Shown piece after piece: positions 1 through 64,000 of a stretch of 64,000 nucleotides of DNA (its first letter is position 1; the number at the start of each line of letters is the position of its first letter). The translations under genes and the position numbers were made by a program. The notes under the pieces were generated by a model. It was not told where the DNA came from and searched no databases. It saw only the letters and a list, made by a program, of their open reading frames with translations. Source of the DNA: Meghimatium bilineatum. Its lineage: Eukaryota > Mollusca > Gastropoda > Stylommatophora > Philomycidae. Where the stretch lies: positions 13,901,400 through 13,965,399 of the forward strand of contig CM067311.1 in the NCBI GenBank assembly GCA_034231615.1, read 5' to 3'.

Positions 1-567
1 TCTTCCGACTCGGCCATGGCCTTCGTCCCTATATATATATATATACATATATATATATCTGTTCGTCGACGTGGACATAAACACAGTAGATGTCCACGCA
101 AACACACACCCTGACAGCAAGAAGCGCCTATATTGCCTGTTTCATGCTAGCCCGTGGCTGGTTATTGATCAGCTGTGTATGCCAGCTCTGTTTATCCCAT
201 AAGGCATCAATGAAATTATAAGGTGAATATCCTTACCAAAATTGCCATTCTTTATGTAAATAATTCTCACATTGCAATTGCACTCTCGGAGTCTTATTTC
301 CATTTTAAACTATTTTCTCTCTATCTACTCCTCTCTCTCTCTCTAAAATACTCGTACGTCATCCAATGTTTTAGATTCTCCACTTCATGTGAAAGATCAT
401 ACAAAACACTCTGGTAGAGTGGACAGTGCACCCACCTGATAAACACAACTCGGTCCAATTAGCTCTTGTTTCGGCAGCCAATCGTCGACATATGTACTGG
501 CGATACGACTGGATGTATGAGTGGTGTTTAAACATTGGTGAATAGCTATGTCCCGTAGAGGATGAGA
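1..567. other. No gene seen
   Basis: A short (TA)n tract lies at 31-58. The short open frames have no recognisable content. Confidence 0.5.
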
Positions 568-727
568 TTCTTCTTCTTCTTCAGCATTCATCTCAAACTC
601 CCACTGGATCTCTCTTGTAGCAGGACAATGGTCCTACTATATTTCCAGCAGGATGCAGCCCAGAGAATGGAAATGCGTTGTGACGCCATTTTATTTGCAC
701 CAATGGTCCGACACATCCGTCTTCGGC
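568..727 (-). mobile_element. SINE-like repeat, family X
   Basis: On the minus strand the element starts GCCGAAGACGGATGTGTCGG. It passes ATAAAATGGCGTCACAACGC and GGGCTGCATCCTGCTGGA, and ends in GAATGCTGAAGAAGAAGAA. No tRNA boxes are visible. The family has five copies in the window with the same two ends. Confidence 0.82.
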
Positions 728-872
728 AACGACAAGATTCAATTATAATGGTTTTTTAAAAATAAATCATACTATTACTGAACATCAGTTGTGTACCCAT
801 ATTTTACCCAGTTCAAATTGATGTATCGTATTATAGTGACATTATTAACCATACACATCAGTGGCACTATAC

Positions 873-1016
873 TGCCGAAGACGGATGTGTCACGCTATTG
901 ACACAAACAAAACGGCGACACAACACATGTCGTTCTCAGGACTATATTTTGCTGGACATCTAATGTGATCATCCTGTTATAAAAAGGACCTAGTAGGAGT
1001 TTGAGAACAAACAAAC
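873..1016 (+). mobile_element. SINE-like repeat, family X
   Basis: GCCGAAGACGGATGTGTCAC, then GGAGTTTGAGAACAAACAAA. It is an older copy whose (GAA)n tail has become AAACAAAC. It faces away from the copy at 568-727, so the two form an inverted pair. Confidence 0.76.
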
Positions 1017-1068
1017 AAGCGTTACTAGAATACATTTTAACCACTTTCCCCAGATATACACTAGAAGA

Positions 1069-1354
1069 AATACACACATATTATGTGGAATTTTTGTTTA
1101 CCAACTGTTGTAGATAAGCAAGCATTTCAGCTTTGAAATTGTACACACATATTATGTGGAGTTCTGTTTACCTATAGTTGTAGATTAGCAAACATTTCAG
1201 CTTTGAAATTGTACACACATATTATGTGGAATTTTTGTTTACCAACTGTTGTAGATTAGCAAACATTTCAGCTTTGAAATTGTACACACATATTATGTGG
1301 AATTTTTGTTTACCAACTGTTGTAGATAAGCAAACATTTCAGCTTTGAAATTGT
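1069..1354. repeat. 71-bp tandem repeat, four copies
   Basis: Units starting at ACACACATATTATGTGGA occur at about 1072, 1143, 1213 and 1284. They differ at only a few bases. Confidence 0.92.
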
Positions 1355-1611
1355 CACGCCTGTACGTACAACTTGTTTGGCTTTTACTATTCATAAATGG
1401 CACTAGATTAGATTGTAATCCCCCTTGGACGAGTCTGTGCGCACCCCTGCCCCACATTTCCAATTTCTATTTCATGAACACCTAAACACAGCGTAAAGAC
1501 ACACACACACCCCCCCCCTCTCAAACAGTGGTTTTATGGTGCACTTTGAAAACCAGTTATTTAATTTATAAATGGTTCAAATGTGTAAACAAACACACCA
1601 GTCGTCCTTGT

Positions 1612-1877
1612 GTTACTGGGGCTCGACAGTTGGTCAAAGAATATCAACATTGTAACCTGCCATACATGTCGTATGAGGCGACTAAGGACATTCGAAAGTG
1701 AAGTCGGCTGTCCCATCCCGGTTCAGTAACCAAAAAGCCATGATTAAATCGGATGTGCCATACCGGAAGGTGTAGAACCATCGCAAACAAGCTGTAAACC
1801 ATGATTCAACGCTTTACGTTCACTGGACTGTATCAAACTAACCTGCAAGAGTTTCAGAATGAACGCAGAAGAATAAG
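1612..1877 (+). mobile_element. SINE-like repeat, family Y
   Basis: The conserved blocks in order are GTCGTATGAGGCGACTAAGG, GGCTGTCCCATC, GGTTCAGTAACC, AAGCCATGATTAAATCGGATG, GTAAACCATGATTCAACGC and the 3' end GAATGAACGCAGAAGAA. Family Y has about eight copies in the window, and none has an ORF. Confidence 0.8.
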
Positions 1878-2174
1878 AGAAAACAAGAGCAGAATCAGCT
1901 TTCTTAAGAAGAATCACAATACATTACGCAATAATATCCAAATATATATTTATAAATGAAGCAACTTATTCATCACGAGCTAATCAAGGTTTCATTAACG
2001 ACTCCTACTCGAAAAGATTACATATTTCAGAAGAAACGAGCTTCAAATGGTAAAATATGCAAGTCAGTATGTCATTTAATTATGCATTGAGAAACACAAT
2101 TAGTTATTTTCAATCAATAAGACAATTTAATAAATGTCACAAAATTCACTTTCAATCGGTACACACCCAACACA

Positions 2175-2345
2175 CCGTGGAGCGCGTGGACGTACGGTTA
2201 GAACGCCGAATCTGTCTCGGGTTCAATCCGCGGTTGCGACAAGGATTTTTATCTTTCGGATGTACAATAAAAAATTATTCCTGTACACGTCGCGGCGAGA
2301 GCTTTGGCAAAGCGGCCTTTATTTCCACAGTCTTAACAGCCTCCC
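2175..2345 (+). mobile_element. tRNA-like SINE head, unassigned family
   Basis: GAGCGCGTGGACGTACGGTT, then GGGTTCAATCCGCGGTTGCG has tRNA A-box and B-box spacing. The body (CGTCGCGGCGAGAGC, GGCAAAGCGGCC) was not seen elsewhere in the window, so the end is approximate. Confidence 0.55.
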
Positions 2346-2454
2346 TGTACTCCCTAACAGGAAAACACGCAGTAATGAAAGAAAGTTTACACATCCAACG
2401 GGTAATTTTCACGAACATAATTCAATCATCAATTCAAATATTTAAGAACAATGA

Positions 2455-3115
2455 CACCAGAAGAAAGAAATTCAACTGAGATAAGAAACAGAATAGGACA
2501 GGTAAAGGCAGCATTAATTTAAAATGAAAAATATACTGTGCAAAATTTCCGTCAATGGAGACGAGGGAAAGAGTTTTTGAGAGCTACATAACACAGATTC
2601 TATCTTATGATATGTCTTGGACAATAAATAAATAGAAAAGTGGCTAATTAGAAGCAACAGAGATGTGGTTCTATAGAAGAATGCTGAGAGTATCACGGAC
2701 AACTAGAAAGACTAACAGGAAGGTGCAGAAAGAGGCATTTATGTTAACTTAAAGAGGCATTTTGTCAAAGAGGCATATGTTACCGTAAAGAGGCATTTTG
2801 TCAAAGAGGCATAAGTGTTACCGTAAAGAGGCATTTTGTCAAAGAGGCATAAGTATTACAGTAAAGAGGTATTTTGTCAAAGAAGCATCTGTGTTACCGT
2901 AAAGAGGCATTTTGTCAAAGAGGCATATGTGAGAGGGTGGTTACTTAGTAATATCAGAAAAAGTGACAGACAATCTTTGTTTTCTGGACACGATGTGAGA
3001 CGGTGGTGGGGGCAGGAGAATGGCAACAAACATGAAACATGACAGAAGGCAAGTGAGTTTGAGGACGACAACGTGAGAAAATATTCGATAGTATGACACC
3101 GTAATGTCAAGTACT
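2455..3115 (+). mobile_element. Degraded RTE-like LINE 3' region with an internal minisatellite
   Basis: From 2480 the sequence tracks the C-terminal region of the LINE at 22372-23735. Shared strings include AATAGGACAGG, AAAATATACTGTG, GAGATGTGGTTCTA, then GACAACGTGAGAAAATATT near 3072. Between the matching halves, positions 2736-2935 hold a 38-bp tandem expansion absent from the other copy. Several frame breaks are present. No protein function remains. Confidence 0.8.
2736..2935. repeat. 38-bp tandem repeat, five copies, within a dead LINE
   Basis: Units with AAAGAGGCATTTTGTCAAAG begin at 2751, 2787, 2825, 2863 and 2901. LINE sequence is continuous on both sides, so the array grew inside the element. 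Confidence 0.9.
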
Positions 3116-3261
3116 GGTCTCGTAATGGTAAGATTCCTGAGTTTTTTTTAATGTGGCACGATTACAGAATTGCCTTAATTAATACATTGTTCCCCTCCAT
3201 TAAAATGCAATATACTTTCATAATATCCACCCCTCATAAAATTCTATAATCTCACGCCACC

Positions 3262-3480
3262 CGCATTAAGAACAAACGAGGCTGGAAGGAGAAGAGGGAA
3301 ACAGAGAAAATCGTGGATTTATGACATTAAAGTATGATATGGGCGTAATATTTCTACAACCCAGCTAATGGTTGAAGACAGAGTTATTTGGAGAGTTTTT
3401 CGTGCTGATATATCCAATGTGGCAACCCTATGACCCAGACGAGTTATGTGTCTCATTATTATTACGATCCTCAAACAACA
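3262..3480 (+). mobile_element. LINE C-terminal fragment
   Basis: One plus-strand frame reads GRRRGKQRKSWIYDIKV, EDRVIWRVFRADISNVAT and PRRVM. Similar codons occur at 27895-28065 (KTEWIHNIQDWTGLS, then RPRRVMG) and 12655-12780 (VCAEVSNVA). All three are 5'-truncated, decayed 3' ends of one LINE group. Confidence 0.65.
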
Positions 3481-4379
3481 ACGAACATATACTAATGGAG
3501 TTAATTTCTCATGAAAGTCACAACGATATTTTCAACACAGACAATCTAATTTCTTCGACATCATCAATCAAATCTACTTCACCATCGACGATAACTAGCG
3601 TAGAATATACACACGAGCCATTAACTATTGACTATTCCTGTCTCTGCTGAAAGTTTTCCATGAAGATAACTTGATGTTCACGGCCACTCATGCATTTATA
3701 TGATGTTCGTCCGTCGTAATCGACGATGACCAAAACTCATCCAAAATAATAGTAACAACAAGTAATACAAGGTAATGTTGATAGTGTGTTTTTAAATGAC
3801 TAACAAGTATAATGCGAGCACAACACATTCTTCCACACGATTGAGATCTGAAGAGGGTTTCTATGGGACGTTGACATGTTTTGTCTTTTCTACTTGCCCG
3901 CTTCTGTGTTGCAGTATCTTTCCCGGTCTCTTCCGCCGCTAGTGCCGCAGTTCTGAGACTGTAACGCCATGCTTTTCTGTCATGAGCGAGGCTATCCCAA
4001 GAACCTACGTCAATTTTAAAATGTTTCAGTGAGGACGAGTGTCTTTGAAACGCTTTCTCTGTCCACTATTTTTCGAAGTCCTGTGTTGGGTACTCCATAA
4101 TATATTTGTTTTGGTAGACATACGCACAAGATGACATCTGCTTTCTATAATCATTATATGACGATAGTTCTTAAGTTACCGTAACTTATTTATCTAGACA
4201 CATATACGCTTATGTTACTGCTTTACGAAAAGAGTGAAGAAGCGCTGCCGTGATATCCCCCCCCCCCACCACCACAATGAACAACTTTTCCCGAGTATAT
4301 CTGGAACATGACTGTCTCCAAGAAATATATACCACCAGAATCAACACGAGCATTCAGACTTAATGTTTTTGACTATTTC
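3481..4379. other. No gene seen
   Basis: The tail of an open frame that starts in the LINE scrap runs to 3650 but has Ser/Thr/Asn-rich, unrecognised sequence. A C11 tract lies near 4257. Nothing else is seen. Confidence 0.45.
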
Positions 4380-4710
4380 CGTGCTGTTCGTTGGTCGGCG
4401 TTGGCAGGAGGTACTCAGTATATATGTTTGCTCAGACGACAAGCAGCATGACAATGGAGATTGTGGCAGTAACCAAATCTTTGAAATGGGTGTGCTCGAA
4501 GACTGCCACACATACCTGTATACTCAGTAACTCGATGAGCATGATTGTGAAAGTGCAAGCAGGGTGCATTGAAACGGTGAAGAATTCCTGTGTGCGGAAA
4601 GTGTTGTTTATTTTTGTGCCAGGACATGCGGGCGTCCGGGATAATGAGAGAGCAGATAGTTTTGGACGCACACGCGGTTACTACGGTTGTTAACGGAGCA
4701 ATGGATCGGG
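4380..4710 (+). mobile_element. LINE RNase H domain fragment (second RNase H family)
   Basis: The plus-strand frame 4391-4693 carries SSMTMEIVAVTKSLKWV, CILSNSMSMI and FVPGHAGVRDNERADS. These are the Glu, Asp (here Asn) and final Asp blocks of LINE-encoded RNase H. Invertebrate LINE relatives read LTDSM at the second block, so a catalytic Asp is replaced. Only the 3' domain remains. Confidence 0.8.
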
Positions 4711-4714
4711 CAGA

Positions 4715-4910
4715 CATTTTGAACGTCATATGGGAAAACGCGCGAACAAATGTAGGACTCTGCACAAGCATTGCACCTCAGCTGTCACAAGTCTACGTTT
4801 GTCCTGTGTCGTCACCGCCCACGCTTGGCACTGGCAGTACATTGTTTGCATAATAATCGTTTCGAATAGTGTTACTTTGGCGTTTAAATCTACACCCTTG
4901 TCTCTGAAGA
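4715..4910 (-). mobile_element. LINE reverse transcriptase C-terminal scrap
   Basis: The minus-strand frame reads KVTLFETIIMQTMYCQCQ, WAVTTQDKRRLVTAEVQ and CLCRVLHLF. This resembles the L+TT+...YG.E.W..T....RL...EM.CLR block of RTE-like LINEs. It meets the plus-strand RNase H fragment at about 4710, in opposite orientation. Confidence 0.6.
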
Positions 4911-5039
4911 ATGGCTCGTAGTAATATGTGAATAATAATGTGCACAACAATTATTTTGAACGTATGTGCATGAAGCGTGTGTATAAAATTTAACACAATC
5001 TTACACATTGAGAACAATCGCTAAAGATAACACAACAAA

Positions 5040-6420
5040 TTGGAGACAGATCTAGAAATGTGTGGAGTGATTTTAATCTTGATGTTTCTATGAATGGTTG
5101 TAGTGTGTGTTTGCGTTATTCACTGAAATGTCATGGTTACACAAACCACGTGAGTACTAGATCCAAAAATGAATTGAATGCTGAAATGTCTTATCTTTCA
5201 ATGCATCCCAATCATTCTAGCATGTCTTTACACGATGAGGTTGATGTATCTGATGAACAACATTTCAACATAGTAAGTTTAAGTAGTAAGCAAGCATGAC
5301 AAGTACATCCGCATCTCCAATACAAAACATCAATAAACCTCATAATATGCATTGTAAGTCACTTATAACACCTTTTTCTACAGTTGAAGAAAATCTGTTT
5401 ACAAATTGTGTTAAGAGAAAACTGAACACAGCACACACTGAAAACGTAATTACTTGCACAACTGCTGGACAACCTAATGTATTACACCAAATTATAAATT
5501 ACAGGAAAGAATCACACAAAATAAAATCTCCAAAGAGAAGAATACGATCAAAACTTATTCAATCAATTAGATAACGTATATCAGGTACATCCACTGATCC
5601 ATTAGAAGTTCAGCAGGCACATGAACTGAAACGGCTACCCAAAAACATCACGTGTTAACATTAGTAAAGCTGCCGATTTAAAAATAAGTATACCCACAGA
5701 TTCAGCTTTCTCATTGAAGGGATTACTATGACTTTCATGGAGACAGGAAATAAAACATTGAACTTTTCTAAAACAATACGATATTGAGATGCCACATGAA
5801 AGATCACAAAGGCAATGTGCAAAAGATATTACAAGAGACTGGGTGAAGGTTGAAATGAAAGAATTTGAAAAAGATAATAGTCTAACAAAGGAGGCACCAT
5901 TGGCTTACATTAAAAAGTTAAATTTATATGTTTTTGTCTTCTTAGTGATTATAGTAGGGCGGAATTGTTACCTTGGTATAACGGATATATTCCAGAACAT
6001 CAGATACGAGTAAATGTGGGGGTGGGGGAGGGGGGTGTGATCATGGCAAAGACGTTTTAAAATGACAATGCAGATTTCAAACCTAGTAAAGCCTAATTCA
6101 AGATATAACACAATTCTAATAGCAAAAATAAAAAACACAAATTTTAAAATGGAGGAATTAAAATGTATAATAAGCACACAGTTACTACAAGATCTTCATG
6201 CAACTGCTCTATTAAAAAAACACATTAAAATTAAAAAATGTCACATTAGAAATATGGGCTGTACACTTCAAGTTCTTAATGTAAAAATCTCAATGATGTA
6301 CCTAGTGCATGATTTATCAATGTTTCATGTGCATTTTAAAAAATGTAATCCTATGAATTGTGTGTGTTTGTCTTTGTATGATGAAATGGTTGACTGATGA
6401 TACATGTTAAGTTAGCTTGC
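5040..6420 (+). other. Unidentified coding-like stretch, broken
   Basis: Several neighbouring plus-strand open segments (5060-5299, 5296-5574, 5789-6013, 6062-6397) have ordinary, non-repetitive amino-acid composition. The one at 5789 (MPHERSQRQCAKDITRDWVK) looks like real protein. I do not recognise a family. It may be the remains of an unknown mobile element or a processed host sequence. It looks broken, and no function is claimed. Confidence 0.35.
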
Positions 6421-6839
6421 GGGTTACATTAATCATGATTGAAAAATATATAAAAGAAGTTCTGCAAAATTAATCACATAAAAACGTATGTAGTAGGCCT
6501 ACAATTTTGTTTAATACACATTCTAAACTCAATAAAAATCTAATTTCACTGCTTCCCTTGTGCAATAATTTAGTTAGATTTGAAATTACTTTGTTCTGCT
6601 GAATTTTTACTCAATTTATAAATCAAATTTTGGCATATCTGCAAAAAGATATAAAAATATTTCAGCCAAATTAAGTTTAGCAATTTTGTTTTCTAAATTG
6701 ACCATGGTTGGACAGACTGATGCAAACTTGTCCCAGTATTACAGGCATGATAAACTATACTTTTATTATAGAACTGAGGCAAAGGTTAGTAATATTCCAT
6801 AGAAAAAACAACAACATTGTACAAGTATCTCATTCAAAA

Positions 6840-6930
6840 TTTCCGTACTCAAATTCCTGCAGATTAGCAGGATGTAGTATGACGAACGGAATGTGTCTTG
6901 TCATTAACAGATATCCAAGACTTTCTTGAT
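6840..6930 (-). mobile_element. SINE-like repeat, family Y, 3' fragment
   Basis: CTCAAATTCCTGCAGATTAG, then AGGATGTAGTATGACGAACG is the inverted 3' 60 bp of family Y. The rest is lost. Confidence 0.65.
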
Positions 6931-7320
6931 GACCTGTTACTGTCCTCTTTATTTAGACCAACATTTATCGTGTATGATAACCATGCTGATAAAAATAATG
7001 ATTATTATACTGATAATGCAATCCTGAGAGAGTGTGAGTTTATCATTCATGTTTCCTTGATCTGGCAGTGAAGTTGTGCTCTCAACATCAGATCTATGTG
7101 CTCTGAGATTCTTTACAAACTAACTTTCCTTAGAGTATAAATATATTCACTATTGCAATATTATGGATGTGAGCCTTGGGCAATCACCATTATTCAAGAT
7201 CACTTTCAATTACCAAATTCAAAATATGATTTATAATTAAAAGATGCATGATTCTAGTTAATTGTAAATTTTAAAAAAATGATTTAAACCATTCACTTTT
7301 CAATGTTACTTTTTGTAATC

Positions 7321-7560
7321 TCTTATGTACCTATTTATTCAGTGTTTCAGTAGCTCTCGCCCATAGTTACTTAGTGACTGTGTCTTACTCTCTTATGTAC
7401 CTAGTTAATTCATTGTTTATGTATCTCGGTACTACTCTCTACTTAGTGATTGTGTTACTGTGTCTTACTCTCTTATGTCCCTAGCTATTCAGTGTTTATG
7501 TAACTCGGTACTACTCTCTACCTTAGCTACTTTGTGTTTGTATCACTCTTCGTGTTCTCT
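7321..7560. repeat. 70-80 bp imperfect tandem repeat, three copies
   Basis: TCTTATGTACCTA, followed by GTGTTT and GGTACTACTCTCTA, recurs from 7321, 7391 and 7471 with indels. Confidence 0.8.
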
Positions 7561-8034
7561 TCTGAAACTGCATTTATTTTTTATTATTCTATTAGCACAA
7601 CCTAACAAAGTCTGCACATTTTTCAATCACATTTTATAAAACACATCCATCTCCTACAATCTATATCTTTGCACCATCTATAGAATATGTTGCTACTCCT
7701 TAACATCCTAGGGCATGAGATTCCAGAGATTGGGTAACCAGATGACACTGACCTAATATCATAAAATCCTATATCTATAACATATAGTTATGTCAGTCAA
7801 AGATCAAAATCTTTTCCTCAAAACAAAAAATAAAAATAATGCATAGACACAAATGAACTCTTCCTGCAACAGTCATTGACACATAACAACTACAACATGA
7901 CAGCTTTAAGTCTCTGAGGTAAATTAACACGGGAAATTTCTCCAATAAAAGTGATTAGCAATGGTCCTACAAATACGTCACAGATGACACATCAATGACT
8001 CATGGACTATGACATTCGAAATGGAAAAAACAAT

Positions 8035-8270
8035 ATCATTTGAAATGCAATACTATAGATATGTCCTAAGAATATTTCATGGACAGATAGACAATCTTAC
8101 GCAGACATCTATAGAGACCCGAACATAGAAGATTAATTGTTGAGGAAAAATTTCCAGGAAAAAAAACGCAAGGAATACTATGCTGGATTACTAGATACCG
8201 AAGCATGACAATGGTGGAGAATTGACTGCTTACACAGAACTGATTTACTTACAAAGGGATAGAACATATC
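8035..8270 (+). mobile_element. Possible LINE C-terminal scrap
   Basis: Codons FEMQYYRYVLRIFH at about 8038-8080 resemble the FEMWCYRR.LRISW block of LINEs. The remainder (GKISRKK, then NGGELTAY) is only vaguely similar, so this is a weak call. Confidence 0.4.
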
Positions 8271-8358
8271 GTATATTTCAATAAGTCTTATACATGTATA
8301 GAATATATCAGCAAAAAAATAAAAATCTGCCGTGGTTTCGTTTCTATATTTAATAATA

Positions 8359-8641
8359 GGACGCGTTAGCACAGTGGTTAGAGCACTGGCTTCTCATATG
8401 AGTGGTCATGGTTTCATTCCCCAGTTGAGGCGGAAATGTTTTTCAGATCGCAACAGCTCCCGGATCGACCCAGCCTTAAATGGGTACCGGATTAAAGGAA
8501 GTATTCTGGGAAGTAAAGACTGCGAGGGAGAGGAGATGGCTACCGCCCTCATTTGCAGAGCCTCTGAAATGTGAGATTGCTATCATCTCACACCCCTACG
8601 GCATTAATAAATGCTATGGGTTACTTTACTTACTTACTTTT
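8359..8641 (+). mobile_element. tRNA-derived SINE, family S1
   Basis: The head has pol III promoter boxes: A box TAGCACAGTGGTTAGAGC and B box-like GGTTTCATTCCC. A conserved body follows (ATGTTTTTCAGATCGCAAC, GGATCGACCCAGCC, CTGCGAGGGAGAGGAGATGG, CTCACACCCCTACGGC), and the tail is (TTAC)n. Minus-strand copies lie at 26630-26893 and 52324-52597. It is not a functional tRNA, since acceptor-stem pairing is lost. Confidence 0.88.
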
Positions 8642-9579
8642 TACGAACAGACTATACCCGTTAATGCTAGATATTATCATATTACTCCCATTAACACACA
8701 GGCCCGTAGATAAAGAAGTAGTTTATGGTGTACAAATCCCTCCCTTAGTAACTCTAAATATGGCTTTTAGTATTAGGAACCTAGCCACAGTATTCGTAAA
8801 AACCCTTCCTTAGCGATGTATCACAAAAAGGTCTTGAAATTGCCCGTCAAATAGTGTAATTTACAGCAGAAAAAACATTTTAAAACAACCACGGTGAAAC
8901 CTTCTCCTTAAGCGTATCATATCTACGGTCTGGTTAACACAACATTGTGATGTCTGCATGACTTTCTGTCATGTTTCTATATTAATCCTTCAGCAGATAA
9001 CTTTTCTCATTATTTTATTGCTGTTTCATATATAGAATATTTATACAAACTTTATGCAATTCCGTGGTAAATTTTCATTTCTGCACTCAAGATTAGAAAC
9101 AGGTCATACTAGTTGTACATAAGTTGTTTGTTAGCAAACTTCCCATTAGAATATCTTAAAAACTAACGAGTGCCACAGTGAAACTGTACACAATTACAGA
9201 TCTACTTATGTTTATAATAATAATACAGTTTTTTAGTGAACATTGTATTTGTATGTTTAGCGACAACATGTTTTCCGTGATATGTAAAACATATAAACCA
9301 ACGTGTTTTTTACCCCACACAAATAGCGACGTAGTTTACCAAAATCAAAGGGAGATAACTAAATTTTCGGAAAATTTACTTCCTTCGCGTATGACTGAAC
9401 GGGAGTGCTATGAGATTACAATTCTCACACATTTAACAAACTATACTTTGCAGCTGCAAAGCTGACGTGAACCACGGATCTCTAGACACAGGGATAACCT
9501 GCGAGATTTTACAGGTTACAGTAATAGTTGGTTGTCAACATAAAGAATGCTGAAAGTTTCGTCCATGTGATGCCGAAGT
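8642..9579. other. No gene seen
   Basis: A 95-codon plus-strand frame at 9178-9465 has no recognisable motif and begins with a hydrophobic run. I would not call it a gene. Confidence 0.4.
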
Positions 9580-9992
9580 CTGAAAGGGGAGCGCAGAATA
9601 GTCACACCGTTACGTGCCATGTATGTCGTAAGAGGCGACTAAGAGATTGTTGGGATATTGTCTGTCCAAGCCTATAGAGCTTGGACTCTAAACCTTATTA
9701 GACAGAGAGCACGGCCCACGCGTAATCGTTAGATCTCGTTAGCAATTTTTAGCTCGCATGGGGCGAACGCATGCATTTACAAGACCACCAAGGTGCTCGC
9801 ATGCACCAATTGCTATAGAGGACCAGAGTGAGCCAAAAGCCACCCTGAAGTATGATATATCAAGGCGAAAAGCACAGATATCACAGCTAAGCTGTAAATC
9901 ATGACACGAAATATTCCGTTTTTCGGACTGAATCCTGCTAATCTGCAGGACCTTGAGAACGAGCGCATACGAAAAAAGAAGCTGGGATGTCT
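9580..9992 (+). mobile_element. SINE-like repeat, family Y, with internal extra sequence
   Basis: TGTCGTAAGAGGCGACTAAG at 9632 and CTGCTAATCTGCAGGACCTT near 9944 are family Y blocks. About 130 bp between 9680 and 9820 is not present in other Y copies. Confidence 0.75.
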
Positions 9993-10369
9993 CGTACAAC
10001 ATAACCATTTTCCAGATAAGGAATTAGCAAACTGTTGAAAACTGTCTCACAGACGTTATAATCAGTAGTACAAGTTTTCACAAGTATATAGTGGGAACTG
10101 GTGTAATGTTAACGTCATTCGCCGGCTGACAAGCACACCGTCCATTCATTATTCATGGTTTGAATTAAAAGTTACTCTAGTGATTGAACCAGACACCAGA
10201 AAGTATGGCACCAAAGATCATGATTTGGAAAGGTCGAGGAATGGCGTCATTGCTACTGAGCAAGCCTGTAAGCGTTGCTAGTTAAGAAGTTTCTGGTCAA
10301 GCACTTACTAGGGAGCGGAAGAATTTGAGAAACACTGTGCTATGACACTGGTTGGTCTTTTTCTTTGTC

Positions 10370-11085
10370 GGCGCTCGTTCTCAATTTCTTGAAGATTAGT
10401 AGGATGTAGTCCGAAGAACAGAATGCGCCGTGTCATGGTTTACAACTTGTCTGCGATATCTGCGTCTTTTGGCCTGACGTATCCTACCACCTTTGTAGGT
10501 CACTTTAAATCAATTGTGATGGGTTAGCTAATTTCACCCCACAATCTCCTTTTAATCGTCTCTAACGACGAATGTCAAATGAAAATGCAGACCAACTGGC
10601 TAAGGAAAGTGCTGCCGAAGTCCAACCAGATGTACTAATAACCTACCATCAGAAAAGCAGATGATCAAGTCAATAAGAAAGCCACAAACACCAACACAAG
10701 ATGACTATCACATTATGAACAGATTAGAACAAGTTATAATTCTACGCCTCAGAACGGGACACAACCGACTCAGCAGTCACATGTACACAAAGTTCAAGAT
10801 TGGCAACACGGCCATGTGTACATGCAGCACAGAGTGCCAAACATATACTTCAAGAGTGTTCTGAGCATGAAACGCTGAGGCAGACATATTGGCCAGAGGA
10901 AACAACACTGGAATCAAAGCTCTATGGGCCACTGTATGAACTAAAAAAGACAGCGAGTTTTATTCAGGAGACAGAATTACAGATATAGACATGTTTCAAG
11001 TGAACGAAAGAAGAAGTCTCTAACGACATGCGTGGAAGTTAAACGATGTTGGGATTCTTTGCTCTCATTTCGCGTCCGGCAATAC
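10370..11085 (-). mobile_element. SINE-like repeat, family Y, split by a LINE insertion
   Basis: The 3' part (10376-10569, minus strand) and the 5' part (11028-11085) match the Y copy at 21418-21690. The 446-bp GAA-tailed LINE fragment lies between them, flanked by GTCTCTAACGAC. Confidence 0.82.
10570..11015 (+). mobile_element. 5'-truncated GAA-tailed LINE (3' 446 bp) inserted in SINE Y
   Basis: The fragment begins inside the RNase H domain (NENADQLAKESAAE; compare NEKADQLAKEGAAE in copies A and B). It continues through TPTQDDYH, LRTGHNRL and the Cys/His tail to the GAACGAAAGAAGAAG end. A small indel after THHQK-like codons breaks the frame, and the Cys/His motif is shortened. It is bounded by a perfect 12-bp duplication, GTCTCTAACGAC, at 10558-10569 and 11016-11027. 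It interrupts a minus-strand SINE Y copy, whose halves match other Y copies on both sides. Confidence 0.92.
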
Positions 11086-11225
11086 ACGCTTGTTCATAAT
11101 TCACATTACCTTGACCCTTTTCATCAGCCGATCTCAGAAACGTATAGGAAAACTCTCAGTAATGTATATTTCCGTTGGATGTTTTGATAATTTTTCCATT
11201 TGTCGTCTTTTGATGTGTTGTTTGT

Positions 11226-11256
11226 GTCTTGATAAAAACCTTTTGGTTGAAACGTT
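11226..11256 (+). ncRNA. Hammerhead-ribozyme-like motif, locus 2
   Basis: CTTGATAAAAACCTTTTGGT, then TGAAACGTTG has a perfect AACC/GGTT stem with a TTTT loop before GAAACG. The 5' core differs from CUGAUGA. It is probably a relic of the same repeat as at 24474-24508. Confidence 0.3.
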
Positions 11257-11529
11257 GAATGTGATTTGTGTCTTGTAATTTTATGATTTCTTGTGTGCTC
11301 ATCATTGCCTATCATTACTTACTAGTTTTAGTTATAGTCTGTCGTGTCTCATTGAAGCGATATATAAACCTGTGTTTTACGTAAGTCTAATTGTTGATAC
11401 GTTTCACGCAGTTACCTTGTATTGATTGCAGTAATGTATAGGAACATCAGTAATGTTTTATTACTGTTAGCGTGACGATGCAATTCAAGTGATATATCCT
11501 TGTATCTAGAAATATATCCCTGAACCGAA

Positions 11530-11770
11530 ACCGTTCTCGGCAGAAGACATTCCAACACAATTAATTAAACCTCATTCGTTAAATTTTTGATTATTGTTGA
11601 GATTTCGGTTGGTCACTATTTATATACTCTGAGTCGCCTTGGCTTTTTTTTGGCACGCGATTCAGAGTATATAAATAGTGACCAACCGAAAGTTCAGCCA
11701 TAACCAAAAACGTAACGAATGAGGTCCTAATTAATTCTGTTGAAAGGTCTCTGCATGAGACGGTCATGCG
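11530..11770. mobile_element. Fold-back MITE (long-hairpin family), complete copy
   Basis: Two arms of about 95 bp are near-perfect reverse complements: 11539-11634 and 11660-11754. The shared core is GGTCACTATTTATATACTC on one side and its complement on the other. The spacer is about 25 bp with a T8 tract. There is no coding capacity. Four other loci carry the same arms (16785-17170, 25038-25205, 41720-41870, 14935-14978). Confidence 0.85.
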
Positions 11771-12456
11771 TGAACACGCAACACTATTACCCGATACAAC
11801 AGACCCAACAGTGGAATCTGTCAGCAACATCCAATTGACAATGATCGATCAATCAATAATGCAATACATAAGGTCCAGACATCCCCATCTGCTACTGCTC
11901 GTGAATAACTATTTTGTGGAGGCACATATTCGATTCACGTTCACGTTCTCTTATCGTAGCCAAGCGCTTTTAATACAACTGTAATATTAATTGACTGCTG
12001 TCTACCATTCATTTAATATAAATTTCCGCAGAGAATAGAATATATTCGTGTTATAAAGATAATATGTTTAATATGAGTGAAATCACTTTTTGCTATAGTG
12101 AAACTGTCTAGAATGGCTTGGTTTGAACATGTAACGAGAAACTGTATTTTCGAAAACTATTTTGCATTCAGCCATAACCAAAAAGTTGAGGAAGAAGTTG
12201 AGGGAAGAGGAGAAGAGTTCATGAAAAAAACACCTGGATTTACATCAGGGAAACAGCTTGTGCATGGTTTCTCTACAGGGGATGTCCATAAATTATATCA
12301 AAATTCTCGCTACCCCTTGCCAACAAACTATCTAGAATGTACGATCCCCCCCTCTCCCCACATCCTTCATAAAAATATCTTAATTATGTCAAATCCCATA
12401 CAACATTACGATATGTATTACAGAAAATGTACCAAATAGCATAGTTTTAGATACAC

Positions 12457-12606
12457 AAATTGTTTACGTCAACTTTTGTTAACCCATTCTCTCGCATATA
12501 GCATAGTTTTAGATTAAAAAAATTCTTGTTCAAACAATGTAATTGATATATATTTGCTTAAAAAAATTGTTTACGTCAACTTTTGTTAACCCATTCTCTC
12601 GCATTG
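12457..12606. repeat. Direct repeat, two copies of about 41 bp
   Basis: AAATTGTTTACGTCAACTTT, then TGTTAACCCATTCTCTCGCAT occurs at 12457 and at 12566. A shorter CATAGTTTTAGAT repeat is interleaved. Confidence 0.85.
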
Positions 12607-12654
12607 TTAACTGTTAAACATGTTCAGTGCTCCTCACCCAATTGTTGAGGTAAA

Positions 12655-12780
12655 ATTTATGGAAAGTCCTTTGTCTGAAAGACTGAGAAAAGAAGTGATT
12701 GGAGAGTTTTTGTGTGTGTGCTGAAGTCTCCAATGTGGCCAGCTACGATTGTGAAGAGCCAGGAATTTATTACTATTACC
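12655..12780 (+). mobile_element. LINE C-terminal scrap
   Basis: The stretch TTGGAGAGTTTTTGTG to GCCAATGTGGCC-like sequence encodes a relic of WRVFV.AEVSNVA, as at 3262-3480. It is short and out of frame. Confidence 0.45.
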
Positions 12781-12904
12781 TGTAATGTTAAAAATGTCTC
12801 TTCAATAAGACTCATATCAAACATGATTCCCCTCTTCGTTAGTAAGTGTCATGTCGGATGGCGTTGGTCAAGTATGCCCAACGTTTTCTGATAATGTTCC
12901 ACCT

Positions 12905-12984
12905 CACAATATCTATAATATAATATACCCTCAAAATCTTTATGATATAATACACCGTCAAAATCTCTATAATATATACTGTTC
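12905..12984. repeat. AT-rich minisatellite, left part
   Basis: Degenerate units of about 27 bp read CTCAAAATCTCTATAATATA. The array resumes at 14505 beyond the Tc1-like element. Confidence 0.78.
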
Positions 12985-14490
12985 AAAAAAAAACAAAAAA
13001 ACCCAACATTATTGCAGTGTTAAATGGACACCACATTTCAAACGTGTGCCACCATTTTTTTACGGAATTAATGTTTCAACCTTGGCACGAAGAACCTTTC
13101 AGACTTTAACAATGAAATTATGTTCATTAAATTTGACTTGGATGTTTATTCTTTGCGACTGAGTCATGCGTTTCAGCAAGGTGTATAACCTCCTCTGGTC
13201 TCTATTAGAGAACATCTCAACGACATGGATCCGATTAGCCGTTTGATATGTTGTTGTGGGATGGCTGTCCACTTTTCTCGCAGTGCAAGAGACAACTGTC
13301 GGAGATTATCTGGAGCCACATCTCGTCGCCGGCGGAGTCATCTGCCGAGTTCATCCCCTAAGTGTTCTATGTGATTCACGTCTGATGACATGGCTGGACA
13401 CGGAATAGTCTGTAACGTTGTTATCAGCGAGAAACTTCGTGGTGAGTTGTGCCACATGTTGTCCCGCGTTTTCCTACTGAAAAAAACGACCATTTGTGCA
13501 GGCAGAATTTGAAGGACGCAAGGACGAACAGTATCAGCGACGTATCGTTCAGTTTTCAGGCGTCCTTCAATTTGCACTAGATCACTTCTCCCATGAAGTT
13601 GATCGCCCCCCAGCCCACATCAGTACACCTCCACTACCATGTGGAGGAGCCTCATCAACGCTGTTCTGGGCGAAGCGTTAACGGACTCTGCGATAAACTC
13701 TTCTCCGTATATCGTGTGGCTGGAGCACCCAAAAAAAATGATTCATCACTAAACCATACCCGTCTCCAGTCATTCCCAACGGTCGGTTCGCACACAGCAG
13801 TTGGTTCTGTCGATATCGTAAGAACAGGACCTCTGTAGGGTATTCTAGCCCAAACAACATAGTCGTTCAGCAAGTTCCTGACTGTTTCATATCAAATTCG
13901 ACGAGCAGCTAGCATTGGATGGACTGTGGAGAACGCAGATGCAAATCTATTCGTAAGGTGACGCAGCCGTATGAAGTTGTCTTCGGCAGGTATTGTGAAT
14001 CTGGGTCTTCACTGCTGTCAGTCTACCACTGAGCCAGTTTGTTGAAATCGCCTCAAAAGAAAACTAATGGTGCTTATAACCACATTAAATTGTCTGGCCA
14101 CTACACTTTGTGATTGTCCAGTCTGTAAGAGTCCAATGATGATGTATTGTTGTTCTGTAGAGAGATGAACTTTATTTGCGCATTGAATTTTCAACATAAT
14201 TTATTCCAGGACTGCCAATCTTTTATAGGCATTCAATAATATTGTCAGAGAAGGAGTGGTCATTAAGTTTCACGAGATTCTCATGAACCTGTCACGAGTT
14301 ATTTCCAAAAATGTTGTTTTGACCTTGACCTCTTTCATGACCTCACGAATCTTGAGGTGAGTACAATTCAGGTAACAACGAGAAATTAATGACCAGGTGG
14401 ACACAATCGTTAGATTGAATGATGTCCAATAGCGAATAAATAGATATATAACTCCAAAAAACGTTGCGTTTCTTATTTTATAAATCAAAT
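12985..14490 (-). mobile_element. Degraded Tc1-like DNA transposon
   Basis: On the minus strand, 14180-13200 reads as a broken Tc1-type transposase. Seen in order are LSTEQQYIIIGLLQTGQSQS, QTGSVVD, WRRVWFSDESFF (second catalytic Asp block), a GGVLMW-like piece, and DVNHIEHLGDELGR (final catalytic block). REKWTAIPQQHIKRLIGSM-like codons follow. The frame is interrupted several times. The ends, TACTGTTCAAAAAAA on the left and AAAATAAGAAACGCAAC on the right (minus strand), resemble Tc1 inverted repeats. The element lies within an AT-rich TATAATATA array, which offers TA targets. Length, about 1.5 kb, is normal for the family. Confidence 0.82.
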
Positions 14491-14504
14491 GCACCCCCAA
14501 AATC

Positions 14505-14735
14505 TGTATACTATAATATACCCTTAAGAACTCTATTATGTCATCAAAATTCCTGTAATATAATACACCCTCAAAATATCTAGAATATTATATTTCCCTA
14601 AAAACTATATTATGCCATCAACATTTATGTAATATAATATACCCTCAAAATCTCTATAATATGGTATACTCTCGGCAGCGCTATAATATAACGCTCTAAA
14701 ATCTCTATAATATGTCATCAAATTCAAATTATTTA
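14505..14735. repeat. AT-rich minisatellite, right part
   Basis: The same CCTCAAAATCTCTATAATAT units, more diverged, with variants such as GCCATCAACATTTATG. Confidence 0.75.
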
Positions 14736-14835
14736 ATTTAATAGCGAAGTTCATAAAACCTAAGTCAATAAGGTTTCCTTTTTTAAAAAAAAATAGGTAC
14801 ATACAATCAAAGAAATATACATTTTCCCTAGAGTT

Positions 14836-14925
14836 TTCTAGCAGAGCTCACCACCAAAACAAGAGACAGGGCATGTTGGAGGTCTGTTACAGCCAACCTT
14901 CGTTGCGGAGACGGCAATTGATGGT
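14836..14925 (+). mobile_element. LINE C-terminal fragment (TANLRCGDG family)
   Basis: Codons read LTTKTRDRACWRSVTANLRC, then GDGN and a stop. This matches the copy at 54984-55187 on the minus strand and a short piece at 55594-55640. These three scraps define one LINE 3' family. Confidence 0.68.
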
Positions 14926-14934
14926 GATGATTCG

Positions 14935-14978
14935 TTGGTCACTATTTATATACTTGGTGTCACCCGCCACAAAAAAAA
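14935..14978. mobile_element. Fold-back MITE core fragment
   Basis: TTGGTCACTATTTATATACT followed by TGGTGTC and an A-rich tract matches the left-arm core of the hairpin MITE family. Nothing else of the element remains. Confidence 0.5.
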
Positions 14979-15607
14979 ATAATAATAATAAATATCAGGC
15001 CGACCAATGAAACGCACGGCGATAATCAAAATCAGCTTTCAAGGTTATTAGTGCACACGTCTTTCCTAACTCCGACCGTGCTTCAATATACTTTGTGTGT
15101 TTCAACAAATCACGAACACGACGCTGGCTAATGCTGATGTGATTTTGTGCTGATGCACATTTCTCATCAGATCTGTTATTAGACTTCATATTCGAGTCAC
15201 GTATCATTTAACACAATCTTACTATGAAGCAACCTGTTTCATTCACCCAGTCGATATACAACGAATTCCTGATTAAGCGCTTCCAAGGCCAACCTGTCAA
15301 TTTTCTTTAGCGAGCTCCCCTGCGTGTCTCAGAATACAATTGAATAGAAAAATGTCGAAAGTTACTATAAATGGTACGCTCTTATGCATTAGTTATCGAT
15401 TTCGATGGGAACTTTCCTACACACACATCACATTTTAATATATGTCCGGTACATTCAATAAATGACACTGCCTCTCACTGCAACAAAGAAAATTAGATTA
15501 TGTATTATAATTACACGGTGAACACTCATCGGTGTAATCAGTCACTATTTATCCGTGTCTGATTTAACACTGCGTCGATCTATTTACTGTCTTTTATACA
15601 TGTAATG

Positions 15608-16085
15608 AAGACAGTTTTGTCTCATCATCTTCTTCTTTCCTTCCTCTTTTACCCTTTGCGGGTGTCGAGGGAGATACAATGTTCTTGTTCTTGTTTTCTG
15701 GCAGCTTCAGATAATGTTATTTGGTGTTCGTGTAATGTCTCTTTGATGTTGTCGATCCAGCGTACTCTAGGTCTACCCTTGGCTCTTCTTTCTGCTTCTC
15801 CTCTCTTCATATATGCTTTATAAACTAATGAATCACACGGCATTCTTTCCAGATGACCAAACCATTGTATCTGTTGGTTTTGTATGTATTGTAGAATTGA
15901 TATGACACCCACTCTTTCTCTTATGAAATCATTTCTAATTCTGTGTCTTCTGGTCACTCCTGTGGCTTTTCTCAGACATCTCATCTCTGTTGTAACCAGT
16001 TGTCTCTTATGTTTTGTTGTTAAGGACCATGTTTGACATTGGTAGCACAGGGCTCGAATGAAGATACTTTGGATAAGATGTTTTT
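15608..16085 (-). mobile_element. LINE 3' end, GVTRRHRIRN family
   Basis: The minus-strand frame 15984-15649 encodes MRCLRKATGVTRRHRIRN, WFGHLERMP, then KGRPRVRWIDNIKETLHEH. These are the terminal blocks of a non-LTR retrotransposon protein. The same sequence recurs with high similarity at 57968-58420. The protein ends at DTRKG with a short 3' UTR. It is 5'-truncated. Confidence 0.82.
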
Positions 16086-16318
16086 TTCTGTCTCATATTT
16101 TATCAATCATAACATAGTTGCAACTGGGGTTATTTCTCTATTGTTTGATAATTATATCAACGAGCCAAGCATGGTCACAGTCTGTTCTAGAAAGTAAATG
16201 TGCTGAAGACGGGGGCACCTAGGCAAAAGGCACAACACAGCAATAACCATTTCAAATATACAAGCAATAAAGATCTAGCGAAGGAAGAAGAATATTGACA
16301 TGCTTGAGAAGATCTAAA

Positions 16319-16655
16319 ACGTATGGCTGCGACACGAATGGACACCTATGGATTTGACTCGAATGGACAATGCATGCTGCGACACGAATGGACAACGTAT
16401 GGCTGCGACACGAATAGACAACATATGGCTGCGACACGAATGGACAACATATGGCTGCGACACAAATGGACAATGTATGGCTGCGACACGAATGGGCAAC
16501 GTATGGCTGCGACACAATTAGACAACGTATGGCTGCGACACGAAGAATGGACATCGTATGACTGCGACACGATTGGATAACGTATGGCTGCGACACGATT
16601 GGACAACGTATGGCTGCGACACGAATAGACAACGTATGGCCCCGCCACGAATGGA
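16319..16655. repeat. 26-bp tandem repeat, about 13 copies
   Basis: The unit is CGTATGGCTGCGACACGAAT plus GGACAA, with a few substitutions and one 3-bp gain. Its translation in several frames gives long but meaningless open frames. Confidence 0.93.
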
Positions 16656-16784
16656 TAATGTACATATGTGCATCTTCTATTGAACGCATTTATGTTACGC
16701 ATAACTAATGCGCAGTACACGCAGACATCGTAGCCTTGCCACATAATATTATATAATGCATTCTGATCTCCAGACAAAGGGAAT

Positions 16785-17170
16785 AATCGTCTTCAATAAA
16801 GACATTCCAACTGAATTAATTAAGACTCCATTCGCTACGTTTTTGATTAATGTTGGGATTTTGTTTGGTCATTATTTATATACTTGGAATCGCATGCTAA
16901 AAATAGCCAAGGCGTCTCCAACTACTATCTTCTTCTTCTTCAGCGTTCATTCTCAAACTCTCGCTGGATCTCTCTTGCAACAGGACAATGTTCTACTAGA
17001 TCAAGGGTGTAGTCCAGAGAATACACCGTTGTGTCGCCGTTTTATTTGTGCCAATGACCCGACACATTCGTATTCGGCGGAGACTCCAAGTATATAAATA
17101 TTGATCAATCGAAATCCCAACAAGCACTCCTGTCCGGTAAAGGACAACTCTAGATAGCTCTTATTGGAGA
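16785..17170. mobile_element. Fold-back MITE, copy split by a SINE X insertion
   Basis: The left arm (16795-16925: GACATTCCAACTGAATTAAT, then ATTTATATACTTGGA) and right arm (17081-17150: CCAAGTATATAAATATTGA) belong to the hairpin MITE of 11530-11770. A SINE X copy at 16928-17080 occupies the loop, so X landed in an older MITE. Confidence 0.8.
16928..17080 (-). mobile_element. SINE-like repeat, family X, nested in a MITE
   Basis: TTCTTCTTCTTCAGCGTTCA at the left and CACATTCGTATTCGGCGG at the right are the two family ends, in reverse orientation. It lies within the loop of the hairpin MITE 16785-17170. Confidence 0.82.
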
Positions 17171-17282
17171 CGGTCGTGCCCAGGGCCGTTTAAACGGCTG
17201 TTCTAAGAGGGAGCCGGGGTGTACCTCACATGAGCCTCGCTATCAAGTAGGAGTATAAGAATGAGCGCACAAGACATTGATA

Positions 17283-17455
17283 CACTCAAACCCCATTATA
17301 ACAACTTCGTTTGTATCGACGAAATATGTAATTACAGTAATTCGCTATTTAAAGAACAAAAAATACAGAATAAATATAAATGGAGATTTTAAAAAGTGTT
17401 GTTAAATAGGGAAATGTGTTATAAAAGGATGTGCTATAGTATGTTCTAAATATAA
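17283..17455. mobile_element. Pogo/Tigger-like MITE, diverged
   Basis: CCCCATTATAACAAC, AATACAGAATAAATATAAATGG and TGTTGTTAAATAGGGAAATG follow the order of the copy at 40794-40968. The terminal repeats are eroded. A partial relative lies at 18785-18860 and another end at 19845-19885. Confidence 0.62.
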
Positions 17456-17969
17456 ACTATTTTCGCCCATGTGTCAACCGAGGCCTAGACTTCTAGTTGA
17501 GGGTGCAAAGAATAGGACTTCTGTCTTCTTCCTATGCAAGTTGTGTCGTAGAATGTGACTAAAGAAATTGGGGGGGGGGGGACCTACCACCTATAAAAAA
17601 AAATCCTTGTTACTGCATGTCGTGCCTTATTTTCTTACTTTCTTTTGGTAAATGGTTTCCATGGATGACCGATATATGCAGCCCAGCAAACATTGTACTT
17701 TTGTTGCAGACTTCTAGGTGACGTGTAATGCTAGATGTGCCATCACTGCAGAAGGGTCCACATATATAATGGGAGAATGATGAATTAGTTGTACCAGTCG
17801 TATATGCTGCACCCCTGCCTAAACGTGATCATCCCGAGATAGTGCCGCACTCAAATGCGGCCTCGCTTCCGGGACTCAATATACACCCATGAACCCTCCC
17901 CCCCCCCATAACGCAGCCATGCCTTTGAGACAGTAAAGCTTATGCGTTAAAGCGTCTCCTCGATTAATC

Positions 17970-18092
17970 AGCTGAGGTTGACCTATGCTTTGAAGCTGAG
18001 GTGGACCTATGCTTTGGAGCTGAGGTGGACCTATGCTTTGGCCAAAATGGCTATGTGCGTGAGGAGGACATATGCTTTGGCCAAAATGGCTA
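17970..18092. repeat. Short compound tandem repeat
   Basis: GCTGAGGTGGACCTATGCTT recurs three times at about 26-bp spacing, then TTTGGCCAAAATGGCTATGT recurs twice. Confidence 0.82.
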
Positions 18093-20422
18093 TGTGCGGC
18101 TACGAGATACACGCCCACAGCTAAACTGATTACTTCTTCATCATCTAAACTATTTTAATGAGCTTCAACGTTTCAAATTCATTCTGTAACGCATTCGCAC
18201 TTGATTTAGCTTAAAAGCAATTGTTTAGCTATGAAAGTGTTACTAACCCCTATACACAACACTCACCAGTAGCCTATGCATTTGTCTAATATTCCCACTA
18301 ATTCCTCTAACAAGATATATCTTTAAAACATTCATGACATGAATCTCCATTAACGACGTGTGTCATTAGGGCGTGTAGGATGTAGAAATTGATGTGACGA
18401 GACTGTGAAGGGCTCCTGTATCTTCAAGAACAGTTTTGAGTGCCTGGAGGGTTTTCTTTATTTGTCATCCAATGCATAGAGCAGCGGTTCTTAATTTAAG
18501 GTCAGAGTGAGTACAATATATCATCTCAGAAGGTTCGCAAAATATAACATAATTTTGTATTAACTATTCAAATATTTATGGTTTACAAAAAAGATAAATG
18601 ATATATATAACATAGAAAAATCGAAACAGGGTACATACTACACAAGTTAATTTAAACAATGTTCACACAATTATGTAAATACTAACTAGTTTTTGACAGT
18701 TGACCCACTAGTTAAATAGACAAAGAACATTTTCATACATGCACTATTTTGGGGGGATACAAGGAACAATATACATATATACAAATGAGTATTTGTATGA
18801 CATATATTTTATAGAACATTGCTGTATTTAACAGTGCTTTTCAAAATCCCCAAATATACTACATTTATGTCTTAGTGCTTGTACTGCATATCAGTGGTGT
18901 AGTGCCAATAGACGCATACATGCTCAGCGTCCCCGCCTATGATTAAAAATGTAAATAGCTACACAAAGTTATTTACTATAAACATTGCAGAAAGATAATC
19001 GCATTATTGTTTTGAAAGTTATCTCTCCTTGAAACCAAAACGATTGAGCATACGATTTCGTTCACATCAACAACGTTCATTCGCTGCTGAGGATCTAACC
19101 TTTGATCTTTTAATAACGATTCAATTATTCTGTCAGAAGCTGACTTCAGACCAATTGCACGCTTAGAAATAATTTATGATGACTAGTTCTCGGAACTGGA
19201 AACGGAATTGTCCTATCTGTACTACAAATTTTCGCAGAAAAGAAGAACAAACTTCTGAAACTGCACTACACGATTATATAAGATATATTTTAAAAAAACA
19301 CACAAACTAGTGAATATTTTATATAGGGCCATAGATACATGTTTCTGGTGGTAAAAGTGTGTGTGGGGGGGGGGGGGGCTACTTACCTACTAAAGACTGA
19401 TGACTCGGAGTTCCCTCTCTAATCATTCACGCAATGCCACTGCTGTATTTATAGTGAATTTGTGTCAGTACGTAAGGACTGTCCATCAAATACGTCAATA
19501 CATTGGGGGAAGGGATCTGTAACATTTTAACATACGCTGACAACGCGAAAAAGGAAGGAGGGTTAGGGGTTTGACGTTAACAACACTGTTTTTATACACC
19601 AATTACGCTATGTGAATGTAACATATTTTTCTGAAATGTGAAATAAAACATGCAATTCTGCGTAATGTTTCTGCACTTTTTGTGAGGGAGGGGGGGGAGA
19701 GAAATGGGGGTTGGCTGAAATTTTATTGACTTAATCAAACAGGAGAGAGTAGGTCATGAATTCTTGCCAGTTGACAAAGGTGGAAGGGAACGGGGTTTAA
19801 TATTTTTTTTAAAATTGACGTGATAAAAATACAGTCCAATACATATTTCATTGGTCCGGATCAAGTTGATACAATAGGACTTTACTGATTTATATATATA
19901 AAAAGAGGTTCGCGGAAGAAACATATTCTATACGATATCTATGAAAGAAAAATACAATATTTGTAGTGGATCCGTGGATGACATGTAATTATAGGGGTCT
20001 GCAGTAAGCACAGTATAAGAATCACTGCCATAAAGCACAGGGCCACGATCGATTTCAAATTGCAGCACACAGATGCATGAAATTGCGTCCGATATACGCT
20101 GAAGACAATTCTCAACTATAATTATGAGAACATACTCTCCGGTGTGGGAGAAAAATATATATATATCAGATAAAAACGTTCCAATTTGGAAAGGAGGGGA
20201 GCATTGTTGGAACAATACGGATAAAAAGAATTAATTATAAATCGAATGAAGTATGAATGTTATTAGACAGATGTTTCTTAATGGCGGTCGATATCATCAA
20301 AACTGTGAATCTTGTTCATCACACAGTGTCAGTGTGTTATATCCGGGGCATTAGCCGGAAGGCATATCAGAAATCTAATATATTCCCATCGGACGGAGAA
20401 TAGAGATTGTTATATTTAACAA
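18093..20422. other. No gene seen, MITE scraps only
   Basis: It holds fragments resembling the pogo-like MITE interior (18785-18860, 19845-19885) and G tracts at about 19368 and 19690. There are no long open frames on either strand. Confidence 0.5.
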
Positions 20423-20738
20423 TACAGTGGAATCCCGGTATAGCACAATTTGGTCCGGACCGACAACATATGTACGCAATAACGGAAATTCGTTATGTAC
20501 AGTACAAACAATATAGTTAGTTAGTCAGCTATTCCTCTAAGGCCAAAGACGGCGCATATGGTCATAGATTTCCATTTCTCGTGTTTTATTGCAATTTGTT
20601 TTAGATCTTCATTGTTTCTGATACCGATGGTGAAGCGTTCTCTACAATATATAATAAACATAATTGGGGATTTTTTAAAGTTTTGTTATATAGGAAGATT
20701 TTTTATATTAGAATGCGCAATAGAGACATTCCACTGTA
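20423..20738. mobile_element. Pogo/Tigger-like MITE with an internal insertion
   Basis: The ends TACAGTGGAATCCCGGTATA and GACATTCCACTGTA are inverted repeats with TA at the outer edge. Internal blocks (TTTGGTCCGGACC, CAGTACAAACAATATAG, ATTGGGGATTTT, TTGTTATATAGG) match the other copies. About 130 bp at 20515-20645 is absent from those copies and is an insertion of unknown origin. Confidence 0.75.
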
Positions 20739-21146
20739 CTCGTTCAAGATAACAATCACCCGCTCTTTAAAAAAAAATGGAACTGTTGTTTCTCTTTTAT
20801 CCGCCACACTAATAGACAAATCTATTTGTGTACACCTTATTAATCAAGATGAAGGAACGTTTTATATCACATTGTGTTGCAGGAGTGTGCAGCTGTATTC
20901 CCTTGTTCATTGTACTAATCATCAGCTTTATTTGCAGTGAAAGAGAGAGGGTGAGAGAGAGAGAGGGAGAAAGAAAGAGAGGAGAATATTTTCCTCGCTA
21001 CTTTTAGCCTCTCAAATTGTATGAGTCAGGCATCCGACTAAGTGTACAGCCGGCTTAAGTAGGCAAGTGAAGGGATAAATGTTTCAGTGTTGGGTAACAA
21101 CCCTAAACAGGAAGTAAGTGGCTGGAGTAACACAGAGCAAATGTCA

Positions 21147-21308
21147 AGATAAACAAAAATAGGTAGATGGGTGGATTCGCTGTACTGTTTTCTTTCGTTT
21201 GTCCTGATGCAGGCTTTTTAGTCGAAACGTCGTCTGCCCCTGCATCTCGTTCATGTTATGTTGTTTTATGTTTTATTTTGGTAACACACTACCTATTTTT
21301 GTTTATCT
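21147..21308. repeat. 20-bp perfect inverted repeat around a hammerhead-like motif
   Basis: AGATAAACAAAAATAGGTAG at 21147-21166 is exactly complementary to 21289-21308. Between them, at 21201-21232, lies CTGATGCAGGCTTTTTAGTC followed by GAAACGTCG. No ORF is present. The 162-bp unit could be a small mobile element of unknown class. Confidence 0.75.
21201..21232 (+). ncRNA. Hammerhead-ribozyme-like motif, locus 1
   Basis: CTGATGC, a 3-bp stem with an A/T-rich loop, then CGAAACG resembles the CUGANGA-stem II-GAAAC core of small hammerhead ribozymes known from Penelope-like elements. Core position A9 is C here, so activity is doubtful. Confidence 0.35.
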
Positions 21309-21417
21309 AGGCAAGTGAAGTCCCGTGAGCTGTTCCCACAATCTATGGAAAAATTCGGTAGAGCTCTTACACAACTGAGCCTATCCTACTAATATGTCAT
21401 ATTTAGAACTGTACTTT

Positions 21418-21690
21418 TCTTCTTCTGCGTTCGTTCTCACAATTCTGCAAACTAAAAGAGGTATAGTCTGGAGGACGGATTGCGATGTATTACAGTTTAG
21501 CTGCGATATTTGCACATATCGGGCTTACACATCCAACTTCAGCATGGCTAATGAGTTGCTTTGAACGAATATGAGATAGGGTAGCTAACTCCACCTCAAA
21601 ACTTCCTTAGTCCCCTCTTACGACTTGCATGGAATGTAATAGTGTCGCTATTCTTTGCTCACCTTTCGAGCCGAAGAAACACACGGGTTA
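21418..21690 (-). mobile_element. SINE-like repeat, family Y
   Basis: The minus-strand copy runs from CGTGTGTTTCTTCGGCTCG to GAGAACGAACGCAGAAGAAG. It includes GTCGTAAGAGG and ACTATACCTCTTTTAGTTTG. It ends in a (GAA)2 tail. Confidence 0.78.
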
Positions 21691-21861
21691 TGTTTAGTTA
21701 GTATAATTATAATTGACATATTCCAAGCAATAATTGAGACACCACCTGATTCCCCCCCTTCCCCCCCCCCCCAATTTTTTTATTTTTAAATAATTAAAAT
21801 TAAAAGAAAAATACAAAAAAATCAAAATTGGTAGCATATCCTTCACCTAGCTATCAACCCA

Positions 21862-22045
21862 GCATTTGTTGGCTGTGGTGATTTTCTAGGCAATATAAAT
21901 ACGTTCAGCATTTATTCCATTTCTTTCTGAACGGTCCAGATGCACAATTGCCTGAGGCGGGGATCTAACTCGGTACTTTGGCCGCCACAGACGCACTCTG
22001 TGCCACAGAGCCGGACACAGAAAACAAGAAACCACAAATAAAGAC
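21862..22045 (-). mobile_element. tRNA-like SINE, family S3
   Basis: On the minus strand the head reads GTCCGGCTCTGTGGCACAGA, then GAGTTAGATCCCCGCC (A-box and B-box like). The body follows with CAATTGTGCATCTGGACC, then TTCAGAAAGAAATGG. A second copy lies at 39846-39999 in the same orientation. Confidence 0.72.
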
Positions 22046-22371
22046 CACGTCCTTGATTTTACCTCATTGATATCACGATTATGGGACACGAAAGAACCAA
22101 ACCCCCCCCCCCCCAAAAAAAAAAAAAACACCGTCTGTCACGTTATCAATCAAATCGGTCTTTTTCCAGTGCGTAGTTATAGTCTATGACAATAATTGTC
22201 TGCCAATAAACGCGATGTTTGGATATATTTTCTTAAATTTCATGTGATTTTTGCTATATTTTAATTTGATGTAAGTTTCTCCAATTTCTCTTTGCAGGTT
22301 AAATCAAATGCGAGTATGCATACTTAAATCTCAATTCTAAATTCAGATCTAAATTATGATTTTCAGTTTTT

Positions 22372-23735
22372 ACCCGAGGACTTAATGAGGTCCATATTTA
22401 TAACCTGACTTAAGAAACCAGGGACCCCCGAATGTGAAGAACACCGTACAATCAGCCTCATGAGCCTAATAACCAAAATACTTCTCAGAATCATCATGAA
22501 GAGAGTGAGAAACAAAATTAAATCAGAAATAAATCCAGAACAATGTGGCTTTGTAGAAGGCAAAGGTACCTACAATGCTATTTATATATTGAGAACACTA
22601 ATAGAGAGGTCTATTGAGGTAAAAACAGATTTGTTCCTCTGTTGCATAGACTACACTAGAGCATTTGACAAAGTTAAACATAGCGAAATTATACACATGC
22701 TAGAGAATTGTAACACTGACAGCAAGGATTTAAGAATAATCAAGAACATGTACTGGCAACAAACAGCAGCAATAAGAGTAGGAAATCAATTTGGCATTTT
22801 TCAACAAAAAAAACAAGGAGTCAGACAGGGATGCGTGCTTTCACCAGACCTGTTCTCTTTATACAGTGAAAACATATTGCGTGCAATAGTAGATATCCCA
22901 GGAATATCAGTGGGAGGACATAACATAAATAATTTGAGATATGCGGATGACACTGTTCTGATTGAAAAAAGTCAGGAAGACCTTCAAAATTCAATTAAAG
23001 TAGAAGTCGCACAAAGTAAAGAGAAAGGTCTCTTCCTAAATATTAAGAAAACAGAAGTAATGGTTATTTCAAAGAAACAAAATAACACACGTTGCAAGAT
23101 CATAGTGAATGATATAGTATTAACACAGGTCCACCAATTAACATATCTAGGTACAATGATTACAGCAGATGGAAGACGTTCAACAGAAATAAGATGAAGA
23201 ATAAGACAGGCAAAAACAACATTCAGAAAAATGAAAAATATACTGTGTAATATGACCTTGTCATTAGAGGTGAGAAAGAGAGTTCTGCAGTGCTATATAA
23301 CCCTTATACTAACATATGGGTACGAGTCTTGGACAATAAACAAACTGGAAAGTGGGAGATTGGAGGCAACAGAGATGTGGTTCTACAGAAGAATGGTGAC
23401 AATACCATGGACTGCCAGAAAAACTAATGTAGAGGTGTTGAAAGAGTTAAATGCGAAACGGACCTTAATCAACAATATAAGAATAAGGCAATCTTCTTTT
23501 TTTGGCCACTTCATGAGACAGGCAGGTTTGGAGAACATAATCACAACAGGCAAGATTGAAGACACCAGAGATAGAGGGCGACAACGTGAGAAAATATTAG
23601 ACAGTTTGACAACCTGGCACGGCAAGGAAACAACAACGACTTTGATACATAATACTGTGGACAGAGAGCTGTGGAGTGTCATGACCGCCTACGCCAGCCG
23701 GCATGGCACCTGATGATGATGAGTGTTTAAAGTGC
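22372..23735 (+). mobile_element. RTE-like LINE, 5'-truncated, reverse transcriptase and C-terminal region
   Basis: The frame starts at KKPGTPECEEHRTISLMS, in line with the second frame position of 22460. It carries RT motifs A (CIDYTRAFDKV), B (GVRQGCVLSPDLF) and C (RYADDTVLI), then TYLGTMITADGR. A TGA at 23195-23197 stands where relatives have Arg in EIRRRI. Translation then resumes in the same frame with the C-terminal block (YGYESWT, EMWFYRRM, RGRQREK) and ends at RHGT before TGATGATGATGA. The upstream endonuclease is missing, so this is a 5'-truncated insertion. The motif set fits the RTE group, and the clade name is tentative. The single in-frame stop, a probable CGA to TGA change, suggests moderate age. 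Confidence 0.88.
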
Positions 23736-24019
23736 TTCAGTCGTGCTGTGTGCCAAAACTGCAAGTCAAATCTATACACAGCAGATTATGAAACTTCAAC
23801 CACCTTCCCAACAGACCCCAGCTGAGCAAATGTTTTAGCTAAAGCGGATTTTTAGTAATAATCTAGAGGTTATAGATACAGATACGGTAACACGATACTT
23901 TGTTTCGCCATTTCAGGCCATAACAGTTTTTTTTTTTGGGGGGGGGGTTAGTTAGTCGTCGGATCATCATCGCTGCAAACTGGACACGTCCATATCTCCT
24001 TGAGTGAGAGAGAGAGGGG

Positions 24020-24385
24020 TCTCCTTGATATCTCCTAGAGCGTATTCGCCATTATACTTCTGCTGACAGTACCGGTCCTATGCGGTTTGACCATCATTCT
24101 TCTGCACCATTCAAAATATTCCTCAATCCACTGTTCGCGAACGAGACCCACCTGTACCTTCCTAATCATACTCATAGAGTCACTCAAGATGCAGACCTGC
24201 GTTACCTTCTGTGTGCATACCCACTCAAATGCCCAGGTCACCTTCATAGTCTCCATGGTCATACTACTCATAGTGACCGCAAAGGCACCACTCTCCTCCC
24301 TGATCGTTTTACGTGCGCACTGAGCTATGAAGGCCCAAGCACTGCAAACATGTCTAATCACAGATCGAAAAATTGCACTTACTGC
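24020..24385 (-). mobile_element. LINE RNase H domain fragment (second RNase H family)
   Basis: The minus-strand frame contains EESGAFAVTMSSMTMETM, WAFEWVCTQK, CILSDSMSMIRKVQ and VREQWIEEYF. It matches the RNase H fragment at 4380-4710 and keeps the LSDSM aspartate. It ends upstream near 24385. Sequence to 24718 in the same frame is open but not recognisably RNase H. Confidence 0.78.
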
Positions 24386-24473
24386 GCAAAACTGAAATCC
24401 AACTGGTAGATCCAGGAAAAAAGTAATAAAGTTTTGATAATACTCTATAACACACATAATGACATACACAAAT

Positions 24474-24508
24474 CGACGTTTCAACCAAAAGGCCTTTATC
24501 AAGGCCCG
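24474..24508 (-). ncRNA. Hammerhead-ribozyme-like motif, locus 3
   Basis: The minus strand reads CTTGATAAAGGCCTTTTGGT, then TGAAACGTCG. The stem-loop and GAAAC are as at locus 2, with the same departure from the canonical 5' core. Confidence 0.3.
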
Positions 24509-24719
24509 GTCGTCAGAGAAGCACAACTTAATGGCCGTAACCTGAATTTCCTGGGCGCCCCGATGGCCTGTGCCATTAAAGTAGACTTCAACAGGCAAAC
24601 CCGAATCCCCCCCCCCCTCATTCGTATTCTCACTGACCAAAGCCTGCACTTCTTTCTTCACAGCTGTACTTTTTAGGGGGCATTTTTTAAGTCGAGTATA
24701 CGGTACACCATGAAACATG

Positions 24720-25037
24720 AAGTAAAAATAGTGATCTGGTTAATATAAAACAACAGCTTTCTAAAACATATCCAGAGTTGTGACGATATACACCTTCGAA
24801 TCCAAGTACAGTGTATTATAGACGACATGTATGCATTTTCTATAGAGAAAATTAGACAGGTATGTATATTAGACATAAACGAGATACAAATGTGTCCCCA
24901 AGAAACACTGTTTTTAATAGTTAACAGATGACAAAGGGATTCCACTAAAGTTTTCATTTCTGTTTGTTTATCTGTTTTATTTTAAAAAAACTATGACTTA
25001 CAACAGTACCTACAGTACTTATAAGATTTTTGCACAT
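24720..25037. other. No gene seen
   Basis: AT-rich sequence with no repeat or open frame that I recognise. Confidence 0.45.
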
Positions 25038-25205
25038 AATTAATTAGAACATCATTCGTTACTTTCTTTATTATTGTCTTGATTCTGGTAACCTTGGATA
25101 TTTTTAGCATGCGACTTCAAATATATAAATAGTGACCAAAAAAATCACGACAATAATTTAAAAACGTAACGAATTAAGTCTTAATTATGTTCAGAGGTCT
25201 TCAAT
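25038..25205. mobile_element. Fold-back MITE copy
   Basis: TAATTAGAACATCATTCGTTA on the left and AACGTAACGAATTAAG on the right flank a core with ATATATAAATAGTGACC. It matches the hairpin family but with more divergence, notably in the left arm. Confidence 0.72.
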
Positions 25206-25373
25206 ACAGCCGACGATCTTTAAAAAAGTGCACAAAATTACGACACACAAAATTAAGCTTTACAGTACAGAAAACACGATATGACATGGATGAAGTAAGA
25301 GTGTCACAGAAAAGGTCGGTTAGTACCAAAAATAGCCGTTATAACAACGTACATTATAATCTCCAGAACAGTC

Positions 25374-25889
25374 TTTAGTGCTGAGGTCATACACGGTCAT
25401 TCATCAGATACAATAGAACTTTGGTCGAGTTGCGTACTTTAGTGCTGAGTTCATACACTGTCATTCAACAGATACAATAAAACTTTGGTCGAGTTGCGTA
25501 CTTTAGTGCTGAGTTCATACACTGTCATTCAACAGATACAATAGAACTTTGGTCGAGTTGCGTACTTTAGTGCTGAGTTCATACACTGTATTTCAACAGA
25601 TACAATAGAACTTTGGTCGAGTTGCGTACTTTAGTGCTGAGTTCATACACTGTATTTCAACAGATACAATAGAACTTTGGTCGAGTTGCGTACTTTAGTG
25701 CTGAGTTCATACACTGTATTTCAACAGATACAATAGAACTTTGGTCGAGTTGCGTACTTTAGTGCTGAGTTCATACACTGTCATTCATCAGATACAATAG
25801 AACTTTGGTCGAGTTGCGTACTTTAGTGCTGAGTTCATACACTGTCATTCATCAGATACAATAGAACTGTGGTCGAGTTGCGTATATTT
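25374..25889. repeat. 64-bp tandem repeat, eight copies
   Basis: Units starting AGTGCTGAGTTCATACACTG fall exactly 64 bp apart at 25377, 25441, 25505, 25569, 25633, 25697, 25761 and 25825. A few variant sites (TCATTCATC against TATTTCAAC) alternate in blocks. Confidence 0.95.
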
Positions 25890-26159
25890 GTTTCACTAGT
25901 CAAAGAAAAGCTCGGGGAAAGACGGATATATAGTGAAATCCCTCATCATCATCAGATGTTTTATCTGGATATTCGATATAGACACAGTAATCTGTTTTGG
26001 TGGTATTTTTTACAGCAGAGTCATCAGTGCGGACATGAATCCATACTTTTCTCTATGTGTGTCATTATGCTGTGTTATTTGTGTATATATTGTTAGTCTA
26101 GAAAATCGACAGTGCAGAACTAAAACGCTGGTAGGGAACATGGAGAGTTCTCAGAAACA

Positions 26160-26455
26160 ATGACTTGTCTACGTAGAATACTCGGAGTAACAATAAAAGA
26201 CTGAATCAGGAACGAAAACATCAGAAGATTACCAAACGCAATGTCAATCAAGGATTACACCAGAAGACAACATATTAATTGGTATTCGCATGCTTCTACA
26301 CTACCATAAGACAGTGCGCTCCCCCCCCCCCCCCCAGAAAGCATTACTATACAGATACGATTGATACAAAGGCAGGGGCAGAGCTTGCAAGCGATGGATT
26401 ACAGAAATAAAAGAGTCAACGAAAACACATATATGAAGCACACAAAAAAGCCATC
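26160..26455 (+). mobile_element. LINE C-terminal fragment, GVTRRHRIRN-like family
   Basis: Plus-strand codons read TCLRRILGVTIKD, a stop, IRNENIRRLP, then, after a C15 tract, KGRGRACKRWITEIKES. These match the terminal blocks of the GVTRRHRIRN LINE family. The C homopolymer at about 26322-26336 splits the two halves. Confidence 0.7.
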
Positions 26456-26629
26456 TCCAGAGAACTCTTCTACCCCTAACGTTGAAAGGCATAAAGGGGT
26501 ATAAAACGAAAAGGAAGAACTATTTGTGTACATCCAAGAACCCTCCGTGGTTGAGAGGAAGCCAGAGATATCTGTACAACTTTGGGGAGGAGTGATTAGT
26601 GACACTGCTTTTCTATGGATGGGACCCAG

Positions 26630-26893
26630 TAAAGTAAAAGTAAGTAAAGTAACCCATAGCATTTATTAATGCCGTAGGGGTGTGAGATGTTAGCGATCTC
26701 ACATTTCACAGGCTCTGCAAATGAGGGCGGTAGCCATCTCCTCTCCCTCGCAATCTTTACTTCCCGGATTAATCCGGTACCCATTTAAGGCTGGGTCGAC
26801 CTGGGAGCAGTTGCGATCTGAAAATATTTCCGCCTCAGCTGGGGAATGAACCCAGGACCAGTACAGAGGCACAGTGGCCTGATAACAAGCCTT
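26630..26893 (-). mobile_element. tRNA-derived SINE, family S1
   Basis: The reverse complement matches the S1 body at 8400-8640 and ends in (TAAG)n, the complement of the (TTAC)n tail. The B-box region (GGGTTCATTCCCC) is well kept, but the A box is eroded. Confidence 0.86.
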
Positions 26894-27410
26894 TTGCCAT
26901 GAAAATTTAGTTACCTTCCAGTATAACACATAAATCTGAATTCCAGTAGGGTTAGCACAGACAAAGCACAGACACGTTATCTGTCGCAGTGTTCACTTGC
27001 ACATACAATCGCTAACTAGCACCAGCACGAATCTTTCCTTCCTAACCTCTTTTCGTTTCATCCTTCCAAATCTCTAACTACAGCTGCCTAATTACGCTTT
27101 CATAATAACGGTCGTCTAAGAACAGCTGCAACTGACAAACTGTTCGGCACAAATACTGTAGTACTATAAACTTGTTCTCTAGCAGTATCCATGGAGATGT
27201 CAGACTTGCATCGATCAGTATTTCTATGGACTATGTAACGACAAATGATTTGTGGAGAAATAGTTCTATAGACAAATGCACATGTTCCGAGAAATTTTAA
27301 TAATTACATTATATATGTTGAATCCTTTCTTTTCTCGCAACAACGAGACTTGAATCCACTAACTTCAACCGCCACCAAACACATAATAATGAAAGTGATA
27401 TAATGATCAG
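26894..27410. other. No gene seen
   Basis: Unique-looking sequence between SINE S1 and the 33-bp array. No open frame above 60 codons. Confidence 0.45.
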
Positions 27411-27832
27411 TAGACCTTGAAAAATAGAAAATCTGCAACTCAACAGACCTTGAAAAATAGAAAATCTGCAACTCAACAGACCCTGAAAAATAGAAAATCT
27501 TTAACTCGACAGAACTTGAAAATAGAAAATCTGCAACTCGACAGACCTTGAAAAATAGAAAATCTGCAACTCAACAGACCTTGAAAAATAGAAAATCTGC
27601 AACTCAGCAGACCTTGAAAAATAGAAAATCTGCAACACAACAGACCTTGAAAAATAGAAAATCTGCAACACAACAGACCTTGAAAAATAGAAAATCTGCA
27701 ACACAACAGACCTTGAAAAATAGAAAATCTGCAACACAACAGACCTTGAAAAATTGAAAATCTGCAACACAACAGACCTTGAAAAATAGAAAATCTGCAA
27801 CACAACAGACCTTGAAAAATAGAAAATCTGCA
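27411..27832. repeat. 33-bp tandem repeat, about 13 copies
   Basis: The unit is AGACCTTGAAAAATAGAAAA plus TCTGCAACACAAC. Because 33 is a multiple of three, several frames stay open. These are products of the period, not a gene. Confidence 0.94.
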
Positions 27833-27894
27833 TCTGTGACAGAGACTCAATATTATAGTTTATGAAAAAGTGATGTCTTTTGTCCATCGATAGA

Positions 27895-28065
27895 GGTTAC
27901 AGAAGAGGAGAACAAAAGACAGAATGGATTCATAATATTCAAGACTGGACGGGATTATCCACACTTAATCCAGAGAACATAGGGTCATGGTGGAATGTTT
28001 GTGTCGATGTTGCCAGAGTAGCATCCCTGCGACCCAGAAGGGTTATGGGTTTGAAGATGATAGGC
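27895..28065 (+). mobile_element. LINE C-terminal fragment
   Basis: The frame from 27880 contains KTEWIHNIQDWTGLSTL, DVARVASLRPRRVMG. This is the RW.DNIK.WTGLS and final RPRR block of a LINE protein. The frame then runs into a 22-bp array whose translation is meaningless. Confidence 0.65.
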
Positions 28066-28138
28066 TATATTTATGAAAAACGAACTGCAATCAACACTTT
28101 AGGAAAGTATGCAGTGTTAACCATTTGTAATATTTCTT

Positions 28139-28385
28139 TTATTGTTTGTTCTTTGTCCTGTTATTGTTTGTTCTTTGTCCTGTTATTGTTTGTTCTTTGT
28201 CCTGTTATTGTTTGTTCTTTGTTCTGTTTGTTTGTTCATTGTCCTGTTATTGTTTGTTCTTTGTTCTGTTTTGTTTGTTCTTTGTCCTGTTTTGTTTGTT
28301 CGTGGTCCTGTTATTGTTTGTTATGTGTCCTGTTTTGTTTGTTCTTTGTCATGTTATTGTTTGTTCTTTGTTCTGTTTTGTTTTT
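28139..28385. repeat. 22-bp tandem repeat
   Basis: TTATTGTTTGTTCTTTGTCCTG repeats with TTTTGTTTG variants. The plus-strand open frames over it are low-complexity and not genes. Confidence 0.9.
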
Positions 28386-28431
28386 CCAAGCTACTGAATG
28401 TATAAATGCTGCCTTAAAATTTAACAATAGC

Positions 28432-28625
28432 TATCCTTCTGCGTTCGTCTCAAACTCCTGATGATAATCCAGAGAATGGAATGTGGTGTCATGATTTACA
28501 GATTTACTTCCGTTATATTCGCATTTCCGATAGATTTCCACCCCCACCCCCTGAAAATCTCCTTAATTCGTACAACTTGCGTTGCAGGTAACAGTGTCAA
28601 TACTTTTTTCTCCCACTGTTATCTC
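28432..28625 (-). mobile_element. SINE-like repeat, family Y, diverged
   Basis: CTTCTGCGTTCGTCTCAAAC at the left is the inverted 3' end. TTCCGTTATATTCGC, CACCCCCTGAAAATCTCCTTA and ACAACTTGCGTTGCAGGTAAC follow the Y order. Confidence 0.66.
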
Positions 28626-28659
28626 CGGCAAAATATATATATACTGTATATCGAAAGTG

Positions 28660-29308
28660 CAAAACAAACAACATCCACATAACTAACACTTCATTTCACA
28701 AACAGATATCATGCAATGTTAGACACAACAAACAACATCCACTTAACTAACACTTCATCTCACAAACAGAGAGTATGCAATGTTAGACAAAACAAACAAC
28801 ATCCACTTAACTAACACTTCATCTCACAAACAGATATCATGCAATGTTAGACACAACAAACAACATCAACCTAACTAACACTTCATCTCACAAACAGATA
28901 TCATGCAATGTTAGACAGAACAAACAATATCAACCTAACTAACACTTCATCTCACAAACATATCATGCAATGTTAGACACAACAAACAACATCAACCTAA
29001 CTAACACTTCATCTCACAAACAGATATCATGCAATGTTAGACAGAACAAACAATATCAATCTAACTAACACTTCATCTCACAAACAGATATCATGCAATG
29101 TTAGACACAACAAACAACATCAACCTAACTAACACTTCATCTCACAAACATATCATGCAATGTTAGATACAACAAACAACATCCACTTAACTAACACTTC
29201 ATCTCACAAACAGATATCATGCAATGTTAGACAAAACAAACAACATCCACTTAACTAACACTTCATCTTAGCAACAGACTGTATGCAATGTTAGACAAAA
29301 CAAAGCTC
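28660..29308. repeat. 64-bp tandem repeat, about ten copies
   Basis: The unit contains CTAACACTTCATCTCACAAA, then CAGATATCATGCAATGTTAG, with ACAAAC spacers. It is unrelated in sequence to the 64-bp array at 25374. Confidence 0.94.
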
Positions 29309-29668
29309 CGAGCCAATTGGAGGCTACCGAGATATGATTTTCCCGAAGAACGATGACAATACTTCGTACCATGAACAGCTTAGAAAACTGATATAGTAGT
29401 TCTCAGAAATACTGGAGTAAAAGGGGGCATATCAGCAAGAATTAGAGGCATGCATCAGGGATAGATAGGGCATGTTATGAGAATAGATATAACTTGAATA
29501 TTTTCTAACCTCCGGAAAGATCAAGGTAATAAGAGACATGTATTGGATGTGTTGCATTCATGGAATGGGCAGAACGTACCAACTTCACTTAGGCCTATTA
29601 ACAACACACGAGACAGAAAGTTATGGAAAAACTACATAATCGCATACTTAACTCGGCATGACACCTGA
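29305..29668 (+). mobile_element. Degraded RTE-like LINE 3' end
   Basis: The stretch CCAATTGGAGGC to GGCATGACACCTGA aligns by eye with the last part of the LINE at 22372-23735 (TTGGAGGC, GAGATGTGGTT, GATGACAATAC, GGCATGGCACCTGA). The place of its (ATG)n tail is taken by a long (TA)n tract. No useful open frame remains. Confidence 0.72.
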
Positions 29669-29777
<109 letters not shown>

Positions 29778-30049
29778 CGTACAATCGATGGTACATTATT
29801 TAAGGTGTACCGTATGAAGATAAATGGTAGTGAATATAAGTGACGGCGATTATCGTATATTAACCGGGCATAAGTATTATTATACAGGGAAAGGACATCG
29901 AACTAGTGCACATGTTTCCTTACTTGGATCAAATAATTACAGAGAATGTCCGTTGTCACACTAATATTAGAGGTAGGATCGTTGAAGTCAAAAATGCATT
30001 TATAGAGAAACAGTGTTTACATCAAGTAACAAGAAATTAAGCGGTACAC

Positions 30050-30094
<45 letters not shown>
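30050..30094. repeat. (AAT)n microsatellite
   Basis: A pure AAT tract of about 45 bp lies next to the left target duplication of a SINE X copy. Confidence 0.95.
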
Positions 30095-30096
<2 letters not shown>

Positions 30097-30112
30097 AACT
30101 AATATCTTGGTT

Positions 30113-30264
30113 TCAGCCGAAGACGGATGTGTCGGGCCATTGGCGCAAATAAAACGGCGAAATTGCCATTCTCTGGACTACATCCTGCTAGAAAACTATT
30201 AGCATCATGGGCCTGCTATAAGGAAGATCCAGCGGGAATTTGAGAATGAACGCTGAAGAAGAAG
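30113..30264 (+). mobile_element. SINE-like repeat, family X, with target-site duplication
   Basis: It runs from TCAGCCGAAGACGGATGTG to GAACGCTGAAGAAGAAG. The 12-bp AATATCTTGGTT is present on both sides (30101-30112 and 30265-30276), which fixes both ends and indicates retrotransposition. The (AAT)n tract lies just upstream. Confidence 0.88.
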
Positions 30265-30317
30265 AATATCTTGGTTGTAACGGGATCTGAATCGTGGACT
30301 CAACTCAGTTGAAGGTT

Positions 30318-30435
30318 GGCTTCAACTAACCTCCAACATACTCTGTCTCTTCCTTTAGTAGGGCAATCTGCTAGAGTAATCTGCCCATCTCATTATATTT
30401 CCCGTTTACTTGTATCTATGTCTACCTTTTACTCG
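30318..30435 (-). mobile_element. Diverged LINE 3' fragment (TANLRCGDG-like)
   Basis: GAAGGTTGGCT, CTGTCTCTTCC and CTGCTAGA occur in the same order and spacing as in 55005-55070. It lies directly after a SINE X copy. Confidence 0.45.
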
Positions 30436-30439
30436 CCTA

Positions 30440-30840
30440 CAAAGGTGTAAAGTACACTTCAACAAGGTGTAAAGTACACTTCAACAAGGTGTAAAGTACA
30501 CTTCAACAAGGTGTAAAGTACACTTCAACAAGGTGTAAAGTACACTTCAACAAGGTGTAAAGTACACTTCAACAAGGTGTAAAGTACACTTCAACAAGGT
30601 GTAAAGTACACTTCAACAAGGTGTAAAGTACACTTCAACAAGGTGTAAAGTACACTTCAACAAGGTGTAAAGTACACTTCAACAAGGTGTAAATAACACT
30701 TCAACAAGGTGTAAAGTACACTTCAACAAGGTGTAAAGTACACTTCAACAAGGTGTAAAGTACATTTCAACAAGGTGTAAAGTACACTTCAACAATGTGT
30801 AAAGTACACTTCAACACGGTGTAAAGGATACTTCAACAAA
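30440..30840. repeat. 22-bp tandem repeat, about 18 copies
   Basis: The unit AAGGTGTAAAGTACACTTCA plus AC is almost invariant until the last three copies, which carry single changes. Confidence 0.95.
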
Positions 30841-31179
30841 GTGTCTCTAAAAAGCTGAAATATTGACGCCACATCCTGGGAGTTTATCGACCAGCAAAAG
30901 TGCTTACGTCGTTCAGTTGCATGAAATCTCAGAGGCACGCAGAAAACGTGCTTCCCGAAAAAGAAAAAAAAAACAGAACAAAGAAAATATTTTAAAATAA
31001 ATGTCTTAGAAAACTTAAATATTGGTTGCGAAGAATTAAAGTCAAACAAGCAAGTAAGAGAAGACCAAACAGCAATATGTTTCTGCAACAATAAGAAGAA
31101 AATGATGCACTTACATCGGTCATGTACTTTGAATGAAATCAGACTGTCACTACGAGCATTAAAATGGGAAAATAATATA

Positions 31180-31356
31180 AATTGAATACCGCTATAGCGC
31201 ATCCTTTTATAACAAATGTCCCTATATAACGAACATTTTCAAAATCCCCAATTATATGTCTCCTATATTATTTGTACTGTATATAGCAAAATTTCTGTTA
31301 TTACATAAATATTTTGTCGGCCCGGACCAAGTTCTTATAGCGGAATCCCACTGTAG
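31180..31356. mobile_element. Pogo/Tigger-like MITE
   Basis: TGAATACCGCTATAGCGC at the left and GCGGAATCCCACTGTA at the right are inverted repeats. The interior (CCCTATATAACGAAC, AAAATCCCCAATT, CGGCCCGGACCAAG) matches the copies at 32825 and 40794. There is no ORF. Confidence 0.78.
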
Positions 31357-31423
31357 TAATGAAACAATGTTACTGGATATTCTAACTATGAAATAGTAAA
31401 AGCGTTATATAATAGCAAAGCAT

Positions 31424-31712
31424 AGCGCGGTAGCCTAGTGGATAGTGAGCTTGCTTGCTATCATCTGGTTACAGCGTGCCAGGTTCGAAACCACGTCCGG
31501 ACATAAAAATAAAATATAAAAAAAATCCGGGTTGTGATTTCTCACTTGACACGACCACTCCTCCAGTCGACTGTAAACCTGACGCATGAGTTAGGGAAGG
31601 TAAAAAACAGCAAGGAAGGGAACTGGCCACCCCACCTAATAGTTGCTGCGGCTTAGTACATGAAGAGTACTTCATCCCCGACGGCAGATGCCATGGGACC
31701 TACCTTTACCCC
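31424..31712 (+). mobile_element. tRNA-derived SINE, family S2
   Basis: The head AGCGCGGTAGCCTAGTGG, then GGTTCGAAACC, is a tRNA-like A box and B box. The body contains CGGGTTGTGATTTCTCACTT, CGACCACTCCTCC and GGGACCTACCTTTACCCC. Only this copy was found here. Confidence 0.8.
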
Positions 31713-31769
31713 CTATATTTCGTTATTACAGTGAGATGTGAACAAAACAAGATTCAATGCACATGCTAG

Positions 31770-31987
31770 TTTGTGCATGTTCATTGGTAGTGTATGATGG
31801 TTTGTGCTTGTTCATTGGTAGTGTATGATGGTTTGTGCTTGTTCATTGGTAGTGTATGATGGTTTGTGCTTGTTCATTGGTAGTGTATGATGGTTTGTGC
31901 TTGTTCATTGGTAGTGTATGATGGTTTGTGCTTGTTCATTGGTAGTTTATGATGGTTTGTGCATGTTCATTGGTAGTGTATGATGGT
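31770..31987. repeat. 31-bp tandem repeat, seven copies
   Basis: The unit TTTGTGCTTGTTCATTGGTA plus GTGTATGATGG is nearly identical in all copies. The first and last copies have GCATG. Confidence 0.95.
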
Positions 31988-32170
31988 TTTCGCAGAACGT
32001 TAGTACAACTGCAGGATACTGCTAGATTTTAGGACCCTGGGAAGGGGGGGGGGTTAGGTTTTGGTATAGTGTTTACATTAAATCTAACGCTAGTACATGT
32101 CCCACCCCTTCGTGGTCAGGGAGACAAGTGTGTTCTTGCTATGGCCATTTATTACTTCCCCTGAAAACAA

Positions 32171-32570
32171 TTAACAAATAGCAGGCGTATCTGCATTTAG
32201 AATCCTGTTAATATAATGAAAGGGAGGATGTATTATGGATGGGAACATGCAGGGGCTAGGGATGGAGGTAGGGAGCTTTGTGTGGGGTTCAGCAGGTGGC
32301 GAATAGTTTCCCATTTCCTCCAATATGGCATAAAACGGATTCTTGTTGGCCTGTAACCGAGATCGCCACATGAACTTCACATAAATCCGCCGTTGGTTGT
32401 TTTTTGGAACTAGATTTCCTGCAAATCGTCCGTTAGAACAGTAGATTAATTTCATCCCATGTCCCTGCACGAATATATCTTTTCGCTTGCAAGCACTCCT
32501 GCATCTGTAACAAGAGAACTGCATCTTTGTCGGCGGAAGGCAAGTTCAACAACGATAGAGAAGCCATTGA
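32171..32570 (-). other. Unidentified minus-strand open frames
   Basis: Frames at 32524-32171 (117 codons) and overlapping 32774-32433 include RRIYVKFMWRSRLQANKNPF and KDAVLLLQMQECLQAKRY. The first is faintly like the RR.WV.P..RR segment of PIF/Harbinger transposases, but not enough to assign. It could be a decayed DNA-transposon gene or chance. Confidence 0.25.
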
Positions 32571-32824
32571 TACGTGCCAGTAGAATGACGTCACAAAAAG
32601 TTGCTTCTCTCCGTGGCATTCCAAAATAATAAAAACTTTTACGGGCGCAAAATTCTTAAAAACTGTGGACAGGAAGTAGTAAGGGGTATGCTTTGCGATT
32701 ACTGTTCCAGTGAAAGTAATGTTTAAAAAAATATCACCAAACCCCCCCCCCCCCCCCCAAAAAAAAACACCCAAAGGAACACGAATTTACAAAAACATTT
32801 AAAGTGTCTTTACAGTCAATATAC

Positions 32825-33008
32825 TACAGTGGAATCTTTTATAACGCATTCTTTGAAACAAATTTCCCTATATAACAACACTTTTCGAAAATCCCCAAAA
32901 ATATTTATTCTACGTTGTTTGTTCTGCACAGGCCTACTGCGAATTTCTGTTATTAAATATATATTTGGTCGGTCCGGACCAAGTTGTTATAATAGGATTG
33001 CACTGTAT
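32825..33008. mobile_element. Pogo/Tigger-like MITE
   Basis: TACAGTGGAATC and GGATTGCACTGTA are the inverted ends, with TA on both sides. The interior shares CCCTATATAACAAC, AAAATCCCCAA and GGTCGGTCCGGACCAAG with the other copies. Confidence 0.8.
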
Positions 33009-33390
33009 ACGCACCACTCGTATGTAGGCCTGCTTCCGTCTAGACATCAAAGGGTCATTCATTTATATAATTGAAAATATCAAATTATAAATAATATTTA
33101 GTTGATAGAATATCCAGTAGCGTTGTTTAATTAATTACATTTATCGTCTCTGTATTTGTCGGATATCCTCTGACAGTTTGTTATTTATATTAAAGTGGGT
33201 ACCAGGATGACACAGGAAAATTCGATGAAGACCAAGACCGACTCTTGGCAGAACAACCATCAAAGAGGGTATGACTATTGTTCTCAACAACATGCAGGCG
33301 TTACACACAGAAGCATCACATTGCTCAAGCTGGAGAGCTTCAGTTTACTGATACAAGCAAACCATATGCTCCGTATTCGGCGCAGAAGAA

Positions 33391-33391
33391 C

Positions 33392-33449
<58 letters not shown>

Positions 33450-33508
33450 GACAGCCTGATATATATAAAGAGATAGACAGACAGACAGAAAGATAGATAG
33501 ATAGTTAT

Positions 33509-33569
<61 letters not shown>

Positions 33570-33620
33570 GACAGACTGATATATATAAAGAGATAGACAG
33601 ACAGACAGATAGATAGTTAT

Positions 33621-33658
<38 letters not shown>

Positions 33659-33659
33659 C

Positions 33660-33691
<32 letters not shown>

Positions 33692-33781
33692 TAGACTGAT
33701 ATATAGAAAGAGATAGACAGACAGACAGACAGAAAGATATATAGTTATATAGATAGATAGTTATATAGATAGATAGATATG

Positions 33782-33845
<64 letters not shown>
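33391..33845. repeat. Compound GATA microsatellite with a 120-bp superstructure
   Basis: (GATA)n tracts are broken three times by the same spacer (CTGATATAT, AAAGAGATAGACAGACAGAC, GTTATATAGATAG) at about 33448, 33568 and 33691. Open frames across it are low-complexity. Confidence 0.93.
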
Positions 33846-33854
33846 ATATACTGA

Positions 33855-34530
33855 AAGGGACAAAACGATGAAACAAACAAAAGAATTCAAATATTTACGA
33901 ATTATTAAGTGTTTTTTAATTCAGATAATGGGAAACTAGACTGGGAAATGGAATCAAGATGCCATAAAGCAAACACAGTGACATATCAACTTTTACCATT
34001 ACTCCTGCATCCAAATATCAATATGGACATAAAGAGACAGATAATATCTACAATTTTCATACCAACACTTCGTTACCATTATCAAACATGGTCTTTAACA
34101 ACCTCTCAGCAGAGAAAAATCTTCACATGTGAGATGAAGTGGTTGAGAAAAGCAGCTATGGTCACTAAATAGACACAGAAAGTAAGAAACGAGCATATCA
34201 GAAAAATAGAGTAGGAATATTGCCTTGTATGGAATATATAGAACGTCAGTAGATAACGTGGTTTGGTCTAGTGAGAATCAATCAATCAATAAGCCCGTAA
34301 CCCTTCAGGGTCGTAGGGGTACCACATTGGATGCTTCAGCACACAGTGAGAAAGGACCCATGCCAATCACCACTGAGAGCTTATAACAAACGATTATCTG
34401 GATACAGAGCCAAGGGTAGGCCGAGAAAGAGATGGATCGATAACATCACGACCACCCTCCACAAACACGGAATAATTACGACTCAGACATCACATCTGGC
34501 CTGCATAGAAACTTATAGCTCCCACCACTA
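33855..34530 (+). mobile_element. LINE C-terminal fragments, GVTRRHRIRN-like family
   Basis: The frame at 33909-34172 reads NGKLDWEMESRCHKAN, then TLRYHYQTWSLT and MKWLRKAAMVTK. It continues after breaks with SGYRAKGRPRKRWIDNI (34331-34537). The first part aligns with SSDGKMDTEIDIRCSKAN of the copy at 57968-58850. It directly follows a GATA microsatellite. Confidence 0.78.
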
Positions 34531-34639
34531 CGTTTGACAGCAAGTGTGGATGCTATCAACCATCTTCCACCAGGGGATAACAATAGACTGTCAGGGAACT
34601 CCTGGCAACGTTTGTGTTTACAATCAACCTTGCAGTCGT

Positions 34640-34935
34640 CTTCTTTTCTTCTTTTTGCAAGGTCTGCCACTGGCTTTGTATCCATCGTGTTTGTATATTA
34701 ATACTCTTTTAGGGGCACTGTCTAATGGTAGTATAGAAGCATCCGAAAATCACTTAATCTGTTGTCTTCAGATGTAATCCGGGATTTCATTGTGTTTGTT
34801 AGTCTTCTGATGTGTTCGTTCCTGATTCTATCTCTTATTGTTACTAGGAGGAATCGATGTAGAGAAGGCATTTCTGTTATAACAATTTTTCTTTTGTATT
34901 TTGTTGTTATTGTTCACATATGACATTGGTAGCGT
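34640..34935 (-). mobile_element. LINE C-terminal fragments, GVTRRHRIRN-like family
   Basis: The minus-strand reading gives VTIRDRIRNEHIRRLTN near 34850-34800 and YKASGRPCKKK near 34680-34650. These correspond to the same two blocks seen in plus orientation at 26160-26455. The region is short and decayed. Confidence 0.62.
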
Positions 34936-34999
34936 GACTACCAATTTCATAGCACGATGAATACCCTTGCCGTGACGTCACAAATTATGTAGCATATTA

Positions 35000-35260
35000 T
35001 ATCTGTTCTTGATTATTCTTGATTAGAAACTGACCTCACAGCACGTGGGGCATTCCCATAAGTGCTCCACCCTCTGTTCCAGCAGCCGTCCGACTCGATG
35101 GTGTTTCGAGTCTAATGCAGTCGAAATCAGGGCACAACTCTGGCCCTTGCGACAGGTTTCTTTGTTGTTCTGCCCACCAACACCGTGCCCGCAACTAGTT
35201 CAAGCACAACGTCGGCCTGTCGGAACAACATGGTAACTGTTATCGAAGGTTATGACTACG
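35000..35260 (+). repeat. Dispersed repeat R, copy 1
   Basis: CTTGATTAGAAACTGACCTC, CATTCCCATAAGTGCTCC, GTTCCAGCAGCCGTCCGACT and AACATGGTAACTGTTATCG recur in the same order at 37770-38035. A weaker relative of its left end lies at 57608-57690. Its nature (SINE or LINE 3' end) is not clear. Confidence 0.7.
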
Positions 35261-35261
35261 G

Positions 35262-35392
35262 GATTGTATAGATGACGTGCCATGAAGCTTCTATAAGAAG
35301 ATAACCTCAATATAAAGGCATGTCATCTACTAAGGTTTTTCTGTTGCATGGTTGGTTTGTCTAGTGAGCCATTGGTGAAACCCACAGACCAA
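35262..35392 (+). repeat. Inverted dispersed repeat, arm 1
   Basis: ATAGATGACGTGCCATGAAG, CATCTACTAAGGTTTTTCTG and TTGTCTAGTGAGCCATTGGT recur as the reverse complement at 40095-40224. In arm 1 it is continuous with repeat R. Confidence 0.68.
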
Positions 35393-35680
35393 CCGCATTA
35401 TATCCGTTCTATGGTACAGTGTCAGATGCTATGAACAGACAGCTAGAAAACACGTTGAGGATCAACGTCGTTGTACTCGGATTTCCTCTAATTTACTGTC
35501 TCTCTCAATAGAGCAGCAAGCATCGAATCTATTCATATCACATAACGTCGCAGGTACAATAGATAATCCCGTGAGATCTACGACAGATTCCATTATAGAA
35601 CAAGACGTCACGATCGATTATCGATTCCCCGACAACGTGAACATAATGCATATGGTTTGAACCACTTCGCCACGAAGATT

Positions 35681-35955
35681 CCTCTTCTTCGGCGTTCATC
35701 CTCAAACTCCTGTATGTTATCATATTGTAGTTCATAGACTGACATGCGTTGTGTCATGGTTGAGTTTTGCTGCGATATCTGTGCCTTTATTCTCGACACA
35801 TGTAACTTCTGGATATCTTCTGGGTTACTCTGACCCTCTATGTGATGGGACAGCCAACTCACCTCAAACCTCTTGGTCGTCTCTTACGACCTGCATGCCA
35901 TATAAACGTGTCGCTTTTCTCTGCTCCCCTTTCAGGCCCGACAACACAGGCGCGG
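35681..35955 (-). mobile_element. SINE-like repeat, family Y
   Basis: TCTTCTTCGGCGTTCATCC at the left is the inverted tail. TGTGTCATGGTTGAGTTTTG, CTCTTACGACCTGCATGCC and CTCCCCTTTCAGGCCCGAC give the full Y order in reverse. Confidence 0.8.
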
Positions 35956-36745
35956 CCCCACTAATATCACAGAAAATATTAAGGACAGATAGCCTCCTCT
36001 TACAGCACAATTTCCGATGTGATGAACATTTATGGTTGTAGAATATCGAACTGAATATTGAAATACAGATCGATATCTAACATAATTGATCACCAATACT
36101 ACCAGCTATTAGCTATGTCACATGATGATAAATCATAGCAAGGACAACTAGGGATAAATAGTTCAAGTACGAAATGATATATTTCTGCCAATAATATAGG
36201 TTGATATGTCTGACATTGGGTACTGACGCCGGCTTATTACGTACTTGGAACTCCGGGCATGTGATTTCGCTAAAGCTTGGCACAGTAGCAGCGTAACAAG
36301 CAATCAATAGTCGCTGTTAAATTTGGCACTACTTGTAGGCAGGGATGAAACAAACAGTTCGGTGATAGACATGGGAGATGCCGATGATAACTAGTAATAG
36401 GAATATTTGGGAAGGAAAGGGTGGGGGTGTATGAGAGAATCCATTGAGAAATAAGAATGAACGCAAACAGAACTTGTGGACACAGCGGGTGACCAGGCGC
36501 TGCTTATGTACAGCTATCAACAATTGAAGAGCGGTATAAAGGACTGGATGTGTCCGCTCCTGATTTAGCCTACACGCCAGTAACTGGTTAGCATACCGGG
36601 AATTAGAACTACTACAATAAGGCAGACCGATATGTTCTGTTCATTTCTGCATATAGCAAACTGTATTAATGTTTGCATCTGTGTCTCTCGGGTTATATGC
36701 CTACTGTTCATTTACTGTATCTCTAACAAGGTTCCATTTCACGTA
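35956..36745. other. No gene seen
   Basis: Two minus-strand frames of 64 codons have no recognisable motif. No repeat is found. Confidence 0.45.
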
Positions 36746-36931
36746 TCCAAATGATTTGATTAATAAGACGGGAATGTATTGGAATGATTGAAGAGTTATA
36801 TTAGTGCTCGCAGAGTTGAAATCCAATTGATTTGATTAATACGAAGGGAATGTATTGGAATGATTGAAGAGTTATATTAGTGCTAGCATTATTGGGATGA
36901 TTGAAGAGTTATATTAGTGCTCGCAGAGTTT
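36746..36931. repeat. 76-bp tandem repeat, about 2.5 copies
   Basis: GGGAATGTATTGGAATGATT, then GAAGAGTTATATTAGTGCT occurs twice, plus a third partial unit from 36893. Confidence 0.88.
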
Positions 36932-37769
36932 AAACTATGTATTTTTATGCCCATGGAAAGCTATGACGATTCAGGGGATTGATTTTAGAGCTCCCAACCA
37001 GGATTGCAACCCCGATCAAATTTCACCCCTGAGTACTCTGACCGTTTTAGCAAGTTGTTAGTGAACTCAAGTGTCAGAATGTACACAGAAGTTATTGACA
37101 AAAACCAGTGGAAATCAATTGTATCAGGATTTGAACCAATGACCAATAGATCGTAAATCAAGCTAATGAGCTACATCAACAGTCCCGTAGTAACTCGCAA
37201 TATTATGGTAGATACCTGGGGTCATATTCTATATATATACACATGATAGATCGTATATCAGTAGGCTTATTTTAATCATAGGCGCCTCTACCTGTATTAA
37301 AGTAAAGTTTCGGCCATGACAACAGACACATGCAGGCTCTTAATTTTTGTTGTCTTCGACACACATACAAACCACAACAACTAGTTAAGAACTTGGCCAC
37401 AAAACAAGTACAACGGGATGCAAGCGACGTCTACAGCTAGGAAAATATGTTTTCTTACTGTTGAATGAACGTTTCAGGGGAAGATCAACTGAACAGTGAC
37501 AATTTTAGAATTTTTCAATAGGCTTATTTTATTAAGTAAACACTACATTAATTGACCAGTTAGTAACCAAGGCAAAAAATCAAAACACTCAGTGCACTAG
37601 AAACTATAAACTACAACAAGGGCTGGATCTAAGAACGCTCAGATGGGTCCGCCTTCAAAGCCACCATACAAGTTAATATATGGCTCTATCATAGTCCTCC
37701 ACTCCTTATGAAGAGTTCAGCAGCAACTATGATGTCGAGGTGAAAGAAATACCAGAAACACTCTCATAC
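36932..37769. other. No gene seen
   Basis: It contains a tRNA-like string (GATTGCAACCCCGATCAAAT near 37002) that might be a worn SINE head, but I cannot confirm it. Confidence 0.35.
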
Positions 37770-38035
37770 ATCACCTTGATTCTTGATTAGAAACTGGCCT
37801 CACAGCACATGGGGCATTCCCATAAGTGCTCCGCCCTCTGTTCCAGCAGCCATCCGACTCGATGATGTTTCAAGTCTAATGCCACCAAAATAGATGTCAA
37901 CATCAGGGCACAACTCTGACCCTTGCGAAAGGTTTCTTTGTTGTTCCGCCTACCCACGCCGTGCCGTAACTAGTTCAATCACAACGTCGGCTTGTCGGAA
38001 CAACATGGTAACTGTTATCGAAGGTAACGACTACG
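37770..38035 (+). repeat. Dispersed repeat R, copy 2
   Basis: This is the second copy of the repeat at 35000-35260, in the same orientation, with a 20-bp extra stretch near 37885. It lies just upstream of an RNase H LINE fragment. Confidence 0.7.
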
Positions 38036-38094
38036 GGCACCAACATCCCCACCAAATACATAAATAAAGCAACACATTAAAAAAACTTAGTAAT

Positions 38095-39110
38095 ATTTAC
38101 AGCCTCCCTGTCTGCTCTATAAATCCTTGAAAACTGAAACCAACAGCAGAGAAAACCATAAGCAACATACTTCAAGTTACAAAAATACTTACATCATATG
38201 GCATCAATACTACACTACAGTGTATACCAGGCCACACAGGTATCAGAAGGGATGAAAGTGCTAGTAAACTGGCAAAAAAGGGATCAAGTATGCCCCAACT
38301 AGGAATTTCCTCCAATCTTAGAACAGCTAAGCACATTATCCACCGCAACTATAAACAACAGTGGTGTACCTAGCTAGGGTAAGTGCTGCCCGGTGCGATG
38401 AAGATTTTGATTCACCCAGCGAAATTAATAAAAAAAAAATATCAGAGTAAGATTTTACAAGTTAATTATTATCATTGATTTTATCCACTTTTAACAAAGA
38501 TAAATTAATGTTAAAATGTAAATTTAAAAATTATAAAATCACTTTTCTGATTGAATATTTTTCAATGTTACTGAATGAAGGCAAGTAATTTCAAAGGCCT
38601 TTGGTCCTTTTCAACAAGAAATTTTATTTTTTAACGGTGTGAGGCATCAACTTTGGCACGGCAAAGGTAATTAACCCCCTTTTCAAAATTTTCATTATTT
38701 TGAGGAACATTTTGATGCCCCTCAAGCCTTGATGTCCGGTGCGGCCGCACCCCCCACCCCTCGGTACGCCATTGGGGTGGACCATTGGGACAGTGGCTCA
38801 AAAGGAAGAGCGCTTGCTATATGTAGACATCTTCCAACCAAATCCACACGACAGCATAAATAGGTTACACCGCATCAAAGATCAAACCACAATATTTAAA
38901 CTGCCAACAACACATGTACAACTTAACAAACACAAAAACTTACCGCAGACCATACATCATACTACAACCACTGCAACAGACAAGATGAGGAAACACCACC
39001 TTATTGAATATCATGCACTACAAGACCTGCAAAAATAATTCATACCACCAAACCCCTCCATCACTAACACCCTTTATACAGACACAACAAAGCTGAAGAA
39101 GACATGCACC
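38095..39110 (+). mobile_element. LINE RNase H and C-terminal region, interrupted by a MITE
   Basis: Plus-strand codons before 38357 read LQCIPGHTGIRRDESASK, LAKKGSSMPQL, then HRNYKQQ. After 38796 they continue with QWLKRK and DQTTIFKLPTTHVQLNKH, the usual C-terminal continuation of RNase H LINEs. A hAT-like insertion (38358-38789) sits exactly between the two parts. Confidence 0.78.
38358..38789. mobile_element. hAT-like non-autonomous element (MITE) inside a LINE
   Basis: The ends are imperfect inverted repeats: CAGTGGTGTACCTAG at the left, and CAATGGCGTACCGAG as the reverse complement near 38775. Both are followed by a G-rich stretch and CCGGTGCG. There is no transposase. ACAGTGG occurs at both junctions (38358-38364 and 38790-38796), a possible degraded 8-bp target duplication. 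LINE coding sequence resumes exactly after it. The superfamily call rests on end sequence only. Confidence 0.62.
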
Positions 39111-39168
39111 TACCACCACCAAGAAGAAAGAGTGAAGTCTCGCAACATTGGCGATCGGATAAGTAATT

Positions 39169-39330
39169 CTTCTTCTTCTTCAGCGTTCATTCTCATACTC
39201 CTGCTGGATCTCCTTTGTAGCAGGAACATTGTCCTACTAGAAGTCCAGCAGGATGTAGTCCAAAGAATGGAAATGCGCTGTGTCGCCGTTTTATTTGCGC
39301 CAATGGCCCGCCACATCCGTCTTCGGCGGG
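39169..39330 (-). mobile_element. SINE-like repeat, family X, with target-site duplication
   Basis: Minus-strand CCCGCCGAAGACGGATGTG to GAACGCTGAAGAAGAAG. The 12-bp GGATAAGTAATT occurs at 39157-39168 and 39331-39342. It is the best preserved X copy. Confidence 0.88.
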
Positions 39331-39342
39331 GGATAAGTAATT

Positions 39343-39845
39343 AATTTATAAAGTACGAGTACAGATTTGCTAGAATTGTGTGATTTTTTAAATATTACTG
39401 GCCATAAAATTTATTTTTGTCATTTGCGCATTTTTGGTCAATTTCAAAATGTATAAAAGTTAGGAGTTTGGCCAGTTTTTGCTAGAAATTTGACTATAAT
39501 AAATTTCTACTAACTGGCAACACTGACTATATGCCTACAGAAAACTTTTCATGTAAACTCTATTCTGATAATGTTGGTGTCAAGGTCACTCATCTATTAT
39601 ATGACCCCTCCCCCCTGTTTGTTCAGTTGTCACACCTTGTCCAACTCTAAAATCTTCAAGACTATATTAGTTCAGATTGTGTTTTTCATCTGCACTGTTT
39701 AGTCTTTGGATATAACATGACGTAATTTAACAGAGATCCAAGCATGTAGGTCTATCTGTCTGTTCTGGGGTCTATTTCCCTGTCTTTTTCAAAGATAAAT
39801 TTTATAGCAGTGCGGGACTATTTCAACATATCATATGTGAACTTC
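39343..39845. other. No gene seen
   Basis: AT-rich, with no open frames or recognised repeats. Confidence 0.45.
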
Positions 39846-39999
39846 AATATAAATACAAAGACAATATAAATACATTCAGTAGTGTGCCATTGCTTTCTGA
39901 ACCATCATGATGCACGAATACATGAGATTGGATTTTAACTCAGTACCTTGGCCATTACAGATGCTCTCACCCATGCCACCACAGAGCTGGACAAATTTC
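39846..39999 (-). mobile_element. tRNA-like SINE, family S3
   Basis: The order of blocks is as at 21862-22045 (minus strand TCCAGCTCTGTGGTGGCAT, GGCCAAGGTACTGAGTTA, TTCAGAAAGCAATGG). The B-box region is degraded. Confidence 0.7.
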
Positions 40000-40094
40000 G
40001 AGTATGGGGACCATATAGGCAGATTTATTTTGTTTGCCTTTATCCTCACGAATTTGCTGCTTCTCTTGTTTCCTATGTGCACGGGATAAGCATG

Positions 40095-40224
40095 CAGTTG
40101 AGTCTGTGTTTCTCACCAATGGCCCACTAGACAAACCACCCATGCAACAAAAAACCTTAGTAAATGACATACCGTTATATTGAGGCTCTCTTATGGAAGC
40201 TTTGCAGCATGCCATCTATACAAT
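40095..40224 (-). repeat. Inverted dispersed repeat, arm 2
   Basis: CACCAATGGCCCACTAGACA, AACCTTAGTAAATGACAT and GCTTTGCAGCATGCCATCTA are the reverse complement of 35262-35392 with scattered changes. It follows a SINE S3 copy. Confidence 0.68.
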
Positions 40225-40420
40225 TATAGACCCCTCTGAGTAGAAGACTCCTTCAACAGGCATTGATCTAAGCAGAAAGCTTAAGTTTTCTGGGTACTCA
40301 GAAAAACCACCCCTTGCACATAAGAAGTAAAAGCTAATCGCTCACAATTACTGGGATTCTCAAATAAACAAACAAACAGGAGCATGGGGGTTCCCAGAAA
40401 TTTCTTTCATACCTAGAAGA

Positions 40421-40714
40421 TGGAATGCAATGCATTAACTCTCAGTGGAATGCAATGCATTAACTCTCAGTGGAATGCAATGCATTAACTCTCAGTGGAA
40501 TGCAATGCATTAACTCTCAGTGGAATGCAATGCATTAACTCTCAGTGGAATGCAATGCATTAACTCTCAGTGGAATGCAATGCATTAACTCTCAGTGGAA
40601 TGCAATGCATTAACTCTCAGTGGAATGCAATGCATTAACTCTCAGTGGAATGCAATGCATTAACTCTCAGTGGAATGCAATGCATTAACTCTCAGTGGAA
40701 TGCAATGCATTAAG
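40421..40714. repeat. 25-bp tandem repeat, about 12 nearly perfect copies
   Basis: The unit TGGAATGCAATGCATTAACT plus CTCAG is essentially invariant. It contains the palindrome ATGCAT. Confidence 0.96.
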
Positions 40715-40793
40715 AAGTCTCCTCTTGCTCAGAGCAAGTCAAGAGATGACATGTTACATCAATTTGTATGTACACATACCCCAGGAGTTGTAT

Positions 40794-40968
40794 TGTAGAA
40801 TCCCGCTATAACAACGTGATCCGGACTGACAAAGTATGTATGTATTAACAGAAATATGCTATATACAGTACAAACAATATAGAATAAATATAATTGGGTA
40901 TTTTGAACAGTGTTGTTATATAGGGAAATTTGTTATAACAGAATGCGTTATAGAGGGATTGCACTGTA
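40794..40968. mobile_element. Pogo/Tigger-like MITE
   Basis: TGTAGAATCCCGCTATAACA and GGGATTGCACTGTA form the inverted ends. It runs opposite to the copies at 31180 and 32825: GATCCGGACTGAC lies near the left end and TTGTTATATAGGGAAAT near the right. Confidence 0.78.
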
Positions 40969-41719
40969 TTAATTTAGGCAACTTCAGACTACACAGTCAA
41001 TATAACTGCATGGCTTCAATACTATCAATCTGAGGCAGGTCTAACAATACTGGTAGTAAAGGCACTAAATCAGTTTGAATCAACAAGATAAGATGGTAAA
41101 ACTCTGGAAAAGATGGATGTTAAAAAAATATCTTTTACTACTCATGAAGAGATGGCAGAAAAAATATGGCACTTGTTCTGATGCATTCACAAACAACATA
41201 CATACATTTTCCAGCTTTGATATTGCAAATTTTGTCAGAGCTAGTGTTCATTTACTACTCTTAATATTCATGTCTGGGTATGTTTCTTGAATAGTGTTTA
41301 AGCCATTTGACTTATGCTCATGCAGTCATATGTTCAATTTTTGGTCTCGTTTACAAGTGAATTTTTGTGGAGATTTCTAGGTGCTAGTGCTTGAAGATAC
41401 TGAGTTACAACCTATGAGTGATTTCGTATCAGGTGACGACTTACTTCATTGAGTGGCAAGGTATATATGAGGCAACCAAAATACAAACAGATTCAACCCT
41501 CTAGACTTTTTAAATCTTTATGTCTACGAAAGAGATGAGAGCCAATTGGTAATTTGGTCTGTAAAGTTTCCCTTTTCTATGCCACTCAGGCATATTGGGG
41601 AATAAAGTGTTAGGTCCATATTTTTAATTGACCAATGGTATGACTAGGCTAGAGTATAAGTGAGAAAGATAATCATGACCTCAAAGGATGATTTTGATTA
41701 TTTCCTTGTATTTCGATGG
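40969..41719. other. No gene seen
   Basis: Sequence between a pogo-like and a fold-back MITE. The short frames are without motifs. Confidence 0.45.
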
Positions 41720-41870
41720 CCTGCCATGGCTTTTTTTTGTACATGCAACTCCAAGTATATAAATAGTGACCAACAAATCATGACAATAATAAAAAGCATA
41801 ACGAATGAAGTCCTGTTTACTTTCTGTACAGAGGTTTTCTTTACTGCCGACAGTCTTGCCAATGGCATAC
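41720..41870. mobile_element. Fold-back MITE, right-arm copy
   Basis: CAAGTATATAAATAGTGACC, then ACGAATGAAGTCC and ACTGCCGACAG match the right arm of the hairpin family. The left arm is not recognisable. Confidence 0.68.
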
Positions 41871-42174
41871 CTAAGGATGGTCAGCAGCAAGCCAGCCACC
41901 ATTACTTTCCCAGGAGGTATAGTACCAATTTCCTTCGATTGGGTTGACTTTAATGTCATTGGTGCTTTAAAATATTTAGGGTTGAATTGGAAATTGATCA
42001 CTTGATCACCTGGCTAAGAAACCAATTCACTAACATCTGAGCTACTAGGATATTGGTCAGATGTTAGAGAGAAAACATATTGATCAGATAATAAAGAACA
42101 AAAAGGAAGGATGGTAGTCCTAACATTTAAATTTTAAATGTAACACCAGGTGTATAATCAAAACAAAAGGATAC

Positions 42175-42272
42175 ATCCGCAAGCAGCCTGTCCTATTACC
42201 AATAGCCAACAAGTGTTGAACTGGATCAAATGCCAATGCCGTAGGCTGGAATGGGAATCCATGACGGACAGT
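42175..42272 (-). CDS. STXBP5: Tomosyn (syntaxin-binding protein 5) coding exon 2
   Basis: This 98-nt exon continues exon 1 in phase 0 and encodes TVRHGFPFQPTALAFDPVQ, then HLLAIGNRTGCLR. Vertebrate and fly tomosyns read TVRHGFPYQPTALAFDPVQ followed by LAIGTQTGALRL at the same place. It is the opening strand region of the first WD40 beta-propeller. The acceptor is strong: a T-rich stretch, then TATTCTGCAG directly before ACT. The exon closes with two bases (AT) and GTATCC. An AT+N codon would give Ile, which fits the expected LR[I/L]FGRPG continuation. The donor is weaker than consensus. I found no exon for the following FGRPGV...LHLWN segment in the remaining 42 kb to the left. A by-eye check for HLWN codons on the minus strand was negative. 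Confidence 0.93.
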
Positions 42273-42479
42273 CTGCAGAATATAAAAAAGTTGCATTTAT
42301 TGATCTTTAATGTTACAGCTACAAGCTACTGTCACAACATAATAACTATACGTGTGCTAATACACACATGCAAACTGTTTTACATGTACGAAAAGTCCCT
42401 AGATAAAGGATAGTACCTACATAGAAAAGAGGTTTTGTTGTAGTTTTATGAAGACCATCAGACATATTAGTGTCTAGAT

Positions 42480-42735
42480 TAAGGAGAGAAAATAGAGATG
42501 GATTGAGCACAAGCTCAGAAAACCAGTAAATATTACAGCTAATAGATCAATGACATGGATCCTAGAGGGAAAGGAAACAGATCCTAGGAAAGACCTAGGA
42601 GCACATGGAGAAAAGAGACCATGAGGGATTTCTGAGCAGAAATGAGAATTACATGGAATGAGACTGAGAACATATATTCAAGTATAGAGACAATAGGAAA
42701 ATCTTTGTCTGTGGCTTATGTACATGAGGATGTGT
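42480..42735 (+). mobile_element. LINE C-terminal fragment in tomosyn intron 1
   Basis: One plus-strand frame reads GKGNRS, ERPRSTWRKETMRDF, then RITWNETE. This matches the GKRKRGRPR.TWRR and TW.E.E..A blocks found at the 3' end of many LINE ORFs. It is heavily decayed and lies antisense to tomosyn. Confidence 0.55.
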
Positions 42736-44719
42736 AAACACCATAGGGGTTACTTGATACCCAGTTGTTGTAATTTCTCTGTTAAACATAACTAGGTCTT
42801 TGTGAGGTACCTTTTCTTCAGCTGTGGACCAACTGGATTTTTATTATATTATTCTCAGACCTTATACAAATTAGAGGTTTCATTTCACTTAATCCTATCT
42901 TTACAATGTTAGAAATGTTCCTTTTTTAACGCCACAGCCCATAATCAAAATAACCTAGTCCCCATTGAGAAGTGTCACTGCACACCACTGATACTAATGG
43001 TTCTCGTGGCTCTCTATCTAAACACATTCCCCATTCTGCCCTTCAGATACCCAGCCCTACTCGTGCTACACTTAATAACAAATTCTCTCAATCACACCCA
43101 AGATACTTCATCTAATAAAGTCAATAATGAATTTACTTCCTGAGAAGATGGAAAAGTGACAGTTCCACAGTTGATCATTGAAACAAGGACGCATCAGCTA
43201 AAATACATTACTTGAACAAGGAATTTAATTATCTATATAGGCCTATTACACACAAAATGAAATCAAGATAAAACAAATGTGGGAGGAATCTATTGTTTCT
43301 AGACACTAAATTAACATCTCTTATAAATTGTTACTTTAGCATATTTTCCCTCCATTCTCTAATGTACACCATGAATAATCTCACCACATTCTATTTCAAG
43401 CTCTCACAATCTCTTCATTGCAGACTGTGTTTTCTGGTTAATCAATGAATGCTGTCCAGTTACCAATCAATGTAAAGTCATGGCAATGTAAATTATAATG
43501 CACCAGAAACAGCATAGCAAATAATTGAGAAAGCTAACGTATTACAGATCCGTGAAAAATGCTGTCCTGTGCAAGTTTAAAATATTATCCTGCTAAATCA
43601 GGCATGGGAAAAATATTGTCAGCCACAGCACTTTTATTGGCCCTCAGATTTTAAAATATTATATGTGCAGGGCCCTGAGCAAAGTAAATATAAAATCCCA
43701 AGCTATCTAGGCCACACTGAGAAATGTTATGAGGAGGTCTACAGCAAATCTTTAATGTTCGAGCTGACAGTTGTTTCACCCACTGCTAATATTTGATGTT
43801 TGACATTGGATACTTAAACATGCAGCAAGTCTTATACAGATTTTAATGTTCTCAGCACTTAGTAACAACTACTTCCAGATACTTTTGTTGAACTTTCCAG
43901 GAAAAATGAGAGCTTGAGTGACATCATACCACGTTTCAAGTGCTCAATCTGGTCCTCCGACCCAAAATGTTGCCATCTCTGTTCTAAAACAATTACCATT
44001 TTGGCCACATGTTCAATTATGTCCTTGTTGATGTGGCATCTACTTGTACTGTACCAAAACATTTTTATTGAATGTCATGAAAAAAAGGTTACATAAAATA
44101 TGTAAGGGTTACATGTGGCTGAAAAGGTTACGTGGTAACCGAAAACCTTACAGGGTGACAGATAGGCCCTATGCAACAACACTATGAGTCAGACGTTGAA
44201 GATTACAAAAGTAGAAAACCAAAGATATTAAATTATTATTAATGAGCATAACATCAAATGTTGGCCTATTTACTGCATACAGGAACAGCAGTAGTGTAAT
44301 GTTAAGTAATTCACTAGCTGACCAGCAAACCTAGGTTCTGAGTCCACTCCTTATTTGTGGATTAAATAGAAACTACTACAGTGGTTCACCCAGCCACTTG
44401 AAAGAAGAGTACCAGGGTTCATGCTCTGTGAAGGTTTAAGAATTGCAATATGGCTACTGAGAAAGTGTGGTAAGTGATGCTAGTCAGGAGATTTCTGGCC
44501 AATCACTGACTAGGCAGCTGAGCACTTATAGGAAACCTTGTGTTATGATTCTAGTACATAACTGATATTACCTTTAACTGTACTGTGTAATATGAAAACT
44601 CTTAACTCTGAAGCTTTACAAGTAAGGCAAGCTGTTGTGAGAACTGGCTAAATATTACAACACTAGATCTAATTCATATAACATGTGATGTATTCTTTCC
44701 AGAAAGGTGTCTTCAGCGT

Positions 44720-45405
44720 GGACACTCTAAATGTTTCTGTCTTGGATGAGCACTGTAGATTTCTCCTTATGAATTGTTTATAAGCCACCTTTCATCTACT
44801 TTCAGTATTTTCAAAACTTCTGTGTTCTTTTTTTCTCTGTCCATGATATTTGTAGAATCTTACTATAGCACTTTATTTCAAATGAGTTTATTTCTTGTGA
44901 AGTTGTTTAAAGTCCAGGTCTCGCAGCCATGTGTTACAAATGAGAAAACACTTGATCTTAAAAGGATTATTTTAGTGTCATTAATACTTTGTCACAGCTT
45001 TCTAATTTGTGTTAGTTTGAGAGCTGCAATTGTGAGTCCTCTCTTAATCTCGACTGAACAATCTCCGGAACTGTTTATATTTTCACCCAGATGTTCAAAT
45101 TTGTTTACACATTCTAGTTCTATATTTATATTGATTATCAATTTGATCTTCGTTTTGTCTGTTGTCATAATTTTTGTTTTCTGTGCATTTATATATATAT
45201 TTTGAATCTCACTGTATTTCTTTATTGCTGTGATTAACTGTTTCAGTCCCTCAGGATGTGTAGTAAAGAAGACTGTGTCATCTGCATATCTTATTTCTGG
45301 AATCTTGTACCCACCGATATTTAATGGATGAAATTCAATTTTCTCTAGTTCTTTTCTTACATTTCTCATTATATTCTCTGCATAGATGTTAAAGGCGAGA
45401 GAGAA
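44720..45405 (-). mobile_element. LINE reverse transcriptase fragment (RTE-like, second subfamily)
   Basis: On the minus strand, 45414-44992 encodes a relic of motif B, then PEIRYADDTVFF (motif C), NAQKTKIM and EHLGENINSSGD. Beyond it, shifted codons still spell a HGCETWT-like block and a SWTEKK-like block near 44900-44750. This is the RT palm-to-thumb part of an RTE-like LINE, distinct in sequence from the one at 22372. It is broken by frame changes. Confidence 0.8.
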
Positions 45406-45555
45406 AGAGGGCAATAATGAGAGAAAATATCAGAAATGTTAACAACCTGGCATATCAGGGAAACAATGATCCTGATACAAAATACTAGAGATAGAGAGGT
45501 GTGGAGATACATGATCACTTACGTCATCTAGCATGGCACCCGATGATGATGATTA
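45406..45555 (+). mobile_element. RTE-like LINE 3' terminus fragment
   Basis: The sequence GAGAGAAAATATCAG, then AACCTGGCAT, then CATGGCACCCGATGATGATGAT matches the final 150 bp of the LINE at 22372-23735, including the (ATG)n tail. It is joined head-on to a minus-strand LINE fragment at about 45405, so at least one rearrangement or a nested insertion lies at that point. Confidence 0.75.
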
Positions 45556-45699
45556 GTAGTAGTAAGCATTTGTAATACAAATATTTATTTATTCACTATC
45601 AGAACAATGACCAATGTCTATGTTATATTGTTCGCCCATCACAAGTGATGCTGCTAATTTGTTAAATTCACTTTTAAAATTCAGTTAGCTAGCTACTTG

Positions 45700-46075
45700 A
45701 CTACAAACTCATGGATGACTAATAAGCCCTATTCTGGTCGCAAATGTACTTGGGCACTTCGAGCGTGGAATGATCTCTTTTGATGGATTTTCATCTACCC
45801 ATGACTTAATAGCTACTATCTGCTGTTGAGCTGCTGCATTTCTTGTCTTTTCACAGGATGTGGTGCTCATTTTTTTTGCCTGCAGAGTGCAAAGTAGCGC
45901 TATTTCGTGCAGTGTCTTCCCATATATCTTGGGGTTTATTTCAAAGGCTTTCAATGAGATCTTTAACAAGTCATTGTAGAGTTTCTTTTGGCCACCTTGA
46001 GAATGCATGTCCTTCTCCAACTCACCATTGTATCTTTCATAGGTGAAAATCTGCCATATGTACCACATGACCTGC
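45700..46075 (-). mobile_element. LINE 3' end with a terminal zinc-finger-like motif
   Basis: The minus-strand frame 46068-45709 reads YNGELEKDMHSQGGQKK, LYNDLLKISLK, then CPSTFATRIGLISHP. LINE ORFs in many invertebrates end with a GQKKR..D.LK block and a C..C...F..RIGL.SH finger. The second Cys of the finger is not preserved. Only the 3' end is present, so it is a 5'-truncated copy. Confidence 0.8.
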
Positions 46076-46245
46076 CCAACAAATCTGTGTCTGCATTAGA
46101 ATAGTGTCAATGCTAGGTCAAGGACAGTGACATCTGGAATCTCCAATGTCTATACAAAGCCATTAACAACCATGATATCAGATGCAGTAAACATATAAGG
46201 TAATTAACAGTACTGTAATAACAAAACACATCCAGGAATAATGAA

Positions 46246-46256
46246 ACTTAGGGAAC
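46246..46256. repeat. Target-site duplication, 3' side of LINE copy A
   Basis: ACTTAGGGAAC occurs here and again at 50280-50290, directly bracketing LINE copy A. This marks the insertion as target-primed reverse transcription and fixes both ends of the element. Confidence 0.85.
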
Positions 46257-49200
46257 TTCTTCTTCTTCTTCTTTCGTTCACTTGAAACGTCTATATCTGT
46301 AATTCTGTCTCCTTATTAAAACTCACTGTCTTTTGTAGTTCATACAGTGTTCCATAGAGCTTTGATTCTAGTGTTGTTTCCTCTGACCATTATGTCTGCC
46401 TCAGCGTTTCATGCTCAGAACACTCTTGAAGTATATGTTTGGCACTCTGTGCTGCCTGTCCACATGTACACATGGCCGTGTTGCCAATCTTGAACTTTGT
46501 ATACATGTGACTGCGGAGTCGGTTGTGTCCTGTTCTGAGACGTAGAATTATAACTTGTTCTGGTCTGTTCATAATATGATAGTCATCTTGTGTTGGTGTT
46601 TGTGACTTTCTTATTGACTTGATCATCTGTTTTTTCTGATGGTAGGTGATTGGTATATCTGGTTGGTCTTCGGCAGCACCTTCCTTAGCCAGTTGGTCTG
46701 CTTTTTCATTTCCTGGTATTCCACAGTGAGAGGGTATCCACTGCATGGTTACCCTATACTGGTAAGACAATTCGCTAAGTAGTTTTTTCAAGTCTGTTAG
46801 TTTTCCAGACTGGAGAGCTTGAAGCACTGACCTTGCATCTGTCAACAATACCACAGGCTGTAGGTCAGAGTTGGAGTTCAGCAGTTTTTTAGCTGTCACA
46901 CTAATTGCCTGGATTTCTGCATCATAATTATTGCAGTATTTTCCTGTTGGTGTTCTGATGGTATCTCTAGGCTTGTGTGGATATTCTATATATACACCTG
47001 CACCTCCATTCCTCACAGCATTCTGTGCTGACCCATCTGTGTATACTTTGACCCATATATCTTGTGGATATTCCTCATCCAGGAAACTGAGGGTGACTGT
47101 CCTTCGCTGCACACTGTTCTGTTCGTCCTCGCTTAGTATTCCTTTCACATGGGTCTGAATGTATATTGGCATTCCATGCCTTTCACTCCACGGGGTTTGT
47201 TCTGGTACAGGCCTTAAGGGGCTGTCAACTTCAGGTAGGTCTGTAAGTTGTCTGCGGAGTCCTTTAGCTTGATCGATAAAGCTGCTTCTTTTCAGTCACC
47301 CCATTGCTAGATTTTGGAATCTTTCCTTCATTGGATGACTTGGCATACACTGAAACTTTTCTGCCTGAATTAGTACTTTTGTGTCTCTGCGTTCGCCAAG
47401 TGTTTGCATTCTTCCCATTTTCTGCATCTCTGCTATGGGTGTTGATTTCATTGCTCCCAACATTATTCTAAGTGCCTGGTTTTGCACTTTATCTAGATCT
47501 TGTAATGTGGTGTTTGATGCAGGACACCATGCAGCTGAACCATATTCCAGGTGTGGTCTTATGCCTTGCTGGTAAACTTTACTGAGTATATTCCCACCGG
47601 CTCCCCATGTGGTTCCACTTAGTTTTCTCAGGATAGCTAACTTCCTCCTGGCTTTTGTTGTTGCTTTGTTTATGTGTTGCTTCCATGTCAGTTTATCATC
47701 AAAAGTAACTCTGAGGTATGTGGGTTGTTTGTCTTCTTTCAAGAGCTCTCCATCTATTTTGATATGACTGGCTTTTTGTTTTGGTGAGAGGGTAAAGAGT
47801 GTAGTGCTGCACTTATCTGTGTTAATGCTGATGCACCATCTATTAGCCCATAAGGTTAGGGCATCGATAGCTCTTTGTATTTGTTTAGTGGCCACTGTCG
47901 CATGTTCTTCCGTGCACCAGATCACCAGCATACATTGCCACTTTGATCCCATGTGGTAGTTCAGCAACTAGGTCATTGATGTAAACCAAGAAAAGTGTGG
48001 GTGACAGGACTCCTCCCTGGGGGACTCCATGACGCAGTAGAACTTTCTTGCTCTTGCGACCATCTAATTGTACCCTTGCTCTTCTATTATGCAGGTATGC
48101 TTTTACCCATTTGTACATTCTTGAGCTAACCCTGCAATTTCGCAATTTCTTTAGGAGCCCTTCTTTCCAGACCTTATCAAATGCTTTTCTGAGGTCTATC
48201 CATGCTGCTAGTACCAGTTTCTTATCTCGGAAGGCATCCTCAATCTCTTGGGAGAGGTAGGTTGCCTGATCTTCAGTAGAGTAGCACTGTCTGAAACCTG
48301 CTTGCTGTGATACCAGAAGGTTTTCACTTTCAAGGTACCACTGCATCCTAAGATTGATAATGCGTTCCATTGTTTTGCATAGACAGCTTGTGAGGCTGAT
48401 GGGCCTGTAGTTGGAGACTGTGTTGCCATCTTTTCCTGATTTGAGGAGTGGTATCATTATTGCTTCTCTCCATGCCTGTGGTACATTACCTGTGAACCAG
48501 CTTGTGTTAAAGATCTGCAGTAGCTTTGCTCTTGCTGCAATTCCCAGGTTTCTAATCATTTCATTGGACACTCCACCAGCTCCAGGGGACTTTTTCATTT
48601 TCAATTTGGATATTGCATGCTCCAGTTCTCTCATTGTGATTGGTGCCTCCATGACTTCAGGTATAGGTTCGCCTTGTCCAATGTTTTGCTGGTTCTCTCG
48701 AACCTCCTGTTGTTTGTCTGGGCTGACTTTGATGTTATTGTCTTCTGCAAAGGAATCTGCAAAGTAATCAGCTGCATGTTTATCTGTTAAAATGTTTCTA
48801 TAAAGTGTGATCCTGGTATTTCTCCCTGTACCTTCATCATTTAGTTGTTTTACAAGTTTCCATAATTTCCTAGTATCCCTTTCTAGGTTCAGCGACTCTG
48901 TTTTTTTCTTTCCAGCTGCTCCGTCTGGCTTGTAACTTGGCTCTTTGAAATTTAGCCTTTGTTTGCTGATATTTGTTGTGATGTTCTTGGCTAGGTCTGT
49001 TCTCAGCCTGCTGTCTAGATGTTTCCATCTCATTTTGCAGCTTTTCCAGTTCATCATTCCAGTAGGGTTTGTAGTTTTTGCGTGCCCCCCTGGGTATGGT
49101 TTTACTAGCAGCATGTAGTATACATCTATTAAATTCACTCACTGCTCTATTGATGTCTTTGTCCAAGTTCATGTCCTTAGCTAGAACACTGGTTAAATGC

Positions 49201-50279
49201 TGGTACATTTTCCAGTCTGCCCTTTTATAGTTCCACCTAATGAGCGTACTGCTGTCCTTGGTAAATTCATTGTGGATTTCCAGAAATACTGGTCTGTGGT
49301 CACTACACCCAAGCTGCTTTCCAATGACACGTGTGATGTTTCATTCCAGGCCTGGTGAGTGGAATGCCAGATCTGGTGTAGATGTGGTGTGCCATGCTCT
49401 CGAGTAGAAGGTTGGTGAGTCTGCTGGCTGGTTAATAAGGATGAGATTATTTTCATCCTGCCAGCTCTCAAGTTCCTCACCTCTCTTGTCGATATGATCA
49501 TAGCCCCAGCTCTGAGAGTGGCTGTTGAAGTCACCACACACCATAAGTCTCTCTTTATCTGGAATTGTGTCTAGTGCCAATGGTTTATCATTTGGGCAGT
49601 AGTAGTTCAGGAGATGGAATTCTGCACTGTCTGTTTTTAGGTGGAGCATCTGGTATTCTGCCCCTTCCATATATACTTCCAGCTGACATGCGCTGATATT
49701 GTTTTTAACAAGTGTCAGAATTCCACCCTTTCGCCTGTCCTTTCGGTCAGATCGGTAGCACTGGTAGCCTCTGATTTTGAAGGTTATGTCGCTGCTGAGG
49801 TGTGTTTCTTGGATACAGCATATATTGTTCTTCACTGAGGACATTTTCAAGTTCCAATTTTTTGCTGTATCCATCTCTTTTACTGTTGACACCCTCAGCA
49901 TTCCAGTGCATTATTTTTATTGGTGGTTTGTTTGTTTGGCCAGTAACTCTATTCCCTTGCCTCCTGGCTCCTCGAGGCAATTGAGAAGGACTTTCAGTAA
50001 CTGAGGTTGGGCCCTTTCGAGGTATAGGGCCCGGCACCGTCCCTGCCTGAACGTCCGCCACAGGGCAGGCACCATAACTTTTTATAGATACAGACATGTT
50101 TCCATTGTGTTTTGTGCGTGGCATCCTGATTATCTGTGCACCTTTTGGCTGGATGCCTCCGTCTTCAGCACTCTGCTTACTTGGGCAGGACTATGGTCCT
50201 GCCCGACCAGTCTTAGTTTCCAGCCCCTGATGGCTGAACTAAGCCCCATCACCACTGCACGGTGCTGGCCTTGATGGGG
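46257..50279 (-). mobile_element. LINE copy A: near full-length EN-RT-RNase H retrotransposon with a (GAA)n tail
   Basis: Read on the minus strand, the element has a short 5' leader (50279-50125) and an ATG at 50124. An endonuclease domain follows (HWNAEGV; QETHLSS; CGDFNSH near 49540). Next come reverse transcriptase (AGFRQCYSTEDQ, DLRKAFDKV, GVPQGGVLSP), RNase H (VYTDGSAQN; GNEKADQLAKEG) and a Cys/His motif (CTCGQ, then HILQEC). It ends in GAAGAAGAAGAAGAA. No separate ORF1 is seen, so it looks like a single-ORF, about 4-kb I-group LINE (Ingi/Nimb-type is possible). An 11-bp duplication, ACTTAGGGAAC, flanks it at 46246-46256 and 50280-50290. The copy is dead. Compared with copy B, an 8-bp deletion near 47925 destroys the YADD catalytic motif, a T-tract near 48900 is longer by one, and other frame changes split the ORF. 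It sits sense-oriented in tomosyn intron 1. Confidence 0.93.
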
Positions 50280-50290
50280 ACTTAGGGAAC
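50280..50290. repeat. Target-site duplication, 5' side of LINE copy A
   Basis: This is the second copy of ACTTAGGGAAC. The element's first bases (CCCCATCAAGG on the minus strand) start immediately inside it. Confidence 0.85.
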
Positions 50291-50354
50291 AAAATTGGAA
50301 AAAAAAAAATGATGACCAAAGACAGTCTGTGAACTGTTGAAAAAATAGGCTTAT

Positions 50355-50760
50355 AATATGTCATGTGACGTTTTCCTTCCAGAACGTTGTCTTCCCAATG
50401 AACTCTCTGTCTTGGGCGATGTGGCTTGCATTTTCTAGCGATGTATTCATGTTATCTTTGATGTTGTCTGTCCATCGTCTTCTTGGATTGCCCTTTCTCC
50501 TCTTCCCAGGTACTCTTCCCTCCATTATTTGTCTTTCTAAATATTTGTGTCTCTTTATATGATCAAACAGGCTTAGTTTTCTTTTTGTTATTGTGTTTAG
50601 TAACCAACACTCTGGAATCTTCAATGTGTTTATAATATCCGAGTTTCTGGTTTTTTCCTTCCATGATATTCTAAGTATCTTTCTGTAGCATTTCAGCTCA
50701 TAGGCGTTGATCTTCTTTGTCACTGTTTTACTTAGGGTCTATGTTTCACAGCCATATCTT
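50355..50760 (-). mobile_element. LINE C-terminal fragment
   Basis: The minus-strand frame 50723-50361 carries ELKCYRKILRISWKEK, KRKLSLFDHIKRHKYLE, GKRRKGNPRRRWTDNIKD and AQDREF. These are the conserved C-terminal blocks of RTE/CR1-type LINE proteins. Remnants of a preceding ETWT-like region lie just above 50723. It lies next to the 5' end of LINE copy A but belongs to another family. Confidence 0.8.
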
Positions 50761-51578
50761 GCAACCGGAAAAATAAAATGTAACATTCTTATAATATAGG
50801 CCAATGCATTTCAAATTTTATTAAAAAATTGAACAGGATATGAGCTCCAGGACAAATTGTCAAAAAATGAAAGATCAGAAACAGTGCAGAAAAATGCACT
50901 TTATAGGCCTATATTAGGCTATTTGGTACATAATAAAAAGACTTAATATCCTTCATGTATTGTACTGGCTTGTAGCCTCCTATAGCCGCGATCAAACACA
51001 GTGGCCAACTTAACTGGGTCTAGGAAAATATTGATTGCAATGAGATTAAACTATAATAAATGAATGAGTATTACATTTTTTAAACATAGGCCTAATTTCT
51101 AATTAGTAAAAAAAAAACGAATTCTAAAACTAAACTATGTCTAACTTACTATAGGGCTTATCTAAAACATAAGCCTATTATCTAATGATTATCAGGAAAC
51201 CACAATCATGGTCCAGTTGTCATTGGGATAAGCAGACATTCTGGCCCTGTCCGAAAACAAAATATTTATAGGCTTCTACTACTAGACACACCAGTTATAG
51301 TTATAGTAGTATAGTACTGACTTTACTTACTATAATCAGAAATTAATAACGTTACTTTATTAAGGCTTAGCACACGCGGCTTGGTAGACTTGCAGTTGAG
51401 TGGAGCTGGTCTAGAAAAGCACAACAAATAAAATTAGAAAATGCACTCTAAAGACAGCGATACAATATATATAGGCCTATATTGCGTTACCCGTTACAGT
51501 TATAAAAAGCAACATTGTAATCTAAGTCTAAATGTGACAAGACAATGTTTACGGAAGTGCTCTCACTGTGTTAATTAC

Positions 51579-51722
51579 CTTCGAAACATAATAATGCTCA
51601 CTACGCAACGTTTCTTCTATTTCGGTATCCTGTCGATTTTGAGAACTGCCAGTTCCACGAAATCCATCAAGAACATTCTTCAATGTGAATTTTTTTGCCT
51701 TCGAACCAGATGAAGATGACAT
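51579..51722 (-). CDS. STXBP5: Tomosyn (syntaxin-binding protein 5) coding exon 1, with start codon
   Basis: This exon encodes the first 48 residues of tomosyn, a large WD40/R-SNARE protein that binds syntaxin and SNAP-25 and restrains synaptic vesicle priming. The residues KFTLKNVLDGF, then DTEIEETLRSEH, align with the vertebrate N-terminus (KFNIRKVLDGL, then EPEIQETLQSEH). The variable Ser/Gln/Asn-rich spacer between the two blocks is also typical of the family. The ATG at 51722 is chosen because an in-frame TAA lies six codons upstream and the base at -3 is A. The exon ends in AAG followed by GTAATT, a usable donor, in phase 0. The next exon found is 9.3 kb away. A 20-codon upstream ORF overlaps the start. 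The identification is by remembered family sequence, not by a search. STXBP5 and STXBP5L cannot be separated here, and invertebrates usually have one tomosyn. Confidence 0.93.
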
Positions 51723-51729
51723 GATGCAT
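51667..51729 (-). promoter_or_regulatory. Upstream ORF overlapping the tomosyn start codon
   Basis: An ATG seven bases upstream of the tomosyn ATG opens a different frame. It runs 20 codons and stops at TGA inside exon 1. Its context has T at -3 (weak), while the tomosyn ATG has A at -3. If the transcript starts upstream of 51729, this would require leaky scanning. The transcription start is not visible, so the uORF may not be in the mRNA. Confidence 0.5.
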
Positions 51730-52323
51730 AAATATTGTTAGCCGTCTACAAGACATGTCAACGATAAGTTGCTGTCGGCTGCTAACATTTTGCTCGTGAG
51801 CAATAAATTTACTTTGCCCAGATTTCTAAAATGGGTCAAAATGGTGAAGTAGGAAAACCTTGGCTGAACAATTAAATAATTATTCTAGCTTCCTTGCCTA
51901 ACATTTTCCTATTATTATCGTTGTTGCTATAGTAACATTAAAAACGAATAATTATTCCACAAAATCTATAAAATAAGTCAGGTATCTCTTGAAAATAGTG
52001 TGTATATGTGAATTTTAATAACACAGGTTCGCAACACTAAATGTATGTACAAGTCTAACAGGGTTAGGGGCGGCAGACACACGATGATAGACAAAATTCT
52101 GGATAGTCTAACTTTCATAGGCAAAGTTGGTATAGCACATTAGATAATGTTTTAAGTAAGGAGACATTTTACAGGAAAACAAATTCTTAATAAAAAGTTC
52201 ATTCGCCTCTTTTCGTGAATAGTTCCCTCCTTTTATTGATGTTTGAAATTACCTTTTTGTGAAAAATCGTCAAGGGAGCGGTTTTTACACACACACACCC
52301 ACCCCCACCCCCAATTATCATAG
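51723..52323 (-). promoter_or_regulatory. Region upstream of tomosyn exon 1 (5' UTR or promoter expected)
   Basis: This interval lies directly 5' of the tomosyn start on the minus strand and must hold 5' UTR sequence, and perhaps the promoter if there is no non-coding first exon. I see no convincing TATA box at a fixed distance, no CpG-rich block and no ORF. A SINE begins at 52324. Confidence 0.35.
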
Positions 52324-52597
52324 TAGGTAAAAGTAAAGTTTACCCATAGCAATTAGCTGCCGTAGGGGTGTGACATGTTAGCGACCTCACATTTCAATCG
52401 CTCTGCTATATGAGGGTAGTAGCCATCTCCTCTCCCTCGCAGTCTTTACTTTCATGACTGATCCGGTACCCAATTCAAGGCTGGGTCGATCCGAGGGTGG
52501 TTGCAATCTAAAAAAAAATATTTCCGCCGGAGCTGGGAAATTAACCCAGGACTAAGCATATGCAAAGCCAGTGCGTTAACGACTGCGCAACGCGACT
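52324..52597 (-). mobile_element. tRNA-derived SINE, family S1
   Basis: This reverse-orientation S1 copy has GCGTTGCGCAGTCGTTAACG at its head and the body (GACTGCGAGGGAGAGGAGA on the minus strand). It lies upstream of tomosyn exon 1, in the same orientation as the gene. Confidence 0.86.
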
Positions 52598-54469
52598 CCC
52601 ACAAATCTATATCGCTTCCCTATCACCCTTTACATCTGAAGTGTCTTATCGAACAATTCCAAGTTTTCTCCATGAATGAAATATGCATATCATGTATTGG
52701 CTGCATAGCCTACCTAGTACTGAAAGTTTTGTTCTAATTTGTTAATAGCGGGAGGAAGATTTGAGCGCCATCCTCCCCCCTATCTACGGGCTTGGCAAAC
52801 TATCTGAGATCACGTGACATTGCCGTAGACAAGACTTTGCTAAAATAGGGTGGGGGTAATTTAAAATATTTAGACTTAACTTCTTGACACTGTGCCACGG
52901 ATTCGCAGATATGCATCAGTTGACAAATCGTGAGGTCTATTTTTCTATTGTCTCAATCCTTGCATTATCTATAAAGAGTAACCATAATGTGAAAATGTGT
53001 CATATTTTCATCAATCTAGAATCATTCTTCTTCTTTTGGTAAATTCGCCACTGTTGTTATTTGGCACATAGTCTTTTCAATATATACCATCAAAGTCAAA
53101 CCGTTCTTGATTCTCGTATTCTTAATCTGTTAGTATAATTATGTCATGAGTGTCTCTGGAAGTAACATACGCAACTGCTTTAACTTGAGCGAGAGAATTA
53201 TAAGAACTTAGTGACGCACATACACGAGTTGATTCTTACAAGGGCATTAGGGCATATCCATAGCGCAAACGAGTTTTGTGGACACAATCTGTAGGCCTAT
53301 ATGTTCCAAACAGTCATATTTCGAATGCGAGAAGGTAAAGTTACTTACTGCTCTAATAGGTTAGTTTAAATTATAATTGTCTTATTATAAGCCACTTGTG
53401 CTCAATGGTTTTAATATAGTGGTTTCCCAGAAATACTTTGCTTGCTTCTGTGTACATAAAATGTACGCATTTCGTAAATCTAAAGTACCCGTACTTACAA
53501 TTATTCTATGAATGGTTTAAACTTTCGTGTTTCTTATTCTAATTGATTAGTTTTGTCTATCAATTGTTGTTTTTTTTTAAATTTTGGTAATCAGTAAGTA
53601 AAAATATACGAAGATCTAAGCGAACCTCATTTTTTAATTTAAAAAAAACTCCGTGTCATGTAGTTGACTAAAATGTTTTTAAATTTGGCTAAAGACATGC
53701 TGAATGTGGCCATTCACTCACTATATTGAGTATGTGTCCCCGGATGTTAATTTCCAATTCATTCTAGTCTCAATGAGTTTACGTTTTATGTTGGTAATTT
53801 AAACTGAAAGCACATTAACATTTCACATATCTTTATTAGCATTTCATATAAAAATGAGTCACCGATATTGAACTGTGTAGTTTATTAGTATTTAAAAGCA
53901 CAATGATTTATTGTCAAAATACACAATCATAAGATTTTAATAGCTGAGATAGGCCTACCATAGAGTCAAGGCGTATGCTCACTTTACAAAGAAGCGTGTT
54001 TCTCAAAGTAGATTATAGTCTCATTCGGGATGGGGGGGGGGGGGGGTGTTCAAAAAGACACTTCAGATTGTTGGTAAGGGATGATAGGAAAGCGATGCAG
54101 ATTTGAGAAGCACTGAACCGGTTAAAAGACAACAATTGAAACTATTGCTACGTATTAAGTACTCGAAATACGACAATATTATAAATGTTAATTCAAAGAT
54201 GTCCACAAACTCGTAGGGTCGTGTTTCCCAACGTGGGGCTTACGCACAACAGGGACAATTTGATTGTTCGGGAAAGGGGGGGGGGGGTGGTATTGAAAAA
54301 AATAATTTTAGGGAATAATTCAATTTGTGCATATAAAAAAATATGTACATATTAAAAGGGGGGGGGGAGATCATAATTTTAGAAAGACTTGGGTGGAGCA
54401 TAGTATAAAAAAATGTTTGGAAACACTGCTTAGGGGATTTGAGTTTTCACAGAAATTGCTCTAGATAGT
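52598..54469. other. No gene seen
   Basis: AT-rich, apparently unique sequence upstream of tomosyn. It has G tracts at about 54033, 54275 and 54358. I found no exon or repeat family. Confidence 0.45.
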
Positions 54470-54830
54470 GTGCAAGAACTTAATGAAAATCATAAAGTAG
54501 AACATGACGAGAGCATGTACAGATTGAAGAGATTACACAAATGTAGAACAAACATCTGCGATCAAATATATTGGGGGAAAAAAGAGAATGAACCCATATT
54601 GGCTATTAGCAAGAGATTGCAACATCAGAATGGAAACACGAAATGACCGAGGAAGACCAAGAAAAAGGTGGATTGAAAGAGTTAAGATTTTCTAGGCCTT
54701 CGTAATATTACTCAAGTAACCAAATGTTCTATAGCCTGAAAACTGATCACTATTCAATCATGCGGCGCCTAAACAACAAAAGCCGAGAAACAACATTAGA
54801 TAGACAGGCAGGAAATAGAAATATGACACA
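54470..54830 (+). mobile_element. LINE C-terminal fragment
   Basis: Codons at 54600-54695 read METRNDRGRPRKRWIERVK, a typical GRPRKRW block of LINE C-termini. Flanking sequence is open only in short pieces. Confidence 0.55.
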
Positions 54831-54983
54831 CACAAAAAGTGTACAGTGCACAGTAGACATGCCAGAGAAGTAAATATATTCCACACATTCTGTATCCGCA
54901 TAACACATATTATATTATCTTTTTGTTAACTTGGGATCTTTGTTACCTCTAATATTTTATGGCTGTGTGTCCTGATATCATCA

Positions 54984-55265
54984 TTAAGTGCCATCTCCGC
55001 AACGAAGGTTGGCTGTAACAGACCTCCAACGTCCCCTGTCTCTTGTTTTGGTGGCGCATTCTGCTAGACTGTAACCTTTCCTTCTTGTTATTCTCCCACT
55101 TGTATTTCTGCCTACCTCATGATATGTTTTAGATATACCTAGGCATAACATAATTAGACTTTGTTGTCCGCTGGTTGAAGGGGACATGTTTGCTTTCTGG
55201 CATCATGTCTCAATCTCTCTGTCTAATTTTCCGTTGTCTGTGAATATATTTCCCTGGTATTTAGA
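54984..55265 (-). mobile_element. LINE C-terminal fragment (TANLRCGDG family)
   Basis: The minus-strand frame 55187-54984 carries RRKGYSLAECATKTRDRGRW, then RSVTANLRCGDGT and a stop, which is the end of a LINE ORF. Similar nucleotide sequence appears at 14836-14925, 55594-55640 and, more diverged, 30318-30435. Confidence 0.7.
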
Positions 55266-55593
55266 TTCAGAGGTTTGTTTCACTTAGAAGAAAGGACATA
55301 GCCACTTAATATCTCACAGACTCAGAATGTGGTAGACATTTCCATGCACGCATCAGACTCATGAGTCACAGTCGGGAACACCGCAAACATCATCATCTTC
55401 ATCATCATCGCAATTTAACTGAAGGGTCATCTTCGACTACGACAGATGACCCGCACAATACCCTCATCCTCTAAAATTTATAGAGAAGATAAGGGTACGC
55501 AATCAATGAAATACTAAATGCGTCTGAGAAAAATATAGTGTTCTCTTTCTTAGACATCACATTTGAATAGCTTGGTTAGTTTAGCATCATCGC

Positions 55594-55640
55594 GTACGGT
55601 CTCCGCAACAATGGTTGGCTGCAACAGACCTCCAACGTCC
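55594..55640 (-). mobile_element. Short LINE 3' fragment (TANLRCGDG family)
   Basis: GTCTCCGCAACAATGG, then GACCTCCAACGTCC repeats the sequence at 54995-55040. Only about 45 bp are recognisable. Confidence 0.55.
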
Positions 55641-56189
55641 TCCTGGGTTAGTTAGGTTAGAAAAAGTACTTATTCTGGGGAGGTTTTCTTTTATCGGCGA
55701 ATATTAGTCCAACTTTGTTCTAGCAAAGCTTTTAACTATTTAAAAAAGTACTATCGTGGTTCTAGTAATCACGCAAGCTCGACCATGTTATAATTGCTTG
55801 ACTGGTGAGTACGGATTAATAATTCTTTTATTTACTACCACGTCTACCATCGTCGTCATTGCACATTCTTTCACCATTGGTCGGAACTATGCCAGGGTCT
55901 GCATCTAAAAGAAAAAAAAGGAAGTTGAATTTCAGGTTTAAAAAAAAAAGGATTTACTTCATTGTAGTCAGATTCCCAATACGCACTAGGCCCATCTCAA
56001 GAATACGACACGACGCATGACACGAGTACCACTCAAAGCACGTAAAACAAAAATTACAAGAGATAATCCTCTGGTATCTTCGAAAAAAATTCACTTGTAG
56101 AGACTTCCGGTAGTGACGAACTAAGATAGAGGGTGTTTCTCTAGTCAAGTCTGGGTCATTCCGTCGATCGTTGGATTAATCAACTAACA

Positions 56190-56565
56190 TCGAAAAGTCC
56201 AGACTGATTTGTGTAACAGAAGTCAGTTCATTCCAATTCTTTTTCATTCATCGAATGATAAAATCAGAGAAGAGACTCATCAAAATTTCATCACAGATGT
56301 TTGCAGAAAACGCCGTTGGTCCTACATCGGGCATGTCCTACGCGCAGACATCAACAGAATACACCACCAATTTCTTGAATGGATACCTACAGTCAAAAGA
56401 GCCAGGGGTAGACCAAAATAAACACCCAGAAGAACAATACTTAGAGAAAGTAAAACAACCAATATTCATACTATTCAAGAACTGCACAGAATAGCTTTGA
56501 ACAGACAAAATTGGAGAGATCTGACCTTTGCTCTATGCGCTAACTTCAGCACAAAAGGAAAATAA
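56190..56565 (+). mobile_element. LINE C-terminal fragment (GHVLR family)
   Basis: The frame 56209-56421 contains RRWSYIGHVLRADINRIHHQ, then WIPTVKRARGRPK. After one stop the same frame gives TPRRTILRESK and ALNRQNWRDLTFALCA. These are consecutive terminal blocks of an RTE/CR1-like LINE protein. A single in-frame stop separates the two halves. Confidence 0.8.
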
Positions 56566-56660
56566 ATGAATGAGAGAAGTGCGACCTCGTATCAAAACGA
56601 CAACCTCTTGAGCAGAGGGAAAATTAAATAGTCATTATGCTATATATATATTCACTTATT

Positions 56661-56937
56661 CATCTTCTTCCTGATCTTTTTCTGCGTTCGTTTTTAAACT
56701 CCTGTGGATAAACAGGATGTAGTGCACAATTCATGGTTTACAACTTGATACCATACATGAGCCTTTCGTTCTGACACATCTGCATTCAGCACGGATTCTT
56801 GGTAACTTTGATACTATTTGAGATGGGACAACTAACTCCACACCAAAATCTCTTTAGTCGTCTCTTTTGTCATGTATATAAAAGTGAACAATGTTATTAG
56901 CGTGTGCTCCCCTTCCGGTCATGCAATACATGGGCGT
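56661..56937 (-). mobile_element. SINE-like repeat, family Y
   Basis: CATCTTCTTCCTGATC, CTGCGTTCG, CATGGTTTACAACTTG and GTCGTCTCTTTTGTCATG are inverted Y blocks. A plus-strand Y copy starts 66 bp to the right, so the two are head to head. Confidence 0.76.
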
Positions 56938-57002
56938 ATATTCTCTAATTTTTGCAACCATGCCATACATTTTATTTACGTCTTGTCATGCCTATGCATA
57001 TC

Positions 57003-57285
57003 TCTCGCCGTGTGTTGCCGGGGCCCGAAAGGGGCGCAAAGAATAGCAACACTGTTTACCGTATATGCTTGTCGTAAAAGGCGACTAAGGAGGTTATGCG
57101 ATGGAGTTGGCTGCCCCATCCCATATAGGGTCAGTGACCCAAAGCCATGCTGAAGTCGGATGTGTCAAGCCGAAAGGCGAATAATCGCAGCAATGTTGTA
57201 CACCATGACACAACGCATTCCGTTCTCCGGACTACATCCTGCTAATCTGCAGGAGTTTGAGAACGAACGCAGAAGAAGAAGAATA
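57003..57285 (+). mobile_element. SINE-like repeat, family Y, best preserved
   Basis: The copy runs GTGTTGCCGGGGCCCGAAAG, TGTCGTAAAAGGCGACTAAG, GGTCAGTGACCCAAAGCC, ATGACACAACGCATTCCG to GAACGAACGCAGAAGAAGAA. The middle palindrome GGTCAGTGACC is clear. ATATCTC on both sides is a possible short target duplication. Confidence 0.82.
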
Positions 57286-57967
57286 GATATCTCAAATACA
57301 AGGAAATAATCACATCAATAATTGTGTTTACCGTGTAAACAGCAGATTCGGTATTTTTCTGGTGTGTGGTAAATGTGTCAAAACAAATGTATGCCAATGC
57401 GCGCGATATTTGAATATGATTTCTCAATTTCATTGGATTTTTGATAATTCAATGTACGTCATTACAATCTCCATTTGCAATATTTCTGTCATTTTCCTTT
57501 TCGCTTTAATATCCCATTATGCTTTGCAGCCTCAGGGGTAGAAGAGTTCTTTGGAGATGGTTTTTTTTGTTGTTGTTTTTTTCTGCCACTGGCTTTGTAT
57601 TCATCGTGCCTTGATTCTTGATTAGGAACAAGCGTCACAGCGCTAGGGACATTTCCTATATATCTGCTTGCCATTCCGTCAGCCATCTAAAAGTGTATAA
57701 GCTCAGTGTCCCAGGCGGTTGCTGATTGCGGGTTCTTCTGATCTTTCCGGAGATGGATAACTTTCTCCCGTCACCTCTAGTTCCTACCATTTCTACCATT
57801 CTCTGAATATGTACTGTCTCGTTCGACCTCGTCCTCGTCTTTTCGTAGGGTATTCATGACTGCTCTAATTAATTCAATCCTGTCTCTTCTTATCTCAGTG
57901 CCATTCACCAAGGCTCTACCAGTCAACACATCGGCTCATTCGTTTCCCCTGACTCCAGCATGACCTG

Positions 57968-58850
57968 GACATTCTTCTTCTTTCCTTTTTCTTTACGGGT
58001 GTCGAGGAAGATATAATGTTGTTGTTCTCGCTTTTCTGGCAGCTTCAGATAATGTTATTTGGTGTTCGTGTAATGTCTCTTTGATGTTGTCGATCCACCG
58101 TACTCTAGGTCTACCCTTGGCTCTTCCATCTGCTTCTCCTCTCTTCATATATGCTTTATAAACTAATTAATCACACGGCATTCTTTCCAGACCACCGAAC
58201 CATTGTATCTGTTGGTTTTGTATGTATTGTAGAATCGATATGACACACACTCTTTCTCTTATGACATCGTTTCTAATTCTGTGTCTTCTGGTCACTCCTG
58301 TAGCTTTTCTCAGACATATCATCTCTGTTGTAACCAGTTGTCTCTTATGTTTTGTTGTTAAGGACCATGTTTGACATTGGTAGCACAGGGTTGGAATGAA
58401 GATACTTTGGATAAGATGTTTTTTGTGTTCACATTGGTAGCATTTTGTGTTGCAATAAAGGGGATAATTGACCCAGTATTTGATTCGCTTTGCTACAACG
58501 AATGTCTATTTCGGTGTCCATCTTTCCATCTGAAGAGAATGTTACGCCTAAGTATTTGAAGGTGTTGGTTTGTTTATTGATTTGATTTTCCACTGATATA
58601 TTTAGATTGTGTGTATCCCTTCCTATTGCCAGGGTTTCTGTTTTATCAATTCTTATCTTCATGTTGTTGTTCTTGCACTCGATGTCCATGGATGTTAGAT
58701 GATGTTGTAGTTCCGTATCTTTAAATGCTATTATTGCCTGATCGTCGGCAAAGAGTAGCTCTTTAGTATTTTCATTTTGCATCTTGGCTTTTTTTCGTAA
58801 TGCTATCGATATATGTGATGAACAGGATTGGTGATAAAACCTGGACATTA
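57968..58850 (-). mobile_element. LINE 3' half, GVTRRHRIRN family, with RT motif
   Basis: This is a longer copy of the element at 15608-16085. The minus-strand frame 58857-58429 carries ELLFADDQAII (RT motif C), IDKTETLAIGRD, then TFKYLGVTFSSDGKMDTEID. The C-terminal blocks follow in other frames at 58410-57985. It is 5'-truncated and carries several frame changes. A second LINE family (RNase H type) abuts it at about 58855. Confidence 0.82.
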
Positions 58851-58854
58851 GATC

Positions 58855-59340
58855 CATGCAATATTCTGCACGTTGTTAAGAAGAGTGACCCATTCAGTTC
58901 TGATCATACACTTTTCTATCTTGCGCAACATACTTTGAGAGTTCGATAGAATCACTGAGTCTGTTGGTGGTTGCGTCGCCAGCCAAGTGAGAGCTGCTGT
59001 CACAGCATCTATTCCCATTCATATACTCGATGTTGTAGTGTAGTATGCAGCTGACCTTTTAGCTAATTTCTTACCATTTTGGTAGGCCACGAAACCCAAT
59101 CCACACCTGTTTGTTTCTTGTGTTACAGAGCCGTCTGTGTAAACTATTGTATCATGTGGCTTCGAGTGCTGCAGTATGAGTTGTGGATCATTCCCTCTGT
59201 TCTGTTGGCAGCCCTGTCGCGGTACTTTCTTCCTAGGTGTATGGTTGCTACATACCATTCATTCTCAACCTCTTCTGACTTCCTCCAGCTTACAAACTCT
59301 GAGTAAGGTGTCATCTGCTTCTGCCATCCAAGACCTTCCT
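58855..59340 (-). mobile_element. LINE RNase H domain fragment (second RNase H family)
   Basis: The minus-strand frame 59258-59019 encodes HDTIVYTDGSVTQE (first catalytic Asp) and GLGFVAYQNGKK. After a stop, the same frame gives IDAVTAALTWLATQ and ILSNSQSMLRKIEKC. This is the first half of RNase H, whereas the copies at 4380 and 24020 preserve the middle or second half. Confidence 0.78.
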
Positions 59341-59884
59341 CTTTTGGTACGCATTTCTTTTGTGTTGCCTAGACCTTAGTGTCTGTATAGTAATACTTTT
59401 TGAGGGGCACTTTCTGCCTATATATCTAAATCTCAGTCATAAATTCAGATCTAAATTAGGAATCTCAGTGATCAGAAAACAATATTTCTCTGCAAATTTA
59501 TGTCTCTTGTGCTTGTGAATACATTCAATGAAGTCATTCTCCTGAATAATCCTGCGAGCTGATGCCTAGAAAGGAAACGTATTTTGTTTCAACTTTTTTT
59601 TTACCAACTTTTGTTCGTGTTTTTTTTTTTGGTTGACGACACAAAGTATACGTCGTAACAGGAATCGTCAGACGTATCGGCCAAGATAAGTGACGCTTAT
59701 TTGGATCATCTTGTAAAACTATTTTGGAGAAGGGTTTGGTTTAGCCTTTATCTCATGTCACAATTACAAAATATAATAATAATAACTTCTGTTTATATCA
59801 GACATAATGACGGCAGTTTCAGATTTGTGTTGCATCTTTCTGATATTTGCAGAGATGATGACAACAGTTTCTGACTTGTATGAT
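59341..59884. other. No gene seen
   Basis: It lies between an RNase H LINE fragment and the 41-bp array. T-rich tracts near 59590 and 59622 only. Confidence 0.45.
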
Positions 59885-60160
59885 TCTGAGTCATAGATAG
59901 ATGTTGACAGCTTACTACTCTATGATCTGAGTCATAGATAGATGTTGACAGTTTACAACTCTATGATCTGAGTCATAGACAGATGTTGACAGTTTACTAC
60001 TCTATGATCTGAGTCATAGATAGATGGTGACAGTTTACAACTCTATGATCTGAGTCATAGACAGATGTTGACAGTTTACTACTCTATGATCTGAGTCATA
60101 GATAGATGGTGACAGTTTACAACTCTATGATCTGAGTCATAGACAGATGTTGACAGTTTA
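59885..60160. repeat. 41-bp tandem repeat, six to seven copies
   Basis: Units of CTGAGTCATAGATAGATGTT, then GACAGTTTACAACTCTATGAT alternate between two variants (TAGATGGTGAC...ACAACTC and CAGATGTTGAC...ACTACTC), giving an 82-bp double unit. Confidence 0.93.
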
Positions 60161-60246
60161 TGAGTAGATTAAATAAGTGTTGCCTTAGAGGAAGAATTAT
60201 TCACCGATTAAAATATTGCTAGATACACGATGTCTGTACGTTTAGA

Positions 60247-61130
60247 GTTCAATAACTTTCGTTATGCCCCCATGCATGGACGTTATACATGGGAGAGAAA
60301 TTGAGTGCGTCAATAACTTTCGTTATGCCCCCATGCATGAATATTACACAAGGGAGATTGAGTGGGTCAATAACTTTCGTTATGCTCCCATGCATGGATG
60401 TTATACAAGGAAGGGATATTGAGTGATTCAATAACTTTCGTTATGCCCCCATGCATGGATGTTATACAAGGAAGGGAGATTGAGTGGGTCAATAACTTTC
60501 GTTATGCCCCCATGCATGGATGTTATACAAGGAAAAGAGATTGAGTGATTAAATAACTTTCGTTATGACCCCATGCATGAATATTACACAAGGGAGATTG
60601 AGTGGGTCAATAACTTTCGTTATGCTCCCATGCATGGATGTTATACAAGGAAGGGAGATTGAGTGGGTCAATAACTTTCGTTATGCCCCCATGCATGGAT
60701 GTTATACAAGGAAAAGAGATTGAGTGATTCAATAACTTTCGTTATGACCCCATGCATGAATATTACACAAGGGAGATTGAGTGGGTCAATAACTTTCGTT
60801 ATGCTCCCATGCATGGATGTTATACAAGGAAGAGAGATTGAGTGATTCAATAACTTTCGTTATGCCCCCATGCATGGATGTTATACAAGGAAGGGAGATT
60901 GAGTGATTCAATAACTTTCGTTATGCCCCCATGCATGGATGTTATACAAGGAAGGGAGATTGAGTGGGTCAATAACTTTCGTTATGCCCCCATGCATGGA
61001 TGTTATACAAGGAAAAGAGATTGAGTGATTCAATAACTTTCGTTATGCCCCCATGCATGGATGTTATACAAGGGAGAGAGATTGAGTGATTCAATAACTT
61101 TCGTTATGCCCCCATGCATGGATGTTATAC
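60247..61130. repeat. 61-bp satellite, about 15 units with higher-order order
   Basis: The unit contains CAATAACTTTCGTTATGCCC, CCATGCATGGATGTTATAC and AAGGAAGGGAGATTGAGTG. A 55-bp variant (ATGAATATTACACAAGGGAG) recurs at fixed places, giving a three-unit block of about 177 bp that occurs twice in a row. The array is cut by the 3' end of LINE copy B. Minus-strand open frames here are artefacts. Confidence 0.94.
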
Positions 61131-64000
61131 TTCTTCTTCTTCTTTCGTTCACTTGAAACATGTCTATATCTGTAATTCTGTTTCCTTAATAAAACGTCAT
61201 TGTCTTTTGTAGTTCATACAGTGTCCCATAGAGCTTTGATTCCAGTGTTGTTTCCTCTGGCCAATATGTTTGCCTCAGCGTTTCATGCTCAGAACACTCT
61301 TGAAGTATATGTTTGGCACTCTGTGCTGCCTGTCCACATGTACACATGGCCGTGTTGCCAATCTTGAACTTTGTATACATGTGACTGCGGAGTCGGTTGT
61401 GTCCTGTTCTGAGACGTAGAATTATAACTTGTTCTGATCTGTTCATATTGTGATAGTCATCTTGTGTTGGTGTTTGTGGCTTTCTTATTGACTTGATCAT
61501 CTGTTTTTTCTGATGGTAGGTGATTGGTATATCTGGTTGGTCTTCGGCAGCACCTTCCTTAGCCAGTTGGTCTGCTTTTTCATTTCCTGGTATTCTACAG
61601 TGAGAGGGTATCCACTGCATGGTTACCCTATACTGGTAAGACAATTCGCTAAGTAGTTTTTTTTAAGTCTGTTAGTTTTCAAGACTGGAGAGCTTGAAGC
61701 ACTGACCTTGCATCTGTCAGGAATACCACAGGCTGTAGGTCAGAGTTGGAGTTCAGCAGTTTTTTAGCTGCCACACTAATTGCCTGGATTTCTGCATCAT
61801 AATTATTGCAGAATTTTCCTGTCGGTGTTCTGATTGTATCTCTAGGCTTGTGTGGATATTCTATATATACACCTGCACCTCCATTCCTCACAGCATTCTG
61901 TGCTGACCCATCTGTGTACACTCTGACCCATATATCTTGTGGATATTTCTCATCCAGGAAACTGAGGGTGAGTGTCCTTCGCTGCACACTGTTCTGTTCA
62001 TCCTCGCTTAGTATTCCTTTCACATTGGTCTGAATGTATATTGGCATTCCATGGCTTTCACTCCACGGGGTTTGTTCTGGTACAGACCTTAAGGGGCTGT
62101 CAACTTCAGGTAGGTCTGTAAGTTGTCTACGGAGTCGTTTAGCTTGATGGATAAAGCTGCTCCTTTTCAGTCGTCCCATTGCTAGATTTTGGAATCTTTC
62201 CTTCATTGGATGACTTGGCATACACTGAAACTTTTCTGCTTGAATTAGTACTTTTGAGTCTCTGCGTTCGCCAAGTGTTTGCATTCTTCCCATTTTCTGC
62301 ATCTCTGCTATGGGTGTTGATTTCATTGCTCCCAACATTATTCTAAGTGCCTGGTTTTGCACTTTATCTAGATCTTGTAATGTGGTGTTTGATGCAGGAC
62401 ACCACGCAACTGAACCGTATTCCAGGTGTGGTCTTATGCCTTGCTGGTAAACTTTACTGAGTATATTTCCACTGGCTCCCCATGTGGTTCCACTTAGTTT
62501 TCTCAGGATAGCTAGCTTCCTCCTGGCTTTTGTTGTTGCTTTGTTTATGTGCTGCTTCCATGTCAGCTTATCATCAAAAGTAACTCCGAGGTATGTGGGT
62601 TGTTTGTCTTCTTTCAAGAGCTCTCCATCTATCTTGATATGACCAGCTTTTTGTTGTGGTGAGAGGGTAAAGAGTGTAGTGCTGCACTTATCTGTGTTAA
62701 TGCTGACGCACCATCTATTAGCCCATAAGGTTAGGGCATCGATAGCTCTTTGTATTTGTTTAGTGGCCACTGTCGCATGTTCTTCCGTGTACCAGATTAC
62801 CAGGTCGTCAGCATACATTGCCACTTTGATCCCGTGTGGTAGTTCAGCAACTAGGTCATTGATGTAAACCAAGAAAAGTGTGGGTGACAGGACTCCTCCC
62901 TGGGGGACTCCATGACGCAGTAGAATTTTCTTGCTCTTGCGACCATCTAATTGTACCCTGGCTCTTCTATTATGCAGGTATGCTTTTACCCATTTGTACA
63001 TTCTTGAGCTAACCCTGCAATTTCGCAATTTCTTTAGGAGCCCTTCTTTCCAGACCTTATCAAATGCTTTCCTGAGGTCTATCCATGCTGCTAGTACCAG
63101 TTTCTTTTCTTGGAAGGCATCCTCAATCTCTTGGGAGAGGTAGGTTGCCTGATCTTCAGTAGAGTAGCACTGTCTGAAACCTGCTTGCTGTGATACCAGA
63201 AGGTTTTCACTTTCAAGGTACCACTGCATCCTAAGATTGATAATGCGTTCCATTGTTTTACATAGACAGCTTGTGAGGCTGATGGGCCTGTAGTTGGAGA
63301 CTGTGTTGCCATCTTTTCCTGATTTCAGGAGTGGTATCATTATTGCTTCTCTCCACGCCTGTGGTACATTACCTGTGGACCAGCTTGTGTTAAAGATCTG
63401 CAGTAGCTTTGCTCTTGCTGCACTTCCCAGGTTTCTAATCATTTCATTGGACACTCCGTCAGCTCCAGGGGACTTTTTCATTTTCAATTTGGATATTGCA
63501 TGCTCCAGTTCTCTCATTGTGATTGGTGCCTCCATGACTTCAGGTATAGGTTCACCTTGTCCAATGTTTTGCTGGTTCTCTCGAACCTCCTGTTGTTTGT
63601 CTGGGCTGACTTTGACGTTATTGTCTTCTGCAAAGGAATCTGCAAAGTAATCAGCTGCATGTTTACCTGTTAAAATGTTTCTATCTTTATAAAGTGTGAT
63701 CCTGGTATTTCTCCCTGTACCTTCATCATTTAGTTGTTTTACAAGTTTCCATAATTTCCTAGTATCTCTTTCTAGGTTCAGCGACTCTGTTTTTTCTTTC
63801 CAGCTGCTCCGTCTGGCTTGTAACTTGGCTCTTTGAAATTTAGCCTTTGTTTGCTGATATTTGTTGTGATGTTCTTGGCTAGGTCTGTTCTCAGCCTGCT
63901 GTCTAGATGTTTCCATCTCATTTTGCAGATTTTCCAGTTCATCATTCCAGTAGGGTTTGTAGCTTTTGCGTGCCCCCCTGGGTATGGTTTTACTAGCAGC
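61131..64000 (-). mobile_element. LINE copy B: EN-RT-RNase H retrotransposon, 5' part beyond the window
   Basis: This is the same family as copy A and is nearly identical to it by eye. A long open frame (63916-61679, 745 codons) covers the end of the EN-RT linker and the whole RT domain. The RT motifs are AGFRQCYSTEDQ, DLRKAFDKV, GVPQGGVLSP and an intact YADD (62815-62804), followed by RNase H up to LTDARSVLQALQS. The rest of RNase H and the Cys/His tail (61644-61186) are in another frame, because a T-tract near 61660 is one base longer than in copy A. The 3' end, with its (GAA)n tail, abuts the 61-bp satellite at 61130, so it was probably inserted into that array. The window edge hides the 5' end and any target duplication. 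Only one clear lesion is visible, so it looks young. Confidence 0.93.

Follow-up and report, generated by a model that had tools for sequence, protein, structure and literature searches.

The 5′ end of a probable tomosyn gene, with a candidate minor-class donor at its second coding junction, in a repeat-rich stretch of animal DNA

Two short exons on the minus strand

Tomosyn, a protein that limits vesicle priming, carries two WD40 propellers at its N terminus and, at its C terminus, a VAMP-like R-SNARE pairing with syntaxin and SNAP-25. The minus strand of the 64,000-nt stretch of DNA analysed here (the window) carries two short exons whose translations resemble the N terminus of this protein. 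Coding exon 1 (51722-51579; 144 nt, 48 codons) begins with an ATG and ends at the donor AAG/GTAATT, and its translation is MSSSSGSKAKKFTLKNVLDGFRGTGSSQNRQDTEIEETLRSEHYYVSK. Because an in-frame TAA lies just upstream, the ATG is a plausible true start. Scored with a rough weight table, the exon 1 donor reaches 4.15, a score attained by 0.74% of the 7,681 GT sites in the window. Coding exon 2 (42272-42175, minus strand; 98 nt) follows the acceptor ...TTTTTTATATTCTGCAG/ACT, which ends in CTGCAG and has pyrimidines at 14 of the 20 positions before the CAG. It is translated as TVRHGFPFQPTALAFDPVQHLLAIGNRTGCLR plus two bases, and ends in phase 2. Intron 1, which separates the two exons (42273-51578, minus strand; 9,306 nt), is in phase 0 and by its ends is of the U2 (major-class) type. 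A preliminary description of this DNA had proposed that two minus-strand exons of 144 and 98 nt join in phase; the phase-0 junction and the splice sites confirm this, and the joined exons give an 80-residue N terminus.

The reference for comparison with tomosyn was a provisional human tomosyn-1 sequence, not taken from a database record and used as a search query. In tblastn searches of the window with this query, the exon 2 match scores 62.4 bits, as against 33.5 for exon 1, at both word sizes used (2 and 3). The two exons are the two top places for the query in the window and lie on the same strand and in the correct order, with the third place scoring 28.5 bits. Shuffling the window 100 times under a first-order Markov model gave per-shuffle best scores no higher than 30.4 (median 23.1) at word size 3; 100 shuffles at word size 2 gave 31.2 at most (median 24.6). 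The exon 2 match is thus beyond doubt far outside chance, and the exon 1 match, when taken by itself (tblastn E 0.002, phmmer E 0.016), lies only a little above it. The case for exon 1 is strengthened because order, strand, frame and splice sites all agree. The provisional human tomosyn-1 is identical to the joined exons in 42 of 82 aligned columns (51%). None of the Pfam, NCBIfam or PHROGs models matches the 80 residues. Pattern searches for relatives of these residues hit viral_contigs 25 times and genome_contigs 122 times; no hit was confirmed.

The predicted product of exon 1 consists of a leader followed by the conserved VLDG...EIEETLRSEH segment, and exon 2 appears, by homology, to encode the opening of the first WD40 beta-propeller. 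The window protein has in common with tomosyn (STXBP5/STXBP5L and invertebrate tomosyn) the motifs VLDG, EI(E/Q)ETL(R/Q)SEH and TVRHGFP(F/Y)QP(T/S)ALAFDPVQ. In a comparison of the first 80 residues, it differs from the provisional human tomosyn-1 in two respects: its serine-rich leader, ahead of KFTLKN, is longer, and its linker is shorter.

The exons lie among many repeats. Tandem arrays take up 6,235 of the 64,000 bases, in 23 places, and the window holds several reverse-transcriptase ORFs. Within intron 1 is a LINE segment (46259-49112) with reverse transcriptase and RNase H ORFs on the minus strand, which is also the strand of the gene, and a LINE endonuclease ORF (49344-49910, minus strand) lies 5′ of this segment. 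A second LINE copy (61130-64000), in the same orientation, is found upstream of exon 1 and reaches the edge of the window; the two copies are 96.8% identical over 2,872 aligned columns. The LINE ORF had no pattern match in viral_contigs. These tandem arrays and reverse-transcriptase ORFs support the earlier view of the region as rich in repeats, although the term used for it, "repeat desert", was loose wording as far as "desert" is concerned. No tRNA was found in the window, nor any Rfam family at gathering thresholds. At the 5′ end of the gene (51601-52000) the CpG observed/expected ratio is 1.0 as compared to a window median of 0.62, and we make no claim of a CpG island there because the value falls inside the 5-95% range of the window. 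Scanning the 5′ flank for bacterial promoters carries no information in the case of animal DNA.

The donor of intron 2

The 3′ boundary of exon 2 reads ...TTGCGGAT/GTATCCTTTTG, and its exact placement is based on the donor together with the alignment to provisional tomosyn-1. The tblastn match runs two residues beyond this boundary (MY against LF), an overrun that we take as chance; reading through the donor meets a stop at 50 codons from the start of exon 2. Directly after the GAT that closes the exon, at 42174-42165 on the minus strand, stands GTATCCTTTT, a full match to the U12-type donor RTATCCTTT. This candidate U12-type (minor-class) 5′ splice site is a feature beyond the earlier two-exon observation. 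The branch site of a U12-type intron, which we take to be TCCTTAAC-like, would presumably be located 10-20 nt upstream of the acceptor. The exact form TTCCTTAAC occurs on neither strand of the window, and a scan with a rough table returned 31 weaker sites on both strands, 12 of which are on the minus strand below 42175. Published descriptions of U12-type introns agree with the donor in several respects: PMC2831892 gives the donor consensus as ATATCCTT, the examples in PMC7367187 include GT forms, and one of these, the phase-2 U12-type donor of Monodelphis domestica RNF121, is GTATCCTTTT itself (PMC7367187). Intron 2 is in phase 2, which agrees with the bias against phase 0 that the same article reports for U12-type introns (PMC7367187).

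A first-order model predicts approximately 1.7 occurrences of RTATCCTTT in the whole window, and it is therefore the position of the motif, and not its mere presence, that carries weight. Under such a model the chance of finding RTATCCTTT within 21 sites is approximately 0.0003. RTATCCTTT, here in the form GTATCCTTT, occurs twice in the window, and RTATCCTTTT occurs once on the two strands together, as the donor of intron 2. When scored as a major-class donor, GTATCCTTTT is poor (-3.72, a score that 35% of GT sites equal or beat). The 170 bases that we examined contain eight other GT sites, three of which outscore it as major-class donors with none being good, namely those at 42199 (-0.97), 42124 (-1.02) and 42146 (-1.34).

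These slightly better scores are among the points in favor of intron 2 being an ordinary major-class intron, with GTATCCTTTT a coincidence or with exon 2 ending elsewhere; so are the recurrence of GTATCCTTT at 30831, inside a tandem repeat, the fact that GT-AG minor introns have the same termini as major ones, and a branch point and an acceptor that are both unseen in the window. However, even the best of the alternative donors falls far below the +4.15 of the exon 1 donor, ending exon 2 at 42199 would cut conserved sequence, ending it at 42146 or 42124 would append residues unlike those of tomosyn, and a minor-class donor would seldom arise by chance at so few sites. We accordingly regard a major-class intron as unlikely. 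From its donor, we think it likely, and with good confidence, that intron 2 would be excised by the minor spliceosome. Among GT-AG U12-type introns it would then be a long example, at more than 42 kb.

Extent of the gene and relationship to Lgl

Neither tblastn with the provisional tomosyn-1 nor phmmer with its residues 81-160 revealed a credible exon 3 or any later exon in the 64-kb window. The phmmer search covered stop-to-stop ORFs of at least 12 amino acids, and its best match, on the minus strand at 17160, is weak (E 0.21) and has none of the candidate branch sites nearby; we rejected it as exon 3. We also rejected a weak match to tomosyn residues 753-836 at 37949-37695 (E 0.073), which is interrupted by two stops and falls partly in a repeat (37779-38037) that recurs at 35015-35262. 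The window covers just the beginning of the first of the two tomosyn propellers. The C-terminal part of tomosyn has no match within the window, and a C-terminal R-SNARE would have to be encoded outside it. Because the window contains no other credible tomosyn exon, intron 2 spans 42,174 nt or more, its in-window part being 1-42174 on the minus strand and its 3′ end not being found in the window.

That two exons stand alone in 64 kb of repeat-rich DNA, with 42 kb downstream that holds no further credible exon, might suggest that they are a relic, in other words a duplicated or truncated tomosyn 5′ end that was severed by repeats and is unexpressed. Against this, both exons are open, they join in phase, they have plausible splice sites and they retain the conserved residues; moreover, the presence of an intron excludes a processed pseudogene, and genomes rich in repeats commonly have long introns. 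We find a relic quite improbable.

The exon 2 residues are conserved in a second family as well. Searching the PDB with the 80 residues by phmmer gave four sequences at E <=1, of which LLGL1 (E 3.2e-8) and two LLGL2 sequences (E 9.1e-7 and 9.2e-7) are significant and SRO7 (E 0.55) is not. The predicted protein is a member of the Lgl/tomosyn superfamily. The lethal giant larvae proteins LLGL1 and LLGL2 (chains 8r3y, 6n8p and 9ejk) have in common with it the first propeller region and TV.HGFP.QP.AL. Over the 43 residues with a gap-free alignment to LLGL1 and LLGL2, the window protein has 30 identities to the provisional tomosyn-1, 23 to LLGL1 and 20 to LLGL2, and it agrees with tomosyn alone at 8 of the 43 columns and with LLGL1 or LLGL2 alone at 2. 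On these counts, taken with the provisional reference, we favor a protein nearer to tomosyn than to Lgl. It is highly improbable that the exons come from an Lgl (LLGL1/2-type) cell-polarity gene of this sister family, for which the significant hits on the LLGL1 and LLGL2 structures, the conservation of exon 2 across both families and the two Lgl-only columns speak, but against which stand the excess of identities to the provisional tomosyn-1, the eight tomosyn-only columns and the VLDG segment of exon 1, which is of the tomosyn type. The earlier assignment of the exons to tomosyn is thus supported by the identity counts and by the tomosyn-type residues of exon 1, and as far as LLGL1 and LLGL2 are concerned the 43-column count gives no better match to another WD40 family.

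Taken together, the homology of both exons argues for the earlier proposal that the window is in part the 5′ end of a tomosyn gene, and very probably this is an ordinary STXBP5-type animal tomosyn gene on the minus strand. As such it adds one more instance of a conserved host gene that is already known, and the two exons show no departure from the established picture of tomosyn. With the remaining exons, which would lie outside the window, the complete protein would be expected to end in the R-SNARE helix, to bind syntaxin and SNAP-25 through it and to restrain vesicle priming.

Tomosyn and minor splicing

As described in PMC5529015, tomosyn comprises WD40-1, WD40-2 and SNARE domains, and both ends of the protein contribute to vesicle binding. 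STXBP5/tomosyn also appears in a catalogue of presynaptic genes of human and insects (PMC2374702). A link between minor splicing and vesicle fusion has already been raised in general terms (PMC6865273). Our literature search found no paper that pairs tomosyn or STXBP5 with U12-type, STXBP5L with U12, STXBP5 with the minor spliceosome, or LLGL2 with a U12-type intron, and neither STXBP5 nor tomosyn was among the matches listed for papers on minor or U12-type introns. For STXBP5 together with minor intron, the sole match was a review of formins (PMC8533766). STXBP and LLGL are absent from the main texts of PMC6865273, PMC6717393, PMC10639083, PMC2831892 and PMC7367187, whose gene tables may differ in this respect.

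The two exons tie this window, dense with repeats, to a conserved gene and show how widely the exons of this gene are spaced. We suggest tentatively, and at somewhat less than even confidence, that the second coding junction of animal tomosyn may hold a minor-class intron of ancient origin, that this intron may have been retained here past 42 kb of repeat growth, and that the output of this presynaptic brake may depend on the minor spliceosome. If intron 2 is minor, the tomosyn gene could be held to a lower output by the scarcity of minor spliceosomes. Should intron 2 truly be of the minor class, tomosyn would join the voltage-gated channels as a gene of excitability or secretion that depends on minor splicing.

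Other retroelement-like sequences

Within intron 2 of tomosyn, which lies on the minus strand, two adjacent ORFs on the plus strand (22409-23713) run antisense to the gene and probably belong to a retroelement distinct from the LINE that lies on the gene's own strand; the first ORF (22409-23194) matches RVT_1 (E 1.8e-33). A direct repeat (15628-16086 and 57973-58424; 94% identity over 460 aligned columns) contains ORFs that, by eye, are putatively retroelement-like.

LINE copies around tomosyn exon 1

Two segments of the LINE, located in intron 1 (46259-49112) and upstream of exon 1 (61130-64000), are in direct orientation, share 97% identity, and flank exon 1 at a spacing of ~14.9 kb. A third fragment (10577-11016) is an inverted match to the LINE 3′ end, with 92-93% identity. 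The alignment of the upstream copy starts where a tandem array of ~15 copies of a 61-nt unit (60249-61130) stops. Recombination between the two flanking LINE segments would be predicted to remove exon 1.
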